Source: Desulfobacula toluolica Tol2 (lineage in GTDB: Bacteria; Desulfobacterota; Desulfobacteria; Desulfobacterales; Desulfobacteraceae). From it: a stretch of 64,000 nt of DNA. The notes under the pieces were generated by a model. The model was not told the origin of the DNA and ran no database searches. It worked only from the letters and a program-made list of their open reading frames with translations. Each line of letters opens with the position of its first letter. The first letter of the stretch is position 1. The stretch spans positions 3,495,501 to 3,559,500 of the forward strand of contig NC_018645.1 of assembly GCF_000307105.1 (NCBI RefSeq), in the 5' to 3' direction. This document shows positions 1 to 64,000 of the stretch, piece by piece. Made by a program: the position numbers and the translations under genes.

Positions 1-1384
1 GTTTTTGGGTCATCTTCAGGTGACCTGCCTGGCTGTAATCAGGCCTGCCATATTCATTGTGTTCAAGCCCGGTTGAAAAAAATATCCCTCCTGGCGTACC
101 AGGAATTGCACGAGGTGAAATCCCGTTTTCAGTGATTTTGTACCTTTTATAGTCTTTAAGCGCCTCTTTATCCGGGGCAATATTTGCATCCAGGTATTTT
201 TGAGGCGGTTTTTGGGGCCTGTCAATATTCTTGATACTGTTGGACAGAAAAAAATCAAGCAGCACCACCACAAGGGTCTGATATTTTTCAGCAAAATACA
301 GCGCCAGGACAGTGGCATCATAACAGGACTTTGTATCCGTGGGTGCAAGGACAATCCTCGGGCAATCCCCTGTCCCGCCTGATACGGCAATATTAAAATC
401 ACTCTGCTCGGTCTTGGTCGGCATTCCTGTAGACGGGCCCGCCCTCTGAGAGTCAATAATAACAGCCGGCACTTCCGCCATAACCGACAATCCTGTAAAC
501 TCCGTCATCAGAGCAAACCCCGGCCCGGATGTGCCTGTCATGGCGCGTTTACCGCCAAACCCGGCACCAATGACAGCACCAATGGCACAAATCTCATCTT
601 CCGTCTGCAGCAGGACACCCCCATGTTTTGGCAATTCTTTGCTCAAGATTTCCATAATTTTTGTGGCAGGAGTGATAGGATATCCCGCATAAAAACAGAG
701 GTTGGCATCCAGCGCAGCCTGTGCCACCAGTTGATTGCCGTTGATAATGAGCTTTTCTTGTTGCTCTGGCAATCTTACATCTTCAAAAGAATAGGAATCA
801 ATTTTTTTAATATTCTCTTTTGTCCAGTCATATCCTTCCAGAAAAGAATTCACATTGGAATCAATCACAACCTGTTTCTTTTTTCCATAACGCGTTTTAA
901 TGGAATCGGTAAACCGGTCTTTATCCACACAAAAAAGGGCGGCAAGCGCCCCAAGAGCAACCATATTCATTCCCCTGGCATTTCCGGCTGCTTTATTGGC
1001 CAGCATATTCAAGGGAATACCATAGGAAACAATGCCGGGTTTTGCCCACCCCACCACACTCGTATCTTCCTCATGGGGTCTGGGCGGCTGGCTGTCAAAT
1101 ATCAAAACACCGGTTTGCTTTAACGAAGGCAGCTGGGATATGGAATGTTTGTCATTTAAGGAAATCAAAACATCGGCAAACTTTCCCGGAGAATAAATAG
1201 GGTCGGAACTGATCCGTGTATGGGCCACACATTTTCCAAACCCTCTTATTTCAGCAGGATACGAATCAAAAGACATGATCTCAAATCCCTGACCGCTCAT
1301 AAACCTGCTCAATATTTCCCCGGCGGAAATGGTTCCTTCTCCTGCACTGCCGCAGATCTCAATAACTATATTAATATCTTTCAT
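1..1384 (-). CDS. 2-oxoacid:ferredoxin oxidoreductase, fused gamma-alpha subunit (partial, 3' end outside window)
   Basis: Reading the minus strand from the ATG at 1384 gives 461 open codons running off the window edge. Residues 1-190 match the gamma subunit of 2-oxoacid:acceptor oxidoreductases (near the start GSAGEGTISAGEI, then a GMNMVALGALAALF helix). After a short linker the alpha subunit begins (YAGYPITPATKIME, later GTSGPGFALMTE and DSQRAGPSTGMPTKTEQ). Fused gamma-alpha polypeptides are usual for KorA-type 2-oxoglutarate or 2-oxoacid enzymes, which oxidatively decarboxylate a 2-oxoacid to acyl-CoA and reduce ferredoxin. The thiamine-diphosphate beta subunit would be expected just left of the window. 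AAGGA lies about 10 nt before the ATG. It is the third gene of a minus-strand operon after the GltD-like and FAD/NAD oxidoreductases. Substrate cannot be read from sequence alone. Confidence 0.9.
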   Translation of the reverse strand, partial: MKDINIVIEICGSAGEGTISAGEILSRFMSGQGFEIMSFDSYPAEIRGFGKCVAHTRISSDPIYSPGKFADVLISLNDKHSISQLPSLKQTGVLIFDSQPPRPHEEDTSVVGWAKPGIVSYGIPLNMLANKAAGNARGMNMVALGALAALFCVDKDRFTDSIKTRYGKKKQVVIDSNVNSFLEGYDWTKENIKKIDSYSFEDVRLPEQQEKLIINGNQLVAQAALDANLCFYAGYPITPATKIMEILSKELPKHGGVLLQTEDEICAIGAVIGAGFGGKRAMTGTSGPGFALMTEFTGLSVMAEVPAVIIDSQRAGPSTGMPTKTEQSDFNIAVSGGTGDCPRIVLAPTDTKSCYDATVLALYFAEKYQTLVVVLLDFFLSNSIKNIDRPQKPPQKYLDANIAPDKEALKDYKRYKITENGISPRAIPGTPGGIFFSTGLEHNEYGRPDYSQAGHLKMTQK

Positions 1385-1414
1385 GAATTTATGATCCTTG
1401 TTTGCGCATTATCG

Positions 1415-2446
1415 TTATAGCTCATCATCAATATCTTCCCACCAGGTGGTCTTGATTTTTACGCCTTCCAAATCAAAATATTTTCTGCCTGTAGATTCGA
1501 CAACCTTATGATCACCCAGAAGGTTCAAGGCTACGGTCTCTCCCTGGGCCACGGCATTGGGCCATCCAATGGAGACGGTATAGCTTTGAATGTCCCGGTT
1601 GTAAATCTGGGCACATGATCCGCATGCATAAATACCGTCAATATTTGTCCTTAAATATTCATCCACAAGAATACCGTGATCCGTATCAATCCCAGATCCT
1701 TTTGCGAAATCGATATTGGGGCTCAAACCGTTAAACGAGAACACCATATCAACATTTTTTTCAATCCCCTTTTGCGTCTTTACCCGGTATGATCCGTTTT
1801 GAGCATCAATTGTTGATATATCATCTTTCACAATAATATCTGAGGTATATTTTGAAAGGCTTCCAACGATCTGCTTCAGCATGGCATCGGTTAAATTATA
1901 AGGCCAGAATGCATTGGGATAGATCAGGACGGTTACGGTTTTTCCCATGTCAGTCAACATTCTTAAAAATTTAAACCCCACAAGATCACCGCCGAAAACA
2001 AAAAAATCCTTTGCTTTTTGAATTTTTTCTTTGTACTCAATCACGTCCGCATATGAGGTGACAAATTTCAAATGATCTGAATAACGGGACATGGACGGCA
2101 GAACCCTTGCCCGGCTTCCCGATGCAATGATGAGCCTGGAATAGCTGATTTTTTCCATGTGCTGCAAAAAAAGAGTTTTTGAATCCGGATCAATTCGTTC
2201 CACTGCCTGTCCACACCGAAGCCTGATATTTTTTTTCCGATAGGATTCCAGGGATGTTACCATGAGTTCTTCTTTGTTGATCTCACCGGCAATAAACCGG
2301 GTCAGCTTTGGTTTATAATAAAAAGCAATACACTCATCGGAAATAATTGTGATTCTGGCATCTTTATTATTTTCACGCAAAATTGCGGCAGCATGATTTC
2401 CTGCAGGTCCGTTTCCAATGATCACATAATGGTCTTTGAAAGGCAT
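1415..2446 (-). CDS. FAD/NAD(P)-binding pyridine nucleotide-disulfide-type oxidoreductase
   Basis: 343 residues with an N-terminal FAD dinucleotide motif (VIIGNGPAGNHAA, residues 8-20), a mid-protein second Rossmann segment near 150 (FFVFGGDLVGF, which is a degenerate GxGxxG), and a C-terminal FAD-contact motif near 285 (IYACGSCAQI). No redox-active CxxC is visible, so it resembles NirB/rubredoxin-reductase-like or NfnB-associated FAD proteins rather than thioredoxin reductases. It sits 30 nt upstream of the KorA-like gene and 29 nt downstream of the GltD-like gene, all on the minus strand. The likely job is passing electrons between NAD(P)H, ferredoxin and the 2-oxoacid oxidoreductase; that role is inferred from context. 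Confidence 0.8.
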   Translation of the reverse strand: MPFKDHYVIIGNGPAGNHAAAILRENNKDARITIISDECIAFYYKPKLTRFIAGEINKEELMVTSLESYRKKNIRLRCGQAVERIDPDSKTLFLQHMEKISYSRLIIASGSRARVLPSMSRYSDHLKFVTSYADVIEYKEKIQKAKDFFVFGGDLVGFKFLRMLTDMGKTVTVLIYPNAFWPYNLTDAMLKQIVGSLSKYTSDIIVKDDISTIDAQNGSYRVKTQKGIEKNVDMVFSFNGLSPNIDFAKGSGIDTDHGILVDEYLRTNIDGIYACGSCAQIYNRDIQSYTVSIGWPNAVAQGETVALNLLGDHKVVESTGRKYFDLEGVKIKTTWWEDIDDEL

Positions 2447-2475
2447 GATTTTCCCCCAAACTTAGGTATCAATTT

Positions 2476-4257
2476 TTATGTATCAATTTCAATGAGTTCA
2501 GTCTTTGTCACACTGATGCAATCCATGGGGCAGACAGCCACGCAATTGCCGCACCGGATACATTTATCATTGTCAATGGCTATGGAGACAACCTTGTTCC
2601 AATCCTTTGTTTCCAGGTATGTGCCATAAGTGCCATCTGCATTGATCGGTACATCTTTGATCATTTTAATACAGTCTTTGGGTGCCACATCAATGCATAA
2701 CGAACAATAGATACAGACCAGCGGATCAATCTCATATTTCAAATTGCAAAGATAGCATCTTTTGGCTTCTTCACGGGCCTGATCATCCTTGTAACCTGTT
2801 TCCACCTCATTGGTGGATTGAGAAAATCTTTCTTGCATATCAAGGGTATTCATCCCGACCTTGCCGATAAAATCATATGATCTCGGCCTGTCTGTTGTTT
2901 CATGGTTCTCAAGCCTGACAACGGTCTGCTTTCTTTGTTCACCAATCAAATATTGATCAACAGCTCTTGCACATTTCCTGCCGCCTGCAATGGCTGAAAT
3001 GACATCAGAAGAGCCGGTCACAAAATCGCCTGCTGCAAAGACTCCATCAATTGATGTGTTATGCCCCTTTTTATCCAGCCCGCCCAAATCGCGGGAAACC
3101 ATATTCCCATCCGGGGTCTGACCCAATGCTGCAATAACACAATCTGCAGGAATTAAAAACCGGGAATTTTCTATGGGAACAGAAACTCGATAAGGCGGGG
3201 TATCGCTTGTTTCCATGCGGGTTCGTACAAATTCAACGGCAGTGACCTTATTATCGATCCCTATAATTTTTGAGGGCTGAACAAGACTGTAGGTCTTAAT
3301 GCCTTCAAACTGTGCTTCATGTTTTTCAGTCTCATCAATCCGCATATATTCAATGGTTTTACGGATATTAATGCTGACATCGGTGCTGCCAAGCCGAAGG
3401 GCGGATCTTGCACAATCAACAGCGGTAAACCCGGCTCCGATAACCACCACCTTGTCTCCCACAAAGGGTGTTTGCCCTTCATTGACCGCTTTCATAAACT
3501 CAAGCCCGTTGTGAACATTTTCAAGTTCTTCACCCGGAATATCAAGTTTTCTCGGACTTACACATCCTGTTGTCACCACAACGGCATCAAAATCTTTTTT
3601 CAACTGATCCAAGGAGATATCAGTGCCGACAGCCGTATTTGTTTTTAATTCAACTCCCAGCCTGAGGATATTTTTGATTTCAAGCATGAGCAGATCCCGT
3701 GGCAGCCTGAATTCTGGAATCCCGTACATCAGCATACCACCTGGTTTTTCCATGCTTTCAAAGATCACCACCTTATGCCCCAGACCGGCAAGATCATGAG
3801 CGGCTGCCAGTCCTGCCGGACCAGAGCCGATAATGACAACTTTTTTATCTGTGGGTGCATAAAGCGCCTCAATAATCCTATGCGAGGCAGGTTTTAAGTC
3901 GGCACAGGATCGTTTTAAATGACAAATCCCCACACTTTGACCATTATCCGGTTCGCCATGGCGACAGGCTGATTCACAAGGCCTTGAGCAGATCCTTCCC
4001 AAAACACCAGGCAGGATATTGGCACTGCGGTTTATTTCATAGGCCCGGCCATATCGTTTTTCATAAATGCACCGGATATAGCCCGGAATATTTGTTTGGG
4101 CAGGACAGGCATCCTGACAGGGAATGCTCTTGGCGACCTGACCAAAATCCCTGACATCGGTTGAGTAAACAATCTGTTTTACAGACTGGGCGGAATAAAT
4201 CTTATTTTTATCCTGAAAGAGTTTTTCTTCTTTGGAATAAAGATCTTTTTTTTTCAA
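2476..4257 (-). CDS. GltD/NfnB-like FAD oxidoreductase with N- and C-terminal Fe-S clusters
   Basis: 593 residues. The N-terminal third has the glutamate synthase small-subunit cysteine pattern (CQDACPAQTNIPGY, then CSRPCESACRHGEPDNG). Next come an FAD motif (VVIIGSGPAGLAAAHDLA, about 140) and an NAD(P)H motif (VVVIGAGFTAVDCAR, about 275). The C-terminus carries ferredoxin-type clusters (CIYCSLC near 530, CIRCGNCVAVCP near 570). This arrangement is typical of the NADPH:acceptor subunits found beside oxidoreductases in sulfate reducers. It is the first gene of the minus-strand 2-oxoacid oxidoreductase operon, with spacing of 29 nt to the next gene. It probably links NAD(P)H to a low-potential ferredoxin pool; glutamate synthesis is unlikely because no large GltB subunit is adjacent. 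Confidence 0.85.
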   Translation of the reverse strand: MKKKDLYSKEEKLFQDKNKIYSAQSVKQIVYSTDVRDFGQVAKSIPCQDACPAQTNIPGYIRCIYEKRYGRAYEINRSANILPGVLGRICSRPCESACRHGEPDNGQSVGICHLKRSCADLKPASHRIIEALYAPTDKKVVIIGSGPAGLAAAHDLAGLGHKVVIFESMEKPGGMLMYGIPEFRLPRDLLMLEIKNILRLGVELKTNTAVGTDISLDQLKKDFDAVVVTTGCVSPRKLDIPGEELENVHNGLEFMKAVNEGQTPFVGDKVVVIGAGFTAVDCARSALRLGSTDVSINIRKTIEYMRIDETEKHEAQFEGIKTYSLVQPSKIIGIDNKVTAVEFVRTRMETSDTPPYRVSVPIENSRFLIPADCVIAALGQTPDGNMVSRDLGGLDKKGHNTSIDGVFAAGDFVTGSSDVISAIAGGRKCARAVDQYLIGEQRKQTVVRLENHETTDRPRSYDFIGKVGMNTLDMQERFSQSTNEVETGYKDDQAREEAKRCYLCNLKYEIDPLVCIYCSLCIDVAPKDCIKMIKDVPINADGTYGTYLETKDWNKVVSIAIDNDKCIRCGNCVAVCPMDCISVTKTELIEIDT

Positions 4258-4392
4258 TATTTACCCCCTAATTCATAATAACTAAAAATTGGGATTAGAA
4301 CAGCATGGCTTTATCATAATTAAGCAACATTAAAAAATTGATCTTTCACCATAAAAATTGGGTATCAAAATTAATGACTGACAGGCAATCGC

Positions 4393-4450
4393 AAAAAAAA
4401 AACGATACACGTTCAATTTAATGGAGAAACGAAAAAGAGTGTACCGTTTT
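4393..4450 (-). terminator. rho-independent terminator candidate after the SLOG-like gene
   Basis: Inverted arms at 4399-4410 and 4439-4450 (11 of 12 paired) with a loop of about 28 nt are followed, on the minus strand, by a run of eight or more T (4393-4400). It lies 46 nt past the stop of the minus-strand gene ending at 4496. The long loop is unusual. Confidence 0.6.
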
Positions 4451-4495
4451 CTACAAAGTCTGTCAAAAAAATTTTACCGATCCAAACACGTTGAT

Positions 4496-5044
4496 TTATG
4501 CTGTAAAGGAACGGCTGAAAAGATCTTCAATCGCTTTTTCACCTTCTTTGGAAAGATTTCTGGTTCCTGTACCACAAAAAGTTTTATGTGAAATCACAGG
4601 TTCATCCGCTACCCATTCATCCCCTTTCCATGTGTACCACCCATTTTTTCCCTGATCAAAAACACTGACAGGTCTGTTAAAAAATTTGGCAAGTTCAACC
4701 CCCCAGCCGGTTCCGCCTTTAACTGTTTTATCAGATTGAATCCAACCGACTGCAACCACCTGATACCCTTTGTTAACCATATGAAAGATAACCTGAAAAA
4801 CTTTTCTGATCTTATCCGCCCGTGAATATCGCCTTCCCATTCGCGCAGAAACGATTTCCATGCTGATATTGCCTTTTTTCAGTTCCTCTTCGCTCAGCAG
4901 TGTAATGTTTTTATCCCGCGAGGGTCTGTGACCTTCAAATGAAAAATTAATTTCATTGATGCCATATTTTTCCGCGCATTTACCAAAAGTTTCTTCTGCA
5001 CCTTTCAGTCCGCCACTGTAGATACTGCATTCGTTATTGTTCAT
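4496..5044 (-). CDS. SLOG/Rossmann-like nucleotide-ligand-binding protein (hypothetical)
   Basis: About 182 residues. A glycine-rich N-terminus (SGGLKGAEETFGKCAEKYG) and a later GTGWGVELAKFF segment followed by a beta-strand and tryptophans (VFDQGKNGWYTW) resemble the DprA/LOG/molybdenum-carrier-like Rossmann group known as SLOG, whose members bind nucleotides or nucleotide-derived ligands. The family call is by pattern only. An upstream ATG at 5062 is in frame, but AGGAG lies between the two ATGs at good spacing for the one at 5044, so I chose 5044. The gene is monocistronic, with a terminator candidate downstream and copy A of the dispersed repeat about 55 nt upstream in the same orientation. 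Confidence 0.5.
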   Translation of the reverse strand: MNNNECSIYSGGLKGAEETFGKCAEKYGINEINFSFEGHRPSRDKNITLLSEEELKKGNISMEIVSARMGRRYSRADKIRKVFQVIFHMVNKGYQVVAVGWIQSDKTVKGGTGWGVELAKFFNRPVSVFDQGKNGWYTWKGDEWVADEPVISHKTFCGTGTRNLSKEGEKAIEDLFSRSFTA

Positions 5045-5100
5045 TTTATGATTTCTCCTCATTTTAACGTTCTGTTAACATAAATTTAGATTTTCCTTAC

Positions 5101-5186
5101 AAACTGCTACGGGCAGACCTGGTCTTTCGCTCAAATTTACCCACAACAAAACAGGAAAGTCACTGTTTGGATTTTTGAAGACTTTC
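5101..5186 (-). repeat. dispersed stem-loop repeat, copy A
   Basis: Read on the minus strand this matches three other places in the window (46141-46252 minus, 59468-59540 plus, 63782-63876 plus). Shared blocks are AGTGACTTT, TTTGTTGTGG, AAGACCAGGTCT, GCCC and AGTT. In this copy GAAAGTC and GACTTTC can pair, and GGGTA can pair with TGCCC. It lies 55 nt before the SLOG-like gene, so it would be in its leader or promoter. Confidence 0.75.
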
Positions 5187-5459
5187 ATATAAAAAAATAT
5201 TTTGTCTTCCCGTGTTGTAACACGGCAACAATTGAACCTCATCTTAAATACAAGCTTTTGTCTCAAAGAAATATTTTACGGTTTACCGGATGCAAGCTCT
5301 GTTTTTTTTGAACAGGCGAAAGTAAATAAGCGAATTTGAAAATTTATGCAAGTGTTTTTTTAAAAAGAATAAAACCAGGTTGTCTGACCCCAAAAAAAAC
5401 ATTGCTTTTTCATCCATTTAATAATAATAGAAGCATTTTCAAAAAATTAGGACAATCAC

Positions 5460-6317
5460 ATGAAATTACAAAACTTAACCTATTTGATCCCCTGGAATCT
5501 TTTTTTAATCACACTGGGAAGTATTATCTTTGGTATCGGACTCAAAGCCGTTGTGATTCCAAATCAAATGATTACCGGCGGATTTTCAGGTGCAGGAATT
5601 TTACTTTTTTATTACACCAATTTTTTAACACCCGGCACCTGGTATTTGATTTTAAATATCCCTGTATTTATTCTCGGATGGCTGTTTATCAGCAGGCGAT
5701 TTTTATTGTACAGTCTCTACGGAACAATTGTACTGACCCTTGTCATTGATTTAATCCAGATTGAGTTTCCCATCAAGGATCTTGTGCTTGCCGTATTAGC
5801 GGGCGGAACGCTAACCGGCGCAGGTTCCGGCATTATCTTTCGCTCCCTTGGATCTGCCGGCGGCAACGATATTATCTCCGTTATTTTAAACCAGAAATAT
5901 GCCGTCCGTATCGGGACATACAATTTTGTTTTTAATTTTGTTTTATTCCTTTTTTCCTTTGGTAAAATGGATACAAATCTGATTTTATACTCCATGGCCA
6001 TGAGTTATATCTCCTCCCAGGTGATTGAATATTTCATGACCCTGTTTAACCAGAGAAAAATGATTTTTATTGTTTCAAACAATCCCAGACAAATCTCACA
6101 TGAAATAATGAACAAACTCAAACGGGGAGTAACTTTTATAAAAGGAGAAGGAGCCCACTCAGGACTGGAAAAAGATATCATCCTGACGGTTGTCAATACG
6201 TTTCAGATCAAACGAATTGAAGAAATTGCCTTTGCAATTGATCCGGATGCGTTCTTGATTACGGAAAACACCTTTAATGTTCTTGGAAAAGGATTTTCCA
6301 AACGTAAGGTTTATTAA
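5460..6317 (+). CDS. YitT family membrane protein (DUF161 + DUF2179)
   Basis: 285 residues. The first about 190 residues hold five or six hydrophobic segments, with the family feature GGFSGAGILLFY near 40 and SLGSAGGNDIIS near 130. The last 90 residues form the soluble DUF2179 domain (KRGVTFIKGEGAHSG, then DPDAFLITENTFNVLGKGF). This is the usual YitT length and layout. Function is unknown in the family; it is a cytoplasmic-membrane protein with a cytosolic regulatory-looking domain. AGGA lies 7 nt before the ATG. It stands alone between two larger intergenic regions, diverging from the SLOG-like gene. Confidence 0.85.
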   Translation: MKLQNLTYLIPWNLFLITLGSIIFGIGLKAVVIPNQMITGGFSGAGILLFYYTNFLTPGTWYLILNIPVFILGWLFISRRFLLYSLYGTIVLTLVIDLIQIEFPIKDLVLAVLAGGTLTGAGSGIIFRSLGSAGGNDIISVILNQKYAVRIGTYNFVFNFVLFLFSFGKMDTNLILYSMAMSYISSQVIEYFMTLFNQRKMIFIVSNNPRQISHEIMNKLKRGVTFIKGEGAHSGLEKDIILTVVNTFQIKRIEEIAFAIDPDAFLITENTFNVLGKGFSKRKVY

Positions 6318-6952
6318 TAAGGAATAAAACAAAGCTTATTACAATTTGTGAGCCATCTACCAGGTATTAATTGTGATAAGACTCTTCGAATTTAACGTTT
6401 ACGGACGCAATTGCCTATAAGTACCAGAGCATAAATAATTCCAAAAAATATGAAAGACACCAAATCATCTAAAAAAATATCGGATTAATTTTGGCCTGGT
6501 ACTTATTCAGACTATTATTACGCTAAACCCTGTTCGCTTTATTTAATACGTCTATGTAAAAATTTTACTATTTTTATGTATTTTTTTTCACATTAAACCA
6601 GGTTGCCCATCACACCACACCCATAAAATCGAAGACAGCCAATGATATCAAGTTTTTATAGCAATACGATTAATTGGCACGTAAATTGCTTAAATATTAT
6701 ATAAACAGCTACTTTTCTGCCTGTATCCCTCTATTATGTTTCCACCATATCCCCCTCATATTCGAAATCAAATTTTTATCTGTTGCAATTAAATAGTTCT
6801 GTACTTTTTTTAATAAAAATTTTTTATGAATTATTTTTCATGACGAAAGGAGGTGAATAAAACTTTATGAGGCAATGTTACAAGGATATTGATTTCATAA
6901 TATCCATCTCACAAACTTAAATTATATTTATATACTGAAAAAAGGAAGAAAT
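6318..6952. other. 635-bp intergenic region with sigma-54 promoter and long leader
   Basis: No convincing gene. It contains an 11-bp inverted repeat (ATAAGTACCAG at about 6417 and its complement near 6507), a sigma-54 promoter at 6674-6690, and a ~250-nt leader to the PEP-CTERM gene. Inside the leader a strong Shine-Dalgarno (AAGGAGGTGA, 6848-6857) precedes an ATG at 6867 opening a 17-codon frame that stops at 6920. Confidence 0.6.
6674..6690 (+). promoter_or_regulatory. sigma-54 (-24/-12) promoter of the PEP-CTERM gene
   Basis: TTGGCACG-N4-TTGCT is an exact match to the sigma-54 consensus, with GG and GC at correct spacing. Transcription would start near 6702, leaving a leader of about 250 nt. 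Sigma-54 promoters, driven by the PrsK/PrsR system, are established for many PEP-CTERM genes. Confidence 0.85.
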
Positions 6953-8242
6953 ATGAAAAAATTTTTATTAATACTTTTAGTTACTTTGCTGCTGCCATCC
7001 ATTTTAATGGCAGCAACAGAAGCTGAAAAAAGGACAGCTATCGACAATGGTTTAGCCTATCTCGCTACAACCCAAAACGCCAATGGTTCATTCGACGGTG
7101 GAGGATTAGACTATTTGATATCCCAGACCGGATCAGCTCTTCTTGCCTTTTTGGAGGAAAAAGACAACTGGGGCACAAATGCAGCCGCATATCAGACGGT
7201 AGTGGACAAAGGCCTGAGCTATCTTCTGGAAAATGCCAATGTGGTTGGTATCACTCCACAAACGCACGGTAATCCGGACGGTGACGGCAACGGAGTGGGT
7301 GTAAAGTTTTATCCGGGTGTAATTAATAGTCGTGACACCTATGTCACAGGGCTCGTGCTTCCGGCCATCGCCTCTTCCGGGACGCCGGATGCACTGGTAA
7401 CAACAGGACCATTGGCCGGCAGGACCGACGGAACCGGTGCAGGCGGTGCATGGACATATAAAGACGTGGTACAGAACACCATTGACTACTTTTCCTTTGG
7501 TCAAACTGAAAACGCCGGCACTATGGATGGAGGATGGAGATACTATGCCAATTATGGCAACTCCGATCAATCCACCACCCAGTGGCCGGTTATATCATCT
7601 CTATACGCCTCCAAGATGGGCGTCTCCACCCCCGGCTTCGTGGGAACCGAACTGGACAAATGGATCAACAATATCCAGTATCCTGATGGAGGAGCTGGAT
7701 ATTATCCTACCGATTACGGCACCCGCTATGGCGAGATGAACGAGACCGGCGCACTGCTCATCGAACAGGCTTTCCGGGGTTTGGGTGTTGGCAATGCAAA
7801 TGTTGATGCAGCGTTAGCTTACATCAACAGTGGTTGGCTATGGTCATTAGGCTCAGGCGGCAGCTATGACGGGAATTTTGGACATCCATATGCCATGTGG
7901 GCCATTTACAAAGGCCTTGATTTGACCATCGGCCGTGATGACATGACCACCATCACCAATCTCCATGGCGATCCAGGCGATGTGGACAACCCGTCCCACG
8001 GGTGGAACTGGTGGGAAGATTATTGCGAAAGCCTTGTTAGCAGCCAAGCCGCTAATGGTAGTTGGGCAGGCTATTCCTCTTGGGGGACGGGTCTGGCGAC
8101 CCCTTGGTTCATCAATATCCTTGCAGGCACTACAATTCCAGATGGCAATGGGGAAAATATAATCCCAGAACCTGCAACCATGCTCCTTTTTGGACTTGGA
8201 CTGCTGGGAATAGCCGGAATTTCAAGAAGAAAAAAGAACTAA
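6953..8242 (+). CDS. PEP-CTERM sorted exported protein with terpenoid-cyclase-like toroid repeats
   Basis: 429 residues. A signal peptide (MKKFLLILLVTLLLPSILMA) leads a mature region with repeated motifs of the prenyltransferase/squalene-cyclase alpha-alpha toroid: NGSFDGGG near 45, MDGGWRYY near 190, PDGGAGYY near 245 and NGSWAGYSSWGTGLAT near 370. The C-terminus is a textbook PEP-CTERM sorting signal: PEPATM, a hydrophobic helix, then SRRKKN. Such proteins are cleaved by an exosortase (EpsH/XrtA), which is not in this window, and reach the outer surface or extracellular polysaccharide. Catalytic Asp motifs of true cyclases are not apparent, so a structural or glycan-binding role is more likely. 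GGAAG lies before the ATG. Confidence 0.85.
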   Translation: MKKFLLILLVTLLLPSILMAATEAEKRTAIDNGLAYLATTQNANGSFDGGGLDYLISQTGSALLAFLEEKDNWGTNAAAYQTVVDKGLSYLLENANVVGITPQTHGNPDGDGNGVGVKFYPGVINSRDTYVTGLVLPAIASSGTPDALVTTGPLAGRTDGTGAGGAWTYKDVVQNTIDYFSFGQTENAGTMDGGWRYYANYGNSDQSTTQWPVISSLYASKMGVSTPGFVGTELDKWINNIQYPDGGAGYYPTDYGTRYGEMNETGALLIEQAFRGLGVGNANVDAALAYINSGWLWSLGSGGSYDGNFGHPYAMWAIYKGLDLTIGRDDMTTITNLHGDPGDVDNPSHGWNWWEDYCESLVSSQAANGSWAGYSSWGTGLATPWFINILAGTTIPDGNGENIIPEPATMLLFGLGLLGIAGISRRKKN

Positions 8243-8260
8243 CTTTATCCGATTATTCAC

Positions 8261-8298
8261 ACAGGGAAAGCAGGCGATTTTCTGCCTGCTTTCCCTGT
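8261..8298 (+). terminator. 15-bp perfect hairpin after the PEP-CTERM gene
   Basis: Arms 8261-8275 and 8284-8298 are perfectly complementary with an 8-nt loop. No T-run follows, so it may stabilise the 3' end or partly terminate while allowing read-through to the TPR gene 105 nt on. Confidence 0.55.
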
Positions 8299-8402
8299 AG
8301 TTCCTGTTGTATCGATTTTTATTAATATTATAAAAAGCTCAACTCCAGATAACATAGGTTCTAAATAGCTGCTATAACTCACCATCTTTGAAAGGAATTA
8401 AA

Positions 8403-10496
8403 ATGTTTCTGATAAGAAAAAAAACTTTTTTCATCTTAATTGTATTAATCTTTTATTCAGTTCCATGTTCGGGTGTCCAAATAGTTAATGACAGCATTGT
8501 TCAACCTGATTCATTCTCAACAGATGATTTTTCAACCCTGGAACCACATATTGATTCCAACACCCTTGCCATTACGATTGCCGTTGAACGGCTTAGGCAG
8601 GGACGGCTTAAACAAGCATTTGAGTATGCCCAAGCCACCCTTTCCCAAAACCCTGAAAACATTTCCGGTCATGGAATTGCCGGGGTTGTTCTTGCACTTA
8701 AAGGGCAGAAGGAACAGGCCCGAAAAAAATTAAAGTTTTTTAAAAATCATAAGCAGGAAATCTTTTTTCCTGAATTGATCAACGCCATTATAAATGCCCA
8801 GGAAGGGAATCTTAAAAAAGCAGAAAAACACCTGGCAGCCAGTTTGAAAAAGCAGCCTGAGCATCCGGTTGCCTTATATTACAAGGGCAGCCTGTTTCTT
8901 ACAAAAAAACAGTATAAATCCGCTATCACAATATTTGAAAAGGTTATCCGATTTCAGCCTGAATTTGTTCCTGCCCTGGAAGGACTTGGCAGGGCTTTTC
9001 TGATGCTAAAAGACGTTGAACAGGCAATAGTATATTATGAAAAAGCTGTTACGCTTGAGCCTGAAAATTTGCTCTATCGAAGGCAGCTTCTAACCATTTA
9101 TCAGAAAACCGACAAAAAAGAGCTTGCCAACAAACAGATCAGGGAGATGCTCTATTACACGCCCGGTGTCAAGCAGGGATATCTTAAAAAAGGCAGACAG
9201 CTTTTGGTTATGGGTGCTTATGAAGAGACTGCAACCCTTATGGATAAAATTTTAAATATTTACAAAGATGTCCCGCTTGCCTTTTACATAAAGGCTGCTG
9301 CTCACAGCAACTTGAACCAAACCGAGAAAGCGGTTAACAACATTAACAACTTCCTTGACGCCCAACAAAACTCAGCCATGACACACCATTATGCAGGCAT
9401 GTGTTACATGGTACTCAAACAGTACAAAAAAGCCGAAGACCAATTTATAAAAGCGATATCTATAAATCCTAATATGGGAAAAAGCTTTGTGCCCATGATA
9501 ATTATTGAGCAGCTTAACGGCAATTTCATAAGGGCTTTAGAAGGATTAAGCCTGGCAGAAAAAGGCGGAGAACCCGCTAATCTTATTGATTTTCTTTCTG
9601 CCCATATTTTTTTACAGCGAAAAAACGATCCAGCCTTTTTCCAGAAAATGGAAACCGGGGTCAAACTGATCCCAGGGCTGAGACAGAGCAACACTCTATC
9701 ACTGCCGAATAATAAAAATAGAGATTTTTTTGCAGAAAATCGAAACTTGATGGTACTTTTTTTCTATAACGGCTGGTATGGTAAAACATTAAAAACAAGT
9801 CAGGCCCTGCTTGAAAAAAATCCACAGGATCGATTTGCCCTTTATTACAAGGCCTTATGCGAAACTGCACAAAATACAAACATGGATGGTATCAGTTCAT
9901 TTAATGCATTGCTTAAATTGGAAAAAAACCTATATTCAGCGCATATGGGGCTTGGGCAACTTTATTTAAAAACATTTGACCTGAAAAATGCTGAGAATGC
10001 CTTTAAAAAAGTTATTGATATCAATCCATCCTATGGCCCTGCTTATGCTGCTCTGGGAGATACTTTCCAAATGGATGACAACAATGAAAAAGCCATAGAA
10101 AATTATCAAAAAGCCATAGAAATAAATCCACAAATCTTGAGTGTCTATCCAAAGCTAATCATCCTCTTGTCAGAAAAAAAAGAAACTATATCTCAAGCAG
10201 CACGATATTCTGAAAAACTTAAAACATTTTCTCCAAAAGATCCGTATTCAATAGATGCAATCGGTTGGATCAGCCTGAATCTTAAAAAAACAAAAAAAGG
10301 ATTTGAACTGATTCAAAAAGCCCACAAGTTATTGCCTAATGATCCAATAATCCTTTATCATCTTGGGATTGCATATTATCAGTCAAAAAATTTAAAGGCC
10401 GCTGAAAAATATTTACAAGCTTCAATTGAACGTTCAAATAACTTTCCAGGATACAATCTTGCCATGAACGTTCTGAAAAAAATAAAGTCAGATTAA
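8403..10496 (+). CDS. exported TPR-repeat protein associated with PEP-CTERM gene
   Basis: 697 residues from the ATG at 8403, which has AAAGGA at proper spacing; a TTG 15 nt earlier also opens the frame but lacks a binding site. The N-terminus is a signal peptide (about residues 1-25). The rest is mostly tetratricopeptide repeats, clearest at about 65-240 and 510-690 (for example PALEGLGRAFLMLKDVEQAI, and later PAYAALGDTFQMDDNNEKAI). TPR proteins of this size accompany exosortase/PEP-CTERM systems (PrsT-like), where they are thought to help polysaccharide or protein export. Adjacent, same-strand placement supports that link. Several canonical helices are degenerate in the middle third. Confidence 0.75.
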   Translation: MFLIRKKTFFILIVLIFYSVPCSGVQIVNDSIVQPDSFSTDDFSTLEPHIDSNTLAITIAVERLRQGRLKQAFEYAQATLSQNPENISGHGIAGVVLALKGQKEQARKKLKFFKNHKQEIFFPELINAIINAQEGNLKKAEKHLAASLKKQPEHPVALYYKGSLFLTKKQYKSAITIFEKVIRFQPEFVPALEGLGRAFLMLKDVEQAIVYYEKAVTLEPENLLYRRQLLTIYQKTDKKELANKQIREMLYYTPGVKQGYLKKGRQLLVMGAYEETATLMDKILNIYKDVPLAFYIKAAAHSNLNQTEKAVNNINNFLDAQQNSAMTHHYAGMCYMVLKQYKKAEDQFIKAISINPNMGKSFVPMIIIEQLNGNFIRALEGLSLAEKGGEPANLIDFLSAHIFLQRKNDPAFFQKMETGVKLIPGLRQSNTLSLPNNKNRDFFAENRNLMVLFFYNGWYGKTLKTSQALLEKNPQDRFALYYKALCETAQNTNMDGISSFNALLKLEKNLYSAHMGLGQLYLKTFDLKNAENAFKKVIDINPSYGPAYAALGDTFQMDDNNEKAIENYQKAIEINPQILSVYPKLIILLSEKKETISQAARYSEKLKTFSPKDPYSIDAIGWISLNLKKTKKGFELIQKAHKLLPNDPIILYHLGIAYYQSKNLKAAEKYLQASIERSNNFPGYNLAMNVLKKIKSD

Positions 10497-10544
10497 AAGA
10501 ATTTTTATATTCGAATATTTAGTATTGGCCCGGATCAAAAACAA

Positions 10545-11591
10545 CTATTCATAAAAGGTGTGCAGTTTCGGGTCAAAGGCCTCTCTTATGCCTTCACCGA
10601 TAAAGGTGACGGTCATCAGGGTGACCACAAGGGCAGCCACCACAGAAGAGACAATCCACCAGGCATCCATGTTCTGCCAGCCCTGTGAAAGCAATTCCCC
10701 CCAGGAAGGTGTAGGAGCCGGCAGGCCGAATCCCAGGTAATCCAGGGATGTTAAAGAGACGATCCCCCCTGAAATGGCAAAAGGCGCATAGGTCACTATA
10801 ACGGATATGGTATTGGGGATGATATGCTTGAATATGATTCTGGCGTGGGATGCTCCAAGGGAACGGACAGCCAGGATATATTCTTTTTCTTTTTCTTTAT
10901 ATGTAATGGTTCTCATGACCCAGGTAATGCCGATCCACCCGAAAAAGGCCATGATCAAAACCAATATCATAAAACTGGGGATCACAACCGAAGCAATGAT
11001 GATGATCACATATAAAAACGGAATATTATTCCAGATTTCAATTATCCGCTGAAAAATCAAATCAAATTTACCACCGAAATACCCCATGGAACAGCCAATG
11101 GTAATGCCGATTGTATAGTTCATGATCAAAAGAACAACAGAAAAAACAATGGCCGTCCGAAATCCGTATACCAGCCGTGCCAGGATATCCCTGCCCACAT
11201 TGTCGGTCCCAAAAAAATGCCGTTCCTTAAATGAGGGGGCAAACGGCGGATAAGAGTTTTGCTTAAGATCATTCTCATACGGGTTATAGGGAACCGGGGG
11301 CAGGATCACAAAATCAGATGATGCCTGAGCTTGACACTTTTTTTTAAGATCCCGGTAATTGGTTTCATACTCATATCCCAAATCAAATTCAGACCCAGGG
11401 ATCATTTGTGTATAGGTTGGAAAATAAAATCTGCCGTCATAATATACCAGCAACGCCTTTGAGTTGATAAACACCTCGGCAAAAAAAGAGATGAACATCA
11501 TGACCAGAAGAATAACAAATGACCAGAATCCCCTTTTAATGGATCGAAACCGCTTGATCTTTTTGATGGTAACAGGATTCAAGGATATCAT
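10545..11591 (-). CDS. yejE: ABC transporter permease, YejE/OppC type
   Basis: 348 residues. One N-terminal transmembrane segment is followed by a long periplasmic loop that has the YejE-like LVYYDGRFYFPTYTQM segment, then FGTDNVGRDILARLVYG, then five further membrane helices. The EAA loop (RSLGASHARIIFKHIIPN) is near 240. This family imports peptides and microcin C-like compounds with a YejB partner. It overlaps yejB by 4 nt (ATGA), so the two are translationally coupled. The solute-binding YejA and the ATPase YejF are not in the window, so the pair must use partners encoded elsewhere or be an incomplete set. Confidence 0.85.
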   Translation of the reverse strand: MISLNPVTIKKIKRFRSIKRGFWSFVILLVMMFISFFAEVFINSKALLVYYDGRFYFPTYTQMIPGSEFDLGYEYETNYRDLKKKCQAQASSDFVILPPVPYNPYENDLKQNSYPPFAPSFKERHFFGTDNVGRDILARLVYGFRTAIVFSVVLLIMNYTIGITIGCSMGYFGGKFDLIFQRIIEIWNNIPFLYVIIIIASVVIPSFMILVLIMAFFGWIGITWVMRTITYKEKEKEYILAVRSLGASHARIIFKHIIPNTISVIVTYAPFAISGGIVSLTSLDYLGFGLPAPTPSWGELLSQGWQNMDAWWIVSSVVAALVVTLMTVTFIGEGIREAFDPKLHTFYE

Positions 11592-12616
11592 TTAAACCTC
11601 ACCCTGGGATCAACAAAGGCAACACAAATATCGGATAAAATATTGCCGATCATGAACAAGACAGAAGAGATCACAAGAATTCCCATGACCACAGGATAAT
11701 CCCGGTCAAGAATGGATTCATATCCTAAAAGCCCCATCCCATTGATATTAAAAACTTTTTCAATTAAAAATGATCCCATTAAAATAATGGAGATATTGTT
11801 TCCAAAGCTTGTGGCTATGGGGATCAGGCTGTTTTGCAGGGCATGGTTGAGTACGGCTTTTTTAAAAGAAAGTCCCTTGGCTATGGCGGTCCTGACATAA
11901 TCGGAAGACAAAGAGTCCATCAGGGTGTTTTTCATCAACAGCGTCATCACGGTAAAAGAACCGATAACATAGGAAAAAAGCGGAAGAATGGTATGCCAGG
12001 CAATATCCATCATTTTTTCAATTGGACTCATCTCCTCAAACAGTTCGGACACAAGCCCGCCCAAAGGGAAGACATCATAATTGGATGCAAACAGAACCAG
12101 CATAAGTACGCCTGCCACCCAGCCGGGAATTGCATACCCCATGAAAATAATGATGGACGTGATGTTATCAAAACCGGTTTTATGGCGGACGGCCTTTGCC
12201 ATGCCAAGTGGGATGCAGACCCCGTAAATCATGATCAAACTTAAAATACCAAAATAAAGGGAGATGGGAATGCGTTCTTTGATCATGTCCCAGACCGGGT
12301 CATAATATCGTGTGGATTGCCCAAGATCCGCTCTTAACACCTTTGCAAGCCAGATAAAATAACTGGTTAAAACGGGTTTATCAAACCCGTAATACTCTTT
12401 TAACTTTTGAATCTGTTCTTCGGAAAGAGGCTGTCCATTGTCCGGGCCGGATGTTGTAGATGATCCGCCCTGGCCCGTCTGCATGGCCCTTGCATCGGAA
12501 ATGATCCGTTCAATGGGACCGCCGGGCACAAAACGGGTGATGGTAAAAACCATGATGGTGATACCGATAAAAGTCGGTATCACCAGCAACAATCGCCTTA
12601 TAAAATATGCGGTCAT
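11588..12616 (-). CDS. yejB: ABC transporter permease, YejB/OppB type
   Basis: 342 residues with six membrane segments. The N-terminus IRRLLLVIPTFIGITIMVF is typical of OppB/DppB/YejB, and the EAA loop (RTAIAKGLSFKKAVLNHALQ) is near 240. The YejB-like insert after the first helix (about 45-75) reaches GFDKPVLTSYFIWL. It overlaps alaS upstream and yejE downstream by 4 nt each, which places peptide uptake behind a housekeeping synthetase gene. The predicted role is the inner-membrane channel for oligopeptides. Confidence 0.85.
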   Translation of the reverse strand: MTAYFIRRLLLVIPTFIGITIMVFTITRFVPGGPIERIISDARAMQTGQGGSSTTSGPDNGQPLSEEQIQKLKEYYGFDKPVLTSYFIWLAKVLRADLGQSTRYYDPVWDMIKERIPISLYFGILSLIMIYGVCIPLGMAKAVRHKTGFDNITSIIIFMGYAIPGWVAGVLMLVLFASNYDVFPLGGLVSELFEEMSPIEKMMDIAWHTILPLFSYVIGSFTVMTLLMKNTLMDSLSSDYVRTAIAKGLSFKKAVLNHALQNSLIPIATSFGNNISIILMGSFLIEKVFNINGMGLLGYESILDRDYPVVMGILVISSVLFMIGNILSDICVAFVDPRVRFK

Positions 12617-15264
12617 GACATTGTTTGATAAACCGATTCCAGTGCCTTGTCCAGGTTTTCAGGTTTTGTGCCACCGGCCTGGGCCATATCTGGCCTGCCC
12701 CCGCCTCCGCCACCGACTATTTTTGCAGCTGTTTTTACAATATCACCGGCTTTGAACTTTTTTGTCAAATCGTTTGTGACAACACTTATCAACAAGGCTT
12801 TTCCATTGGATTGGGCACCCAGAAGGATTACCCCGGAGCCGATTTTGTTCTTGAATTTATCTGCCAGGTCCCTTAACTGGGAAGGATTTTCAATCTCCAC
12901 CCGCTTTGAAATCACTTTGACCCCGTTGATTTCCCGGATGGCATCATCCATATTTTCAACAGACTTTGATGCCATTTTTGCTTTCAAGGATTCCAGTTCT
13001 TTTTCAAGGTTTTTCTTATCCTTGACCAGAGCCTCAACCTTTGAAACCAAATCCTCTTTAGCACCTTTTAACAGACCGGCTGCAGATTCAATAAGGCCTT
13101 GCTCTTTATGAATATAATCCAGCGCTGTCTGACCTGTTGCAGCCTCGATTCTTCTTACACCAGATGCGATTCCGCCTTCGGACAAAATTTTAAACAGCCC
13201 GATATCACCGGATTGTTTTGTATGGGTTCCCCCGCAAAGCTCCCGGGAAAAATCCCCCTGAGACACTACCCGTACAACATCTCCGTATTTTTCTTCAAAC
13301 AATGCAGTGGCACCTTCTTTAACCGCATCATCCATGTTCATCTCTTTGGTTTGAACGGGACAATTTTCACGAATCCTTTGATTGACCTCATTTTCAATGG
13401 CCAAAAGGTCTTGTGTGGAAATAGATGAAAAATGGGTAAAATCAAATCTTAACCGGGTATCTGTTACAAGTGAACCCGATTGTTTGACATGTTCTCCCAG
13501 AACCTTTCTCAAGGCGGAATGAAGGATATGGGTTGCTGTATGATTCGCAGCCGTGTTCTGTCTTTTCACGGCGTCCACGGTAAGGCTGAATAGATCCCCT
13601 TTTTTTGCCGAACCTTTTTTGACCATCCCTTTGTGGATAAAAAGCCCGCTGGGATCTTTGACCGTATCCGTAATCCTGATGACACAATTTTCATTTTCAA
13701 ATATTCCGGCATCACCTGCCTGTCCGCCTGATTCCGCATAAAAAACAGTGGAAGCGGTTACAATTTCTATGGAATCACCCGGCGTTGCCGCCTCAATCTC
13801 TTTATCGTCTTTTACAAGGATAAGAACTTCGGATGTTCCAACAATCTTGTCATAACCTTGAAAATCGGTTTTCACTCCTTGTGATGTCAAAGCTTTATAG
13901 GCATCGCCAACCCCTGTGAACTTTTTAGTGGACCTGGATCTTGCCTTTTGTTCTGCCATTGCCCGGTCAAACCCATCCATATCAAGATTGATCTGCATAT
14001 CCTTGACATGATCTTCAATAATATCAACGGGAAATCCAAAGGTATCATAAAGTTTAAAAATCACTTCCCCGGAGATGGTGGAATGATTGTTTGATTTTAT
14101 ATCGCCTGATTTAATATCACCCGATTTAATATCTTCCAGAGTGGCTTCCAGCAATTTCATGCCGGTATCAAGGGTTTCAAGAAATTTTTCTTCTTCATTT
14201 TTCACCACGTTCAAGATAAATGCAGAAGACTCTTTCAGTTCTGGATAGGCCTGGTCCATAATTTTAAAAACCGTCTGTACGGTCTCGTGCATGAAAGGCT
14301 TGACAAGCCCGATACTCCTTCCGTACCGGATGGCCCGCCTCATGATTCGGCGCAGCACATATCCCCGGCCTTCATTGGAGGGCAGCACCCCGTCACTGAT
14401 CAAAAACGCGGTGGCCCGGGAATGATCGGCAATAACTTTCATGGCCACTTCAACCTGGTCTGATTCATGCCTTTTTTTATTGGAAAGTTCCCCGACTTTT
14501 TCCATGATGGGAACAAACAAATCAGTGTCATAATTTGTTGGAACTCCCTGAAGAACGGAAATTACCCGTTCCAGTCCCAGGCCAGTATCAATACTTGGTT
14601 TGGGCAATGGGGTCATATTGCCCTGTTCATCTCGTTCAAACTGCATGAAGACAAGGTTCCACAACTCAAGCCATCGGTCACAGTCACACCCCACGGCACA
14701 CTCTTTAGCACCACACCCGAATGCCTCTCCCCTGTCAATATGAATTTCACTGCAAGGCCCGCAAGGCCCGGTATCTCCCATGCTCCAGAAATTATCCGCT
14801 TCCCCAAGCCTTACGATTCTTTCTTCCGGTACGCCCACCTGGTCCCGCCAGATGCCATATGCCTCATCATCTTCATGAAACACGGAAACCCATAATTTTT
14901 CTTTGTCAAATCCATACCCGTTGGTGAGCAGGTCCCAGCCGAAATCAATGGCTTTTTCCTTGAAATAATCACCAAAGGAAAAATTACCCAGCATTTCAAA
15001 AAAGGTATGATGCCTTGCCGTATAACCGACGTTTTCAAGATCATTATGCTTACCACCGGCCCTGACACATTTCTGGGCAGTTACCGCAGTTGAATATTCC
15101 CTTTTTTCATCTCCTGTGAACACTCGTTTGAACTGAACCATTCCTGCATTCACAAATAAAAGGGTGGGATCATCCTGTGGTACAAGGGAGGAAGACCTTA
15201 CATATTGATGATTGTGTTTTTTAAAATAGTCTATAAAAATCTTTCTGGCATCATTGCCTGTCAT
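12613..15264 (-). CDS. alaS: alanyl-tRNA synthetase
   Basis: 883 residues, normal for the enzyme that charges tRNA-Ala. Visible parts in order: class II catalytic core (N-terminus MTGNDARKIFIDYFKKHNH, then VNAGMVQFKRVFTG), the helical tRNA-recognition part, the editing domain (NHTATHILHSALRK, then ELCGGTHTKQSGDIG, whose His and Cys bind zinc), a coiled linker, and a glycine-rich C-terminal domain (GGGGGGRPDMAQAGG). An insertion with three copies of DIKSG-like residues around 385-400 comes from a 15-bp tandem repeat (14092-14136). It starts 26 nt after recA and overlaps yejB. Confidence 0.97.
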   Translation of the reverse strand: MTGNDARKIFIDYFKKHNHQYVRSSSLVPQDDPTLLFVNAGMVQFKRVFTGDEKREYSTAVTAQKCVRAGGKHNDLENVGYTARHHTFFEMLGNFSFGDYFKEKAIDFGWDLLTNGYGFDKEKLWVSVFHEDDEAYGIWRDQVGVPEERIVRLGEADNFWSMGDTGPCGPCSEIHIDRGEAFGCGAKECAVGCDCDRWLELWNLVFMQFERDEQGNMTPLPKPSIDTGLGLERVISVLQGVPTNYDTDLFVPIMEKVGELSNKKRHESDQVEVAMKVIADHSRATAFLISDGVLPSNEGRGYVLRRIMRRAIRYGRSIGLVKPFMHETVQTVFKIMDQAYPELKESSAFILNVVKNEEEKFLETLDTGMKLLEATLEDIKSGDIKSGDIKSNNHSTISGEVIFKLYDTFGFPVDIIEDHVKDMQINLDMDGFDRAMAEQKARSRSTKKFTGVGDAYKALTSQGVKTDFQGYDKIVGTSEVLILVKDDKEIEAATPGDSIEIVTASTVFYAESGGQAGDAGIFENENCVIRITDTVKDPSGLFIHKGMVKKGSAKKGDLFSLTVDAVKRQNTAANHTATHILHSALRKVLGEHVKQSGSLVTDTRLRFDFTHFSSISTQDLLAIENEVNQRIRENCPVQTKEMNMDDAVKEGATALFEEKYGDVVRVVSQGDFSRELCGGTHTKQSGDIGLFKILSEGGIASGVRRIEAATGQTALDYIHKEQGLIESAAGLLKGAKEDLVSKVEALVKDKKNLEKELESLKAKMASKSVENMDDAIREINGVKVISKRVEIENPSQLRDLADKFKNKIGSGVILLGAQSNGKALLISVVTNDLTKKFKAGDIVKTAAKIVGGGGGGRPDMAQAGGTKPENLDKALESVYQTMS
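14092..14136 (-). repeat. 15-bp tandem repeat inside alaS, three units
   Basis: Three consecutive 15-bp units (14092-14106, 14107-14121, 14122-14136) differ by a few bases and encode a repeated Asp-Ile-Lys-Ser-Gly peptide. The unit length keeps frame, so copy number changes would add or remove five residues without disrupting alaS. Confidence 0.85.
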
Positions 15265-15290
15265 GTTACAACTCCTAATTCACTGATATG

Positions 15291-16328
15291 TTACGCTTTG
15301 ACTTCTTTGTCCTGGTTTTCTTTTACGGCAGGCTCTGAAAGCCCAAGCTTCTCACGAACCTTTTGCTCAATTTTTTCAAATATATCCGGGTTATCGATCA
15401 AAAAAAGTTTTACATTCTCTCTTCCCTGGCCGATTCGTTCGCCTTCAAACGAATACCATGATCCGCTCTTGTCCACAATTTCAAGTTGAACCCCCATATC
15501 CAGCAGGTCCCCGGTTCTTGAAATGCCCTCGCCATACATGAGATCAAACTCAATATCTTTAAAAGGAGGCGCCAGTTTGTTTTTCACGACTTTAACTTTG
15601 GTTCGGTTCCCAATGATTTCCTGGCCGTCTTTAATCGGAGCCGCCCTTCTGATTTCAAGGCGCATGGATGCATAAAACTTCAAGGCGTTCCCACCGGTTG
15701 TGGTTTCGGGATTGCCATAGACCACACCGATTTTCATCCTGATCTGGTTGATAAATATAAGGGTAGTATTGGTTTTACCGATGGTCCCGGTAAGCTTTCG
15801 CAAGGCCTGGGACATCAGCCTTGCCTGCAGTCCCATATGAGAATCTCCCATATCCCCTTCAATTTCAGACCGGGGAACAAGCGCGGCTACAGAGTCCACG
15901 ACCATGATATCAACCCCGCCGCTTCTGACCAGCATATCAGCTATTTCAAGAGCCTGTTCCCCTGTATCGGGCTGGGATATCAGCAGTTCGTCGCAATCCA
16001 CCCCCAGCCGTTTGGCATATGCCACATCCAGGGCATGTTCGGCATCTATAAAGGCGGCAATCCCGCCGCACTTTTGTGCCTGGGCAACAGCATGAAGAGC
16101 CAGGGTAGTCTTTCCGGATGATTCAGGACCGTAAATTTCAATCACCCTGCCCCTGGGATATCCGCCGACCCCAAGGGCTTTATCCAGAGCCAGGGAGCCT
16201 GTTCGTATGACCGGAACGGCTTCAATGGCCCGACCGCCCAGTTTCATGATAGATCCTTTGCCAAACTGACGTTCAATCTGGCTCATTGCCGTTTTTATGG
16301 CTTTATCCTTTTCCGAATTTATTCCCAT
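15291..16328 (-). CDS. recA: recombinase RecA
   Basis: 345 residues. Walker A is GPESSGKTT (near 68-76), the Walker B region is [12 protein letters not shown] (near 140), and loop L2 lies near [23 protein letters not shown]. It forms the ATP-dependent strand-exchange filament and triggers LexA self-cleavage. It is co-oriented with pgpA (11 nt upstream) and alaS (26 nt downstream). No CTGT-N8-ACAG type LexA box is visible upstream of pgpA or in the short gap, so SOS control may use another box type. No recX follows. Confidence 0.97.
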
Positions 16329-16339
16329 CCCTTTTTCTC

Positions 16340-16810
16340 CTAAAATATACCCGATAAATATAGAATTCTTAAAACAATTGCAGAAAAAACACCTGCCATA
16401 ATATCGTCCAACACCACTCCTGCTCCCCCTGAAAAATTATTTTCAAAATATTTAACAGGTCCGAATTTCACAATATCAAAAAAACGGAATATAAAAAAAC
16501 CGGCTGCAAGCGTAGAAACAGAAATATGAGACGGAACTATTGACAAGGTCACTACATACCCTGCAATCTCATCAATAACAATACAGCCAGGATCTTTCTT
16601 TCCCAGTATTTTTTCAGCCTGATCCGCAACATAAATGGCACCAAGGATAACACTCACGATATAAAAACCATAAAATGATGGTGAAATGATTAAAAAAACC
16701 AGAGCAAAAGGAACCGCCGCAAGAGTGCCGAATGTACCTGGTGCAAAAGGGATTTTACCGGTAAAAAATCCTGTGGCAAAAAACATTATTATTTTATTAT
16801 TTAAAATCAT
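16340..16810 (-). CDS. pgpA: phosphatidylglycerophosphatase A
   Basis: 156 residues, usual length. [17 protein letters not shown] (near 20-36) and the acidic [17 protein letters not shown] (near 75-90) are the conserved PgpA signatures. It dephosphorylates phosphatidylglycerol phosphate in the inner membrane and has three or four hydrophobic stretches. It is the first gene of the pgpA-recA-alaS-yejBE run. A TTGACA lies about 25 nt before the ATG with TATAGA 15 nt later, implying a very short leader. Confidence 0.9.
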
Positions 16811-16917
16811 CTGGCAGTTCTATATTCTGCATCATCCCCTGTCAAGAAAATTGGATCAAGAAAATCAGGTCAAGTGAATTGAATCATAAGGAATCTGATC
16901 AAAAATTTTGTATCAAT

Positions 16918-18126
16918 TTATATCAAGGGGGCGTTGTCTAAAAGAGAGTTGACATCACATAAAACTTGGTTATACACATCTTTGAGCGGTATCTTTTTTT
17001 TCTTTGCCACCTTTTTTGCAGCCTCATATTCCGGAACAAACCTGATACTTTTGTCAGGATTGGTTATCTTTTTCACCTGCATTTTTCCAAACAAGGTATC
17101 AATAACAGCTGTTTCCCTTAAGAGAAAGGATCTTTCACATTCATGATATCTCACGCCGATTGATGTGGTCTGGGCAAGTATAAGGCGAACAATATGATCA
17201 AGATTTTCTTTACGGCACATCACCTCAATCTGGGTCCCCGGCCTGTTTTTCTTCATCTGAACCGGAACATAACAGACATCCAGTGCCTGATTTTCAAACA
17301 AAGTCTCCATCAAAAATCCTGAAACCTCGGGACTCATGTCATCCACATTGGTTTTTATCACATAAATGGTTTCTTTTTGAATGTTTGTATTCTCCTGTTT
17401 CTGATCTTTTCTCTCTTTGCCCAATACAATGCGCAGCAAATTGGGAAGAGTTGAGCCGGTATCTCTTTTGCCCGAGCCATAACCGACCTGTTTGACGATC
17501 ATTTCCGGCATACCTCCGAATGAAGCTGCAAGAGTGCAAATAATAGCTGCTCCTGTGGGGGTTACAATTTCCGTCTTTGCATCGGACGGTTTTACTGGAA
17601 TATCTTTTAAAATGGCTATGGTTGCCGGAACCGGAACCGGTATCTTTCCATGTGAACAGGTTACAAATCCTGACCCTAACGGAATACAAGAGGCATAGAC
17701 CTGTTTGATACCCAGATATTCCACGCACAAAAAAGAGCCGAGAATATCAACAATGGAATCAATGCCGCCGATCTCATGAAAATGAACCGTTTCAATATCT
17801 TTGCCATGAATGGCAGACTCGGCCTCTGCTATTTTTTTAAAGGCCAAAAGGCTGTTCATTTTTACTGTTTCAGACAGCGAACAGGTTTCAATCAAGGTTT
17901 TAATATCTTTGTAGTTCCTTGATGATGCGTCTTTTTCAATGACATCAACCACAATGTCCATTGCTTTTAAGTGGTGTTTATAGACAATACTTGTCTTTAA
18001 TTCAAAGCCGTTTAAAACTCCGGATAATTTTTCGTTCAACCAGTCAACTGGTACGCCAAGATCCAGGAACGCTCCAAGAGTCATATCCCCGCTTATACCG
18101 GAAAACATATCAAAATAAGCAATCAT
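16918..18126 (-). CDS. larC: LarC-like nickel pincer cofactor biosynthesis protein (DUF111)
   Basis: 402 residues from the ATG at 18126. This start is preceded by AGGAGG at good spacing and gives the family N-terminus MIAYFDMFSGISGDM; an ATG 24 nt earlier lacks a site. LarC uses CTP-dependent nickel insertion to finish the pincer cofactor of lactate racemase-like enzymes. Conserved segments include HFHEIGGIDSIVDI (near 115), PVPVPATIAIL, and TNVDDMSPE (near 265). In some bacteria larC is split by a programmed frameshift; here it is one continuous frame. It starts one base after the upstream peptidase stop, so the two are coupled. LarB and LarE are not in the window. Confidence 0.9.
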   Translation of the reverse strand: MIAYFDMFSGISGDMTLGAFLDLGVPVDWLNEKLSGVLNGFELKTSIVYKHHLKAMDIVVDVIEKDASSRNYKDIKTLIETCSLSETVKMNSLLAFKKIAEAESAIHGKDIETVHFHEIGGIDSIVDILGSFLCVEYLGIKQVYASCIPLGSGFVTCSHGKIPVPVPATIAILKDIPVKPSDAKTEIVTPTGAAIICTLAASFGGMPEMIVKQVGYGSGKRDTGSTLPNLLRIVLGKERKDQKQENTNIQKETIYVIKTNVDDMSPEVSGFLMETLFENQALDVCYVPVQMKKNRPGTQIEVMCRKENLDHIVRLILAQTTSIGVRYHECERSFLLRETAVIDTLFGKMQVKKITNPDKSIRFVPEYEAAKKVAKKKKIPLKDVYNQVLCDVNSLLDNAPLI

Positions 18127-18127
18127 C

Positions 18128-19267
18128 TCAGGACAAGCCTCCTGCTGCATGAACCTTTAGAATCTCCAGCACCAGCCGTGCTGAATTTTCCATATCCTTG
18201 ATGTCAATGGATTCATTCAGGGTGTGAACATCCGTCATTCCGGTTCCCAAAACACCGGCAGCAATACCGCGGCTGAAAAAGATATTGGCATCTGCGCCAC
18301 CGCCTATGGTTTTGCTTTCCATGGGAATGCCGATATTGTTTGCCGCTTTCCTGGCAAGCTTAACAACCTTGTGGTCTTCAGAAATATTTGTAAGGGGAAA
18401 ATCATTCTCAACAACGGCTTCTATCCGGGGAAGATCCGAATTGCCATCAAACTCCTCGGCTGCAACATAAAATGCATCGACAATCCAATCCGTAACATTT
18501 TTCAGTTTTTCCACATCATGACTTCTGACTTCCCCGCAGATTTTGACAAACTCAGGAACAATATTGGTGGCAACTCCTCCTTTTATGGTTCCAAGATTAC
18601 AGGTGGTCTCTTCATCAATGCGGCCCAACTTGAGTTTGGAAATAGCTTTTGAGGCAACGGCAATGGCATTGATACCGTTTTCAGGCGCTGCTCCCGCATG
18701 AGCCGCCCTTCCATAAACCTTAAGGGTGATCCTGTTGGCAGCCGGGGCTTTTGTGACAATCCCTTCCGTATCGGTTGAATCCAGTATATATCCGAATTTT
18801 GACTCTATTAAAGAATAATCAAAATTTTTTGCACCTAAAAGACCGATTTCTTCACAAACCGTAAAAACAATTTCAACCGGCGGGTAATCCATTTTATTTT
18901 CAATGATCACGTCCATGACCTCAAGAATAATGGCAAGGGCTGATTTATCATCCGAACCCAAAATGGTTGTTCCATCGCTTTTAAAAATACCGTTTTCAAA
19001 CAGCACTTTTATACCTTTTCCAGGCCCAACCGTATCCATATGACCGGACAAGAAGACAGGGTCTGCATCAACGGTTCCCTTGAACCTGGCCACAAGGTTT
19101 GAACAATCGCCTTTTACCGCTTCCTTTGCCGTGTCATAACAAACTGTTGCTCCCATCCCAATTAATATTTTTTCAAGTTCCAGCGCAACATTTCTCTCCT
19201 GCCGGGAAAGAGAATCAATTTCAACAAGTGCTTTAAACCGTTGAGCCAGTCTTTGTGAATTTATCAT
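18128..19267 (-). CDS. M20 family metallopeptidase, PepT-like
   Basis: 379 residues. Metal-binding and catalytic motifs are in order: LSGHMDTVGPGKG (near 92), GSDDKSALAIILEV (near 125), TVCEEIGLLGAKN (near 160, general base Glu pair) and DSTDTEG. A dimerisation domain spans about 190-300, and near the C-terminus MTDVHTLNESI supplies the last His. The best fit is a peptidase T-like di/tripeptidase of the cytoplasm. It is the first gene of a two-gene unit with larC. The upstream intergenic space is about 500 bp. Confidence 0.85.
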   Translation of the reverse strand: MINSQRLAQRFKALVEIDSLSRQERNVALELEKILIGMGATVCYDTAKEAVKGDCSNLVARFKGTVDADPVFLSGHMDTVGPGKGIKVLFENGIFKSDGTTILGSDDKSALAIILEVMDVIIENKMDYPPVEIVFTVCEEIGLLGAKNFDYSLIESKFGYILDSTDTEGIVTKAPAANRITLKVYGRAAHAGAAPENGINAIAVASKAISKLKLGRIDEETTCNLGTIKGGVATNIVPEFVKICGEVRSHDVEKLKNVTDWIVDAFYVAAEEFDGNSDLPRIEAVVENDFPLTNISEDHKVVKLARKAANNIGIPMESKTIGGGADANIFFSRGIAAGVLGTGMTDVHTLNESIDIKDMENSARLVLEILKVHAAGGLS

Positions 19268-19776
19268 TTATTCATCCTTCAGTTAATCGAACGTCATAAA
19301 CGCAAATTGATAAATCAAAGAAATAATATGTACTAAAAATTTTTTATTAATTCCATCATTAATTGTGAAAATGGCATGTTATGACCGGTCAGACATACCA
19401 TCATCCCATATCAGTTTCTAAAGCTTCCTTTAAAAGGTACAATGCTTACACCAAATTTCTTCAGAAGGTTTTCTATTTTAAATTTTGCAAAATATTCGTT
19501 GAGCATTAACAATTTTTAAAGTTTATAATTTGATTTTTTTGCCCGGTCAGGTTATTATCAAATTCGATTATTTTTTTTTAAAATTTATTAGTTAGCGCCA
19601 AACAAAAAAATGCCATAAAAAACGAAATTTATTAATTTTATTGATCATTTAAATATGTTACATTTAGCCTTTCCTGCTCTTTTTATGACCTGCAATTAAA
19701 GTAATAATATTGAAATAATTACTGAACTGTTGGGACAAAAAAAGTGACATAAAAAAATAAATGTAAGCAGTTTATT
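19268..19776. other. 509-bp AT-rich intergenic region
   Basis: Lies between the divergent M20 peptidase (minus) and the unknown protein at 19777 (plus). I see no gene, strong hairpin or sigma-54 site in it; only poly-A/T stretches. Confidence 0.5.
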
Positions 19777-20232
19777 ATGCCCATTAAAAACAAACATATG
19801 ATTGGCGGCGATACGGGAAGCAACCTTAAAGGTCAAAGTCTTACAAATCAAAGCCTGACAGCGGAATTAAACTGTCTACTATCAGTTGTTTTAGCCAAAC
19901 GGCTTCATCAAATCATATATCTGCATATGCTTGAAATATGGCTGATCCCCGCGAAGTCTCAGCAAATATTTAATGCTATATGCAAACTTTTACATGATGT
20001 GCCGCAGGATAAATCTCGTAAAACATTTCATTATTTGTATCGCGAAAAAATTCTTGAATTTTTCATGCGATTAGAAAAATGCGAAATCAAAGTAGTTAAA
20101 GACGATTCTCTCCTCTTGCTTACGAATGCTTTTCAATTGCATAAACAACATAAAATCAATAAAGGCTTATATCTTGGAACTACAGGCCACTGGTTGAACC
20201 ATCACAAAAAACCTCCATCAGTGATATCCTGA
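19777..20232 (+). CDS. hypothetical protein, 151 residues
   Basis: Not recognised. The sequence is helix-rich and basic, with HQIIYLHMLEIWLIPAKSQQIF near 45-66 and an FFMRLEKCEIKVVKDDSLLLL region near 94-114; no signal peptide, membrane helix or metal motif. Codon pattern is similar to neighbours. No clear Shine-Dalgarno precedes the ATG, so both start and expression are doubtful. It lies upstream of the PocR kinase in the same orientation, 142 bp apart. Confidence 0.4.
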   Translation: MPIKNKHMIGGDTGSNLKGQSLTNQSLTAELNCLLSVVLAKRLHQIIYLHMLEIWLIPAKSQQIFNAICKLLHDVPQDKSRKTFHYLYREKILEFFMRLEKCEIKVVKDDSLLLLTNAFQLHKQHKINKGLYLGTTGHWLNHHKKPPSVIS

Positions 20233-20374
20233 CCTCAGGAGATTAATCGAAGAAAAAATCAGGATTGAAAACAAAAACAGGTAAAGGATACTGGCTTATC
20301 TTCATGATTACATTTTGCATTATACCGCCATTTAATGTAATCTAAATCATGATGGATTCAGTAAAATTAAAATA

Positions 20375-22120
20375 ATGTTAAAAAGAACTCCTTCCTTAAT
20401 TTACAAATCGGGTTGTAAAATGGAAAATTACCGATTATCCGAACTGCTTGATTTAGCTGCCGTCCAAAATATGGCGGATGCAAATTATGAAGCTACGGGT
20501 ATCCCAACCGGGATAATTGATGCCTTTGACAATTCACTGCTGGTTGGCGCAGGCTGGCAGGAAATATGCTGCAATTTCCACCGTGCCAACAAAAAATCAT
20601 TAAAACAATGTCAAACCAGTGATAATTTTATTAAAACTCGCCTTGTTAAAGGTGAGGCTTGCTGCTATAAATGTAAAAATGGTCTCTGGGACATCGGAAT
20701 CCCTATCATAGTTACAAATCAGCATCTGGCAACACTGTTTTTGGGACAATTTTTTTATAAAGAAGAGCCTTTTGACCGGAATTTCTTTATTCAACAGGCA
20801 AAAAAATTCGGTTATGATCTTGACGGCTATCTTACAGCACTTGATAAAGTACCGGTATTAAAGCGTAAAAAAGTCGAATATATTATTGAGTATAATAAAT
20901 CACTGGTAACCTTTTTAACGGATCTTGCGGAGAATTCCATCAAGAAAAAAATAGCAGAGGGTGAAGTCAATCACCTCCGCAACTATCTGTCTAATATTTT
21001 TGATTCCATGCCGTCTGTTCTTGTCGGTGTAGATGATGAATTTAAAGTAACTCAATGGAATAGAACGGCTTCAAAAATAACGGGGATCTCTGCCAATGAT
21101 GCTAAAGGAAAAATTTTTTCAGACGTGCTGCCCGGTATGAACATTGAAATGGAAACAATAACTGAAAGCATTCAAGCCCGTGAAACCAGACATCTGCTGA
21201 AAAAACCACGCAAATTAAAAAATGAGACCTGTTACGAAGATATAACCATCTACCCACTGATCGCCAACGGCATCAAAGGAGTGGTAATTCGTATTGATGA
21301 CGTAACTCAAAATGTTCGCATGGAAGAGATGATGATTCAAAACGAAAAAATGCTTTCTATTGGCGGATTGGCGGCCGGCATGGCACACGAAATTAACAAT
21401 CCCCTTGCAGGGATGCTCCAGACCGCTAATGTAATGTCCAATCGATTGATCAATTGTGAATTGCCGGCCAATCTGGATGCAGCCCACAAGTCAGGTACCA
21501 CAATGGAAAACATCAAACAGTTCATGGAAATCCGGGGAATTTACAACATGATAAACGCCATCAACAAATCAGGCCAGAGAGTATCAAATATTATTGACAA
21601 CATGCTCAATTTTGTACGCAAGAGCGATGGACGGTTTTCTTGTTTTTCCATTTCCGAACTGATTGATAAAACACTGGAACTGGCAGAATCAGACTACGAC
21701 CTTAAGAAAAAATGTGATTTTAAACGAATTGATATCAAAAAAGAGTATGCAGACAACATTCCTCCTGTGCCCTGCGAAGGTGCTAAAATTCAGCAGGTGC
21801 TGCTGAATATTTTCAGGAACGGTTTCCAGGCAATGCAGGAAAACAAAGAAAACAAGCCCCGGTTTATCGTTCGGACATGGTGTGAAAAGAGTCAAAAAAT
21901 GGTCTGCATTGAAATAGAGGACAATGGTACGGGTATGGATGAGGGGACAAAAAAAAAGATATTTGAACCTTTTTTTACAACCAAACCGGTGGGATCAGGC
22001 ACTGGGCTTGGCCTTTTTGTATCATATTTCATCATTACTGAAAATCATGGCGGTCAAATGGAAGTCGACTCAACCTTGGGGCAAGGCACAAAATTCATTA
22101 TCAGGCTTCCTATCACATAA
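20375..22120 (+). CDS. PocR-domain PAS sensor histidine kinase
   Basis: Up to 581 residues; an internal ATG at 20420 is an alternative start, and neither has a strong binding site. The order is a PocR ligand-binding domain (about 20-190, with C-rich CCYKCKNGLWDIGIPI), a PAS domain (about 210-320, FDSMPSVLVGVDDEFKVTQWN), a HisKA box (MAHEINNPLAGML, His near 340), and a HATPase with DNGTGMDEGTKKKIFEPFF and GTGLGLFVS. There is no membrane segment, so it senses a cytoplasmic small molecule; PocR domains in other proteins bind diol or hydrocarbon-like ligands, some through a metal site. No response regulator lies next to it, so it is an orphan kinase. Confidence 0.85.
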   Translation: MLKRTPSLIYKSGCKMENYRLSELLDLAAVQNMADANYEATGIPTGIIDAFDNSLLVGAGWQEICCNFHRANKKSLKQCQTSDNFIKTRLVKGEACCYKCKNGLWDIGIPIIVTNQHLATLFLGQFFYKEEPFDRNFFIQQAKKFGYDLDGYLTALDKVPVLKRKKVEYIIEYNKSLVTFLTDLAENSIKKKIAEGEVNHLRNYLSNIFDSMPSVLVGVDDEFKVTQWNRTASKITGISANDAKGKIFSDVLPGMNIEMETITESIQARETRHLLKKPRKLKNETCYEDITIYPLIANGIKGVVIRIDDVTQNVRMEEMMIQNEKMLSIGGLAAGMAHEINNPLAGMLQTANVMSNRLINCELPANLDAAHKSGTTMENIKQFMEIRGIYNMINAINKSGQRVSNIIDNMLNFVRKSDGRFSCFSISELIDKTLELAESDYDLKKKCDFKRIDIKKEYADNIPPVPCEGAKIQQVLLNIFRNGFQAMQENKENKPRFIVRTWCEKSQKMVCIEIEDNGTGMDEGTKKKIFEPFFTTKPVGSGTGLGLFVSYFIITENHGGQMEVDSTLGQGTKFIIRLPIT

Positions 22121-22379
22121 AAAAAATATTCTTGATGATGCTTTTTATACATATCATTTGATCTCAAGTTTTGTAAATTTTCAAAATCTGGATGAGGTTC
22201 TGATATAACTTAAGTCCGAAAGTTGAGATTTGCTTTTAATACTCCTTTACACATATTATGAATACTGATAATAAAAGTGCTTCGGCCCATCCGGATGACA
22301 GTATAACAACGTCTGAAAACCCATGTTTTCTTGTCTGTCCCGGCCTGTGCCAGCACAAATATTTTTTAAGATATTGAAG

Positions 22380-23537
22380 ATGATTATGATTGATACCATG
22401 AAAAAGCAAGTGGAAGATATGGAAATCAGATGGGCAAAACAACTTTACAGGGAACACAAAAATATTTCCTGGCAATACGGAATCGATCTTACTCCCCCTG
22501 CAATCAATATCTCTTCCGGCAGAAAAGAGCTTGGTTTATTGAATCATGGAACAAAAACGCTTTCGATCTCAAGTCATCTTATCCAGACTGAAGCCTGGGA
22601 TATTGTAGTGGAGGTACTGAAGCATGAGATGGCGCATCAATACGTTTCCGAATTTTATGACAATGCAGATGGTCATGGCAAATATTTTAAGAAAGCCTGT
22701 AAAAAATTAGGGGTGCATCCGGCTTTTGTTGCGGGCAGCAAGGATTTTCATAAAACGCTGCAGGAATTCAAAGGAAGCTTGCCGCCTGATGCTCAAAAAA
22801 TGTTAAGGAAAGTTGAAAAACTGATGGCCCTGGGGCAATCCAGTAAAGAGGCAGAGGCCCAGGCAGCATCCAGAAAAGCCAATTACCTGCTTAACAAATA
22901 CAATCTTCAGAGAATTAATGCTCATGATGATAATCCGGATATCAAATACCTTACAATCTGCCATAAAAAAAAACGCATTGAAAGTATTCAAAGAGCTATT
23001 TTGTCTATTTTAAGAGACTATTATTATGTAAACTGTATCACTTCAGATACTTACAATGCCCAAGACGATACGGTTTATCGATGCATTGTCCTGATTGGAA
23101 AAAAAGAGGCTTTAATCGTTGCAGAATATGTTTACCATTTCCTGCTTGATACAGGTCGGACACTTTGGCAAAGCTTCAAAAAGAAAAACAACGCCAAAAG
23201 AGGAGATAAAGTTTCTTTTGATATGGGGTTTATTGCCGGGATTGAACATAATCACAAATTGATGTTTGAAGATTCAATCATGGAAAATTCAAATAGTAAG
23301 GGCAATATTGACACGACCCTGCCCGTAAAAGCGACCAAGGCATTAATGACTCAACATCATGAAGAAATCTGTAAAGAAAAATCACGGCTGTTCCCAAAAT
23401 TATCAACCGTCCGATACGGCAGGCATCAAGCTTCATCAGGTGCCTTCAAAGAAGGGTTTAACAATGGTAAAAACACTCATATAAAAAAAGGGGTGTCCAA
23501 CCGGGGAACAGGGATATCCGGTTTTTTAGAAGCTTGA
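22380..23537 (+). CDS. SprT-like zinc peptidase-domain protein fused to DUF2786
   Basis: About 385 residues from the ATG at 22380; the frame is open 57 nt further upstream. The N-terminal 140 residues form a SprT-like domain with the zinc motif HEMAHQY and a later HGKYFKK. Next is DUF2786 (KVEKLMALGQSSKEAEAQAA, then NYLLNKYNL), then a region of about 150 residues (DUF7168-like), then a basic tail. SprT-like domains occur in proteases acting on DNA-bound proteins; proteins with the DUF2786 combination are common in phage, plasmids and bacterial genomes with unknown role. It ends convergently with the fumarase gene, a shared terminator between. Confidence 0.75.
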   Translation: MIMIDTMKKQVEDMEIRWAKQLYREHKNISWQYGIDLTPPAINISSGRKELGLLNHGTKTLSISSHLIQTEAWDIVVEVLKHEMAHQYVSEFYDNADGHGKYFKKACKKLGVHPAFVAGSKDFHKTLQEFKGSLPPDAQKMLRKVEKLMALGQSSKEAEAQAASRKANYLLNKYNLQRINAHDDNPDIKYLTICHKKKRIESIQRAILSILRDYYYVNCITSDTYNAQDDTVYRCIVLIGKKEALIVAEYVYHFLLDTGRTLWQSFKKKNNAKRGDKVSFDMGFIAGIEHNHKLMFEDSIMENSNSKGNIDTTLPVKATKALMTQHHEEICKEKSRLFPKLSTVRYGRHQASSGAFKEGFNNGKNTHIKKGVSNRGTGISGFLEA

Positions 23538-23570
23538 TTATTCCCCCTGTGTCAGGAGAAAACAAATAAA

Positions 23571-23606
23571 GGCCCCCGGCGGAAATCAAACATATCCGCC
23601 AAGGCC
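23571..23606. terminator. bidirectional terminator between SprT-like gene and fumarase
   Basis: A GC-rich stem (GGCGGA at 23578-23583 with TCCGCC at 23595-23600, extended by GGCC outer arms) sits between two convergent genes. On the minus strand it is followed by TTTATTTGTTTT. Confidence 0.6.
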
Positions 23607-23629
23607 GTACCGTTAAAAAACAGGTTTAA

Positions 23630-25240
23630 TCACAGAAGATCCGCATAAAAATCATTGCCTTTATCGTCAACAATAATAAAGGCCGGGAAATTTTCTACGG
23701 TGATCATGTAGACCGCTTCCATCCCCAACTCTTCGTACTCGATGATATGCGCCTTTTTAATGAAGTCTTTTCCGATCCGGGCAGCAGGCCCGCCGATGGA
23801 GCCCAGATAAAACCCGCCATGGATCCTGCAGGAATTTGTGACTTGGTTTGTTCTGTTGCCCTTGGCCAGCATTATCATGGAAGCACCCTCTTCCTGGAAG
23901 ACGGGCACATAAGGATCCATTCGCCCTGCTGTTGTGGGGCCGAATGATCCTGAAATTTCTCTTTCAGGCCGTTTGGCAGGGCCGGCATAATAGACAATAT
24001 GATTTTTCAAGTATTTGGGCAGGCCTTTGCCTGCTTCAAACCGTTCCATGAATTTTGCATGGGCAATATCCCTTGCCACAACAATTTGTCCGGTTAAAGC
24101 CAGCCGTGTGGAGACCGGATACCTGGACAACTCCGCCCGGATCTCATCCATGGGCCTGTTCAGATCAATATGAACCGCTTCTTTCATGTCGGGTTCTTTT
24201 TTCGGCAGGTATTGGCCGGGATTTTCTTCCAGCTGTTCCAGAAAGACCCCATCCTTTGTGATTTTCCCCTTGATCTGGCGATCGGCTGAACAGGAAACCC
24301 CCAGACCGATGGGACAGGATGCCCCGTGCCTCGGCAGGCGGATCACCCGCATATCAAGGGCAAAATGCTTGCCCCCGAACTGGGTGCCGATGCCCAATTC
24401 ATGAGACCGGGCCAACACTTTTTTCTCAAGATCAATATCCCTGAACGCATGGGCGGTGTCACTGCCCCGGGTGGGAAGAGAATCCAGGTATCTGGCGGAT
24501 GCCAGTTTTACGGTCTTCAGATTGAGTTCCACAGACGTGCCGCCAATGACAAATGCAATATAATATGGCGGGCAGGCCGATGTCCCAAGCCCTTTCATTT
24601 TTTCCACCATAAAATCGATCAGGGTCTGTTCCGATTTCAATATGGTTTTTGTCATCTGGAACACATTGGTTTTATTGGCTGATCCGCCCCCTTTTGCCAT
24701 GAACAGGAACTTGTATTCATCGCCCTGAACAGCTGTGATATCGATCTGGGCTGGCAGGTTGGTCGTGGTATTTTTCTCTTCATACATGGTAAAGGGCGCA
24801 TTCTGAGAATATCTCAAATAATTTTGTGTATACACATTGAATACGCCTTTGGACAATTCTTCCACATCATCGGTCCGGCTCCAGACCTGCTGCCCTTTTT
24901 TTGCCATGACAATTGCGGTTCCCGTGTCCTGGCACATGGGATACACTTTCCCCGCTGCAATGACGGCATTTTTCAACAATTCCAAAGCCACATACCGGTC
25001 ATTGTCGGAACTTTCCGGATCATCAATAATCTGTCTGAGTCTTTCAAGATGCTCCGGTCGGTAAAGATGGGCCACATCCTTAAAGGCTTTTTCAGCAAGC
25101 AGGGTCAGTGCCTGTGGTTCCACCATGAGAACATCTTTTCCGTCAAATTTGTTTATCCCGACATATTCCCCGGTAAGACAACGATATTCCGTCGTATCCT
25201 TTCCCAAGGGGAACATACGTTCATATATAAACTCATTCAT
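23630..25240 (-). CDS. fumarate hydratase, class I (Fe-S, FumA/FumB type)
   Basis: 536 residues, the length of one-chain class I fumarases. The N-terminal catalytic part contains [16 protein letters not shown] (near 100-115, cluster Cys) and [15 protein letters not shown] (near 218), with [17 protein letters not shown] near 300; the C-terminal part has [15 protein letters not shown] near 427. It interconverts fumarate and malate with an oxygen-sensitive [4Fe-4S] cluster, fitting an anaerobe. It is the last gene of the transporter-malic enzyme-fumarase run. An 8-bp GC hairpin lies in the 97-nt gap upstream, which may tune relative expression. Confidence 0.95.
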
Positions 25241-25337
25241 GTTGCTGTCACCTTTATATAATACAACAGCCAGCGGGCCATTTCCTGCCCGCTGCCTGAT
25301 TTTCTTTTTTATCCCGAGCCGGCCTGCCGGCAGTTAA

Positions 25338-26639
25338 TCAGTTATCCATCGTGCATTCACACCAGAATTTTTCCATTCTCTTTCTCAAGGATGCGGCATA
25401 TGCTTCCCAGTCATTGATGTTAATGGTGGCAAGCCCCTCCTCAATGGCCGCTTTGGCCACGGCAACGGATTCCCACTCAATTACCCTGGGGTCAAAGGGT
25501 TTGGGAACAATATACTCCCTGCCAAAAGCAAACGCCTGGCCGTTATAGGCTTTCTTGACCACTTCAGGCACCGGCTGTCTGGCCAGATCTGCCAGTGCCC
25601 TGGCTGCGGCAAGCTTCATCCCCTCTGAAATCTTGCTTGCCCCCACGTCCAGAGCGCCTCGAAAGATAAAAGGAAAGCCCAGTACATTGTTGATCTGGTT
25701 GGGATAGTCGGACCGGCCCGTAGCCATGATAACATCATCCCTTGTGGCCGTGGCCAGTTCATAGGTGATTTCAGGGTCAGGGTTGGCCATGGCAAATACC
25801 ATGGGATCATTGGCCATGGAGAGGAGCATCTCGGCAGTCACAACATCTTTCTGGGATACGCCGATAAATACATCCGCACCTTTCATGACATCTTCCAGGG
25901 TTCTATGTTCCGTTTCCAGGGCAAAGATCTCTTTGTACTTGTTCATACCCTCTTTACGGCCCTTATAGATAACCCCTTTGGAGTCGCACATGGCAAGGTT
26001 TTCATATTTTACACCAAGGGAGACCAAGAGTTTAGCACATGAAATACCGGCGGCACCCGCACCGTTAAAGACCACTTTGATATCTTCAACTTTTTTGCCG
26101 GTAATTTCCAGCCCATTGATAAAACCTGCCGAACAGATGATGGCAGTACCGTGCTGGTCATCATGGAAAACAGGGATATTGCAGATATCAATCAGGGTTT
26201 CTTCAATCTCAAAGCATTCCGGTGCCTTGATATCTTCAAGATTGATACCGCCAAAGGTCAGTTCCATGATTTTGACAATATCTATAATTTTCTCAGGATC
26301 TTCGGTGTTGAGCTCAATATCAAAGACATCCACATCGGCAAATCTTTTGAACAATACTCCCTTTCCTTCCATCACCGGCTTGCTGGCCAGGGCACCGAGG
26401 TTCCCAAGCCCCAGGATTGCCGTGCCGTTGGAGACCACAGCCACCAGATTCTGACGGCAGGTGTGCAGTCTTGCAGTATCGGGATTGTCTGCAATATCCC
26501 GGACCGGCAGGGCAACCCCAGGTGTATATGCCATGGAGAGGTCTTCTGCGGTTTGACATGGCTTGGTAGGCATGACCTGAATTTTACCTGCAACCGGGGT
26601 ACAATGATAATCAAATACATTCTGTTCAAATTGTTCCAT
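25338..26639 (-). CDS. NAD(P)-dependent malic enzyme
   Basis: 433 residues, the short bacterial form without a phosphotransacetylase tail. Conserved parts: SMAYTPGVALPVRDI (near 34-48), NGTAILGLGNLGALASKPVMEGK (near 70-92, catalytic Lys), VFHDDQHGTAIICSAG (near 155, metal site) and FNGAGAAGISCAKLLVSLG (near 190, nucleotide fold). It decarboxylates malate to pyruvate. Located between the C4-dicarboxylate transporter and fumarase, it gives a route fumarate to malate to pyruvate. It begins 63 nt after the transporter stop. Confidence 0.95.
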   Translation of the reverse strand: MEQFEQNVFDYHCTPVAGKIQVMPTKPCQTAEDLSMAYTPGVALPVRDIADNPDTARLHTCRQNLVAVVSNGTAILGLGNLGALASKPVMEGKGVLFKRFADVDVFDIELNTEDPEKIIDIVKIMELTFGGINLEDIKAPECFEIEETLIDICNIPVFHDDQHGTAIICSAGFINGLEITGKKVEDIKVVFNGAGAAGISCAKLLVSLGVKYENLAMCDSKGVIYKGRKEGMNKYKEIFALETEHRTLEDVMKGADVFIGVSQKDVVTAEMLLSMANDPMVFAMANPDPEITYELATATRDDVIMATGRSDYPNQINNVLGFPFIFRGALDVGASKISEGMKLAAARALADLARQPVPEVVKKAYNGQAFAFGREYIVPKPFDPRVIEWESVAVAKAAIEEGLATININDWEAYAASLRKRMEKFWCECTMDN

Positions 26640-26702
26640 TTGTTCACAATCCTTTGGTTAATTAAAAACTATTAAAAAAAATAAATGGTAACGGGTTTAA
26701 TT

Positions 26703-28247
26703 TTAATTTGCACTTAACAGGGCCCACTGGGGAATCTCACCAGGAAAAATGGCAAACACCATGGTACCCAGGGTGAGGAATATTCCGGTGATGACAATCA
26801 CACCGATAAAGTTGATCAGAACACCGGCCTTGACCATTTCGAACATTCTGATTCGCCCGCTGCTGAAGACAATGGCATTGGGAGGTGTTGCAATGGGCAT
26901 CATAAAGGCACAGGATGCGGACAGGGTGGCCGGAACCAGCAGCATCAGGGGATTGATTTTCATGGCCACGGCCATGGATGAGAGGATGGGCAGAATCATC
27001 TGGGTTGTAGCGGTATTAGAGGTCAATTCCGTAAGAAAAGTAAGGGTTGTGCAGATGCTTGCAATCATGGCCACGGAACTTGTCCCCTCCAGGATCTGGA
27101 GCTTGTTGCCGACAAATTCCGACAGGCCTGACACCTGGAATCCTTTGGCCAGGGCGAAACCGCCGCCAAACAGGAGGATGATTCCCCAGGGGATTTTGGA
27201 GAAAATACGGGTGTCAAGGATGGTGGCACTTTTCGCATCTTTCCGGGTGGTGGGCAAAAAGAAGAGAAACATGGCCATGGTGATGGCAACCGTGCCGTCA
27301 TCCACGAGTTTTGGAAACGGCAGAAGGGAGGCCCATCCGGGAATAATGGCAAACCCCAAGTTCAGATCCTTTCTGAAAATCCACAGCAGGGCGGTGGCGG
27401 CAAAGACTATCAACACCTTCTTCTCTTCGGGAGAAATGGGACCCAGCTGCCTGTACTCTTTTTCAATAACGTAGGGATCCACCTTTACATGGGAAGGGGT
27501 TCTGTAGAACACCTGTGTCAAAAGGAACCAGATAATGGCGATCATGACAACGGAGAGAGGAAGGGCCATGAGCATCCAGGTGCCAAAGGAGATGGACAAA
27601 GCCATGGGAAAGAGCTGCTCAAAGGTCCGGGTCAGAACAAGGTTGGGCGGGGTGCCCACAAGGGTGGCCGCTCCTCCCATGGATGCGGCATAGGCAATAC
27701 CGAGAAGCAGGGGCATGGTAAAAGTCTTGGTGTCTGCTGCCGAGAACTCCTCTTCCATTTTAAAGACAATGGAGAGGGCAATGGGCAGCATCATCACTGC
27801 GGTGGCTGTATTGGAGATCCACATGGAAAGAAAAGCCGAAGCCATCATAAAACCAAATACGATCCGAGCAGGGCCGCCGCCGATGGTTTTTACGGTCAGC
27901 AGCGCAATCCGCTTATGAAGGTTCCATTTTTCCATGGCAAGTGCAATGAGAAATCCCCCCATGAACAAAAAAATGGTGCTGTTGAAATAGACAGCTGCGG
28001 CAGATTTTCCGGCCATGATGCCCATGAGGGGGTAAAGCACAACAGGTAAAAGGGATGTGGCTGCCATAGGGATGGCTTCAGTGACCCACATGACCGCCAT
28101 AAATCCTGCAATGGCTGCCATTCGGGTCACTTCCGGTTCTGCCGGGTCCAGATTCATCATCCAGATAAGGGCAAAAACAATGGGACCGGCAATGAGACCC
28201 ATCACCTGCATTTTTGATCGTCTGTTCATCGCTTTGTGGGATTCCAT
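26703..28247 (-). CDS. DASS-family sodium:dicarboxylate/anion transporter
   Basis: 514 residues from the ATG at 28247, which has GGAGG 7 nt upstream. The frame opens 15 nt earlier at a TTG that overlaps that binding site, so I reject it. Eleven or twelve membrane segments are seen, with the family's paired SNT motifs: SMWISNTATAVMMLP (near 135-150) and LTSNTATTQMILPI (near 405-420), which bind substrate and sodium. DASS proteins take up succinate, fumarate, malate or sulfate; the downstream malic enzyme and fumarase make C4-dicarboxylates the likely substrate. A sigma-54 promoter lies 60-77 nt upstream. Confidence 0.9.
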   Translation of the reverse strand: MESHKAMNRRSKMQVMGLIAGPIVFALIWMMNLDPAEPEVTRMAAIAGFMAVMWVTEAIPMAATSLLPVVLYPLMGIMAGKSAAAVYFNSTIFLFMGGFLIALAMEKWNLHKRIALLTVKTIGGGPARIVFGFMMASAFLSMWISNTATAVMMLPIALSIVFKMEEEFSAADTKTFTMPLLLGIAYAASMGGAATLVGTPPNLVLTRTFEQLFPMALSISFGTWMLMALPLSVVMIAIIWFLLTQVFYRTPSHVKVDPYVIEKEYRQLGPISPEEKKVLIVFAATALLWIFRKDLNLGFAIIPGWASLLPFPKLVDDGTVAITMAMFLFFLPTTRKDAKSATILDTRIFSKIPWGIILLFGGGFALAKGFQVSGLSEFVGNKLQILEGTSSVAMIASICTTLTFLTELTSNTATTQMILPILSSMAVAMKINPLMLLVPATLSASCAFMMPIATPPNAIVFSSGRIRMFEMVKAGVLINFIGVIVITGIFLTLGTMVFAIFPGEIPQWALLSAN

Positions 28248-28306
28248 GGTATCGTCCTCCAAAATTAAGGGTGTTTTTTAAGGTGTAGCCAGTGTGATCT
28301 ATACAG

Positions 28307-28323
28307 TAGCAAAAGGCGTACCA
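28307..28323 (-). promoter_or_regulatory. sigma-54 (-24/-12) promoter of the dicarboxylate operon
   Basis: On the minus strand TGGTACG-N4-TTGCT matches the sigma-54 consensus with one change (T for C in GGCAC) and correct GG/GC spacing. The start site would be near 28296. A small palindrome GGCGAATTTTCGCC at 28422-28435 lies about 130 bp upstream, a typical distance for an activator site. Confidence 0.75.
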
Positions 28324-28534
28324 CTGCCTGAAAAGCCTTTCAAGAAGCCTGTAATAAGAGGAATGGTGTGATTTTAAGAAAAACATAACGAAAGATAAAA
28401 GACCAAAATCCACCGATAAACGGCGAATTTTCGCCCTTTCATTTCCATTGATTTACAGGACGGTTATTGATATTGATTAGATAGCGTTTTTTTTCGTGAA
28501 AGCCGTCAGAAATATTAAATTTACTGGAAATTGC

Positions 28535-31042
28535 ATGAAATTTGGTATTCGTAAAAAATTTTTAACCGGTTTTCTGATGCTCTCCCTTCTCCCCCTGATA
28601 GCGTTGAGCTTCTATATCCGGGCTCACATTGATTCTGTTTTCAATACGCTTTTGGAGCGTAACCGCACCGCCCTGACAAAAAATTCAATGTCCCTGCTTG
28701 AAGCCCGGGCCCAGGCCATTGCAGCCCAGGTGGAACAATTATTGTCTGCCTGTGTTGATGATTTAAGGATGCTTGCCACCCTTCCTGCCGACCCATCCAT
28801 TTATCTTGATTTTGAAGGCATTCACCAGAGAAAAATATGGTATCTGTCCCGGACCGGCCGGGAAATGAGAGAAGAGAAACCCCTTTACCGTGAAGTGACC
28901 TTTATCGATGCTCAGGGTGTGGTAGAGATCCAGGTTGAAAATAGACGGCTTGCCTCCCCGGGACAAAAGGTCTCCACTGTTTTCAACACTGATTTCGGTC
29001 TGGAAGATTATTTCAGCCTGGGCCTGGCCCTTAAGGATAATGAAATTTATGTCTCCCGTTTAACAGGGTATCACATCAGCAGGAATGAACAGCTCAATGG
29101 GGCTGCCAATGTGGAAGAGGCATCAGGTGGAAGGACTTATGAGGGAATCATTCGATTTGCCGCAAAAAAAATGGACAAAGGCATCTGCCAGGGCGTTGTC
29201 TCCCTGGCTCTGGATCACCGACACCTGATGGAATTTACCCAGCATGTTCTTCCCTTTGGCAACGGGGAAGTCCTTTTTCCAAACTATGAAAGCGGCAATT
29301 ATGCTTTTATGTTTGACGATGAAGGCTGGATTATCACCCACCCGAAGCTCTGGGATATACGAGGCTTTGATGCCAAAGGAAACCTGATTGATCCGACATC
29401 AGATGCCTATGGTGAAGAAAATCTAACGAAAGGACGGTTTCCCTTTAACCTGCTCCATGTGCCGTTTGTACATGAAAACTACCATCATATTGCCCAACAG
29501 GTGATTGCGGGAAATTCAGGTGTTAAGGAGACTGCCAGTGTCAAGGGAGTCTCCCGGGTGCTTGCCTATGCACCAGTGATATTCAACCATGGGGTGTATG
29601 AAAAGAACGGATGCTTTGGCGGGGTGACCCTGGGGGCGCAGACCGATGAATTTCACCGGTCGGTGGCGCAGACATCGGCTGAGATTGATTTCATGATTAA
29701 ACGGTTGTCCGGCAAAGCCATCCTGCTTATTCTTTTTATCGGTGTTCTGGTTGCCGCCATTGCACTGTTTCTGGCCAAAAATTTTACCACCCCCATTGTC
29801 CGGTTGACGGAAAAGGTCAATGAAATCAGTTCCGGAAATTATGATGTAAATATTGAAATCAAAAGCAGGGATGAACTGGAAATTCTGGGCGGGCAATTTA
29901 CAAAAATGGGAAGCCGTCTCAAACAGCATGAACAGAACCTTGTCCGATCCCTGGATGAACTCAGACAGCATGTGGATCTGCTCAAGAGCATCCATGCCGG
30001 CATGCTGAGCAGTCTTGTTGTTTTTAACAGGAACGGAAAGATTCTTTCTGCCAACCCCCGTGCATTTGATTTTTTCAATCTGTCCCAGGAAGAAATGCTG
30101 AAAAGTGATATTCAGACCCTTCTAGCACCTTATCCCGAGTTGATGGCCCTGACACAAAAGAATCTCAAGGACAAGGAAATCCATGGGGAATCCCTGGAGG
30201 TTAAGCTGCCCGGAGGAAAACAGATGTATCTGGAAACCTCCATCTCCAATATCCGGGGAGAGATGGAGAAAAGTGATCCGTCAACACTGTTAATCTTCCG
30301 GGATGTGACCAGGAGAAAAAAGATGGAGAGACATATCCGCCGCTCCGACAAACTGGTTTCTTTGGGCATTCTGGCCGCCGGCATTGCCCATGAAATCCGA
30401 AATCCCCTGACCGGCATCACCCTGATGCTGGATGATCTCCATGACCGAATTGCCAACCGCACCAATGACAGACTGCTCATCCAGCAGGCGCTGGAAGAAA
30501 TAGAAAAACTTGAGAATATTGTCATACGACTGCTGGAGTTTGCCTCAAGACCCGGTCATGCGCCGGTATTGGAAGATATCAACCGGGTGGTGGCGGACAC
30601 CCTGTTTTTTGTCAAAAAACAATGCAAGCAAAAGGGGGTTACCCTTCGAAGTAAAACCACACCCGGGCTTCCCCGTATTCCCATTGACCGGGAGCGTATC
30701 CAGCAGGCCCTGTTGAATATTGTTCTCAATGCCTTGAATGCACTGGAAAAGTCCAGGGAAAAAGACTCCGGCCGGGAGGATGAAATTCTTATATCCACCT
30801 GCCTTGTTAACACATCGGAAGAAAAAATAGTCGTACTTTCCATCCGGGACAACGGACCTGGAATTGCCGAAGAGGATATGGATGCCATATTTGACCCTTT
30901 TTTCAGTCATAATGCCGACGGATTCGGTCTGGGGCTATCCATCACCCATACCATCATGGAAGAGCATGGCGGCACAATTACGGTTGAAAATAAACCCGGC
31001 GGCGGTGCCTGCTTTCAGCTCCATCTGCCGGTCGTACAATAA
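28535..31042 (+). CDS. membrane sensor histidine kinase (Cache-like, HAMP, PAS)
   Basis: About 835 residues from the ATG at 28535; a GTG 39 nt earlier opens the same frame. One transmembrane helix (about 8-28) precedes a ~370-residue periplasmic sensor region that looks Cache-like, then a second helix (AILLILFIGVLVAAIALFLA), a HAMP domain, a PAS domain (SSLVVFNRNGKILSANPRAF), HisKA (GIAHEIRNPLTGITLML) and HATPase (DNGPGIAEEDMDAIFDPFF, GFGLGLSITH). The response regulator follows 37 nt later. It is divergent from the dicarboxylate operon, so it most likely senses C4-dicarboxylates outside the membrane, as DctB does. Confidence 0.9.
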   Translation: MKFGIRKKFLTGFLMLSLLPLIALSFYIRAHIDSVFNTLLERNRTALTKNSMSLLEARAQAIAAQVEQLLSACVDDLRMLATLPADPSIYLDFEGIHQRKIWYLSRTGREMREEKPLYREVTFIDAQGVVEIQVENRRLASPGQKVSTVFNTDFGLEDYFSLGLALKDNEIYVSRLTGYHISRNEQLNGAANVEEASGGRTYEGIIRFAAKKMDKGICQGVVSLALDHRHLMEFTQHVLPFGNGEVLFPNYESGNYAFMFDDEGWIITHPKLWDIRGFDAKGNLIDPTSDAYGEENLTKGRFPFNLLHVPFVHENYHHIAQQVIAGNSGVKETASVKGVSRVLAYAPVIFNHGVYEKNGCFGGVTLGAQTDEFHRSVAQTSAEIDFMIKRLSGKAILLILFIGVLVAAIALFLAKNFTTPIVRLTEKVNEISSGNYDVNIEIKSRDELEILGGQFTKMGSRLKQHEQNLVRSLDELRQHVDLLKSIHAGMLSSLVVFNRNGKILSANPRAFDFFNLSQEEMLKSDIQTLLAPYPELMALTQKNLKDKEIHGESLEVKLPGGKQMYLETSISNIRGEMEKSDPSTLLIFRDVTRRKKMERHIRRSDKLVSLGILAAGIAHEIRNPLTGITLMLDDLHDRIANRTNDRLLIQQALEEIEKLENIVIRLLEFASRPGHAPVLEDINRVVADTLFFVKKQCKQKGVTLRSKTTPGLPRIPIDRERIQQALLNIVLNALNALEKSREKDSGREDEILISTCLVNTSEEKIVVLSIRDNGPGIAEEDMDAIFDPFFSHNADGFGLGLSITHTIMEEHGGTITVENKPGGGACFQLHLPVVQ

Positions 31043-31079
31043 AGAAATTTTGAGAAACCATGATTCCGGGTAAATAAAA

Positions 31080-32456
31080 ATGAAAAATGTTCTTGTTGTG
31101 GATGATGAAGAGATCATCAGGGAAAATCTGTTCCGTATTCTCACCGAGGAACAATATGCGGTTTCCACGGTGGCCACCGGTAAAGCGGGACTTGATTTTA
31201 TCAGGCAAAATGAGGTGGATGTGGTGCTGTTGGATCTCAATCTCCCTGATATCCATGGCATTGAAGTACTGAAAAAGGCACGGGACCTGGACCCGGAACT
31301 TCTGGTAATCATCATCACCGGGTACGCCTCCATAGAATCGGCTGTGGATGCTTTGAAGCTCGGGGCCTATGATTACATCAAAAAGCCCTTTAAAGCCGAT
31401 GCCATCAAACTGATTCTCCGCCTTGCCATGGAGACCCGCCAGCTGAAAAAGCAGGTGGGTGTTCTGAAAAAAAGTCTCAATCTTCCCGATAAAACGGATG
31501 TTGTTGCACAAAGTCCCCAGATGAAGATCATTCTGACCCAGGCCCGGGAAGTGGCCCGGCATGAAGGAGCAAATGTTCTTATCACAGGAGAGAGCGGCAC
31601 GGGCAAAGAAGTGGTAGCCCAGGCCATTCATCAGGCAAGCCCCCGCCGTGACATGCCCCTGGTAATTATCAATTGCGCGGCGCTTCCTGAAAATCTTCTG
31701 GAGAGTGAACTTTTCGGACATGAAAAGGGAGCTTTCACAGATGCGGTAAAGCAGAACAAAGGTTTTTTTGAAATGGCCCAGGGAGGAACGGTTTTTCTGG
31801 ATGAAATCGGGGAAATGCCGGTTCAACTCCAGGCAAAACTTTTGGGGGTGCTGGAACGTAAAAGTTTCAGAAGAATCGGAGGAAGGCGTGATATTAAGAC
31901 CGATGTGAAGATGATTGCTGCCACCAACATTGATTTCAAACAGGCCATTGCGAAAAAAAAATTCCGGGAAGACCTTTATTACAGGCTCAGTGTTTTTCCG
32001 ATACATATCCCCCCCTTAAGGGAGAGGACTGAAGATATTGTGGCCCTGGCCAAAATATTTTTAAACAAATTCACAAAACAGTTTCACAAAAGATTCCAAG
32101 ATATGGAGGCGGATGTAAAGGAGAAGCTCATGCAATACAGGTGGCCCGGAAATGTAAGAGAGTTGAGGAACGTCTTTGAGCGAATCTGCATCATGCACAA
32201 CGATATCGCCTTGAAACGTTCACATCTTCCCCCAGAAATTGAGGATGCCATCAACAAAAAAACATCGAATTCAGATGCGTTTCTGGAAATTCCGGAAGAT
32301 CTCTATGACATCGAATCGGTGCTGGAGGAGGTGACTGCCCGCCTGATCACCCGAGCCTTGAAAAAGTGTCAGGGAAACACCACCAAGGCAGCAAAACTTC
32401 TGGGTATCCCCCGTGGGACATTACGCTATAAGATCAGCAAATTAAAAATAATGTGA
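31080..32456 (+). CDS. sigma-54-dependent response regulator, DctD/NtrC type
   Basis: 458 residues. Receiver domain (about 1-120) with VVDDEE and VVLLDLNLPD (phospho-acceptor Asp near 52) and Lys in YDYIKKPF. AAA+ domain with GESGTGKEVVAQAIH (Walker A, near 170), the sigma-54 contact loop as GAFTDA rather than GAFTGA (a common variant), and FLDEIGEMP (Walker B). The C-terminal Fis-type helix-turn-helix is NTTKAAKLLGIPRGTLRYKISKL. It should activate the sigma-54 promoter at 28307-28323. Together with the kinase it forms one transcription unit ending shortly before selC. Confidence 0.93.
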   Translation: MKNVLVVDDEEIIRENLFRILTEEQYAVSTVATGKAGLDFIRQNEVDVVLLDLNLPDIHGIEVLKKARDLDPELLVIIITGYASIESAVDALKLGAYDYIKKPFKADAIKLILRLAMETRQLKKQVGVLKKSLNLPDKTDVVAQSPQMKIILTQAREVARHEGANVLITGESGTGKEVVAQAIHQASPRRDMPLVIINCAALPENLLESELFGHEKGAFTDAVKQNKGFFEMAQGGTVFLDEIGEMPVQLQAKLLGVLERKSFRRIGGRRDIKTDVKMIAATNIDFKQAIAKKKFREDLYYRLSVFPIHIPPLRERTEDIVALAKIFLNKFTKQFHKRFQDMEADVKEKLMQYRWPGNVRELRNVFERICIMHNDIALKRSHLPPEIEDAINKKTSNSDAFLEIPEDLYDIESVLEEVTARLITRALKKCQGNTTKAAKLLGIPRGTLRYKISKLKIM

Positions 32457-32647
32457 GAAGAAGTTACCGCTCTCTTCAAAGTGTAAAGAAAAGGACGGCT
32501 GTATGTCTTCGTGATATGAGAGTCAGAACTGTAACTGAAGTATATATCGAAACAAGTAACAGTGGATGTTGTACAAACAGAAATAAATCCTCAGTCCATT
32601 TCATATAAATATAGTGAGACACACAACATTAAAATTGCCAAAAAAGG

Positions 32648-32675
32648 TTGACAAACAGGCCTCCTCAGATATACT
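32648..32675 (+). promoter_or_regulatory. sigma-70 type promoter of selC
   Basis: TTGACA (32648-32653), a 16-bp spacer, and TATACT (32670-32675). Transcription would begin near 32682, 15 nt before the tRNA. Confidence 0.75.
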
Positions 32676-32696
32676 GTACCTCGTTAATACGATTGC

Positions 32697-32794
32697 GGAA
32701 GTGCGCGGCTCACTGGTGGGGCCCTCGGACTTCAAATCCGATGTGGGGCGCTAGAACCGTCCCGGGTGGGTTCGATTCCCATGCACTTCCGCCA
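32697..32794 (+). tRNA. selC: tRNA-Sec (anticodon TCA), with encoded CCA
   Basis: 98 nt. The acceptor stem has eight pairs (GGAAGTGC with GCACTTCC), the anticodon stem-loop is TCGGA-CTTCAAA-TCCGA with TCA at 32732-32734, there is a long variable arm, and the T loop is GGTTCGATTCC. The 8-bp acceptor and long extra arm are diagnostic for bacterial selenocysteine tRNA. The CCA tail is encoded. Its last 26 nt are the attachment core for the following element, and integration leaves the tRNA intact. Confidence 0.95.
32769..32794 (+). repeat. attL core (3' end of selC)
   Basis: 26 bp identical to 40975-41000. Similarity continues imperfectly past the core for about 120 bp (see 32795-32915). Confidence 0.9.
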
Positions 32795-32915
32795 TTTCTT
32801 TTTTAAATTCTCCAAAATTTCAAAGTGTTAGACTACAGTCCTTTTGTATCCCCCCCCTTAAAACACCTACAGGACACCTACAAGTTATTTTGCCCGATAT
32901 TACAGGGTATACAAG
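32795..32915 (+). repeat. left extended repeat with putative integrase arm sites
   Basis: Imperfect copy of 41001-41120. Contains two ACACCTACA boxes at 32863-32871 and 32874-32882, 11 bp apart (one helical turn). The same box is at 40921-40929 and inverted at 40864-40872, near the right end. This pattern fits arm-type binding sites of a tyrosine recombinase. Nothing else is seen up to the gene at 33020. Confidence 0.55.
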
Positions 32916-33019
32916 ATTTATTTACAAAATACTGATGTCTTCTCCACGTTATAAACCGCCCTGAGTATCTCCTGGTACCGGTTAATTTCAAACTTCATAT
33001 TATTAAAACGGAGTCGAAC

Positions 33020-33274
33020 ATGGGCAAAGCCAAACGATTAAAAAGTTTAAGAAAACAAAAAGAATCAAAGCAAAACCGAATGACGCAAGAACAGGCAGAA
33101 AAAATGCTATACGGACATGAGTTGGTACCATTGACAGATCCCTTGATTAAAAAACTTGTTCAAGAACAGGGGATGCCCGAAAAAGACTTAAAGGATTTAC
33201 AAGCACAAGGGGCAAAATATTCCCCTGAACGAAATTCATTTTTCTTCCCCCCGGAAATGGAATGGTATGATTGA
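33020..33274 (+). CDS. small basic hypothetical protein (84 residues), element cargo
   Basis: Not recognised. The first 20 residues are strongly basic (MGKAKRLKSLRKQKESKQ), followed by an acidic/hydrophobic remainder ending FFFPPEMEWYD. A basic N-terminal tail of this sort is seen in nucleic-acid-binding proteins, but that is a guess. GGAG lies before the ATG. It is followed 74 nt later by a zinc-ribbon protein on the same strand, so both probably share a transcript. Confidence 0.55.
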   Translation: MGKAKRLKSLRKQKESKQNRMTQEQAEKMLYGHELVPLTDPLIKKLVQEQGMPEKDLKDLQAQGAKYSPERNSFFFPPEMEWYD

Positions 33275-33348
33275 ATTTTAAATGGCGTGGGAGTGTGCAA
33301 GCTCCCACACCAAACTTAACCACCTTAACGACACTAAGGAGGAAAAGC

Positions 33349-33612
33349 ATGGACAATATAATATCAAAATTTGATTTTGAAAAGAAACTGTTTACCTGTG
33401 TGTGCGGGGATACCCGTCCTTTTGATGAAACAATTATTATTAAATGCCCTTGTTGCAACGAGTATATTTTTTCATGTGATAATTGCCAAAAAAATTATAA
33501 GGTGCCCCCTGAAATTTTACCGTTTGCAAAATCGCAATCCACAATGGATGCAGAAGATGAAATTTTAATCATTGAACCTTATGTTCCCCTACCCGCTTCC
33601 AAGGTTGCTTGA
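33349..33612 (+). CDS. small zinc-ribbon-like protein (87 residues), element cargo
   Basis: Start at 33349 is set by AAGGAGGAAAAGC directly upstream; the frame is open earlier but without a site. Three cysteine groups (CVCGDTRPF near 17, CPCC near 33, CDNC near 43) suggest a zinc ribbon or double knuckle. The acidic C-terminal half has no motif. Function unknown. A strong 18-bp inverted repeat lies 24 nt past the stop. Confidence 0.6.
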   Translation: MDNIISKFDFEKKLFTCVCGDTRPFDETIIIKCPCCNEYIFSCDNCQKNYKVPPEILPFAKSQSTMDAEDEILIIEPYVPLPASKVA

Positions 33613-33636
33613 TCAAAACATTTTAATTATCCAAAC

Positions 33637-33693
33637 GGCAACGGACATTTCCAAAACCCGAGGCTTTTGCCCGGCTTGGAAATGTCCGTTGCC
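33637..33693. terminator. 18-bp perfect inverted repeat between convergent element genes
   Basis: Arms 33637-33654 and 33676-33693 are exact complements with a 21-nt loop. It lies between the zinc-ribbon gene and the convergent minus-strand gene, where a bidirectional terminator would be expected, but no T-run follows on either strand. A second imperfect hairpin with one bulged base follows at 33722-33755. Confidence 0.5.
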
Positions 33694-33765
33694 ATTGTTA
33701 ACTATTCAGGTTCCAACAACCGGATAAGATCGTGGTTCGTTCTTCACACGATCTATCCTTATTCG

Positions 33766-34485
33766 TTAGCCATTTTTATTATCCTCTATCAAATCGATTT
33801 GTTTGAGAACTAAACGGCCTAAAGCTGTAAGATCTCTATACGCAACCGAAGGTTTTCCAGTGAATTTATCAAATTCCGGAATTTTTGTGTTTCTATCAAG
33901 TCGGTAATGTGATCGAATTAAACCAATTCGCTCTAAATGTTCCCTATAGCTATTCTGCAATGCAGCTTTCTTAATTATTTTTTCATCTGTTGTCCCTAAA
34001 GTGACAGGTATCGGATCGAGAACATTCCTATGTTTATTGCGGTATTCTTCGTCACCACCCATTGTTGGAAAAAGATAGAACCTTAACCAAATGATTTCCT
34101 GATCGTTTAGCTCCTGAAGTAGCTTCAACACATACTTGGATTCAGAATATGTAATCAAATTTTCATCAAGGCCGTTCCTGACTACCGACGCTATTTGAGC
34201 TCTTCTCTCATCAGTAAGAGCTCTTGATGCCTGTACAAATCCTTCCTCAAATAAATCAATACATTCATCATTCCTTAGAAGATTTCTGAGTTTTTCAGTT
34301 GACAAATCTGATAGCTTATTATCCAGTTCCACGACGTATTTTGAAAGCCTATCAATTCGTTGATTTGGTATTAAATTGCCCACAAGTTCTGAAAGTAGAG
34401 GACCAGCAAATGGAACAGCACCAAGAATTGATTTTGCCGTAGATGAAAGAAAATCCGCTTTATTTTGATCAAGTTCATTTCCCAT
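33766..34485 (-). CDS. hypothetical protein with hydrophobic glycine-rich N-terminus, element cargo
   Basis: About 239 residues from the ATG at 34485 (AAGGG 11 nt upstream; GTG/ATG starts 9-12 nt earlier also possible). Residues about 15-45 contain GAVPFAGPLLSELVGNLIP, a hydrophobic glycine/proline segment that could insert in a membrane. A helical middle (DLFEEGFVQASRALTDERRAQ) and a C-terminal region of winged-helix look (HLERIGLIRSHYRLD, then LTALGRLVLKQIDLI) follow. I do not recognise a named family. Location on an element next to a DUF4145 gene suggests a possible defence or stress role, which is only inference. Confidence 0.6.
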   Translation of the reverse strand: MGNELDQNKADFLSSTAKSILGAVPFAGPLLSELVGNLIPNQRIDRLSKYVVELDNKLSDLSTEKLRNLLRNDECIDLFEEGFVQASRALTDERRAQIASVVRNGLDENLITYSESKYVLKLLQELNDQEIIWLRFYLFPTMGGDEEYRNKHRNVLDPIPVTLGTTDEKIIKKAALQNSYREHLERIGLIRSHYRLDRNTKIPEFDKFTGKPSVAYRDLTALGRLVLKQIDLIEDNKNG

Positions 34486-34559
34486 TGCGATCATCACCCT
34501 TTTTTCACAGTTAATGTTTTAGCTCACAGACTTGCCCTTGTGCATCGTCTGGGCTAATA

Positions 34560-34585
34560 GACACCCGGCGATTTTTCCGGGTGTC
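34560..34585 (-). terminator. 9-bp GC hairpin downstream of DUF4145 gene
   Basis: GACACCCGG (34560-34568) and CCGGGTGTC (34577-34585) pair with an 8-nt loop in the 118-nt gap between the two minus-strand cargo genes. No T-run follows on the minus strand, so it may attenuate rather than stop transcription. Confidence 0.45.
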
Positions 34586-34603
34586 CTTGTTAAGCCCGAG
34601 ATG

Positions 34604-35272
34604 TTATGTTACTTTTTTACTTTGTTCCTTTTTTAGTTGACTAGCCTTGTAATCAAGCTCATACAAAAAATTCATTAAATCTTCACTTACTTCAATGGCA
34701 AGCTTTAGATTTCGCCGATTTGGTGGGTTCAATTCATGGAGAGCTTCATTTCCCATGAATCGAAAGCTATGTAAATTTTCAACTATATTTTTCGGCAAAA
34801 TCGATGTCAATGCATCAATTTTTTTTAGCAAATTTGATCCCGAGATTTTTTTATCGACACAAATACCTTCGATCAAAGCTCTCAATCCACCTGCGCAAAG
34901 AATAAGCAATTTATTATTATATGCATCAATGGATTCTTTATACAGGCCATTAAGTTTTTTGGGAAGATTACGAAAACTTTTTAGCGGAATATGTTGTTGT
35001 TTTCGTGAAGGATGGTATGTGTAGTCATATATTTGATTGTCATATTGGTCAACCATGTTATCCATTGTGTAGCAATACTCCAAAGTTCCCTGATCACATC
35101 CAGCACAAATCCAAAACCTATAAATAATATCTTCCCAATAAAGAAGGCGACCGTCATCTTCTTCATAGAATCTCGAAGAATGCTCACCTTTTAAAATATG
35201 GTTTGTCTCATTCTCACAACTATTGCAATATATTCTTTTTTTATCAGGTAGATTTCTTGATTTTTCTGACAT
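34604..35272 (-). CDS. DUF4145 protein with N-terminal zinc ribbon, element cargo
   Basis: 222 residues from the ATG at 35272, chosen because AGAGGAAAAAC precedes it. The N-terminus has CNSC and CAGC pairs (about 15 and 55) that likely bind zinc. The C-terminal DUF4145 domain has LLILCAGGLRALIEGICVDK (near 115) and FMGNEALHELNPP (near 170). DUF4145 domains are found alone or attached to restriction and other defence enzymes, where they are thought to be helper or sensor domains. It is upstream of, and in the same direction as, the unknown gene at 33766. Confidence 0.75.
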   Translation of the reverse strand: MSEKSRNLPDKKRIYCNSCENETNHILKGEHSSRFYEEDDGRLLYWEDIIYRFWICAGCDQGTLEYCYTMDNMVDQYDNQIYDYTYHPSRKQQHIPLKSFRNLPKKLNGLYKESIDAYNNKLLILCAGGLRALIEGICVDKKISGSNLLKKIDALTSILPKNIVENLHSFRFMGNEALHELNPPNRRNLKLAIEVSEDLMNFLYELDYKASQLKKEQSKKVT

Positions 35273-35499
35273 GTTTTTCCTCTGATTAAACATAACAACT
35301 ATGTTCTACAGTTTTTTTCTGTCTACTATTCAAATTAACAAACAAGATAACACTTCTGCTGGTATCAAAAATTTTTGAAAATCACAATGATGTCTTTCAA
35401 AAACAGTGAATTTCTAACAGTATAACATTCAATTAGTTATGATAAACTGAATTCCGGGATCTATAGCATATGGAAATTAACTTTACATAAAAAATCAAA

Positions 35500-35916
35500 T
35501 TAAAAATTATCAAACAAATCAAGTTGGATCTCTTGCCTTGAATTGTTTTCATTATCCCGAAATTCAAAATCAAATATGCTGAGTTTTCCTCTCATTGGAT
35601 AAAAATCAATCATGTTGGGTAATTGCAGGACAAACCCGTATTTACCATGAAACCAGGGAGACTCATGCTTTTTTACACAATCAATCATATTGACATGACC
35701 GATTATTCCACCTCTTTCATTTTTTGATTTTTCGATGACGGCTTGATATTCGGGCCGAAGTTCTAATATCAATTTTGCTCCCTGAAGGTCAAACCCCTTG
35801 CTTGCATGAATGTATAAAAGCCCCCGATAGTAAGTGAACCAATTCCGATTTTCAATATCTTTGATTCCTTCCACAATTAGGGATGCCCACGGCTGCTTAA
35901 CACTTATCGCTTTCAT
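35500..35916 (-). CDS. ASCH-domain protein, element cargo
   Basis: 138 residues. The N-terminus (MKAISVKQPWASLIVEGIKD) and RNWFTYYRGLLYIHASKGF are the conserved RNA/ligand-binding groove of ASCH domains, near relatives of PUA and YTH folds. ASCH proteins bind RNA or act as small nucleoside amidohydrolases, and are common on mobile elements. AAGGAG is 6 nt before the ATG. Directly upstream is a palindrome (35941-35957) and a 13-codon open frame in the same reading frame that ends with TGA inside that palindrome. About 200 bp without a gene separates it from the DUF4145 gene. Confidence 0.85.
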   Translation of the reverse strand: MKAISVKQPWASLIVEGIKDIENRNWFTYYRGLLYIHASKGFDLQGAKLILELRPEYQAVIEKSKNERGGIIGHVNMIDCVKKHESPWFHGKYGFVLQLPNMIDFYPMRGKLSIFDFEFRDNENNSRQEIQLDLFDNF

Positions 35917-37011
35917 AATATCTCCTTTATCTGTTTGTCCAGGTTTTCAAAACCTGGCCCCCGGAGGGATAAAAAAACACTTTCCCATTGAATTTTTCCT
36001 CCTGGGGTCGCGTTTTTTAAAAGGTCAAAAGCGGAGGGAAGTCAAGAAAACAAAACGGAGGGTCCGGAAAATATTTTTCATATGACGCTTTTCTTTTTTT
36101 AAATATTTTTTGTTGAACCGATAATTTTTGATTGGAATAAGGAAAAATATTTTTTGGAAACCGTTTTTTTTCTTTACTTCCTGTAGTGTTGACCTATACG
36201 CGATCGACCCCCAGGAGGATAAATCAAATCTTGCAATAATGTCCAGCTCTGCTTTACCTGTTTGTCCAGCTTTTCAAAAGCTGGCCCTCGGAGAGCCCCC
36301 GGAGGGACCCCCGGTAGGGCCGTCGGAGACTCTTCCAGGAGCGCAGCGAATGAATAACTCATCTCTGATGAGTACCCGTTATACAATTTTTAATTTTTTG
36401 TCTATTTTTAGGGGACCAAAATAAACTCTATAATCTTTATTAACAGGCTTTTCAATGTTTTAAAATCAAGGTTGAGTGCACCTATATTTTTTTAAGGTTG
36501 TTGCAGATCCGGGGAGGACCGGAGCGCACGGACGCGCTACTGCACGGCACGGCGCACCGGACCGGACCCGGATCTGATTTACGCCAGGAGGAAAAATAAA
36601 ATTCTCTTGGAGAGCCCCCGGAATATACGTGCTTTTTTTAACTTGATTTATATAGAACAACTGTCACCTTTTCCTAAAGGTATATGAATGCAGCCTTTTG
36701 CGAATTTTGAAATTCAAATCTTTCCGTTGCATGTTTTTGTGCAAGTTGATTATTGCTGTTCATTTTGAGTGTTAAATTATAGAATATTTTATTTGTATTA
36801 AGATTAAAAATGATGTTAGTTAAAAACAGAACAACAAAAAGCTATTTGATAAAATTAAAAACCAGTTAAATTTTGATTTGTCAATAAAATAGCCTTTGCA
36901 CACCCTCAAGGGGAGAATGACAAAAGGAAATTTGACTTTTTTTTATTGCGGTGATTGATTCTTGGCTCTATTGCTCATAAAATTTGTAATTTATTTCTGA
37001 TTTGTTAATTT
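35917..37011. other. 1.1-kb non-coding tract with GC-rich structured repeats; candidate origin or regulatory region
   Basis: No convincing gene. Two 17-20 nt palindromes sit in near-identical contexts: CCAGGTTTTCAAAACCTGG (about 35939-35957) and CCAGCTTTTCAAAAGCTGG (about 36266-36284), each after TGTTTGT and before GGCCC(C/T)CGGAG. A CCAGGAGGA motif recurs near 35998 (inverted), 36211 and 36584, and AGAGCCCCCGGA at 36293 and 36611. At 36504-36574 a 9-bp stem (AGATCCGGG with CCCGGATCT) encloses an inner AGCGC-GCGCT hairpin. The surrounding bases are AT-rich, so these GC islands stand out. A double- or single-strand origin for the Rep is a reasonable guess. Confidence 0.5.
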
Positions 37012-37821
37012 ATGAAAAGTTCTAATATCCTAAAAACTATTAAAATTATTTTTTTAATTTCCTTCATTGGCCTTTTCTTGATTTATTCCTATCTGATATT
37101 TACCGGTAAAATGTTCGACTTAAAAATAGTAAAAGAGCTATTTGATAAACATACCATTGCCATTACGAACAATATCCCATTTTTGTATAAACGACCGGAA
37201 ACAGCTATCAAATATCAACCGATAAAAATAAAGCCGTTGATTATCAATAAAAAACCAGCAAAAAGAAAAAACGAAAAGCTAATATATTCATGGGTAGATG
37301 AAGATGGAATAAAACATTTTTCAGATTTCCCTCCATCAAACCCAAATATAGATTTTGATTCCCAAGTTGCAATTGTTTCCCCAAAAAATAAAAATTATCT
37401 GAAAGAAAGGGTATTTCGATCAATAGCAAATGAAATTGAGACGCAAGCTCTAATACAAGGAAATTCAGTTTTGGTTCCAGTAAAATTGGGATATAGAGGA
37501 AAAGAAATATCGACCTGGTTGATATTCGACACTGGTGCAACAACAACTTCAATTCATAACGACATTGCTGATAAAATTGGCATTATCCCTTTTAGCCTTT
37601 CAAAATCAACTACTGCTGATGGTAGTGTAATAGACAAAAAGAATGCCCTTCTTGATTATATTGTGGTTGGTCCATATAGAATAGTAAATTTTCGAATATC
37701 AATAATTGATTATAAGGGCAATTCCGGCATTTCAAAGGGATTACTTGGAATGAATTTTTTGAAAAATGTTAATTATAAAATCAATTTCAAAAGAAAAACG
37801 ATAAAATGGGCTAAAAAATAA
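37012..37821 (+). CDS. membrane-anchored retropepsin-like aspartic protease with DUF4124, element cargo
   Basis: 269 residues. One N-terminal membrane helix (about 10-30), a DUF4124-like segment (YSWVDEDGIKHFSDFPP, about 92-108), then a clan AA single-lobe aspartic protease: WLIFDTGATTTSIHND (catalytic Asp173) and GLLGMNFLKN near the end. One-lobe enzymes of this sort act as homodimers and would face the periplasm here. Similar TIGR02281-type proteins occur in proteobacterial chromosomes. On this element it may be cargo, since it lies on the int-rep side and has no partner gene. No strong ribosome site is seen. Confidence 0.8.
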   Translation: MKSSNILKTIKIIFLISFIGLFLIYSYLIFTGKMFDLKIVKELFDKHTIAITNNIPFLYKRPETAIKYQPIKIKPLIINKKPAKRKNEKLIYSWVDEDGIKHFSDFPPSNPNIDFDSQVAIVSPKNKNYLKERVFRSIANEIETQALIQGNSVLVPVKLGYRGKEISTWLIFDTGATTTSIHNDIADKIGIIPFSLSKSTTADGSVIDKKNALLDYIVVGPYRIVNFRISIIDYKGNSGISKGLLGMNFLKNVNYKINFKRKTIKWAKK

Positions 37822-37904
37822 TTTTTTATAAAAATTTACATCTATCCCCTCTCATAGGTAGAAATTCCAAACAAAAGATTACCCATTGTTAACTTTTTGT
37901 TGAC

Positions 37905-37926
37905 TTTTTACTTTAAAAGTGAAAAA
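37905..37926. promoter_or_regulatory. palindromic operator candidate before the HTH-rep-int operon
   Basis: Centre ACTTTAAAAGT with flanking T5 and A5 runs, overlapping a weak promoter (TTTACT, 16 bp, TATCAT). It lies 45 bp before the HTH gene, the usual place for autorepression. Confidence 0.4.
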
Positions 37927-37970
37927 GGTATCATAATGATAACTTTTTAGATTGGATCTCAAGTATAAAA

Positions 37971-38468
37971 ATGCGAGAAGTTATAAATTTTATCGACATC
38001 CCAGAAGAATACAAACAAGCAATAGGCGCGCCTGACCCTGGGACTAGATTATACAGACAGTTCGGTCATGATAAAGAAAAAGAACTGTGGTGGGATGCAA
38101 TTCTTTCAATAACAAAAGAACGAAATGTTGTTTCGCCGGGCGGAGCTTCTAGTTTTGTCGGAGTTTCAAGAACAGCGGTTCACAAAAGGATAAAAGAAGG
38201 GAGATTAACAGCTTTTGCTTTCCATACAGTTGAAGAAAACAAATTGTTGAAAAAGATCAATATTTCGTATGAACAATTGGCCGAATCAGGATGGCCTCAA
38301 ATACTTTATATCCCCTGGAGTGAACTAAAGGATTGGCGAAATTATATCAATAGTAGAAAACAAAAAGCTTCATTACGCAAAAAAAATATGGATGCTGATC
38401 ATACCGATGATAAATTTCTGAAAGGCAATTTAGCATGGAAGAACAAAAAAAGGAAAAATGATGGTTGA
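37971..38468 (+). CDS. HTH DNA-binding protein (excisionase/regulator), element module
   Basis: 165 residues. A helix-turn-helix of MerR/excisionase look, GGASSFVGVSRTAVHKRIKEG, spans about 56-77, after an N-terminal helical region and before ILYIPWSELKDWRNYINSRKQK and a strongly basic tail. It is the first gene of the HTH-rep-int set, the position occupied by excisionase/regulator genes in integrative elements. It could regulate its own operon, direct excision, or both. Its stop lies 5 nt from the end of the antisense RNA that covers the rep leader. Confidence 0.7.
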   Translation: MREVINFIDIPEEYKQAIGAPDPGTRLYRQFGHDKEKELWWDAILSITKERNVVSPGGASSFVGVSRTAVHKRIKEGRLTAFAFHTVEENKLLKKINISYEQLAESGWPQILYIPWSELKDWRNYINSRKQKASLRKKNMDADHTDDKFLKGNLAWKNKKRKNDG

Positions 38469-38472
38469 CAGA

Positions 38473-38570
38473 TAAAAATGCTCAAGGAGGTGCTGCAACA
38501 CCTTCCTTGAGCAAAAATGTTCCAGAGAAAACAATGAAAGGTATCAGGCAATCATGTAACCCAGAACACT
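38473..38570 (-). ncRNA. antisense (countertranscript) RNA to the rep leader
   Basis: A minus-strand promoter TTGACA (38599-38604), 16-bp spacer, TATACT (38577-38582) would start an RNA near 38570. It ends at a strong hairpin (38479-38492 with 38499-38513, one bulged base, 6-nt loop) followed on the minus strand by TTTTT (38474-38478). The result is a ~98-nt RNA fully complementary to the leader between the HTH gene and rep. This is the standard architecture of copy-control countertranscripts in rolling-circle and theta plasmids. The hairpin is followed by A-rich sequence on the plus strand, so it terminates only the antisense direction. Confidence 0.75.
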
Positions 38571-38576
38571 GTTTAT

Positions 38577-38604
38577 AGTATATCTTTAAGCAGTTATTTG
38601 TCAA
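38577..38604 (-). promoter_or_regulatory. sigma-70 type promoter of the antisense RNA
   Basis: TTGACA and TATACT with a 16-bp spacer on the minus strand, as good as the selC promoter in the same window, which has the same two hexamers and the same spacer length. Confidence 0.75.
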
Positions 38605-38606
38605 CC

Positions 38607-38660
38607 AACCTCTTTGGAACATTGAATACATTAATCAGTATTTAATTTTCCAAGGAGGTT
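38607..38660 (+). promoter_or_regulatory. hairpin sequestering the rep Shine-Dalgarno
   Basis: In the sense RNA, 38607-38619 pairs with 38648-38660 over 13 bp (one G-U), burying AAGGAGG of the rep gene, whose ATG is at 38666. An upstream segment, 38518-38527 (TGTTCCAGAG), can instead pair with 38610-38621 (CTCTTTGGAACA) with a 2-nt bulge, which would free the site. The antisense RNA covers exactly that upstream segment. Confidence 0.7.
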
Positions 38661-38665
38661 TTTTT

Positions 38666-39523
38666 ATGGACAAACAAAAGTCCTCATTTAAAAAATGCCC
38701 CAATTCAATTGGTGCATTTTCTGGAATAACCATCGACGGTAAAAAAATAGTTGCCGGTACTCTCCCGTGTAATTCATGGCATTGCCCCAGCTGTCAAAAA
38801 CGACTGAAAAAAAAATTATACAGACGAATTCTGCAAGGTGCCATTGGTGATGATCTCACCTCCCCTTATGCATTCAAATTTTTAACACTCACTTTCGGTG
38901 GAAAGGAAGCCAGGGCTCAGGCATCCACCCAACTTAAAGAACATAATGAAAATTTGATACTTGAGAGAAAAGAACCATTAACATTGAAAGAATACATTTA
39001 CGATATAATGGTTCACAATTTCCATAAACTTATCCGAGCGTTGAAAAAAAAATATGGAAATTTTCATTATTTTCGTGTGGCTGAATTACACAAAGACGGC
39101 ATTCCGCATTTTCATATACTATTTGCAGGAAATGCCATCATCCCAAAAGGGATATTAGCATCCATTGAAAATTTGTGGAGATCAAAATATGGCATGGGCT
39201 TTGTAAGAATCAACTGTGTAAAATTTAGAGATAAAAAACACGCTATCCGATATATGCTCAAGTATATCACTAAAGATATCCAAAAAATTGGGAAATGGAA
39301 AAGAATCTTCTCTGCAAGTAGGGGTTCACTCGTAAAAATTTTTAAAAATGATTGGCTGGCCGTTAATGTTCATGTTGGACATGTTACGGATAAAGGGATT
39401 GAAGAAATGATTCTTGATGAGGTTCGGATACGAGAGTCAATCATTCCTGATCTTAGCCCCCTCAGTAAATACGCTATTGATGCAATGAGACAAATGTATA
39501 CCCGAATGATAGCATCTATATAA
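38666..39523 (+). CDS. rep: rolling-circle replication initiator (HUH, Y2-type Rep)
   Basis: 285 residues. N-terminal cysteines (CNSWHCPSC, 35-43) resemble the zinc-binding head of phage and plasmid Reps. Motif 1 is FLTLTF (72-77), the metal-binding HUH motif is HFHILFA (148-154), and motif 3 is YMLKYITK (196-203), giving two tyrosines, Y196 and Y200, in the YxxKY form of superfamily 1 (phiX174 gpA/IS91-like). It would nick one strand at an origin and start rolling-circle copying of the excised circle or assist transfer. A very strong Shine-Dalgarno (AAGGAGG) is held in a hairpin. It lies between the HTH protein and the integrase on the same strand. Confidence 0.88.
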   Translation: MDKQKSSFKKCPNSIGAFSGITIDGKKIVAGTLPCNSWHCPSCQKRLKKKLYRRILQGAIGDDLTSPYAFKFLTLTFGGKEARAQASTQLKEHNENLILERKEPLTLKEYIYDIMVHNFHKLIRALKKKYGNFHYFRVAELHKDGIPHFHILFAGNAIIPKGILASIENLWRSKYGMGFVRINCVKFRDKKHAIRYMLKYITKDIQKIGKWKRIFSASRGSLVKIFKNDWLAVNVHVGHVTDKGIEEMILDEVRIRESIIPDLSPLSKYAIDAMRQMYTRMIASI

Positions 39524-39604
39524 AAGGCTTAGGATCAAATATTGACTTACATGCCACCGAAATATAACAATCAATTAAATTCAACTTTAATTGGAGAGGT
39601 GTGC

Positions 39605-40879
39605 ATGAAAGGATCAATTTTTTTTATGCCGGATCGTGGGAGGTGGGCCGTTTCCTGGTATCACAAAGAACCTGGACAAAAAAAAGGCAAATACTATACT
39701 ATAACCCGGTATCAAGGCCAGTTCATGCCCTGCACCCATTATCAAATGAAAAGAGGGAAAGTTCGGCTTGATGAAAAAGGCCGGGCCATACCGGATAAAA
39801 GCAGGTGTCAGGGATATGCCATTGCAGGAAAACTCAGAGCTTTAATGCAAGGCAGATGGGAACAACATCAAAAAGGGATTTTGCAATTCCGGATGGATGA
39901 ATTTACCGGCAAGGGATGGACAGACGTTTTAGAATTTTATGAAACCTGGATGAAAGAAAAGGTTGAACAGGAATGCAAAATAGCTACGATCAAGGGCTAT
40001 TGGTCTTATTACCATAACTGGATATCACCCTACTTCAACAAACATCCAATACGATTACATGAAATCAAATCCGATATGCTTTTGTCCCTTCTCAATTTTA
40101 TTAAGACAGGATTGAAAAAAAAGAACCCCAACGGAAACTATGGAAAAACTGCCCGGAATATCATGGGTGCATTTCGAACCTGTCTTGAATTTGCAGAAGA
40201 ATGTGATCGCATTCCAAAAATTCCAACTTTTCCGAAGAAAAAATCTTATAACCTGAAAAAGAAACCTATTGAATGGCTAACTGATGAAGAATACTGGAAG
40301 GTCATTGAAAAAATACCGAAAATAAACTGCCCCCCTTTTCTTTGGCTTTATTATCATTTTAGACGGCCTGGTGAAGCTTGTGTTCTGAAAAAATCAGATT
40401 ACGATATGGTCAATGATGCCTTTTGGGTTCAACGGGCATTGTCTGCCAGGGTTGAAACCAATTCGACCAAAACCGGTGAGGTCTTTTTGGTTCCCTGTGA
40501 TCCTGATTTTAAGAGTATCACCAAAAGGCTGATCAATGAGAATCCCAAAACCCCTTACCTTTTTGTGAATCCCCGGGCCAGAAAAAAAGGCAAGCGGTAT
40601 TCCCTGGAAAGTTTACGAAATATTTGGTATGCAGCCTGTGATAAAGCAGAAATTAAACGGATATGGGTTTACAAAGGAATGAAGCATACAAGCTGCACCA
40701 ATTATCTAAATAAGGGTGGTACTGTCGGAGATCTGGAAATGATAACCGGCCAGACAAAAGAATCCCTTAAAAAGTATGCAGAAATCACCTTGCAACGTAA
40801 AAGGCGGGCTATGTCAAAAGGACGTGAGAATATCCTGGATATCAGGGAATTACATCAAAAAAATGTAGGTGTATTGTAA
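39605..40879 (+). CDS. int: tyrosine recombinase (element integrase) with variant active site
   Basis: 424 residues from the ATG at 39605, chosen for GGAGAGGTGTGC upstream; a TTG 63 nt earlier also opens the frame. The N-terminal part looks like a DNA-binding head, then an SAM-like core-binding domain (about 105-195), then the catalytic domain. Active-site residues: Arg in RRPGE (254), KHTSCTNYL (360-368) where the usual second Arg is Lys, and TGQTKESLKKY where the usual His/Trp is Gln (383), with Tyr391 as nucleophile. It would catalyse integration into selC. The ACACCTACA box occurs inverted at its 3' end. Confidence 0.85.
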   Translation: MKGSIFFMPDRGRWAVSWYHKEPGQKKGKYYTITRYQGQFMPCTHYQMKRGKVRLDEKGRAIPDKSRCQGYAIAGKLRALMQGRWEQHQKGILQFRMDEFTGKGWTDVLEFYETWMKEKVEQECKIATIKGYWSYYHNWISPYFNKHPIRLHEIKSDMLLSLLNFIKTGLKKKNPNGNYGKTARNIMGAFRTCLEFAEECDRIPKIPTFPKKKSYNLKKKPIEWLTDEEYWKVIEKIPKINCPPFLWLYYHFRRPGEACVLKKSDYDMVNDAFWVQRALSARVETNSTKTGEVFLVPCDPDFKSITKRLINENPKTPYLFVNPRARKKGKRYSLESLRNIWYAACDKAEIKRIWVYKGMKHTSCTNYLNKGGTVGDLEMITGQTKESLKKYAEITLQRKRRAMSKGRENILDIRELHQKNVGVL

Positions 40880-40974
40880 GTGTTTAAAATTATAGAAAAT
40901 ATAAGCAAAAGCAGCAAAAAACACCTACAAGCTAACCTCTTGAATTTACTACCTTTTCCTTCTATTATGGTGCT

Positions 40975-41000
40975 GGTTCGATTCCCATGCACTTCCGCCA
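40975..41000 (+). repeat. attR core
   Basis: 26 bp identical to the 3' end of selC (32769-32794). No tRNA body precedes it, so it is the displaced copy of the tRNA tail. Confidence 0.9.
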
Positions 41001-41500
41001 ATTCTTTTTTAAATTCCCCAAAATTTCAAAGTGTTAAACTACTGCCCTTTTGTGTGTATCTCTCTGTAAAACATCTACAGAACATCCACAAGCTATTTTG
41101 TCCAATATTACATACATACAATACTCATAAAAATACAATTCTATTTTAATCAGTTACAGGATATTAACGACTATTATCCAGGATAATCTCATATTTTCTC
41201 ACTAATTGTATTGATTTGATTTTATTATTGCAATTTTACTGTCATTTCTTAAATATCGAATTTAATATTTAAGAAATGACAAGGATTTGTGAGTTATATC
41301 TATTGACAGCCATAATTTTGAAATATCATTGATATCAATAAAATCAAGAATCAGTCAGATATCAAAATCCGCGTGGCAATTATTTAAAACCTTTGTAAAA
41401 CAAAGAAACCCGGCTCATAAGACCAGATTTTCTCTGTTTGAAATAAAACCACAAAACGAATCAACAGCGTACTATTCTTCAAAAAAATGGTTATTAAACA
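41001..41500. other. right flank: decayed second copy of the element's left end, then a 17-bp hairpin
   Basis: 41001-41120 matches 32795-32915 imperfectly, including two degenerate ACACCTACA boxes (41071-41079 and 41082-41090) with the same 11-bp spacing. Further on, 41240-41256 and 41265-41281 form a 17-bp perfect hairpin with an 8-nt loop. No gene is seen; an open frame at 41329-41523 runs into khpA and looks spurious. Confidence 0.6.
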
Positions 41501-41731
41501 TCACTCAACGATTTCCAAAATAACCCTTTTTTGTTCTTTTGCAGATGCACACGACAGAATAGTTCTCATAGCTTGGGCAGTTCTGCCCTTTTTCCCAATA
41601 ACTTTTCCAAGATCTTCTTTTGCAACCCGCAACTCCAACACAAGGGTCTGCTGAGCCTTAATTTCCTGAACATCGACCTGATCAGAATTATCAACCAGCG
41701 CCTGAGCAATATACTTAATCAACTCTTTCAT
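41501..41731 (-). CDS. khpA: KH-domain RNA-binding protein KhpA
   Basis: 76 residues. One KH domain with the RNA-gripping loop GKVIGKKGRTAQAMR (about 42-56); length and ending (RVILEIVE) match KhpA/YlqC. In other bacteria it pairs with KhpB (Jag) to bind many RNAs and affect division and envelope growth. There it lies in the rpsP-rimM-trmD operon, while here it stands alone beside the mobile-element scar. AAGGAG is 9 nt before the ATG. Confidence 0.93.
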   Translation of the reverse strand: MKELIKYIAQALVDNSDQVDVQEIKAQQTLVLELRVAKEDLGKVIGKKGRTAQAMRTILSCASAKEQKRVILEIVE

Positions 41732-42159
41732 AATCCATTCTCCTTTTTTTCCTGTCCGATGATAGAAGAAAATATAATATGGGCTACTGCAAGTATTGCT
41801 ATAATTATTGATTTTTTTGGGGAAATCATCCCAGAAAACTTTACGATATATGATATCACAGCGTATAATAATCTCAAGTATTTTTTATTTGTATTATTTA
41901 TCAGCCCAATTTACAAGTATTTGTATTTTTTTTATCCTTAACCCAATTCAACCTGATATAAATAACAATTATAGACCAAACGATTTATTCACGAATCAAA
42001 TGATCAATATCACCATGATAGATCGCAACAAATGATATGTTTTATCCATTTTGCTTGACATAAAAAAGAAATTCATTATTTTAGGATACATGTTTTATTT
42101 TTAATAATAGAATATTTTATTATCATGCCCGGTAAAATATTCTTTTTGATCAGGGTTAA
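41732..42159. other. 428-bp AT-rich intergenic region
   Basis: Divergent promoter space between khpA (minus) and the NifU-like gene (plus). No gene, repeat or sigma-54 site seen. Confidence 0.5.
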
Positions 42160-42600
42160 ATGAAGGAATACGCGGTGGTTACAGAAATTACATCATCTGA
42201 TGCAGAACGTAAAATGCTGTCAGATGCAGGATATGCTAATCCGGCAATCAATTATTATCTTGAAAAAAAATATATGGGTCATATTGAGAATGCTGATCAG
42301 GTGTCCGAAAAAATAGGATCCTGTGGTGATACGATGAAGGTTTACCTTAAATTTGACGAACATGATCTCATTGATGATGTCCGGTATGAAATCACAGGTT
42401 GTGCCGGAGCAATATCTGCAGCAATGGCAGCTGTTGACCTGGTAAAGGGTAAAACAATTGATGAAGCATTAGCCATCAATGACGGAGATGTTTTTAAAGT
42501 CCTTGGAAATATTCCTGAAAAAAAACATCATTGTATTCAGCTTGCTGTTAAAACAATGCACAAGGGCATTCAAGAATACAAAACCATAAAAGCATTTTAA
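42160..42600 (+). CDS. NifU/IscU-like iron-sulfur scaffold protein
   Basis: 146 residues. Cluster-coordinating cysteines in the IscU/NifU N-domain arrangement are visible: GSCGDTMKVYLKF (near 52), EITGCAGAISAAMAAVDLVKGK (near 89), and HHCIQLAVKTMHKGI (near 127). The first is GSCGDT instead of the usual NPxCGD, and a leading 45-residue part is shorter than in classical IscU, as in the anaerobe-type NifU-like proteins. It would build and hand over Fe-S clusters. A strong hairpin follows the stop. Confidence 0.85.
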   Translation: MKEYAVVTEITSSDAERKMLSDAGYANPAINYYLEKKYMGHIENADQVSEKIGSCGDTMKVYLKFDEHDLIDDVRYEITGCAGAISAAMAAVDLVKGKTIDEALAINDGDVFKVLGNIPEKKHHCIQLAVKTMHKGIQEYKTIKAF

Positions 42601-42681
42601 ATAAAAACCAGGACAGATTGAGCTGCCACAACAAAACATGAAAGACATTTGATTCAAACAGGTTAGAAGTCTTTCGCATAA

Positions 42682-42721
42682 AATCACCCCTGAAATTATT
42701 TTATTCATTTCAGGGGTGATT
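42682..42721 (+). terminator. 15-bp perfect hairpin downstream of the NifU-like gene
   Basis: Arms 42682-42696 and 42707-42721 with a 10-nt loop. There is no T-run, and the next gene's ribosome site begins 5 nt later, so it may also act in that leader. Confidence 0.5.
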
Positions 42722-42738
42722 CATAAAAGGAAAAAATT

Positions 42739-43437
42739 ATTTTCAATCCTTTTCTGAAAAAAATTCTTAATTTCACTCTTATTTGTTGTTTTTTATTATT
42801 CGGATGCACAGGATCTTCTAAATTTAATATCAAAAATCTTGCCAAAACAAATATTGATCTGGTTTCTGAAATCCACATGAATCAGGTAATCAATCTTTTA
42901 AAAGCCCTGACTGAAAAACTTTACAAAAAAAACCCCAGTGAATTACAAAAAATTGAAGGCAGGACAATTGAGTCCAGCATAGACCGAATATTTAAATGTC
43001 CTAGTTATGAAAAACATAAGGAACTGGATTTCAAGGACAGTACAGATGCCATTTTACTGGGATTTGAACCCGAATTCAAAGGGGACCGGATCTTTGCAAT
43101 GATGTATGGTTTATACACCATGATTCATAAATCCTATAATAATAAATGTGAACTTTTCATGCTGGATTATTTGAATGAACAAAATCTTTATAACAGTGCC
43201 AGAAATATTGAAATTTTTGTCTGGCGGCTTAAAACCCGTCATATGACTAACGGCCGATTGGTGATCCTGACCAACAGTTTTGAAGATGACGTCAAGAATC
43301 TAAGTTATGAACGTATTTTCGGAAAGCTTATTTCCCTTCAGGATACTATGGCATTAATAGTTGCCGGCAGGAGCGGCAGGGTTATAAAAGAAGTGATTCA
43401 AATAGCGGGGATGACATTTTTCCCCATCAGCATTTAA
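42739..43437 (+). CDS. hypothetical lipoprotein, probable ATT start codon
   Basis: From the first ATG (42877) the protein has 186 residues and no signal peptide. The frame is open upstream to a stop at 42724 and encodes a lysine pair, a hydrophobic stretch and a lipobox (ICCFLLFGCTGSS), so a lipoprotein of about 232 residues fits far better. No ATG, GTG or TTG exists in that stretch. AAAGG at 42726-42730 is well placed for ATT at 42739 (or 42736); CTG at 42754 is the only other choice. The mature protein (ends MTFFPISI) is of unknown function and would sit in the envelope. Its stop lies 3 nt from that of the convergent M48 gene. Confidence 0.6.
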   Translation: MFNPFLKKILNFTLICCFLLFGCTGSSKFNIKNLAKTNIDLVSEIHMNQVINLLKALTEKLYKKNPSELQKIEGRTIESSIDRIFKCPSYEKHKELDFKDSTDAILLGFEPEFKGDRIFAMMYGLYTMIHKSYNNKCELFMLDYLNEQNLYNSARNIEIFVWRLKTRHMTNGRLVILTNSFEDDVKNLSYERIFGKLISLQDTMALIVAGRSGRVIKEVIQIAGMTFFPISI

Positions 43438-43440
43438 AAT

Positions 43441-45267
43441 TCAGGGATTTAACATCTTTTCAAATCGCTGCAGCTGACTGTCATAATACTCTTTTTTATC
43501 TTTCGAACGCTTACGGGCTTCTTTTGCTGCGTTTACCGCGTTCGGGATATCATTATTCACAAACAATGCTTCTGCATAAGTGTCTAAGATAAAGGCTTCT
43601 CGTTTTTGTGCCAGGGCTTTTCCCGCATATTCCAGGGCTTTTTCTCTGTTCCTGTACTCTTCTTGCGGACAGGTTGCAAAAAGCCAGGACAAATTATTTA
43701 ATGCATGAATATTTTCAGGATCAACCCTCAAAACATTTTCATATGAATCAATGGCTTTTTCATAGTTTTTTTTATTGTAATAATAATCACCGACAACCAC
43801 ATATAAATCAGAATTTTCAGGATCAAGGTCCATCTGCTGAAAAAGAATATTTTCAGCTATAAAATTGCTGAATGATTCCTTGGCCACACCGTAATTAATT
43901 GAATATCCAAACCCAAAAATTACCATAATCAGGATAAAATATCCGATAATCATTTTTTTAACATATGAGTGATGGGCTTGTATCAAAGCCGGGCTTGATT
44001 GACATTTTTCCAGAAATCTTACTCTTTGACCGATACTGTAATGGTGCCAGTTAGGTCTTTCAATGGATTGCCTTGAAAAGGATGCGATCTTATAGAAAGT
44101 TGAAATAAGAGGGGAAGCATCAGGGGTAAAGCGATAGACATGAAGATCTGCCTGACGTTCAAAATTTCTCATAAAAAACCCGAATACAAATCTGAAATAC
44201 AAAACAAAAAATCCAATCAGTGTCGAAATGATCAGGATCGAATGAGCAGCCCCCTTTTCGATACCAATCATAGCAAACAGGTCGTATACCGGTTCCAATA
44301 TATATAACAACAGCATAATAGGTTCAAAAAAAACAAAATTACAGGCAATAAATCCTAAAAAAAAGAAAAGGTAAAATAACATGTGATATTTTTGGACATG
44401 ACCTATTTCATGCAGCATAACAGAATCCAGTTCATCATCATTCAATGAATTGAGTAATGCGGGTGTAACAAGAATATACCGAAACCGCCCGATAATTCCC
44501 ATCACCCCGGCAGTGATCATTGTCCCGCCAAACAATTCCCATCTTAAAATTTGCGAATATTTTAACCCGGCTTTTTGACAGAGAGTTTCGATCCGGGTTC
44601 TTGCATATCCAGGCTCCAGGGGGTGACAATTCCATACCATCCTTATTAACACAGGGCCGAAAACAGCAATGGTGATAAGGAACAGGACAATGTAGCAGAT
44701 TTCACCGGCAGGGGTCTGTAAGAACGTTTTAAAAGGCTGCCAAGGCAAAAAACCAAGAATATCTGCAATAAGTGACAGGCAGAACCAGGGCAGCAGAGCC
44801 GGCAATGAAAACGAAAGATTGGATAAAATAAAATTTTTTTTCGACACTTTGCTTGAAAAATATTTCTTTTGCACATGATATGCCGCATTCCAGATAATCA
44901 TGAGATATAAAAGAAAAAGCCCCAGAAAAAGGATGGCTTCAAATGTTGGAACAGCATCAAAAAAAACTATCCCGCTGAAAATACGATTTAATTGAAATCC
45001 ATAAATATTTATGGCAAAAATCACCAAAGCAATCACAGACAACCTTGAGGTATAAGTGTCTATGAGATGATCAATGTTTTCATAAGGATTTTCAACAGAT
45101 TTTTTTTCCAGCCGTTTAAATGAAACAAAACAAATAAGCACAAATAATGCACTGACTGCAAGACCGTCAAAAAGATAAACAGGATCAAAAGTTTTGTCAG
45201 TATCAAACAGGTCAGAGGTTGTATATATGACCAAGGCAATAAGAAAATATAAAAAATTAGAAAACAT
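43441..45267 (-). CDS. M48-family membrane metalloprotease with C-terminal TPR repeats
   Basis: 608 residues. Several membrane helices are spread through 1-460. The zinc site is LHEIGHVQKYH (286-290 HExxH) with the third ligand Glu in NFERQADLH (near 375). The C-terminus (about 475-590) holds TPR repeats (YVVVGDYYYNKKNYEKAIDSY). M48/HtpX-like enzymes with TPR tails take part in envelope quality control. The ATG directly follows the stop of the NUDIX gene (TAA-ATG), so translation is coupled. Confidence 0.85.
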   Translation of the reverse strand: MFSNFLYFLIALVIYTTSDLFDTDKTFDPVYLFDGLAVSALFVLICFVSFKRLEKKSVENPYENIDHLIDTYTSRLSVIALVIFAINIYGFQLNRIFSGIVFFDAVPTFEAILFLGLFLLYLMIIWNAAYHVQKKYFSSKVSKKNFILSNLSFSLPALLPWFCLSLIADILGFLPWQPFKTFLQTPAGEICYIVLFLITIAVFGPVLIRMVWNCHPLEPGYARTRIETLCQKAGLKYSQILRWELFGGTMITAGVMGIIGRFRYILVTPALLNSLNDDELDSVMLHEIGHVQKYHMLFYLFFFLGFIACNFVFFEPIMLLLYILEPVYDLFAMIGIEKGAAHSILIISTLIGFFVLYFRFVFGFFMRNFERQADLHVYRFTPDASPLISTFYKIASFSRQSIERPNWHHYSIGQRVRFLEKCQSSPALIQAHHSYVKKMIIGYFILIMVIFGFGYSINYGVAKESFSNFIAENILFQQMDLDPENSDLYVVVGDYYYNKKNYEKAIDSYENVLRVDPENIHALNNLSWLFATCPQEEYRNREKALEYAGKALAQKREAFILDTYAEALFVNNDIPNAVNAAKEARKRSKDKKEYYDSQLQRFEKMLNP

Positions 45268-45843
45268 TTAAATTATCCCCTGCGAGGCGAAAGTATTCAA
45301 AACAATCCAGAGTTTCACATCAAATTTAATTTTGTTGTCACATATGATATCCGATGCCTGTTTTCTGGACAACATCATAACCTCAATATCCTCGGATGCT
45401 TCATTGAAACTGTTTGTGGGATGGCCTTTGCATTCAACAAACATCATACTTACGGATTCATCCGTCATACCGGAAGATGAAAAAACAACAGGACTTTTTT
45501 TTAATATTTTTGTTGCTGTCAAACCGGTTTCTTCAAACAACTCTCTTTTTCCTGCCTGCTCAACAGACTCGTCCTTATCGACAAGTCCTGCAGGAAATCC
45601 ATATTGATAACCGCCAATGGCAACCCTGAACTCTTTTATCACCACCAGTTTTTTTTCTTGTATGTGATACGGAACAATAACAACCGCATTTGGTTTTGTA
45701 TAATCTTGTTCAAAGGGATTTAACCTCTCTGATCTTGATGCAAAAATCCATTGTTTTTCATGATTAACCCGATCATTGTAACAAATTGAAAAAAGATTCA
45801 GATATTTGCAATCCGTTATTTTTTTAACAGTATTTATTTTCAT
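45268..45843 (-). CDS. NUDIX hydrolase, ADP-ribose pyrophosphatase-like
   Basis: 191 residues. The Nudix box GLVDKDESVEQAGKRELFEETG (about 86-107) is complete, with an upstream GYQYGFPAG strand typical of ADP-ribose pyrophosphatases. It would hydrolyse ADP-ribose or similar nucleoside diphosphate compounds in the cytoplasm. It is coupled to the M48-TPR gene. Its leader lies about 300 nt after copy B of the dispersed repeat, which reads toward it. A macrodomain gene is divergent on the other side. Confidence 0.85.
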   Translation of the reverse strand: MKINTVKKITDCKYLNLFSICYNDRVNHEKQWIFASRSERLNPFEQDYTKPNAVVIVPYHIQEKKLVVIKEFRVAIGGYQYGFPAGLVDKDESVEQAGKRELFEETGLTATKILKKSPVVFSSSGMTDESVSMMFVECKGHPTNSFNEASEDIEVMMLSRKQASDIICDNKIKFDVKLWIVLNTFASQGII

Positions 45844-46288
45844 ATTTACTCCTTGTTAAATAATAAGCATGCAAGAAATAAATACTACCCAATATGATTC
45901 GTTTTTACAATGGCACCGGCCAGATGGGATATATCATCTACAAGTTTGATGGAGATTTTTACACACATACGCATGTCGCCATACATAAACCCTATTTCTT
46001 TTAAATTAATATTATTTTTTATAATTACAAATTACATTTTTTTGCCCTGATCTGCTTAGCAAAACCAAATATCGCCCAATAAAATTCTTGAAAAATATTG
46101 CAGATATGCTAATAGTCCCAAAAGCTTTAGGAGCTTATTGCAGATAACTTCAATGGGCAGACTTACTCTTTCTCCCGGATTTGCCCATAACCAGATTTAA
46201 CCACAACAAAAACTGAAAGTCACTGTGTGAGTTTTTTAAGCCAGAGTCTTCATTAGTTTTTTTGGTGTAAAATGAGGATAATTTAACA
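45844..46288. other. 445-bp divergent intergenic region between NUDIX and macrodomain genes
   Basis: Contains copy B of the dispersed repeat (46141-46252) and a TTGCAGATA direct repeat (46098 and 46138). No gene seen. Confidence 0.55.
46141..46252 (-). repeat. dispersed stem-loop repeat, copy B
   Basis: On the minus strand it shows CAGTGACTTTC, TTTTTGTTGTGG, a ~20-nt insertion that includes ATGGGCAAA, then AAGTCTGCCCAT and GAAGTTATC. TGGGCA pairs with TGCCCA. It lies 37 nt before the macrodomain gene (antisense to it) and reads toward the NUDIX gene. Confidence 0.7.
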
Positions 46289-46744
46289 ATGAACATATTA
46301 AAAGGAGACCTGATTCAATTGGCCCTGGCCGGACGATTTGATGTCATCATCCATGGCTGTAACTGCTTTTGTACTATGGGAGCGGGGATTGCAAAATTAA
46401 TCAGAGATGATTTTCCCGAGGCATACCAGGCGGATCAGGAGACAAAAACAGGAGACAAAAAAAAGCTGGGGACATACTCTTTGGCTCACATTGCAAGAAA
46501 CGGCAAACGCTTTACCATTGTTAACGGTTATACCCAATATGATTTTTCAGGCCCTGGCCCTCTGGTTGATTATGGTGCCGTCCAAAAACTCTTTGCCCGG
46601 ATAAAAAAAGAGTTTCCCAATCAGAGAATCGGCTATCCAAAGATTGGTGCAGGACTGGCAAAAGGAGACTGGGATGTGATATCAGGTATTATTAACACGG
46701 AACTGAAAGAAGAAGATCACACACTGGTAGAATACAGCCATTAA
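46289..46744 (+). CDS. macrodomain ADP-ribose-binding protein
   Basis: 151 residues, a lone macro domain. MNILKGDLIQLAL, HGCNCFCTMGAGIAK (26-40) and the C-terminal IGYPKIGAGLAKGDWDVI are the ADP-ribose-binding loops, closest in look to ADP-ribose-1''-phosphate phosphatase-like (Poa1/Appr1p) members. It may remove or bind ADP-ribose. AAAAGGAG follows the ATG, but TGAGGA lies upstream. Divergent from the NUDIX gene with the repeat between, so the two ADP-ribose-related genes share one intergenic region. Confidence 0.88.
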   Translation: MNILKGDLIQLALAGRFDVIIHGCNCFCTMGAGIAKLIRDDFPEAYQADQETKTGDKKKLGTYSLAHIARNGKRFTIVNGYTQYDFSGPGPLVDYGAVQKLFARIKKEFPNQRIGYPKIGAGLAKGDWDVISGIINTELKEEDHTLVEYSH

Positions 46745-46845
46745 AAAAATGAAGTTTGATTCAAAAAAAAAATTGATTCTTGAAAAAAATTAGTCTATTT
46801 GCTAAGCAAAAGACTTTTAAATTGTTTCAAACAAGAAGGAACCAT

Positions 46846-47883
46846 ATGATCAACGTAGGCATTGCAGGAGCATCAGGATATACAGGAGTTGAGCTTGTCA
46901 AACTGATTTCCAATCATCCAAAAGCAAAATTGTGTGCTGTCACTTCCAACAGCTATAAAGGCAAATCTTTAACAGATATTTTTCCTTCAATGAGAGGGTT
47001 TGAAAACCTTATTTGTGAAGACTTGGATATTAAATCACTTTCAAAAAAAATAGACGTCATATTTTTAGCACTACCGCACAAAGTCTCCATGCAACATGTA
47101 CCCACAATGCTGGGAAATAACATAAGAGTTGTTGATTTATCCGCTGACTACAGATTTACAGATGTCGCAGCTTACGAGTCAGCCTACCAGACACATACCT
47201 CAAAAGACCTTTTAAAACAAAGCGTCTATGGTCTCAGCGAATTATACAGAGACAGAATCAAAACATCAAACCTTGTGGGCAATCCGGGCTGCTATCCCAC
47301 AAGCATTCTCTTGCCACTGCTTCCTCTTTTAAAGGAGGGATTAATCCAGCCTGCCGGCATTATTTCAGATTCAAAATCAGGTGTAAGCGGTGCAGGACGT
47401 TCCCTGTCGCTTTCCGCTCATTTTTGTGAAGCCAATGAATCCTTCAATCCCTATAAAATTGGGAATCATCGGCATACACCGGAAATCAATGAAATTTTAA
47501 GCCTGCACTCACAGCAGCCGGTTTCCATAACCTTTGTGCCTCACCTTCTGCCCTTGACAAGAGGAATGATGTCAACAATTTATGCCCGGGTAACTGACAC
47601 TGCAACCCAGGATAAAATAAGAAAAACCTATGACACCTATTATGGCGATGAACCTTTTGTAAGGCTTCTCAACAAAGGCATGTATCCTGCAATTTCTCAT
47701 GTTAAAGGGACAAATTGCTGCGATATCGGCATTCACTTTGATGAAACAAGTCGCCAACTCATTATGGTTTCCGCCATTGACAACCTTTTAAAAGGAGCTG
47801 CCGGACAGGCGGTTCAAAATATGAACATCATGTTTGGCCTGGATGATGAAACTGGATTGAATCGGGTTCAAGGGCCTTTGTAA
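46846..47883 (+). CDS. argC: N-acetyl-gamma-glutamyl-phosphate reductase
   Basis: 345 residues from the ATG at 46846, preceded by AGAAGGAACC and giving the family start MINVGIAGASGYTG; the frame is open 66 nt earlier. The catalytic Cys is in VGNPGCYPTSI (near 145), and substrate residues lie in HRHTPEINE. It reduces N-acetylglutamyl-5-phosphate to the semialdehyde in arginine synthesis with NADPH. No other arg gene is near. Confidence 0.95.
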   Translation: MINVGIAGASGYTGVELVKLISNHPKAKLCAVTSNSYKGKSLTDIFPSMRGFENLICEDLDIKSLSKKIDVIFLALPHKVSMQHVPTMLGNNIRVVDLSADYRFTDVAAYESAYQTHTSKDLLKQSVYGLSELYRDRIKTSNLVGNPGCYPTSILLPLLPLLKEGLIQPAGIISDSKSGVSGAGRSLSLSAHFCEANESFNPYKIGNHRHTPEINEILSLHSQQPVSITFVPHLLPLTRGMMSTIYARVTDTATQDKIRKTYDTYYGDEPFVRLLNKGMYPAISHVKGTNCCDIGIHFDETSRQLIMVSAIDNLLKGAAGQAVQNMNIMFGLDDETGLNRVQGPL

Positions 47884-47931
47884 TGATTATTGTGCTTGAC
47901 ATCTAAAAAAATTCTAACTAAGAAGGGCATA

Positions 47932-48858
47932 ATGAGAAAGGCTATTAAAATATGGTTTCATTCCGGCGACACTTCTGATATCAGGGAATTTTCTATCCGC
48001 AAATCAATATTCGGGGGGCTGCTTCTCATTATACTTTCTACAATCGCAGGAGCAGCCTTCATTGGATACGACTACTGCCGATTGAAAAATATCTCATGGA
48101 ACAACACTGTTTTAAATCACACCATCATAAAACAGGAAAATGAAATCAAAAGCCAGAGAAGTCAAATTCAGACCTTTGCAGGTGAAATAGAAATTTTAAA
48201 AAAACAGGTTTGCAATCTGTCTAAATTTGAAGATAAAGTAAGGCTTATAGCCGATATCAAGCAAACCAGTGATTCCAGCGGATTAATCGGTATCGGTGGC
48301 ATCCCCGAAGATGAGCTTGACCCGGATATTCCGTTGGAGCAAAAACATACCAGCCTGATACGTGAAATGCACCGTCAGACCGACCAGACAAATCTGGCTG
48401 CCCAGAAACAAGCGCTTGATTTTGAAAATCTGATTAAATTGCTGGAACAAAAAAGAAACCTTCTGGCATCTACGCCTTCCATAAAACCGGTTGACGGATG
48501 GATCACTTCCAAATTCGGATATCGGACATCCCCTTTTACCGGACAAAAAGAATTTCATTCCGGAGTGGATATCTCAAACAGAAGCGGGACAAACATCGTT
48601 GCAACGGCTAACGGCAGAGTTTCCTATGCTGCCCACAAACTGTATATCGGCAATATGGTTATGATTGATCATGGTCATGGTCGGGTCACCAAATACGGGC
48701 ATTTGAAAAAAATTCTGGTTAAACAGGGCCAGGAGATTAAACGAGGGGAGGTCATCGGTATTTTAGGCAATACAGGAAGAAGTACAGGTCCCCATGTACA
48801 TTATGAAGTCCGACTTAATGGCACGCCTGTAAATCCCTTAAAATACTTTCTGAATTAG
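47932..48858 (+). CDS. M23 family (LytM) murein peptidase, membrane-anchored
   Basis: 308 residues from the ATG at 47932, with AAGAAGGGC upstream. A membrane helix (about 25-45), a coiled coil with KQENEIKSQRSQIQTF (about 60-95), then an M23 domain: HSGVDIS, the loop HGHGRVTKYGHL, and GPHVHYEV, so all zinc ligands are present. It is either an active endopeptidase for cell-wall crosslinks or an EnvC/MepM-type factor. It stands between argC and secA. Confidence 0.9.
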   Translation: MRKAIKIWFHSGDTSDIREFSIRKSIFGGLLLIILSTIAGAAFIGYDYCRLKNISWNNTVLNHTIIKQENEIKSQRSQIQTFAGEIEILKKQVCNLSKFEDKVRLIADIKQTSDSSGLIGIGGIPEDELDPDIPLEQKHTSLIREMHRQTDQTNLAAQKQALDFENLIKLLEQKRNLLASTPSIKPVDGWITSKFGYRTSPFTGQKEFHSGVDISNRSGTNIVATANGRVSYAAHKLYIGNMVMIDHGHGRVTKYGHLKKILVKQGQEIKRGEVIGILGNTGRSTGPHVHYEVRLNGTPVNPLKYFLN

Positions 48859-48990
48859 TCCATATTATTTTTATTCTTTATCAAAACACAAAATTAATTG
48901 AAATTTTTTGTTTTAATTTACCCGATTAATGCTTATATGTTTTCATATGAAACATATAAAAACATATTTTAATTATAGGTAACCCATTAA

Positions 48991-51513
48991 ATGCTATTCA
49001 ATTTTTTTACGAAAATATTTGGCTCCAATAATGACCGGATTTTAAAAAAGCTCCAACCGGTTGTCGAACAGATCAATCATCTTGAACCTCAAATGCAGCG
49101 GTTATCTGATGAACAGATTGCACTCAAAACAATCGAATTCAAACAAAGAGTGCAAGCCGGAGAAACACTGGATGATATTTTACCAGAAGCATTTGCCCTG
49201 GTCAGAGAAGCATCTGTCAGAACTCTTGGACTGCGCCACTTTGACGTTCAGCTGATTGGGGGTATTGCACTTCACAATGGAAGCATTGCTGAAATGAAAA
49301 CCGGTGAAGGAAAGACATTGATGTCCACCCTTCCAGCCTATCTTAATGCCTTATCAGGAAAAGGGGTTCACATTGTTACGGTAAATGATTACCTGGCCAA
49401 AAGGGATGCCGAATGGATGGCTAATATCTATAATTTCCTGGGATTAAACGTGGGTGCAATTCTCCATGACATTGACGACCAGGAAAGAAAAACAGCCTAT
49501 AGTGCGGACATCACCTATGGCACAAACAATGAATTCGGGTTTGATTATCTCAGGGATAACATGAAATTCGACAAAGACTCCCTTGCTCAAAAAGACCTTA
49601 ATTTTGCCATTGTGGATGAGGTTGACAGCATTCTGATTGATGAAGCCAGAACACCGCTTATCATCTCAGGGCCGGGTGAAAAGTCAACCCATTTTTATAC
49701 CCAGGTCAATACTATTATTCCATCCTTTCAAAAAGACATTGATTATACACTTGATGAAGAATCAAAAAGCGTTTCTTTAACAGAAGACGGAATTGCAAAG
49801 GGTGAAAAATTTCTCAAAGTGGACAATCTCTATGATCCTGCAAATATAGAACTTCTCCATCATTTGAACCAGGCCCTGAAAGCACACACAATTTTCAAAC
49901 GGGATACGGATTATATTGTTAAAAATAATCAGGTTATCATTGTTGATGAATTTACAGGGCGGCTGATGACCGGAAGACGTTATAGTGAAGGACTTCACCA
50001 GGCACTCGAAGCAAAGGAAAACGTTAAAATTGAAAATGAAAACCAGACTCTTGCCTCCATCACCTTTCAAAATTTTTTCAGGATGTATGACAAACTATCG
50101 GGTATGACAGGTACGGCGGAAACCGAAGCTGCTGAATTTAAAAAAATATATAACCTTGATGTTCTGGTAATCCCAACCCACCAGGAAATGATACGCAAAG
50201 ACTATCCTGATCTGATATATAAAACAAAAAAAGAAAAATATGCTGCTGCCATAGAAGAGATCATACGGCTTTCCAAAAAAGGTCAGCCTGTTCTTGTGGG
50301 AACTATTTCTATTGATATTTCAGAGGACATGAGCAAACAACTCAAAAAAAGAGGTATCAAACACACGGTATTAAATGCCAAGCATCATAAAGCAGAGGCC
50401 CAAATTGTTGCCAATGCAGGCCAAAAAGGTGCCGTAACCATTTCCACCAACATGGCTGGCCGCGGTACGGATATTGTTCTTGGAGAAGGAGTTAAAGAGC
50501 TTGGCGGACTCCATATTCTGGGAACATCACGCCATGAATCCAGACGCATCGACAACCAGCTTCGAGGCCGTTCCGGCAGACAGGGTGACCCGGGCTCCTC
50601 AAGATTCTATCTATCTTTGGAAGATGATATTTTAAGAATCTTCGGCGGAGACAGAATCCATGCAATTATGGACAAACTTGGCATTGAAGAAGGCGAGCAT
50701 ATTGAACATTCTTTTATCAGCAAAGCCATAGAAAATGCCCAGTCAAAGGTGGAGGGTCATAACTTTGAAATCAGAAAACACCTGCTTGAATATGATGATG
50801 TAATGAACCAGCAACGTGAGGTCATTTACCGGCAAAGACGCAAAGCATTGCTTGAAGAAGACTTAAAACCGGTTGTTTTGGAAATGATTGAAGACAAAGC
50901 TTATGATGTTGTTGATGAATTTGCCGTGGAAAAAACTCCTATCCGGCAATGGGATATTGAAGGCCTTGAAAACAGAATCAAACAATTGTTTAACATTAAC
51001 CCTGAACTTAAAACTGCAGTTGATGATAATTTTACGGCACAACAACTGTCAGAAAATCTTTTTGAGCAATTAAAAGAAATATACAACCAAAGAGAAGCAT
51101 CCATTGGAGAAGAGATCACAAGACAAATCGAACGGCATATCATTCTTCAAACCGTTGATACCCGGTGGAAAGAACATCTCTTGTCCATGGACCATCTAAA
51201 GGAGGGTATTGGGCTGCGCGGATATGCACAGCAGGATCCTTTACGGATTTACAGAAAAGAAGGCTTTGATATGTTCCAGGGTTTGATGGAAACGGTAAAA
51301 GAAGAAATAGTGGATATTTTATTCAAAATCCGGATATCAACTTCATCCCAGATAGAGGACATAAAAAAAAAAGAACAAGATGATCTTACTTTTTCCCATT
51401 CAGACGGGTCCAGCATACAACAACCCGTAAAAAGATCCTCTAGAAAAGTACAAAGAAATGACCCTTGCCCCTGCGGAAGCGGTAAAAAATATAAAAAATG
51501 TTGTATGCGTTAG
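48991..51513 (+). CDS. secA: protein translocase ATPase SecA
   Basis: 840 residues. Walker A in [10 protein letters not shown] (near 102-111), [11 protein letters not shown] (near 210), helicase motif [11 protein letters not shown] (near 490), [11 protein letters not shown] (near 515), and the C-terminal zinc finger [13 protein letters not shown] that binds SecB or ribosomes. It drives post-translational export through SecYEG. clpS begins 14 nt after its stop, so a secA-clpS-clpA-aat run is likely. Confidence 0.97.
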
Positions 51514-51526
51514 GAGTTTAAAATTA

Positions 51527-51835
51527 ATGACATCCACTGATTCCAGAACAAAAGAGGACGTTTCTTCCAGAACAAAAAAAGTCCCGCCGCCCATGTATAA
51601 GGTCATTCTCCATAATGATGATTATACAACAATGGAGTTTGTTGTGGAAATTCTTGTAAACGTTTTTGGAAAATCACTTGAAAAAGCAACGCAAATGATG
51701 CTTAATATACATAATAAGGGAAAGGAAATCTGTGGTATCTATCCAAGGCAAATCGCAGAAACCAAAGTAGAAACAGTTCACAACCTGGCAAGCAATAAAG
51801 GCTTTCCTTTAAAAAGCACTATGGAAAAGGAGTAG
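51527..51835 (+). CDS. clpS: ATP-dependent Clp protease adaptor ClpS
   Basis: 102 residues from the ATG at 51527 (TAGGAG upstream); the frame also opens inside secA but those starts lack sites. YKVILHNDDYTTMEFVVEIL and KGKEICGIYP are the N-degron pocket and ClpA-contact regions. It brings proteins with destabilising N-termini to ClpAP. Two bases separate its stop from clpA. Confidence 0.96.
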   Translation: MTSTDSRTKEDVSSRTKKVPPPMYKVILHNDDYTTMEFVVEILVNVFGKSLEKATQMMLNIHNKGKEICGIYPRQIAETKVETVHNLASNKGFPLKSTMEKE

Positions 51836-51837
51836 GT

Positions 51838-54096
51838 ATGATAAGCAAAGAACTCAGTACAGCTCTCGGTTTTGCCGTACGGGAAGCAAAGAAAAGAAGG
51901 CATGAGTATGTATGTGTTGAACATGTTCTTTATGCAATCCTTAACCATGAAACAGGTGCCCAGACAATTGAAAAATGTGGTGGCAGTCCTGAACAGATAA
52001 AAGAAGAACTTGAAAAATTCTTTGATGAAAAATTAACAAAAATTGATTCCAAAGAAGAATATGTTTTACAGCAGACCATCGGGTTCCAGCGGATGATACA
52101 GCGGGCCATCAACCAGGCCAGATCCGCTGAAAAAACCGAAGTCAATTTAGGGGATATTCTTGCATCCATTTTCCAGGAAAAAGATTCCCATGCCGCTTTT
52201 TACCTCGAATCTGAAGGAATTACCCGCCTTGACGTTTTAAAATATATTTCGCATACGTCGGAACCTGTAAAAAAACCAACTCCGCCAATGGATCCTTCAC
52301 AAAAAATATTCAAACCGACAGATATAAAACCTAAACGGCAAACAAAGAAAGATCCTTTGGAAATTTTCACAACAGATCTGTTGAAAAAGGCATTGGACAA
52401 AAAAATTGATCCCCTCATCGGAAGAGCCGATGAAACAGACAGGGTTATGCAGGTGCTTTGCCGCAGAAGAAAAAACAACCCTATCCTTGTTGGAGATCCC
52501 GGCGTTGGAAAAACCGCTATTGCAGAAGGACTTGCTTTGAAAATAAACAACAAGGAAGTGCCGGATCTGCTGGAAAATTGCGAATTGTTCTCCCTTGATA
52601 TGGGAACTCTTCTGGCCGGAACAAAATACCGGGGTGATTTTGAACAAAGGCTCAAAGATGTTATCAATGCTCTTGAAGCAAAGGAAAACGCTTTACTGAT
52701 CATTGATGAGATCCATACGGTGGTCGGTGCAGGTGCTACCACCAGCGGTTCAATGGATGCCTCAAACATTTTAAAACCGGCTCTTTCTTCCGGAGATATT
52801 AAATGCATCGGCACCACAACCTATGAAGAATATAAGAATCATTTTGAAAAAGACCGGGCTTTTTCAAGAAGATTTGAAAAAATTGAAGTACCGGAACCTT
52901 CCCTTGAGGAAACCACTCAAATATTGACCGGACTGAAAACTTTATACGAAGAACACCACGGCCTGACCTACCCGGCAGAAACCATTGAAGCTGCGGCCTA
53001 TCTTTCTGACAAATATATCAATGACCGGTTCCTGCCGGACAAAGCCATTGATGTAATTGATGAAACAGGAGCCTATCTTCGGTTAAAAGGCAAGGGGCAT
53101 CGAAAAATAGTCAGCCCCAAAGATATAGAAAACATTGTTGCAAAAATTGCCAAAGTGCCGGTCACAAGCGTTACATCGACAGACAAAGCCAACCTGGAAT
53201 CCCTGCCCAAAAAACTGTTTAAAGTCATATTTGGACAAGATGATGCCATCCAAACCCTGACCACATCCATCAAACGGTCAAGAGCCGGATTGGCAGCCCC
53301 GGATCGTCCTATTGGCTCGTTCCTCTTCATGGGACCCACAGGCGTGGGTAAAACAGAAGTGGCAAAACAACTTGCCTATCAACTGGGGATAGAATTTTTA
53401 AGATTCGACATGAGCGAATACATGGAAAAACATGCTGTTTCCAGGCTGATCGGTGCCCCACCGGGATATATCGGATTTGATCAGGGCGGAATTTTGACTG
53501 ACGGCATCAGAAAATCACCCCACTGTGTTCTTTTGCTGGATGAAATTGAAAAAGCCCATATGGATCTGTATAATATACTTTTACAGGTAATGGATTATGC
53601 AACCCTGACAGATAACAACGGCAAATCAGCAGATTTCAGGAATGTTATCATAATTATGACCTCTAATGCAGGTGCAAGGGAAATGAGTTCTAACGCCATT
53701 GGATTCGGCTCCCAGTTATCAGATATGGATTCAAAGGGATTAAAAGCTGTTGAAACAACATTCAGCCCTGAATTTAGAAACCGGCTTGACGGTATTGTCC
53801 AGTTTAATCATCTGTCCCTCAAGGTTATGGAAATGATTGTTGACAAGAACATGACAGAACTTAAATCCATGCTAAAAATTAAAAATATTACCTTGACTTA
53901 TTCGGCAAAAGTTCGAACATTTCTTGCAAAAGAAGGCTATGATCCCAAGTTTGGTGCCAGACCTTTGGATAGACTTATCCAGACCAGAATAAAAGACAGA
54001 CTCACAGATGAAATTCTTTTCGGCAGTCTGGAAAAAGGGGGTAAAATATCCATTGGTCTCAGAAATAACAAGCTGAATTTTACATATAAAAGCTGA
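51838..54096 (+). CDS. clpA: ATP-dependent Clp protease ATP-binding subunit ClpA
   Basis: 752 residues. N-domain (1-145), AAA1 with GDPGVGKTAIAEGLAL (near 220), AAA2 with GPTGVGKTEVAKQL (near 500) and a C-terminal small domain. It unfolds ClpS-delivered substrates for ClpP. The stop TGA is directly followed by the ATG of aat. clpP is not in the window. Confidence 0.97.
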   Translation: MISKELSTALGFAVREAKKRRHEYVCVEHVLYAILNHETGAQTIEKCGGSPEQIKEELEKFFDEKLTKIDSKEEYVLQQTIGFQRMIQRAINQARSAEKTEVNLGDILASIFQEKDSHAAFYLESEGITRLDVLKYISHTSEPVKKPTPPMDPSQKIFKPTDIKPKRQTKKDPLEIFTTDLLKKALDKKIDPLIGRADETDRVMQVLCRRRKNNPILVGDPGVGKTAIAEGLALKINNKEVPDLLENCELFSLDMGTLLAGTKYRGDFEQRLKDVINALEAKENALLIIDEIHTVVGAGATTSGSMDASNILKPALSSGDIKCIGTTTYEEYKNHFEKDRAFSRRFEKIEVPEPSLEETTQILTGLKTLYEEHHGLTYPAETIEAAAYLSDKYINDRFLPDKAIDVIDETGAYLRLKGKGHRKIVSPKDIENIVAKIAKVPVTSVTSTDKANLESLPKKLFKVIFGQDDAIQTLTTSIKRSRAGLAAPDRPIGSFLFMGPTGVGKTEVAKQLAYQLGIEFLRFDMSEYMEKHAVSRLIGAPPGYIGFDQGGILTDGIRKSPHCVLLLDEIEKAHMDLYNILLQVMDYATLTDNNGKSADFRNVIIIMTSNAGAREMSSNAIGFGSQLSDMDSKGLKAVETTFSPEFRNRLDGIVQFNHLSLKVMEMIVDKNMTELKSMLKIKNITLTYSAKVRTFLAKEGYDPKFGARPLDRLIQTRIKDRLTDEILFGSLEKGGKISIGLRNNKLNFTYKS

Positions 54097-54798
54097 ATGC
54101 CCCTTTTCAGATTATCAAAAAAATTAGATTTTCCCCCGGCCTGGCTTGCAAGGTCTGACGGCCTTTTATGCATCGGGGGAGATCTTTCGACCAAAAGACT
54201 GCTGCTTGCCTATGAAAACGGAATATTTCCATGGTTTTCACAAGATGAACCTATTTTATGGTGGTCCCCTGATCCACGGCTTGTACTATTTCCCCAAGAC
54301 ATCAATATTTCAAAAAGCCTGAAAAAGAAAATAAAGAAAAATCTCTTTAATATCAGAGTTGACTCTGCATTTGAACAAACCATTACCGCCTGTGCAAAAC
54401 CACGCAAACATGAACCCGAAGGCACCTGGCTTATAGATGAAATGATAGATGCTTATATAAAGCTTCACACACTGGGATATGCTCATTCCGTTGAAACCTT
54501 TCGAGAAGACAAATTAGTCGGCGGATTGTATGGTGTCTGCCTTGGCGGATCTTTTTTCGGTGAATCCATGTTTTCTTTTGAAAGTGATGCGTCCAAAATT
54601 GCTCTGGTTGCACTTGCAACCCATTTAAAAAAATTTTGTTTTGACCTGATTGACTGTCAGGTTACAACCAGTCACCTGCTTAGAATGGGAGCCACTGAAA
54701 TTTCCAGAAATTCTTTCCTTGGTATCATCAATAAATCTGTTAAAAGAGAAGATATCAAAAACATCTGGAGTCCGGGTGCCTGTCTCACAGTACTTTAA
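54097..54798 (+). CDS. aat: leucyl/phenylalanyl-tRNA--protein transferase
   Basis: 233 residues. ENGIFPWFSQDEPILWWSPDPR (split here as ENGIFPWF and WWSPDPR), GGLYGVCLGGSFFGESMF and DCQVTTSHLLRMGA are the family signatures. It adds Leu or Phe to proteins with N-terminal Lys or Arg, creating ClpS-recognised degrons. Sitting in order clpS-clpA-aat, it completes an N-degron pathway in one operon. Confidence 0.96.
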   Translation: MPLFRLSKKLDFPPAWLARSDGLLCIGGDLSTKRLLLAYENGIFPWFSQDEPILWWSPDPRLVLFPQDINISKSLKKKIKKNLFNIRVDSAFEQTITACAKPRKHEPEGTWLIDEMIDAYIKLHTLGYAHSVETFREDKLVGGLYGVCLGGSFFGESMFSFESDASKIALVALATHLKKFCFDLIDCQVTTSHLLRMGATEISRNSFLGIINKSVKREDIKNIWSPGACLTVL

Positions 54799-54880
54799 CG
54801 TATTGTCAAAAACTTGACAAAAAAGGTTTCAGTACCATTATGTGAGATATATTAGCCCCCAAAATAAGGAGCCCAAAGAA

Positions 54881-55276
54881 ATGCTTTTAAAACTGTTTTT
54901 ATGTTTTACCCTGATCCCAGTTATTGAACTTTATCTCTTAATAAAAGTCGGAACCGTCATTGGAGGGTTCAATACCATTTTACTGGTTATCCTGACAGGA
55001 TTTTTAGGAGCCTGGTTTGCCAGAATAGAAGGCATGAATACCATGATTAAACTTAAGATGAACCTGCAACAGGGACTTATGCCGGCCGAAGAATTGGTTG
55101 ATGCCGTTATTATATTCATTGCAGGTGTCGTACTGTTAACCCCCGGACTTATCACCGATGTGTTTGGATTACTCTTGTTATGGCCTGTGACACGAAATAA
55201 ATTCAAACAAATGGCAAGAAAAAAATTCGATGAGATGCAATTGCAAAACAATATTAATATTACCCGTTTTCATTAA
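54881..55276 (+). CDS. fxsA: FxsA family membrane protein
   Basis: 131 residues from the ATG at 54881 (AAGGAGCCC upstream). Three hydrophobic segments: LLKLFLCFTLIPVIELYLLI, GFNTILLVILTGFLGAWFA and AVIIFIAGVVLLTPGLITDV, matching FxsA. In Escherichia coli FxsA affects phage T7 exclusion by F; general role is unknown. The nitroreductase gene starts 18 nt later. Confidence 0.88.
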   Translation: MLLKLFLCFTLIPVIELYLLIKVGTVIGGFNTILLVILTGFLGAWFARIEGMNTMIKLKMNLQQGLMPAEELVDAVIIFIAGVVLLTPGLITDVFGLLLLWPVTRNKFKQMARKKFDEMQLQNNINITRFH

Positions 55277-55294
55277 TCCCGGGAGGAATCACCA

Positions 55295-55816
55295 ATGTTT
55301 TTAAATCTGATTAACGACAGAAGAAGTATCCGAAAATTCAAAGACAAACCCGTTGAAAAAGAAAAAATAAACACACTGATTGAAGCTGCCTTGAGATCTC
55401 CTTCCTCAAGAAGCATAAACCCTTTGAAATTTATTGTTATTGACGATAAAATCCTGCTTGAAAAACTTTCCAAAGCAAAACCCCACGGTGCAGGATTTTT
55501 AAAAGAAGCTGCCCTTGGAATTCTGGTCTGCGGTGATGCATCCAAAAGTGATGTCTGGATTGAAGATGCATCCATTGCGTCTGTCTTTATCCATCTGGCA
55601 GCACATGACCTTGGCCTTGGCAGTTGCTGGATACAAATCAGAAAAAGAGATTATAACGATTCCAAAACTGCGGAGACTTATATCAAAGAACTTTTAAACC
55701 TTACACAAGATACGATATTGGTTGAATCCATCATTGCCATTGGTTATCCTGATGAAACAAAAAAAGGCCATGCAAAAGATTCCTTACAATTCCATAAAGT
55801 TTCTTTTAATACCTAA
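55295..55816 (+). CDS. nitroreductase-family flavoprotein
   Basis: 173 residues. NDRRSIRKFKDKPV (5-18) and ALRSPSSRSINPLKF (near 30-45) bind FMN phosphate; LGLGSCWIQIRKRDY and ESIIAIGYPDE are the later core. It probably acts as a dimeric FMN oxidoreductase using NAD(P)H; substrate unknown. GGGAGGAATC precedes the ATG. Confidence 0.9.
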   Translation: MFLNLINDRRSIRKFKDKPVEKEKINTLIEAALRSPSSRSINPLKFIVIDDKILLEKLSKAKPHGAGFLKEAALGILVCGDASKSDVWIEDASIASVFIHLAAHDLGLGSCWIQIRKRDYNDSKTAETYIKELLNLTQDTILVESIIAIGYPDETKKGHAKDSLQFHKVSFNT

Positions 55817-55962
55817 AAGTTGCAAGAGAAATTTAAATGTTTTTTATATTCAGTATGTTAATGATTTTTTTACTCACCGAGTTTTATAAAAAAACATTGT
55901 AAATACAACAGGATCAAACGAGCTTGCAATTTTTAAGTAATATTTGAAGCATAAAGGATTGA

Positions 55963-56829
55963 ATGGAAATAAAAGATCAAATTCTGAAACTGGTTCAAAA
56001 AAAAAAAAGCGACCTGCCGACTCTTCCGGTTGTTATTGACAAAATTATCACGGTTGCATCAGATGAAAAAACAACAACCAGGGAACTTGCTGATATTATT
56101 TCATATGATCAGGGAATGACAAACAAATTATTAAAACTTTCCAACTCCATTTATTATGCACAAAAAACAAAAGTCGACACCATAAAAAGAGCCATCATAG
56201 TTATAGGATTTGATGAAATTGTCGGCATTGCTCTGGGCATGGGGATACTTTCCACTTTTACAGACAAATCAGGACTCAGTCTTGATATGAAAGCCTTGTG
56301 GATACATGGTATTGGTGTGGCTACAGTTTCTAAAGAAATTGCAAAAAAAACAAATCCCGAACTTTCAAAAAAAATTTTTATTCCTGCCCTTCTCCATGAT
56401 ATGGGAAAAGTTATGTTTTCCATATATTTCAGGGATGAGTACAGAAAAGTCCGGCAATTTGCCATGGAAAGAAAAAAACCGTTGTATTTTGCTGAAAACG
56501 CCTTATTCAAATTGGATCATGCAGTACTTTCAGCCCTGTTGATGAAACGATGGAATTTTCCCCAATCTATTCTGATGCCCTGCAGGTTCCATCATACCCC
56601 TGATTCTTCCCCTCCAAAATTCAAGCATCACGCTTTAATTATCAATCTGGCGGATTATCTGACGCAAAAGGCAGGGATAGGCCATAGCGGGAATCCTTTT
56701 CCAGTTGCAGTCAAAAATTCTATTCAAAAAGTCGGTATCAATCCATCAATAGCAAAGCTTATCATAGATCAAGTGAGACGAAAAGAAGATGAAATAAAAG
56801 AGTTCTTTAATATCACAACAGATTCGTAA
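55963..56829 (+). CDS. HDOD domain signalling protein
   Basis: 288 residues, mostly one HDOD domain: LPTLPVVIDKIITVASDEKT, DQGMTNKLLKLSNS, the HD-like HDMGKVMFSIYF (near 145) and the later HHTPDSSP. HDOD proteins relate to HD phosphohydrolases and are often regulators that lost catalysis. Here an HD pair (LLHDMGK) and HH are present, so catalysis is not excluded. It stands alone and ends convergent with the YihY gene. Confidence 0.88.
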   Translation: MEIKDQILKLVQKKKSDLPTLPVVIDKIITVASDEKTTTRELADIISYDQGMTNKLLKLSNSIYYAQKTKVDTIKRAIIVIGFDEIVGIALGMGILSTFTDKSGLSLDMKALWIHGIGVATVSKEIAKKTNPELSKKIFIPALLHDMGKVMFSIYFRDEYRKVRQFAMERKKPLYFAENALFKLDHAVLSALLMKRWNFPQSILMPCRFHHTPDSSPPKFKHHALIINLADYLTQKAGIGHSGNPFPVAVKNSIQKVGINPSIAKLIIDQVRRKEDEIKEFFNITTDS

Positions 56830-56834
56830 CACAT

Positions 56835-58106
56835 TTAAATATCTCTAAATTTTCTCTCTCCGGGTGACTGTTTGCAGGCTTTGACAAACTCATGAAGACT
56901 TTCTTCCAGAACTTCAAACTCTATGGTTCCGCCAGCCTGGACTATTTTATCACCTCGTTGTTCAAATGCAGTCAATACATCTGTAATTGTAAGGCATTCT
57001 ATATCGTAAGCAGGGACATACCCCTTGCCGTTCAAGACATTTGCTTCCAAAAGGATATGACAATCAATGAGCTTTGCCAATAATACTTTAACTATTTTTA
57101 ATGGGATCTTTATCTCAGATGCAATTTCAATATCCAAAGCAGGTGTTTCTTTGTTGGCAAACCGTTTCACACAAAGGTGAACGATTCGCAAAACAAGTAA
57201 TTTCTTTAACCGGATACTTATTTTGTCATAATCAATATCCCTGGTTTCCAGTGCTTCTGTATTTTCCCAGGAAAATGCAATTTCAGCCCCAAATAAAACA
57301 ATTGCCCAAGAGGTCTGCAACCATATCAAAAAAAGAGGCAAGGCGGCAAAACTGCCATAAATAGCATTATAATTGGAAACTCCAACCTGGAATTTCAGAT
57401 AGGTCATCTGAGCGACTTGAAATATAGTTCCCGCAATCATACCGCCAGCCAATGCCGCTTTAATCTCCACTTTCTTGTTGGGGATAAAAATATAAAAGAA
57501 AATAAATAATATCCAAATGGGGAAAAAAGGAAAAATATTAAACCCAAAGGAAACCAAGTTTTCGATATTTCCGGGAAGCTTTATATCGGACAAAAACTGT
57601 GCAAGATATGCGGTAATAAAGATGTTGGCGCTGCTTGAAAAAATAACCAGGATACCTGCTGTAATTGAAATGGCGATATAATCAGTAAATTTTCGAACCA
57701 ATGATCTATCGTCATTTACCCACCAGATCTGATTAAATGCGTTTTCAATATGACCAATGAGTTTTATAAGCGAATAAAACAACAGGATAATTGCAAAAAC
57801 AGCCATCAAGGAGCCTTTTGTCCTTTCCAGAAGATTGACTGAAAAAGCAAGAACATTCCGGATAACATCTTCATTACCCGCAAACAATTCAAGAACCTGT
57901 TTTTCCAAAAGCTCCTTAAACCCAAACCCTTTTGCAATACCAAATGCCATAGCCATCACAGGAACAATGGATAACAGCGTGAAAAGGGTCAAAGACGATG
58001 CCCGAAGATCACATCGATCCTTCCTAAACCCTTTGACAGCAAAACAAACAACCTTTATGATCTTGTCATAACTGAGCAAAATATTTTTTTTAAAATTATT
58101 CATCAC
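56835..58106 (-). CDS. YihY/BrkB-family membrane protein
   Basis: 423 residues. Six hydrophobic segments in 1-290 with LTLFTLLSIVPVMAMAFGIAKG, NQIWWVNDDRSLVRKF and NYNAIYGSFAALPLFLIWLQ, the YihY family core; a C-terminal soluble part of about 130 residues looks like a winged helix (IPLKIVKVLLAKLIDCHILLE). Once named ribonuclease BN, the family has no proven nuclease. The ATG overlaps the stop of the SDR gene by 4 nt. Confidence 0.88.
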   Translation of the reverse strand: MMNNFKKNILLSYDKIIKVVCFAVKGFRKDRCDLRASSLTLFTLLSIVPVMAMAFGIAKGFGFKELLEKQVLELFAGNEDVIRNVLAFSVNLLERTKGSLMAVFAIILLFYSLIKLIGHIENAFNQIWWVNDDRSLVRKFTDYIAISITAGILVIFSSSANIFITAYLAQFLSDIKLPGNIENLVSFGFNIFPFFPIWILFIFFYIFIPNKKVEIKAALAGGMIAGTIFQVAQMTYLKFQVGVSNYNAIYGSFAALPLFLIWLQTSWAIVLFGAEIAFSWENTEALETRDIDYDKISIRLKKLLVLRIVHLCVKRFANKETPALDIEIASEIKIPLKIVKVLLAKLIDCHILLEANVLNGKGYVPAYDIECLTITDVLTAFEQRGDKIVQAGGTIEFEVLEESLHEFVKACKQSPGERKFRDI

Positions 58107-59083
58107 CCTTTTTTTAATCTTTGAATTCCCTCTTTTGTTGAAACTTTTGGATAATATCCCAACTCTTTTTTGGCCCTTGAAATATCAAACCAATGAGATG
58201 TAGCCAGTTCCTTTGCAACAAAACGGGTCATTGGCGGTTCTTTTTTAATTTTAAACAGCGAATAGACAAATTCAAAAAAAGATCCTGCAATGTATGCCGA
58301 CTTTGCAGAGACATGTCCTTTTACAGGTGGTAAGCCGGCAGAATCCAGAAAGGCATTGATCATTTCCCATTTTGAAATAGGCTCGTCCTGGCTGACAAAA
58401 TAAACATTTCCCGACAACAAAGGATTTTCCAACAGCTTTTGAGATGCCAGGATATGAGCATCGGCTGCATTATCAACATAGATGGTATCGACCAGATCAT
58501 CTGTTCGCCCTACCCTTTTTAATTTATCAGCCTTATTGACAATGCGCGGCAGCAGATGCTTATCTTCCGGCCCCCAAATCAGGTGAGGACGAATAATAAT
58601 GGTATTCAACCCCTTTTTCACAGCCTTTATGACCAATTTTTCAGCCATGGCTTTGGTTTCAGGATAAGGTGCCAGATAATTTTTCGGGTATGGGACGCTT
58701 TCATCAACATTTTCCATATCATATTCATCAAATATCACACTTGGGGAACTGGTATAAATCAATTGTTTAATTTTATTTTCCAGACCAGCGGCGATAACAT
58801 TTTGGGTTCCTGTCACATTTACCCGGAAAAAATCCTCAAAAGGCCCCCAAATTCCTGGTTTTGCCGCAACATGAAAAACAGCATCAATATTTTTGAAGGC
58901 TTTTACAAGGGCTTTTTTATCGGCTATATCTCCTTGTATCTGTCTAATGCCCATTTTTTCAAGATCAGGATAAAACTTGCGTGAAAAAGAAGTAAGATTT
59001 AATTTTTTATCCAATAATTTTTTAAGAATCGCTTTACCTAAGAAACCGCCACCACCAGTAACCATTATATTTTTTATTTGCAT
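58103..59083 (-). CDS. NAD-dependent epimerase/dehydratase (3-beta-HSD-like extended SDR)
   Basis: 326 residues from the ATG at 59083 (AGGTGGAG upstream). Dinucleotide motif VTGGGGFLGKAILKKLL at the N-terminus; the active site has Tyr and Lys in YPETKAMAEKLV (YxxxK near 145) and NPLLSGNVYFVSQDEPIS beyond. Best fit is the 3-beta-hydroxysteroid/NSDHL-like SDR group; substrate unknown. It is coupled with the YihY gene. Confidence 0.88.
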   Translation of the reverse strand: MQIKNIMVTGGGGFLGKAILKKLLDKKLNLTSFSRKFYPDLEKMGIRQIQGDIADKKALVKAFKNIDAVFHVAAKPGIWGPFEDFFRVNVTGTQNVIAAGLENKIKQLIYTSSPSVIFDEYDMENVDESVPYPKNYLAPYPETKAMAEKLVIKAVKKGLNTIIIRPHLIWGPEDKHLLPRIVNKADKLKRVGRTDDLVDTIYVDNAADAHILASQKLLENPLLSGNVYFVSQDEPISKWEMINAFLDSAGLPPVKGHVSAKSAYIAGSFFEFVYSLFKIKKEPPMTRFVAKELATSHWFDISRAKKELGYYPKVSTKEGIQRLKKG

Positions 59084-59234
59084 TCTCCACCTTTTTTTAT
59101 TTGCCGCTGCTGCATATGAAAAATGAGTATTCTCAATGCCTGATGTTGTGACCAAGCTTTTCAGATGATTATAGCATATTTAATTTAGACACAACAAAAA
59201 AGTCCCTCTTATCAAAATTTCTGTTAATCTTCCC

Positions 59235-59263
59235 TTGACAAAAATAAAATTTTGAAGTAGTTA
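59235..59263 (+). promoter_or_regulatory. promoter of tRNA-Gly
   Basis: TTGACA (59235-59240), 17-bp spacer, TAGTTA (59258-59263), about 18 nt before the tRNA. Confidence 0.6.
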
Positions 59264-59280
59264 AAACAAACTTTTGCTGA

Positions 59281-59355
59281 GCGGGAATAACTCAGTGGTA
59301 GAGTGCGACCTTGCCAAGGTCGAAGTCGCGGGTTCAAATCCCGTTTCCCGCTCCA
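59281..59355 (+). tRNA. tRNA-Gly (anticodon GCC), with encoded CCA
   Basis: 75 nt; acceptor GCGGGAA with TTCCCGC, anticodon loop CTTGCCAAG with GCC, T arm GCGGGTTCAAATCCCGT, discriminator T and CCA. Confidence 0.97.
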
Positions 59356-59467
59356 TCTTTCATTTTATATAAAACCACTTCAATACACTGTAATAGTTAA
59401 GATTTTTAATCTTTGTTGCGGCAGACAATTTTACTATATATGTTATATATAAAATTCTTTGATAATA

Positions 59468-59540
59468 CCAATAGTGACTTTTATTATTTGTTGTGGGCAA
59501 ACCCGGGTAAAAGACCAAGTCTACTCATGGAAGTTTCTCA
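59468..59540 (+). repeat. dispersed stem-loop repeat, copy C
   Basis: AATAGTGACTTT, ATTTGTTGTGGGCAAAC, AAAGACCAAGTCT, CTCATGGAAGTTT. The GGGC/GCCC stem is weakened here to GGGC/ACTC. It lies about 67 nt before the NUDIX gene at 59608 and reads in the same direction. Confidence 0.72.
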
Positions 59541-59607
59541 GAGCTAATCAATCAATAAAAGGCTTCAAAAACAAACAAAAAATCTTGAAAAACAAAAGGA
59601 CAATTTT

Positions 59608-60219
59608 GTGACCGAGACCGTTTTATGCATTAAAAAAGAGCTGTTACCTGAATCATGGGTACAACAAAAAAGTGTCGTGCCATTGGATCTGGATCTGTTT
59701 ATTAAAAAATGTTCTATTGCAGGATTTAAATTTATCGACCGTCCTGATGCTGAAAAATCGACCTCTTACAAGCAGATTATTCCCTATATCATCCTTCAGA
59801 CCAGAGATTTAAAAAAAACTGCTGTTTATAATAGACAGGGAAGTGAACAAAGACTTCATGATCTCTGGTCCATTGGAATCGGGGGACATATCAATCCTGT
59901 TGACAGGGAAAAAGAAAACGACTCTTTTGAAAAAATCCTGATGTCAGGCATGGAACGCGAATTAAAAGAAGAACTTTATAAAAGGCCTGAAGGAGAGTTG
60001 CCCAGTTTTATCGGAGTAATCAGTGAAAACATTACAGATGTAGGCAAAGTTCATCTGGGTGCTGTTTTCAGGATACTTACAGATTCTCCTGAAAACTTTT
60101 TACCCGGACAAGAACTGTTTCAATTTTCATGGAAAAAAACAAAAACCCTTGACCGGTTAAATTTGGAATTATGGTCTACGCTCTCATTAGACCTTATATC
60201 TGCTCAATTAAGAATTTAA
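59608..60219 (+). CDS. NUDIX-family predicted phosphoesterase
   Basis: 203 residues with a GTG start supported by AAAAGGA 7 nt upstream. A Nudix box is visible, GGHINPVDRE at 92-101 and MERELKEEL at 115-123 (REUxEE core present, spacing a little longer than canonical). This matches the COG4112-like group of predicted phosphoesterases; substrate is unknown. Its 3' end overlaps the TrpR-like gene by 12 nt on the opposite strand. Copy C of the dispersed repeat is directly upstream. Confidence 0.75.
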   Translation: MTETVLCIKKELLPESWVQQKSVVPLDLDLFIKKCSIAGFKFIDRPDAEKSTSYKQIIPYIILQTRDLKKTAVYNRQGSEQRLHDLWSIGIGGHINPVDREKENDSFEKILMSGMERELKEELYKRPEGELPSFIGVISENITDVGKVHLGAVFRILTDSPENFLPGQELFQFSWKKTKTLDRLNLELWSTLSLDLISAQLRI

Positions 60220-60468
60220 CACCTTTAATACAAGGGAATCTTTATTCTTTAAAATCTTTGACCCCCTTGTAATCTTACACAGGCTTATACCATATTTTTC
60301 TGCAATTTTCCGCTGGGTCAGTCCATGGTGAAGATCCTTTAAAAGCTTCCACCGCAATGAAATATCATCCAGTTCGGCAGGCGTGAAAATATCCTCAAAA
60401 AAACGGTTTAACTCCTCAAGGTTATCGATTGATAATATTACTTTCAACAATTCTTGATCAACTGCCAT
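60208..60468 (-). CDS. TrpR/YerC-family DNA-binding protein
   Basis: 86 residues, all of it a Trp-repressor-type helical domain: FEDIFTPAELDDISLRWKLL and the helix-turn-helix GLTQRKIAEKYGISLCKITRG. Tryptophan-sensing TrpR and the broader YerC/YecD group share this fold. No trp gene is adjacent, so the ligand is unclear. It follows the ammA gene at 74 nt in the same direction and may be co-transcribed. Confidence 0.85.
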   Translation of the reverse strand: MAVDQELLKVILSIDNLEELNRFFEDIFTPAELDDISLRWKLLKDLHHGLTQRKIAEKYGISLCKITRGSKILKNKDSLVLKVLNS

Positions 60469-60542
60469 CCATCACCTCGTCTGTGTGTTGTTTTTTATAA
60501 AAACCAACGTGTTATATTTTGTTCAAAAAAAACATACCAGTG

Positions 60543-61118
60543 TTACTCTTCAAATAATTGAACCTGATAAGTATAGACACTCAGGTCACCGCACTTCCAT
60601 GCATTTGATGACAATCCGGCTTTCATACACAGCTGCGTTAAAAATGATTCAGGATCTTGAAGCTGCTGCCATACCTGGGGCAGGAAGGTTGCACTGTGAT
60701 CCTGCTTTTTGATTATCACACCATCAATATCAGGCCTGAGCCTTGCAATCAGATCATCGGCATCCGTGTAATCAAGTTTTTCAGGGCGGGTCAGGATACT
60801 GACTTCAATGGTTGTATGCTTTAACTCTTCATAGGACAGCGGGCTGAATCTTGAATCATTAAAGGCTGCATGTTTTGCATTTTCCTTGACCCCTTTCCAA
60901 ACTGTTTTAACCGGTTCAATATTACCGATACATCCTCTTAAATTCCCTTTTTTATGTAAAGTGACAAAAGTTCCACGGCTTTCTTCCAGGACTAAATTTG
61001 AAACCTTCATCTTCAACTCGTCATAATCTTCATTTTCTTTTCCAAACTCTCGTAGAATATTTTCTCTTGCAAGCTTTAAAAGCAATATCCCATCTTGTTT
61101 TGATAGTTTCTCCGTCAT
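60543..61118 (-). CDS. AmmeMemoRadiSam system protein A (AMMECR1 domain)
   Basis: 191 residues from the ATG at 61118 (TGGAGA upstream). The AMMECR1 domain has GNLRGCIGNIEP (near 82-93) and AFNDSRFSPLSYEEL (near 108). These proteins occur with a memo-like protein and a radical SAM enzyme; those partners are not in the window. Function unknown. It follows ald by 22 nt. Confidence 0.9.
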   Translation of the reverse strand: MTEKLSKQDGILLLKLARENILREFGKENEDYDELKMKVSNLVLEESRGTFVTLHKKGNLRGCIGNIEPVKTVWKGVKENAKHAAFNDSRFSPLSYEELKHTTIEVSILTRPEKLDYTDADDLIARLRPDIDGVIIKKQDHSATFLPQVWQQLQDPESFLTQLCMKAGLSSNAWKCGDLSVYTYQVQLFEE

Positions 61119-61140
61119 GTATTTTTCTCCATTTAACGAA

Positions 61141-62250
61141 TCACAACATGCTTTCAAGAGCAGTATAATTCATGCTGAATGCATCGGCAACCGGTTTGCA
61201 GACAAGCTTGTCACTCACATAGTTCACCCCTTTTGCAAATCCGTGGTCTTTACAAACAGCCTTCCATCCATTATTAGCTATTTTCAATGCATACGGCAAA
61301 GTTGCATTGGTTAATGCAATGGTGGAGGTTAGCGGGACAGCGCCCGGCATATTGGCAACACTATAGTGGATAACCCCGTCGACTTCATAAACCGGATCAC
61401 CATGGGTTGTCGGCCTGGAGGTTTCAAAACATCCGCCCTGATCAATGGCCACATCAACTATGACCGATCCTTTTTTCATGGTGGACAGCATCTGTTTTGT
61501 AATCAGCTTAGGAGCTTTGGCACCGGCAATAAGGACAGCCCCCACAACCAGATCTGATGTCTTTACAAGATCTTTGATAAGTGCAGGAGAAGACATTAAG
61601 GCCTGACAATTGGCCGGCATGATTTCCGACAGATAGCGCAGGCGGTCCAGGTTCATATCGAGAACGGTCACATTGGCACCCATACCGCAGGCGACCCGGG
61701 CCGCATGAATCCCAACCACCCCGCCGCCAATAATAAGAACGTTTGCCGGTGGAGTTCCGGTCACCCCTCCCAGAAGCAGTCCTCGCCCCCCAAAGGTTCT
61801 TTCAAGATATTTTGCACCCTGCTGGGTTGCAAGTCTTCCTGCCACTTCACTCATTGGTGCCAGCAGGGGTAATTTGCCATTACGGTCTTCAATGGTTTCA
61901 TAGGCGATCCCGATTGACCCTGTTTTCAACAGAGCATGGGTCAGGTCTTTATCCGCAGCAAGATGCAGGTATGTAAAAACAATCTGCCATTTTTTAATGA
62001 GACTGAATTCAGATTCCTGGGGTTCTTTAACATGCATGACCATATCAGAAATACCGTAAATTTCTTCAGGAGTATCAAGAATGGCAGCTCCGGCTTTGAT
62101 ATAAAGGTGATCCTCAAAGCCGGAACCAAGACCGGCATTTTTTTCAACATAAACCTTATGTCCATTGGTTTTCATCATATCAACCCCGGACGGCGTCATA
62201 CTCACACGATTTTCCTGGGGCTTGATCTCCTTGAGAATTCCTATAATCAT
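61141..62250 (-). CDS. ald: alanine dehydrogenase
   Basis: 369 residues. Pyruvate-site Lys and His lie in the N-domain (KNAGLGSGFEDHLY, HVKEPQESEF), and NAD binding in NVLIIGGGVVGIHAARVACG (near 168-187). It interconverts alanine and pyruvate with NAD, which ties to the pyruvate made by malic enzyme. It lies 6 nt after purB, forming a purB-ald-ammA run. Confidence 0.95.
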   Translation of the reverse strand: MIIGILKEIKPQENRVSMTPSGVDMMKTNGHKVYVEKNAGLGSGFEDHLYIKAGAAILDTPEEIYGISDMVMHVKEPQESEFSLIKKWQIVFTYLHLAADKDLTHALLKTGSIGIAYETIEDRNGKLPLLAPMSEVAGRLATQQGAKYLERTFGGRGLLLGGVTGTPPANVLIIGGGVVGIHAARVACGMGANVTVLDMNLDRLRYLSEIMPANCQALMSSPALIKDLVKTSDLVVGAVLIAGAKAPKLITKQMLSTMKKGSVIVDVAIDQGGCFETSRPTTHGDPVYEVDGVIHYSVANMPGAVPLTSTIALTNATLPYALKIANNGWKAVCKDHGFAKGVNYVSDKLVCKPVADAFSMNYTALESML

Positions 62251-62256
62251 CGGCTG

Positions 62257-63627
62257 TTACTCCTTGCTTAAATAAGTTTGAAAATAGGTGTCAACCAAAT
62301 TTTGTGCAAGCCCGATATAGGTCTCAGGGGTCAATTGCTTCATTCGTTTTTTAAAATCCAGCGGCACCTTTTCAAGGTCGTCAACAAACTTCTCCAGATC
62401 TTTTTTCTCAATTTTCTTCCCTCGGGTAAGTTCTTTCAACCTCTCATAGGGATTTTCTTCTCCAAACACCCTCATGGCGGTCTGGAAAGGCTCTGCAAGA
62501 AGCTCTTGATTATTATCAAGATCTTTTTGGATCACTCCATCATTCAATTCTATCTTGGACAACCCTTTTAATGAATTTTTCACTCCAATGGCAAAATAGC
62601 CGAAGGCAGACCCAAGACTTCTTAAGACAGTGCTGTCACTCAGGTCTCTTTGAAATCTGGATTTTTGCAGTTTTACACACAAATGTTCCATCATTGATAT
62701 GGCAATCCCCATGTTGCCTTCACTGTTTTCAAAATCAATGGGATTTACCTTATGGGGCATGGTGGAGGAACCGGTTTCACCTTTTTTTACGCGTTGTTTA
62801 AAATAACCCTGACTGATGTAACCCCACATATCCCGATCCATATCAATAACGATTGCCGCAACCCTGATCATGGCATGCAAAACAAATGCAATAGAATGAT
62901 TCGGATTTACCTGGGTGGTAAAAAGGATAGGTGCAAGTTTCAAATGGTTTGAAATAAACCGTTGTGATGCCTCAATCCAGTTAATTTCAGGATATACAAA
63001 ATGATGCGCATTATAATTTCCGGTTGCCCCGTTTATCTTTGCCTGAACCCGGCTTTGATCCATAACATCCGCTTCCTGTAACATCCGCCAGGCAAAATTG
63101 ATAAATTCTTTGCCGACTGTTGTGGGGGTTGCCGGCTGACCATGGGTTCTTGCCATCATTGGAACTGACTTATATTGCAAAGCTTTTTGCTCAATATCGG
63201 CAATAAGCTGTCTTAACAGGTTTGTTGCAGCCTTTTTGCCTTTTTTCAGCATCAATGCATAGGAGGTATTATTGATATCATCTGATGTACATGCAAAATG
63301 AACCCACTCTTTGATATCTGAAAGACCCAAGAGATCCAGCTTATCCTTTATGAAATATTCAACTGCTTTTACATCATGGTTTGTCTTTTTTTCAATTTCT
63401 TTAACATTGCGAGCATCTTCCAGATCAAAATTCTGGGCAATCTTATCCAGTTTTTCAGTACTCAGGTCGTTAAATGGTGCGAGCTTCAAATCGGTTAAAA
63501 TGAATTTAAGCCATTCAATTTCAACAAAGACCCGGTGCTTGATCAAACCATACTCAGAAAAAATATCTGCAATCTCTTTTGTCAATCCTGCATATCGACC
63601 ATCTAAAGCCGTCAGTGCATTTATCAT
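62257..63627 (-). CDS. purB: adenylosuccinate lyase
   Basis: 456 residues from the ATG at 63627 (GGAG upstream; a GTG 12 nt earlier is possible). The fumarase/aspartase signature GSSTMPHKVNPIDFENSE is near 290, and TSDDINNTSYALML near 115 and MARTHGQPATPTTVGKE near 160 complete the active site. The length and ending match the Escherichia coli-type PurB. It releases fumarate from adenylosuccinate and SAICAR, in purine synthesis. Confidence 0.96.
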   Translation of the reverse strand: MINALTALDGRYAGLTKEIADIFSEYGLIKHRVFVEIEWLKFILTDLKLAPFNDLSTEKLDKIAQNFDLEDARNVKEIEKKTNHDVKAVEYFIKDKLDLLGLSDIKEWVHFACTSDDINNTSYALMLKKGKKAATNLLRQLIADIEQKALQYKSVPMMARTHGQPATPTTVGKEFINFAWRMLQEADVMDQSRVQAKINGATGNYNAHHFVYPEINWIEASQRFISNHLKLAPILFTTQVNPNHSIAFVLHAMIRVAAIVIDMDRDMWGYISQGYFKQRVKKGETGSSTMPHKVNPIDFENSEGNMGIAISMMEHLCVKLQKSRFQRDLSDSTVLRSLGSAFGYFAIGVKNSLKGLSKIELNDGVIQKDLDNNQELLAEPFQTAMRVFGEENPYERLKELTRGKKIEKKDLEKFVDDLEKVPLDFKKRMKQLTPETYIGLAQNLVDTYFQTYLSKE

Positions 63628-64000
63628 GAATTTTTCCACTCCATTACTAAAAATTAACCAATTAAAATCATTTGATTTTTATTACCAATTTTTTACACAA
63701 AACTCCGCCCAACATACTGTAATAATAAGAGTTTGATTTTTTATTTTGACAAATAAATCTGCCATGTATGTTTTTACATGTAAAGTCTTCAAAAATCCAA
63801 ACAGTGACTTTCATGCTTTGTTGTGGGCAAACCAAACAAAAAAAAACCAGGTCTTGCCCATGGCAGTTATCCAAAATTTTCATCCTAATTTACATACCCC
63901 ATAAAATAACAGACAATCTATCATTTAACAATCCATAAAGAAGACACAGCGCCTTGCAAACCAAATCACACACCCCCGGCTATAGAGCTTGATCACAAAT
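63628..64000. other. window end: intergenic region with repeat copy D
   Basis: No gene is seen in the last 373 bp. The region contains copy D of the dispersed repeat (63782-63876) and a small palindrome CATGTA-TTTTTA-CATG just before it. Confidence 0.55.
63782..63876 (+). repeat. dispersed stem-loop repeat, copy D
   Basis: The most complete copy besides A: AAAGTC and GACTTT arms around an 18-nt loop, TTTGTTGTGGGCAAACC, then GGTCTTGCCCATGGCAGTT. GGGCAA pairs with TTGCCC. The gene downstream is beyond the window. Confidence 0.75.

Follow-up and report, generated by a model that had tools for sequence, protein, structure and literature searches.

A probable antisense-RNA-driven switch in the rep leader of an element integrated at selC in Desulfobacula toluolica Tol2

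Antisense attenuation of rep is already known, as far as the cited accounts go, from pT181, pIP501 and the Gram-negative repABC plasmids. In the repC attenuator of pT181 from Staphylococcus, stem-loop IV is predicted to hold the ribosome-binding site (RBS) just before the start codon and is terminator-like (Novick 1989, as reported in PMC5703833). According to the same account, the antisense RNA acts mainly by termination, a pre-emptor competes for the 5' arm of that stem-loop, and pSK41 is the translational counterpart of pT181. In the repABC plasmids of alphaproteobacteria, the antisense RNA (ctRNA or RepE) is described as making the repC leader form an intrinsic terminator (PMC3155836, PMC6090056). 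RnaG of Shigella is presented as another Gram-negative antisense attenuator (PMC5394118), and pT181 attenuators are reported to function in E. coli (PMC4878617). We dropped the idea of a first antisense attenuation of rep in a Gram-negative, because the repABC plasmids are described as doing so already.

The window is the whole stretch of DNA analysed here, 64,000 nucleotides of the D. toluolica Tol2 chromosome. It carries an 8.2-kb element that is integrated at selC, as the preliminary description had stated. The element lies between two 79-nt att repeats that are 94% identical, one at the 3' end of tRNA-Sec (32769..32847, plus strand; selC gene 32697-32794) and one at the far end (40975..41053, plus strand), so that the tRNA 3' end is duplicated. 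Three genes on the plus strand are central to it, and all of them are open. The rep gene (38666..39523) encodes a HUH-type rolling-circle initiator of 285 aa, which matches Pfam REP_ORF2-G2P (E 3.9e-12, 46.8 bits vs a cut-off of 27.8) and the PHROG rolling circle initiation family (E 3.6e-11). A tyrosine integrase gene follows (39605..40879; Pfam Phage_integrase, E 3.8e-9). Upstream of rep, a gene for a 165-aa protein with an HTH (37971..38468) has a sub-threshold match to Pfam AbiEi_4 (E 0.026); its position, as in the copG/copR plasmids, and its small size make it a possible Cop-like repressor. A near-perfect palindrome ahead of this gene (37922..37948, plus strand; 13-nt arms, 92% complementary) is a possible operator. 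Given the integrase, the att repeats and the HUH-type rep, it is reasonable to suppose that the element excises and replicates as a plasmid. A fold search with the second of two poor structure models (mean pLDDT 33 and 59) gave no match at E <= 0.001.

The cargo of the element (33020-36000 and 37012-37821) includes a DUF4145 protein with weak similarity to PD-T7-4, an ASCH-domain protein and a retropepsin-like protease with PADLOC PDC-M08B matches (best E 2.5e-11). By eye, the ASCH protein and a small protein (33020-33274) look common to a related element in genome G017.

The leader between the HTH gene and rep contains a minus-strand promoter, TTGACA (38604-38599) and TATACT (38582-38577) with a 16-bp spacer, exactly where the preliminary description placed it (38577..38604). 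It matches the consensus at 11 of 12 positions and ranks top of the seven promoter-like readings in 37800-39200, a number that is unremarkable against the 4.9 expected. From this promoter and the minus-strand fold, an antisense RNA of about 97 nt with two stem-loops is predicted (38474..38570, minus strand), its 5' end at 38570 being placed from the position of the -10 hexamer. The 5' hairpin of the fold carries the complement of segment A, and the 3' hairpin is the terminator. The rho-independent terminator claimed earlier is likewise present (38474..38513, minus strand), with a hairpin at 38479-38513 and a run of A5 on the plus strand at 38474-38478 that reads U5 on the minus strand; a simple terminator scan did not have this hairpin on its list. 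Read on the sense RNA, it is hairpin I, which bears the loop (GGUG-loop-CACC). At the gathering threshold, Rfam found two tRNAs only in the whole window, and a permissive scan of 38400-38700 returned 10 sub-threshold matches, none to an antisense plasmid-control family.

The sense RNA carries three further segments on the plus strand. Segment A (38516..38528), the pre-emptor or anti-terminator, pairs with 38611-38623 in a 13-bp helix. Segment B (38607..38623) contains CCTCTTTGG, which is unchanged in five aligned leaders. Segment C (38648..38660) includes the rep Shine-Dalgarno sequence (SD), AAGGAGG (38652-38658), and pairs with 38607-38619, again over 13 bp, so that the B:C helix covers the SD. 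The limits of C had been given exactly, and those of A (38518-38527) and B (38610-38621) slightly short, the helices being longer. Since B is needed by both, A:B and B:C are mutually exclusive, as had been proposed. Above the B:C helix stands an upper stem-loop (38621..38646; helix 38621-38629 with 38638-38646). Segment C directly abuts a U7 tract (38659..38665) that lies between the SD and the AUG. The B:C hairpin with its U tract (38607-38665; -26.6 kcal/mol) adjoins the rep start and holds the RBS. Because the hairpin abuts U7 just before the AUG, it looks like an intrinsic terminator with its tail besides hiding the SD. The earlier proposal that the switch blocks rep is thus sustained in its A/B/C logic and in the burial of the SD, and revised where it named a translation block alone, since B:C plus U7 has the anatomy of a terminator.

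We compared the strength of this arrangement with chance. When the sequence ahead of the SD end was dinucleotide-shuffled and the SD end itself left intact, no shuffle out of 2000 equalled the window switch in strength, and the result was the same (0/2000) for the leaders G017, G024a and G013 described below. A loose switch (>=9/>=9/overlap>=6) appeared in 57 of 2000 shuffles of the window leader. Across both strands of the window, 4 of 247 SD-plus-start registers passed a strong test (>=12/>=12/overlap>=8), all overlapping at the rep site. The loose threshold was passed by 25 of the 247, 21 of them elsewhere in the window; weak A/B/C patterns are therefore common, and the strong form alone is special. 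The window leader fold has a z of -7.63, and 0 of 200 shuffles were equally stable.

Relatives of the window rep are rare. Homologues were found in 3 of 86 genomes of the family, its own included, and in 4 of 389 genomes of the order, the fourth being very weak; a Rep profile search of the phylum matched 2 of 395 genomes, namely its own and one weak match. A covariance model of the B:C region, built from three leaders and run on the 389 order genomes, added leaders in G026 and G013, plus three weak terminators. A five-sequence model gave 15 matches in the 86 family genomes: its five sources, a leader here called G024b (E 1.2e-4) and nine weak matches. A search of the class (389 genomes) found no further module. 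Altogether, five genomes yield six homologous leaders, of which five are complete. The G024b leader is counted solely by homology because its strength, taken by itself, is no better than that of shuffles (240 of 2000 as strong).

Other candidates were set aside. The weak model matches in G286, G109 and G385 are not modules and read as ordinary terminators, and L062-L066, L070 and L072 were terminator-like or chance, with no A and no antisense promoter by eye. A weak model match in G006 (L061) sits at the edge of its contig, L068 and L069 are reverse-strand matches over sites already known, and L071 coincides with L049. Pattern scanning of the viral_contigs set picked out 24 and 5 stretches; inspection showed the leader in none of them. 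Searches with Rep turned up no relative among viral contigs or phages. In the plasmid collection, just two Thermotoga mini-plasmids weakly matched the window Rep, and the protein family of G024b matched two Synechococcus records. The Thermotoga plasmid pRKU1 (L038, 846 bp) showed 35% identity over 36% of the window Rep query. The only match in a search with leader DNA was at E 0.5.

The preliminary description had staked the switch on the conservation of the pairing and of the promoter across homologous elements, and both are conserved. A minus-strand TTGACA with a -10-like hexamer stands ahead of B in five of the six leaders. Within columns 4-15, which were picked after viewing the table, 70 of 72 cells of the A:B helix are paired, and over all 19 columns scanned 89 of 114 are; the two unpaired cells of columns 4-15 are in G024b. 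The A:B register was set by a script that chooses the best-pairing A, and these counts hence lean towards pairing; it was used because MAFFT, when aligning the entire leader, put A in the wrong place. Of the twelve columns, seven are variable. Column 9 (TA, TG, CG) is the one firm two-sided change, and column 6 has a two-sided change in G024b only, beside its unpaired cells. The B:C helix pairs in 93.3% of 90 cells in five leaders (G024b not included), with all slid registers lower, and its upper helix pairs in 92% of cells (five leaders). Four B:C pairs changed on both sides, as many as in 10 of 500 shuffles, and further pair types showed no excess over shuffles (100/500; both counts in five leaders without G024b); five or six sequences are few for such covariation counts, and the structure counted came from the same alignment.

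The antisense hairpin is preserved in another manner. Its GGTG-loop-CACC form occurs in five of the six leaders, with five different loops in the five complete ones, among which leader identity is 50-73%. A constant stem with differing loops is the usual picture for an antisense recognition loop. By eye, a YUNR loop motif was inconsistent across the leader copies. A U tract follows the B:C stem in five of the six leaders (T7, T7, T5AT4, T6 and T6), and the G013 leader has the switch without it. The U tract of the antisense terminator is poor in G024a. In G017, the antisense hairpin (L008 6427-6470) has T5 on the sense strand also; with T5 on both strands, it may be a two-way terminator that could end the sense RNA too.

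The G026 leader keeps A, B and C; within the stretch examined it contains neither TTGACA nor a GGTG hairpin, and it looks decayed. This appearance, the drift of the window att repeats to 94% identity and the rarity of relatives would suit an element that is a dead remnant with a fossil switch. We regard such a history as improbable, given that rep, int and the HTH gene are all open in the window and that the leader pairing is kept against relatives with a leader identity of 50-68%.

Folding calculations addressed the claim that antisense binding would shift the leader from A:B to B:C. In a transcript ending before C, the probability of A:B was 0.90 in the window, 0.94 in G017, 0.92 in G024a, 0.995 in G024b and 0.977 in G013; it was just 0.005 in G026. 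When the part covered by the antisense RNA was barred from pairing, B:C formed with a probability of 0.97, 0.92, 0.93, 0.99 and 0.91 in the window, G017, G024a, G024b and G013, respectively. At equilibrium, the full-length window leader folds almost entirely into B:C, antisense or no antisense (P 0.97; B:C better than A:B by 8.5 kcal/mol). There, the SD was unpaired with a probability of 0.001 without antisense, 0.35 with A:B enforced and 0.001 with A covered. G017 at equilibrium resembles the window (P(B:C) 0.88), and G024a, G024b and G013 favour A:B. The equilibrium fold of the window speaks against a simple two-state picture. Because it is nearly all B:C with the SD closed even without antisense, the ON state of the window leader must be kinetic. 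A kinetic ON state is usual for attenuators.

The same equilibrium fold would also be expected if B:C were a constitutive leader terminator or SD hairpin that keeps rep low, with A:B as a weak relief and the antisense RNA absent or irrelevant. We consider this very unlikely, because TTGACA and a -10-like hexamer are kept in five of six leaders despite the divergence of the leaders, and because the antisense hairpin combines a preserved stem with a different loop in every one of five leaders.

We consider it likely that the rep leader contains an antisense-RNA-driven riboregulatory switch of the kind found in the pT181 attenuator. The sense transcript probably begins ahead of the HTH gene. While RNA polymerase is moving out of the leader, A would pair with B, C would stay free, and rep would be transcribed and translated. 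If the element is excised and replicated, the antisense RNA would accumulate and cover A before B is made, and B would then pair with C. Transcription should stop at the B:C hairpin, which ends in U7 just before the AUG, and any read-through RNA would have its SD buried in B:C. Rep, and hence the copy number, would fall. Of the preliminary description, the antisense gene, the A/B/C logic and the integrated element find support here, as does copy control as the probable purpose.

By analogy with the described attenuators, transcription termination is at least as likely an output as a translation block, and SD masking may act as a second layer. The switch might instead be purely translational as in pSK41, with the antisense-induced B:C hiding the SD and the U tract incidental. 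Segment C contains the whole SD, which is closed when A is covered, and G013, L081 and L082 (the latter two described below) have the switch without a U tract, so that a translational form probably exists in these elements. For the window leader we hold this to be rather unlikely, since a U tract, needless for SD masking, stands behind the stem in five of the six homologous leaders.

L081 and L082 are distant homologues of the protein encoded after the G024b leader. L081 lies in the window's own genome but outside the window (G000:C1:3986621-3987496; 26% identity), and L082 lies in G054 (29% identity). Their leaders are unrelated in sequence to the window leader and have the same order of parts: a hairpin, A (GAGAGTTC), a minus-strand TTGACA-17-TACACT / TAAGAT, B and an SD hairpin. 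Covering the antisense part lowered the probability of an unpaired SD from 0.54 to 0.02 in L081 and from 0.57 to 0.002 in L082, and an equally large drop was seen in 2 of 400 and 1 of 400 shuffles, respectively. These leaders appear to be of the translational type.

Homologues of the G024b protein occur in several copies per genome, with five matches in G025. Other homologues, in G025, G026 and G023 (L077, L078, L079, L084-L088 and L090), have a different, short leader with one hairpin (AAAGGCC-GGGAG-loop-CTCCC-GACCTTT). Seven different loops were present among the nine short leaders examined, like an antisense recognition loop under diversifying pressure.

The homologous leaders precede replication genes, known or putative, of three unrelated kinds, among which BLAST at E <= 1e-3 detected no similarity. 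A HUH-type Rep follows the leader in the window, G017 and G024a. A second protein family follows it in G024b and G026; all seven aligned members match a PHROG endonuclease family, one matches a replication initiation family, and five of the seven have sub-threshold matches to Rep_trans (best E 0.036). The G024b protein itself had no Pfam match. These matches make the family a putative Rep_trans-like initiator. In G013, the leader is followed by two small ORFs and then by a protein whose PHROG matches are to replication initiation and to a DnaD-like loader.

The comparison of G024a with G013 shows where the genes part. Up to the final base of the SD, 9 nt short of the rep start, the two share DNA homology of 76%, which takes in the leader and the small genes upstream of it. 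Homology (84%) begins again 294 nt beyond the end of rep, within the small gene that precedes int. Between the upstream proteins, identity is 79%. The pattern looks like that of an exchange of the rep gene at the SD boundary. The small upstream genes look RHH-like by eye; in Pfam, those of G024b have two matches below threshold, and those of G017, G024a and G013 have none. Integrase-like genes lie 3' of rep in the window, G017, G024a and G024b, that of G017 being sub-threshold in Pfam and 23% identical to the window integrase. Att repeats lie 5.4, 6.9 and 4.9 kb apart at tRNA-His (G017), tRNA-Leu (G024a) and tRNA-Glu (G024b), respectively. G026 showed no att repeat, and the contig of G013 spans just 4.4 kb. 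The window element is thus one of a group in its family with a module common across unrelated genes, mostly at tRNA genes. G024 has two complete modules with different loops in one genome.

Given similar switches before unrelated genes in related bacteria, the module looks like a swappable part for copy-number control. We lean, with some reserve, towards a joint reading in which the small upstream gene, the antisense RNA and the A/B/C switch together form a self-contained cassette of RNA control that moves as one piece between integrated elements of the family. It would precede unrelated genes (a HUH rolling-circle Rep, a putative Rep_trans-like initiator and a DnaD-like replication operon) and exchange them at the SD boundary. 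It would also diversify its loop so that several elements coexist per genome, and shift its output between transcription termination and SD masking by gain or loss of the U tract. If this holds, the 'integrated' elements lead a regulated plasmid life. A copy-number switch would be senseless for purely chromosomal DNA, and its presence predicts a free replicating phase of the elements; compatibility groups set by the loop are also predicted. The six leaders form a natural series in which presence or absence of the U tract may convert a transcriptional into a translational switch.

New here is a single control module ahead of replication genes, known or putative, that are of three unrelated kinds. 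The logic of antisense attenuation of rep also seems to extend to Desulfobacteraceae, to elements integrated in the chromosome and to a part that is portable. No such switch in Desulfobacteraceae or on tRNA-integrated elements was among the matches listed in the literature searches, which covered titles and the beginnings of abstracts, with most subscription papers outside.

Among the plasmid analogies drawn in the preliminary description, pT181 and pIP501 fit and IncB does not; pSK41 and repABC also fit. IncB is a poor analogue because its control is described as working through a pseudoknot (PMC5415839, PMC8383071). Two elements discussed in the cited papers share the wider setting. The REx-C / REx-R regions of Pseudomonas plasmids likewise include a module, putatively for antisense control, that has passed between unrelated rep genes, but their control region is ColE2-like, the plasmids are free, and no A/B/C terminator switch is described in the part of PMC5304414 consulted. 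SGI1 is, like the window element, a Gram-negative integrated island with plasmid-like replication (PMC7826253), but it is described as relying on leader peptide coupling and helper activation, and 'antisense' has 0 occurrences in the main text of that paper.

In the available accounts, pIP501 (CopR and RNAIII) and pMV158 (CopG and RNAII) also place a small upstream gene and an antisense RNA before rep (PMC5703833, PMC4981023). pIP501 shares attenuation as well, whereas RNAII of pMV158 is said to block translation directly. The window HTH gene matches this dual control by position and small size, its role as a repressor being putative. The repABC plasmids are similar in being Gram-negative and in having an antisense-induced intrinsic terminator in the leader. 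They differ, as described, in a ctRNA of ~50 nt between repB and repC, a partition operon and large size; neither repA nor repB was seen beside the window rep, the upstream gene is HTH-like with 165 aa, and rep is of HUH type. The pSK41 rep leader is reported to have an antisense-induced stem-loop that hides the RBS and a two-hairpin antisense RNA, and is the best fit for G013, L081 and L082. Its initiator is RepA_N, and the window leader differs from it in the U tract. The reported pT181 system is like the window in an antisense RNA to the leader (87 nt in pT181), a pre-emptor whose partner is the 5' arm of the last hairpin, an RBS-holding terminator-like hairpin beside the start codon and an initiator of rolling-circle type. 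The initiators belong to different families, Rep_trans (PF02486) in pT181 and HUH REP_ORF2-G2P in the window. The host phylum also differs, and the window element has a small upstream gene, is chromosomally integrated and has no Rfam match.
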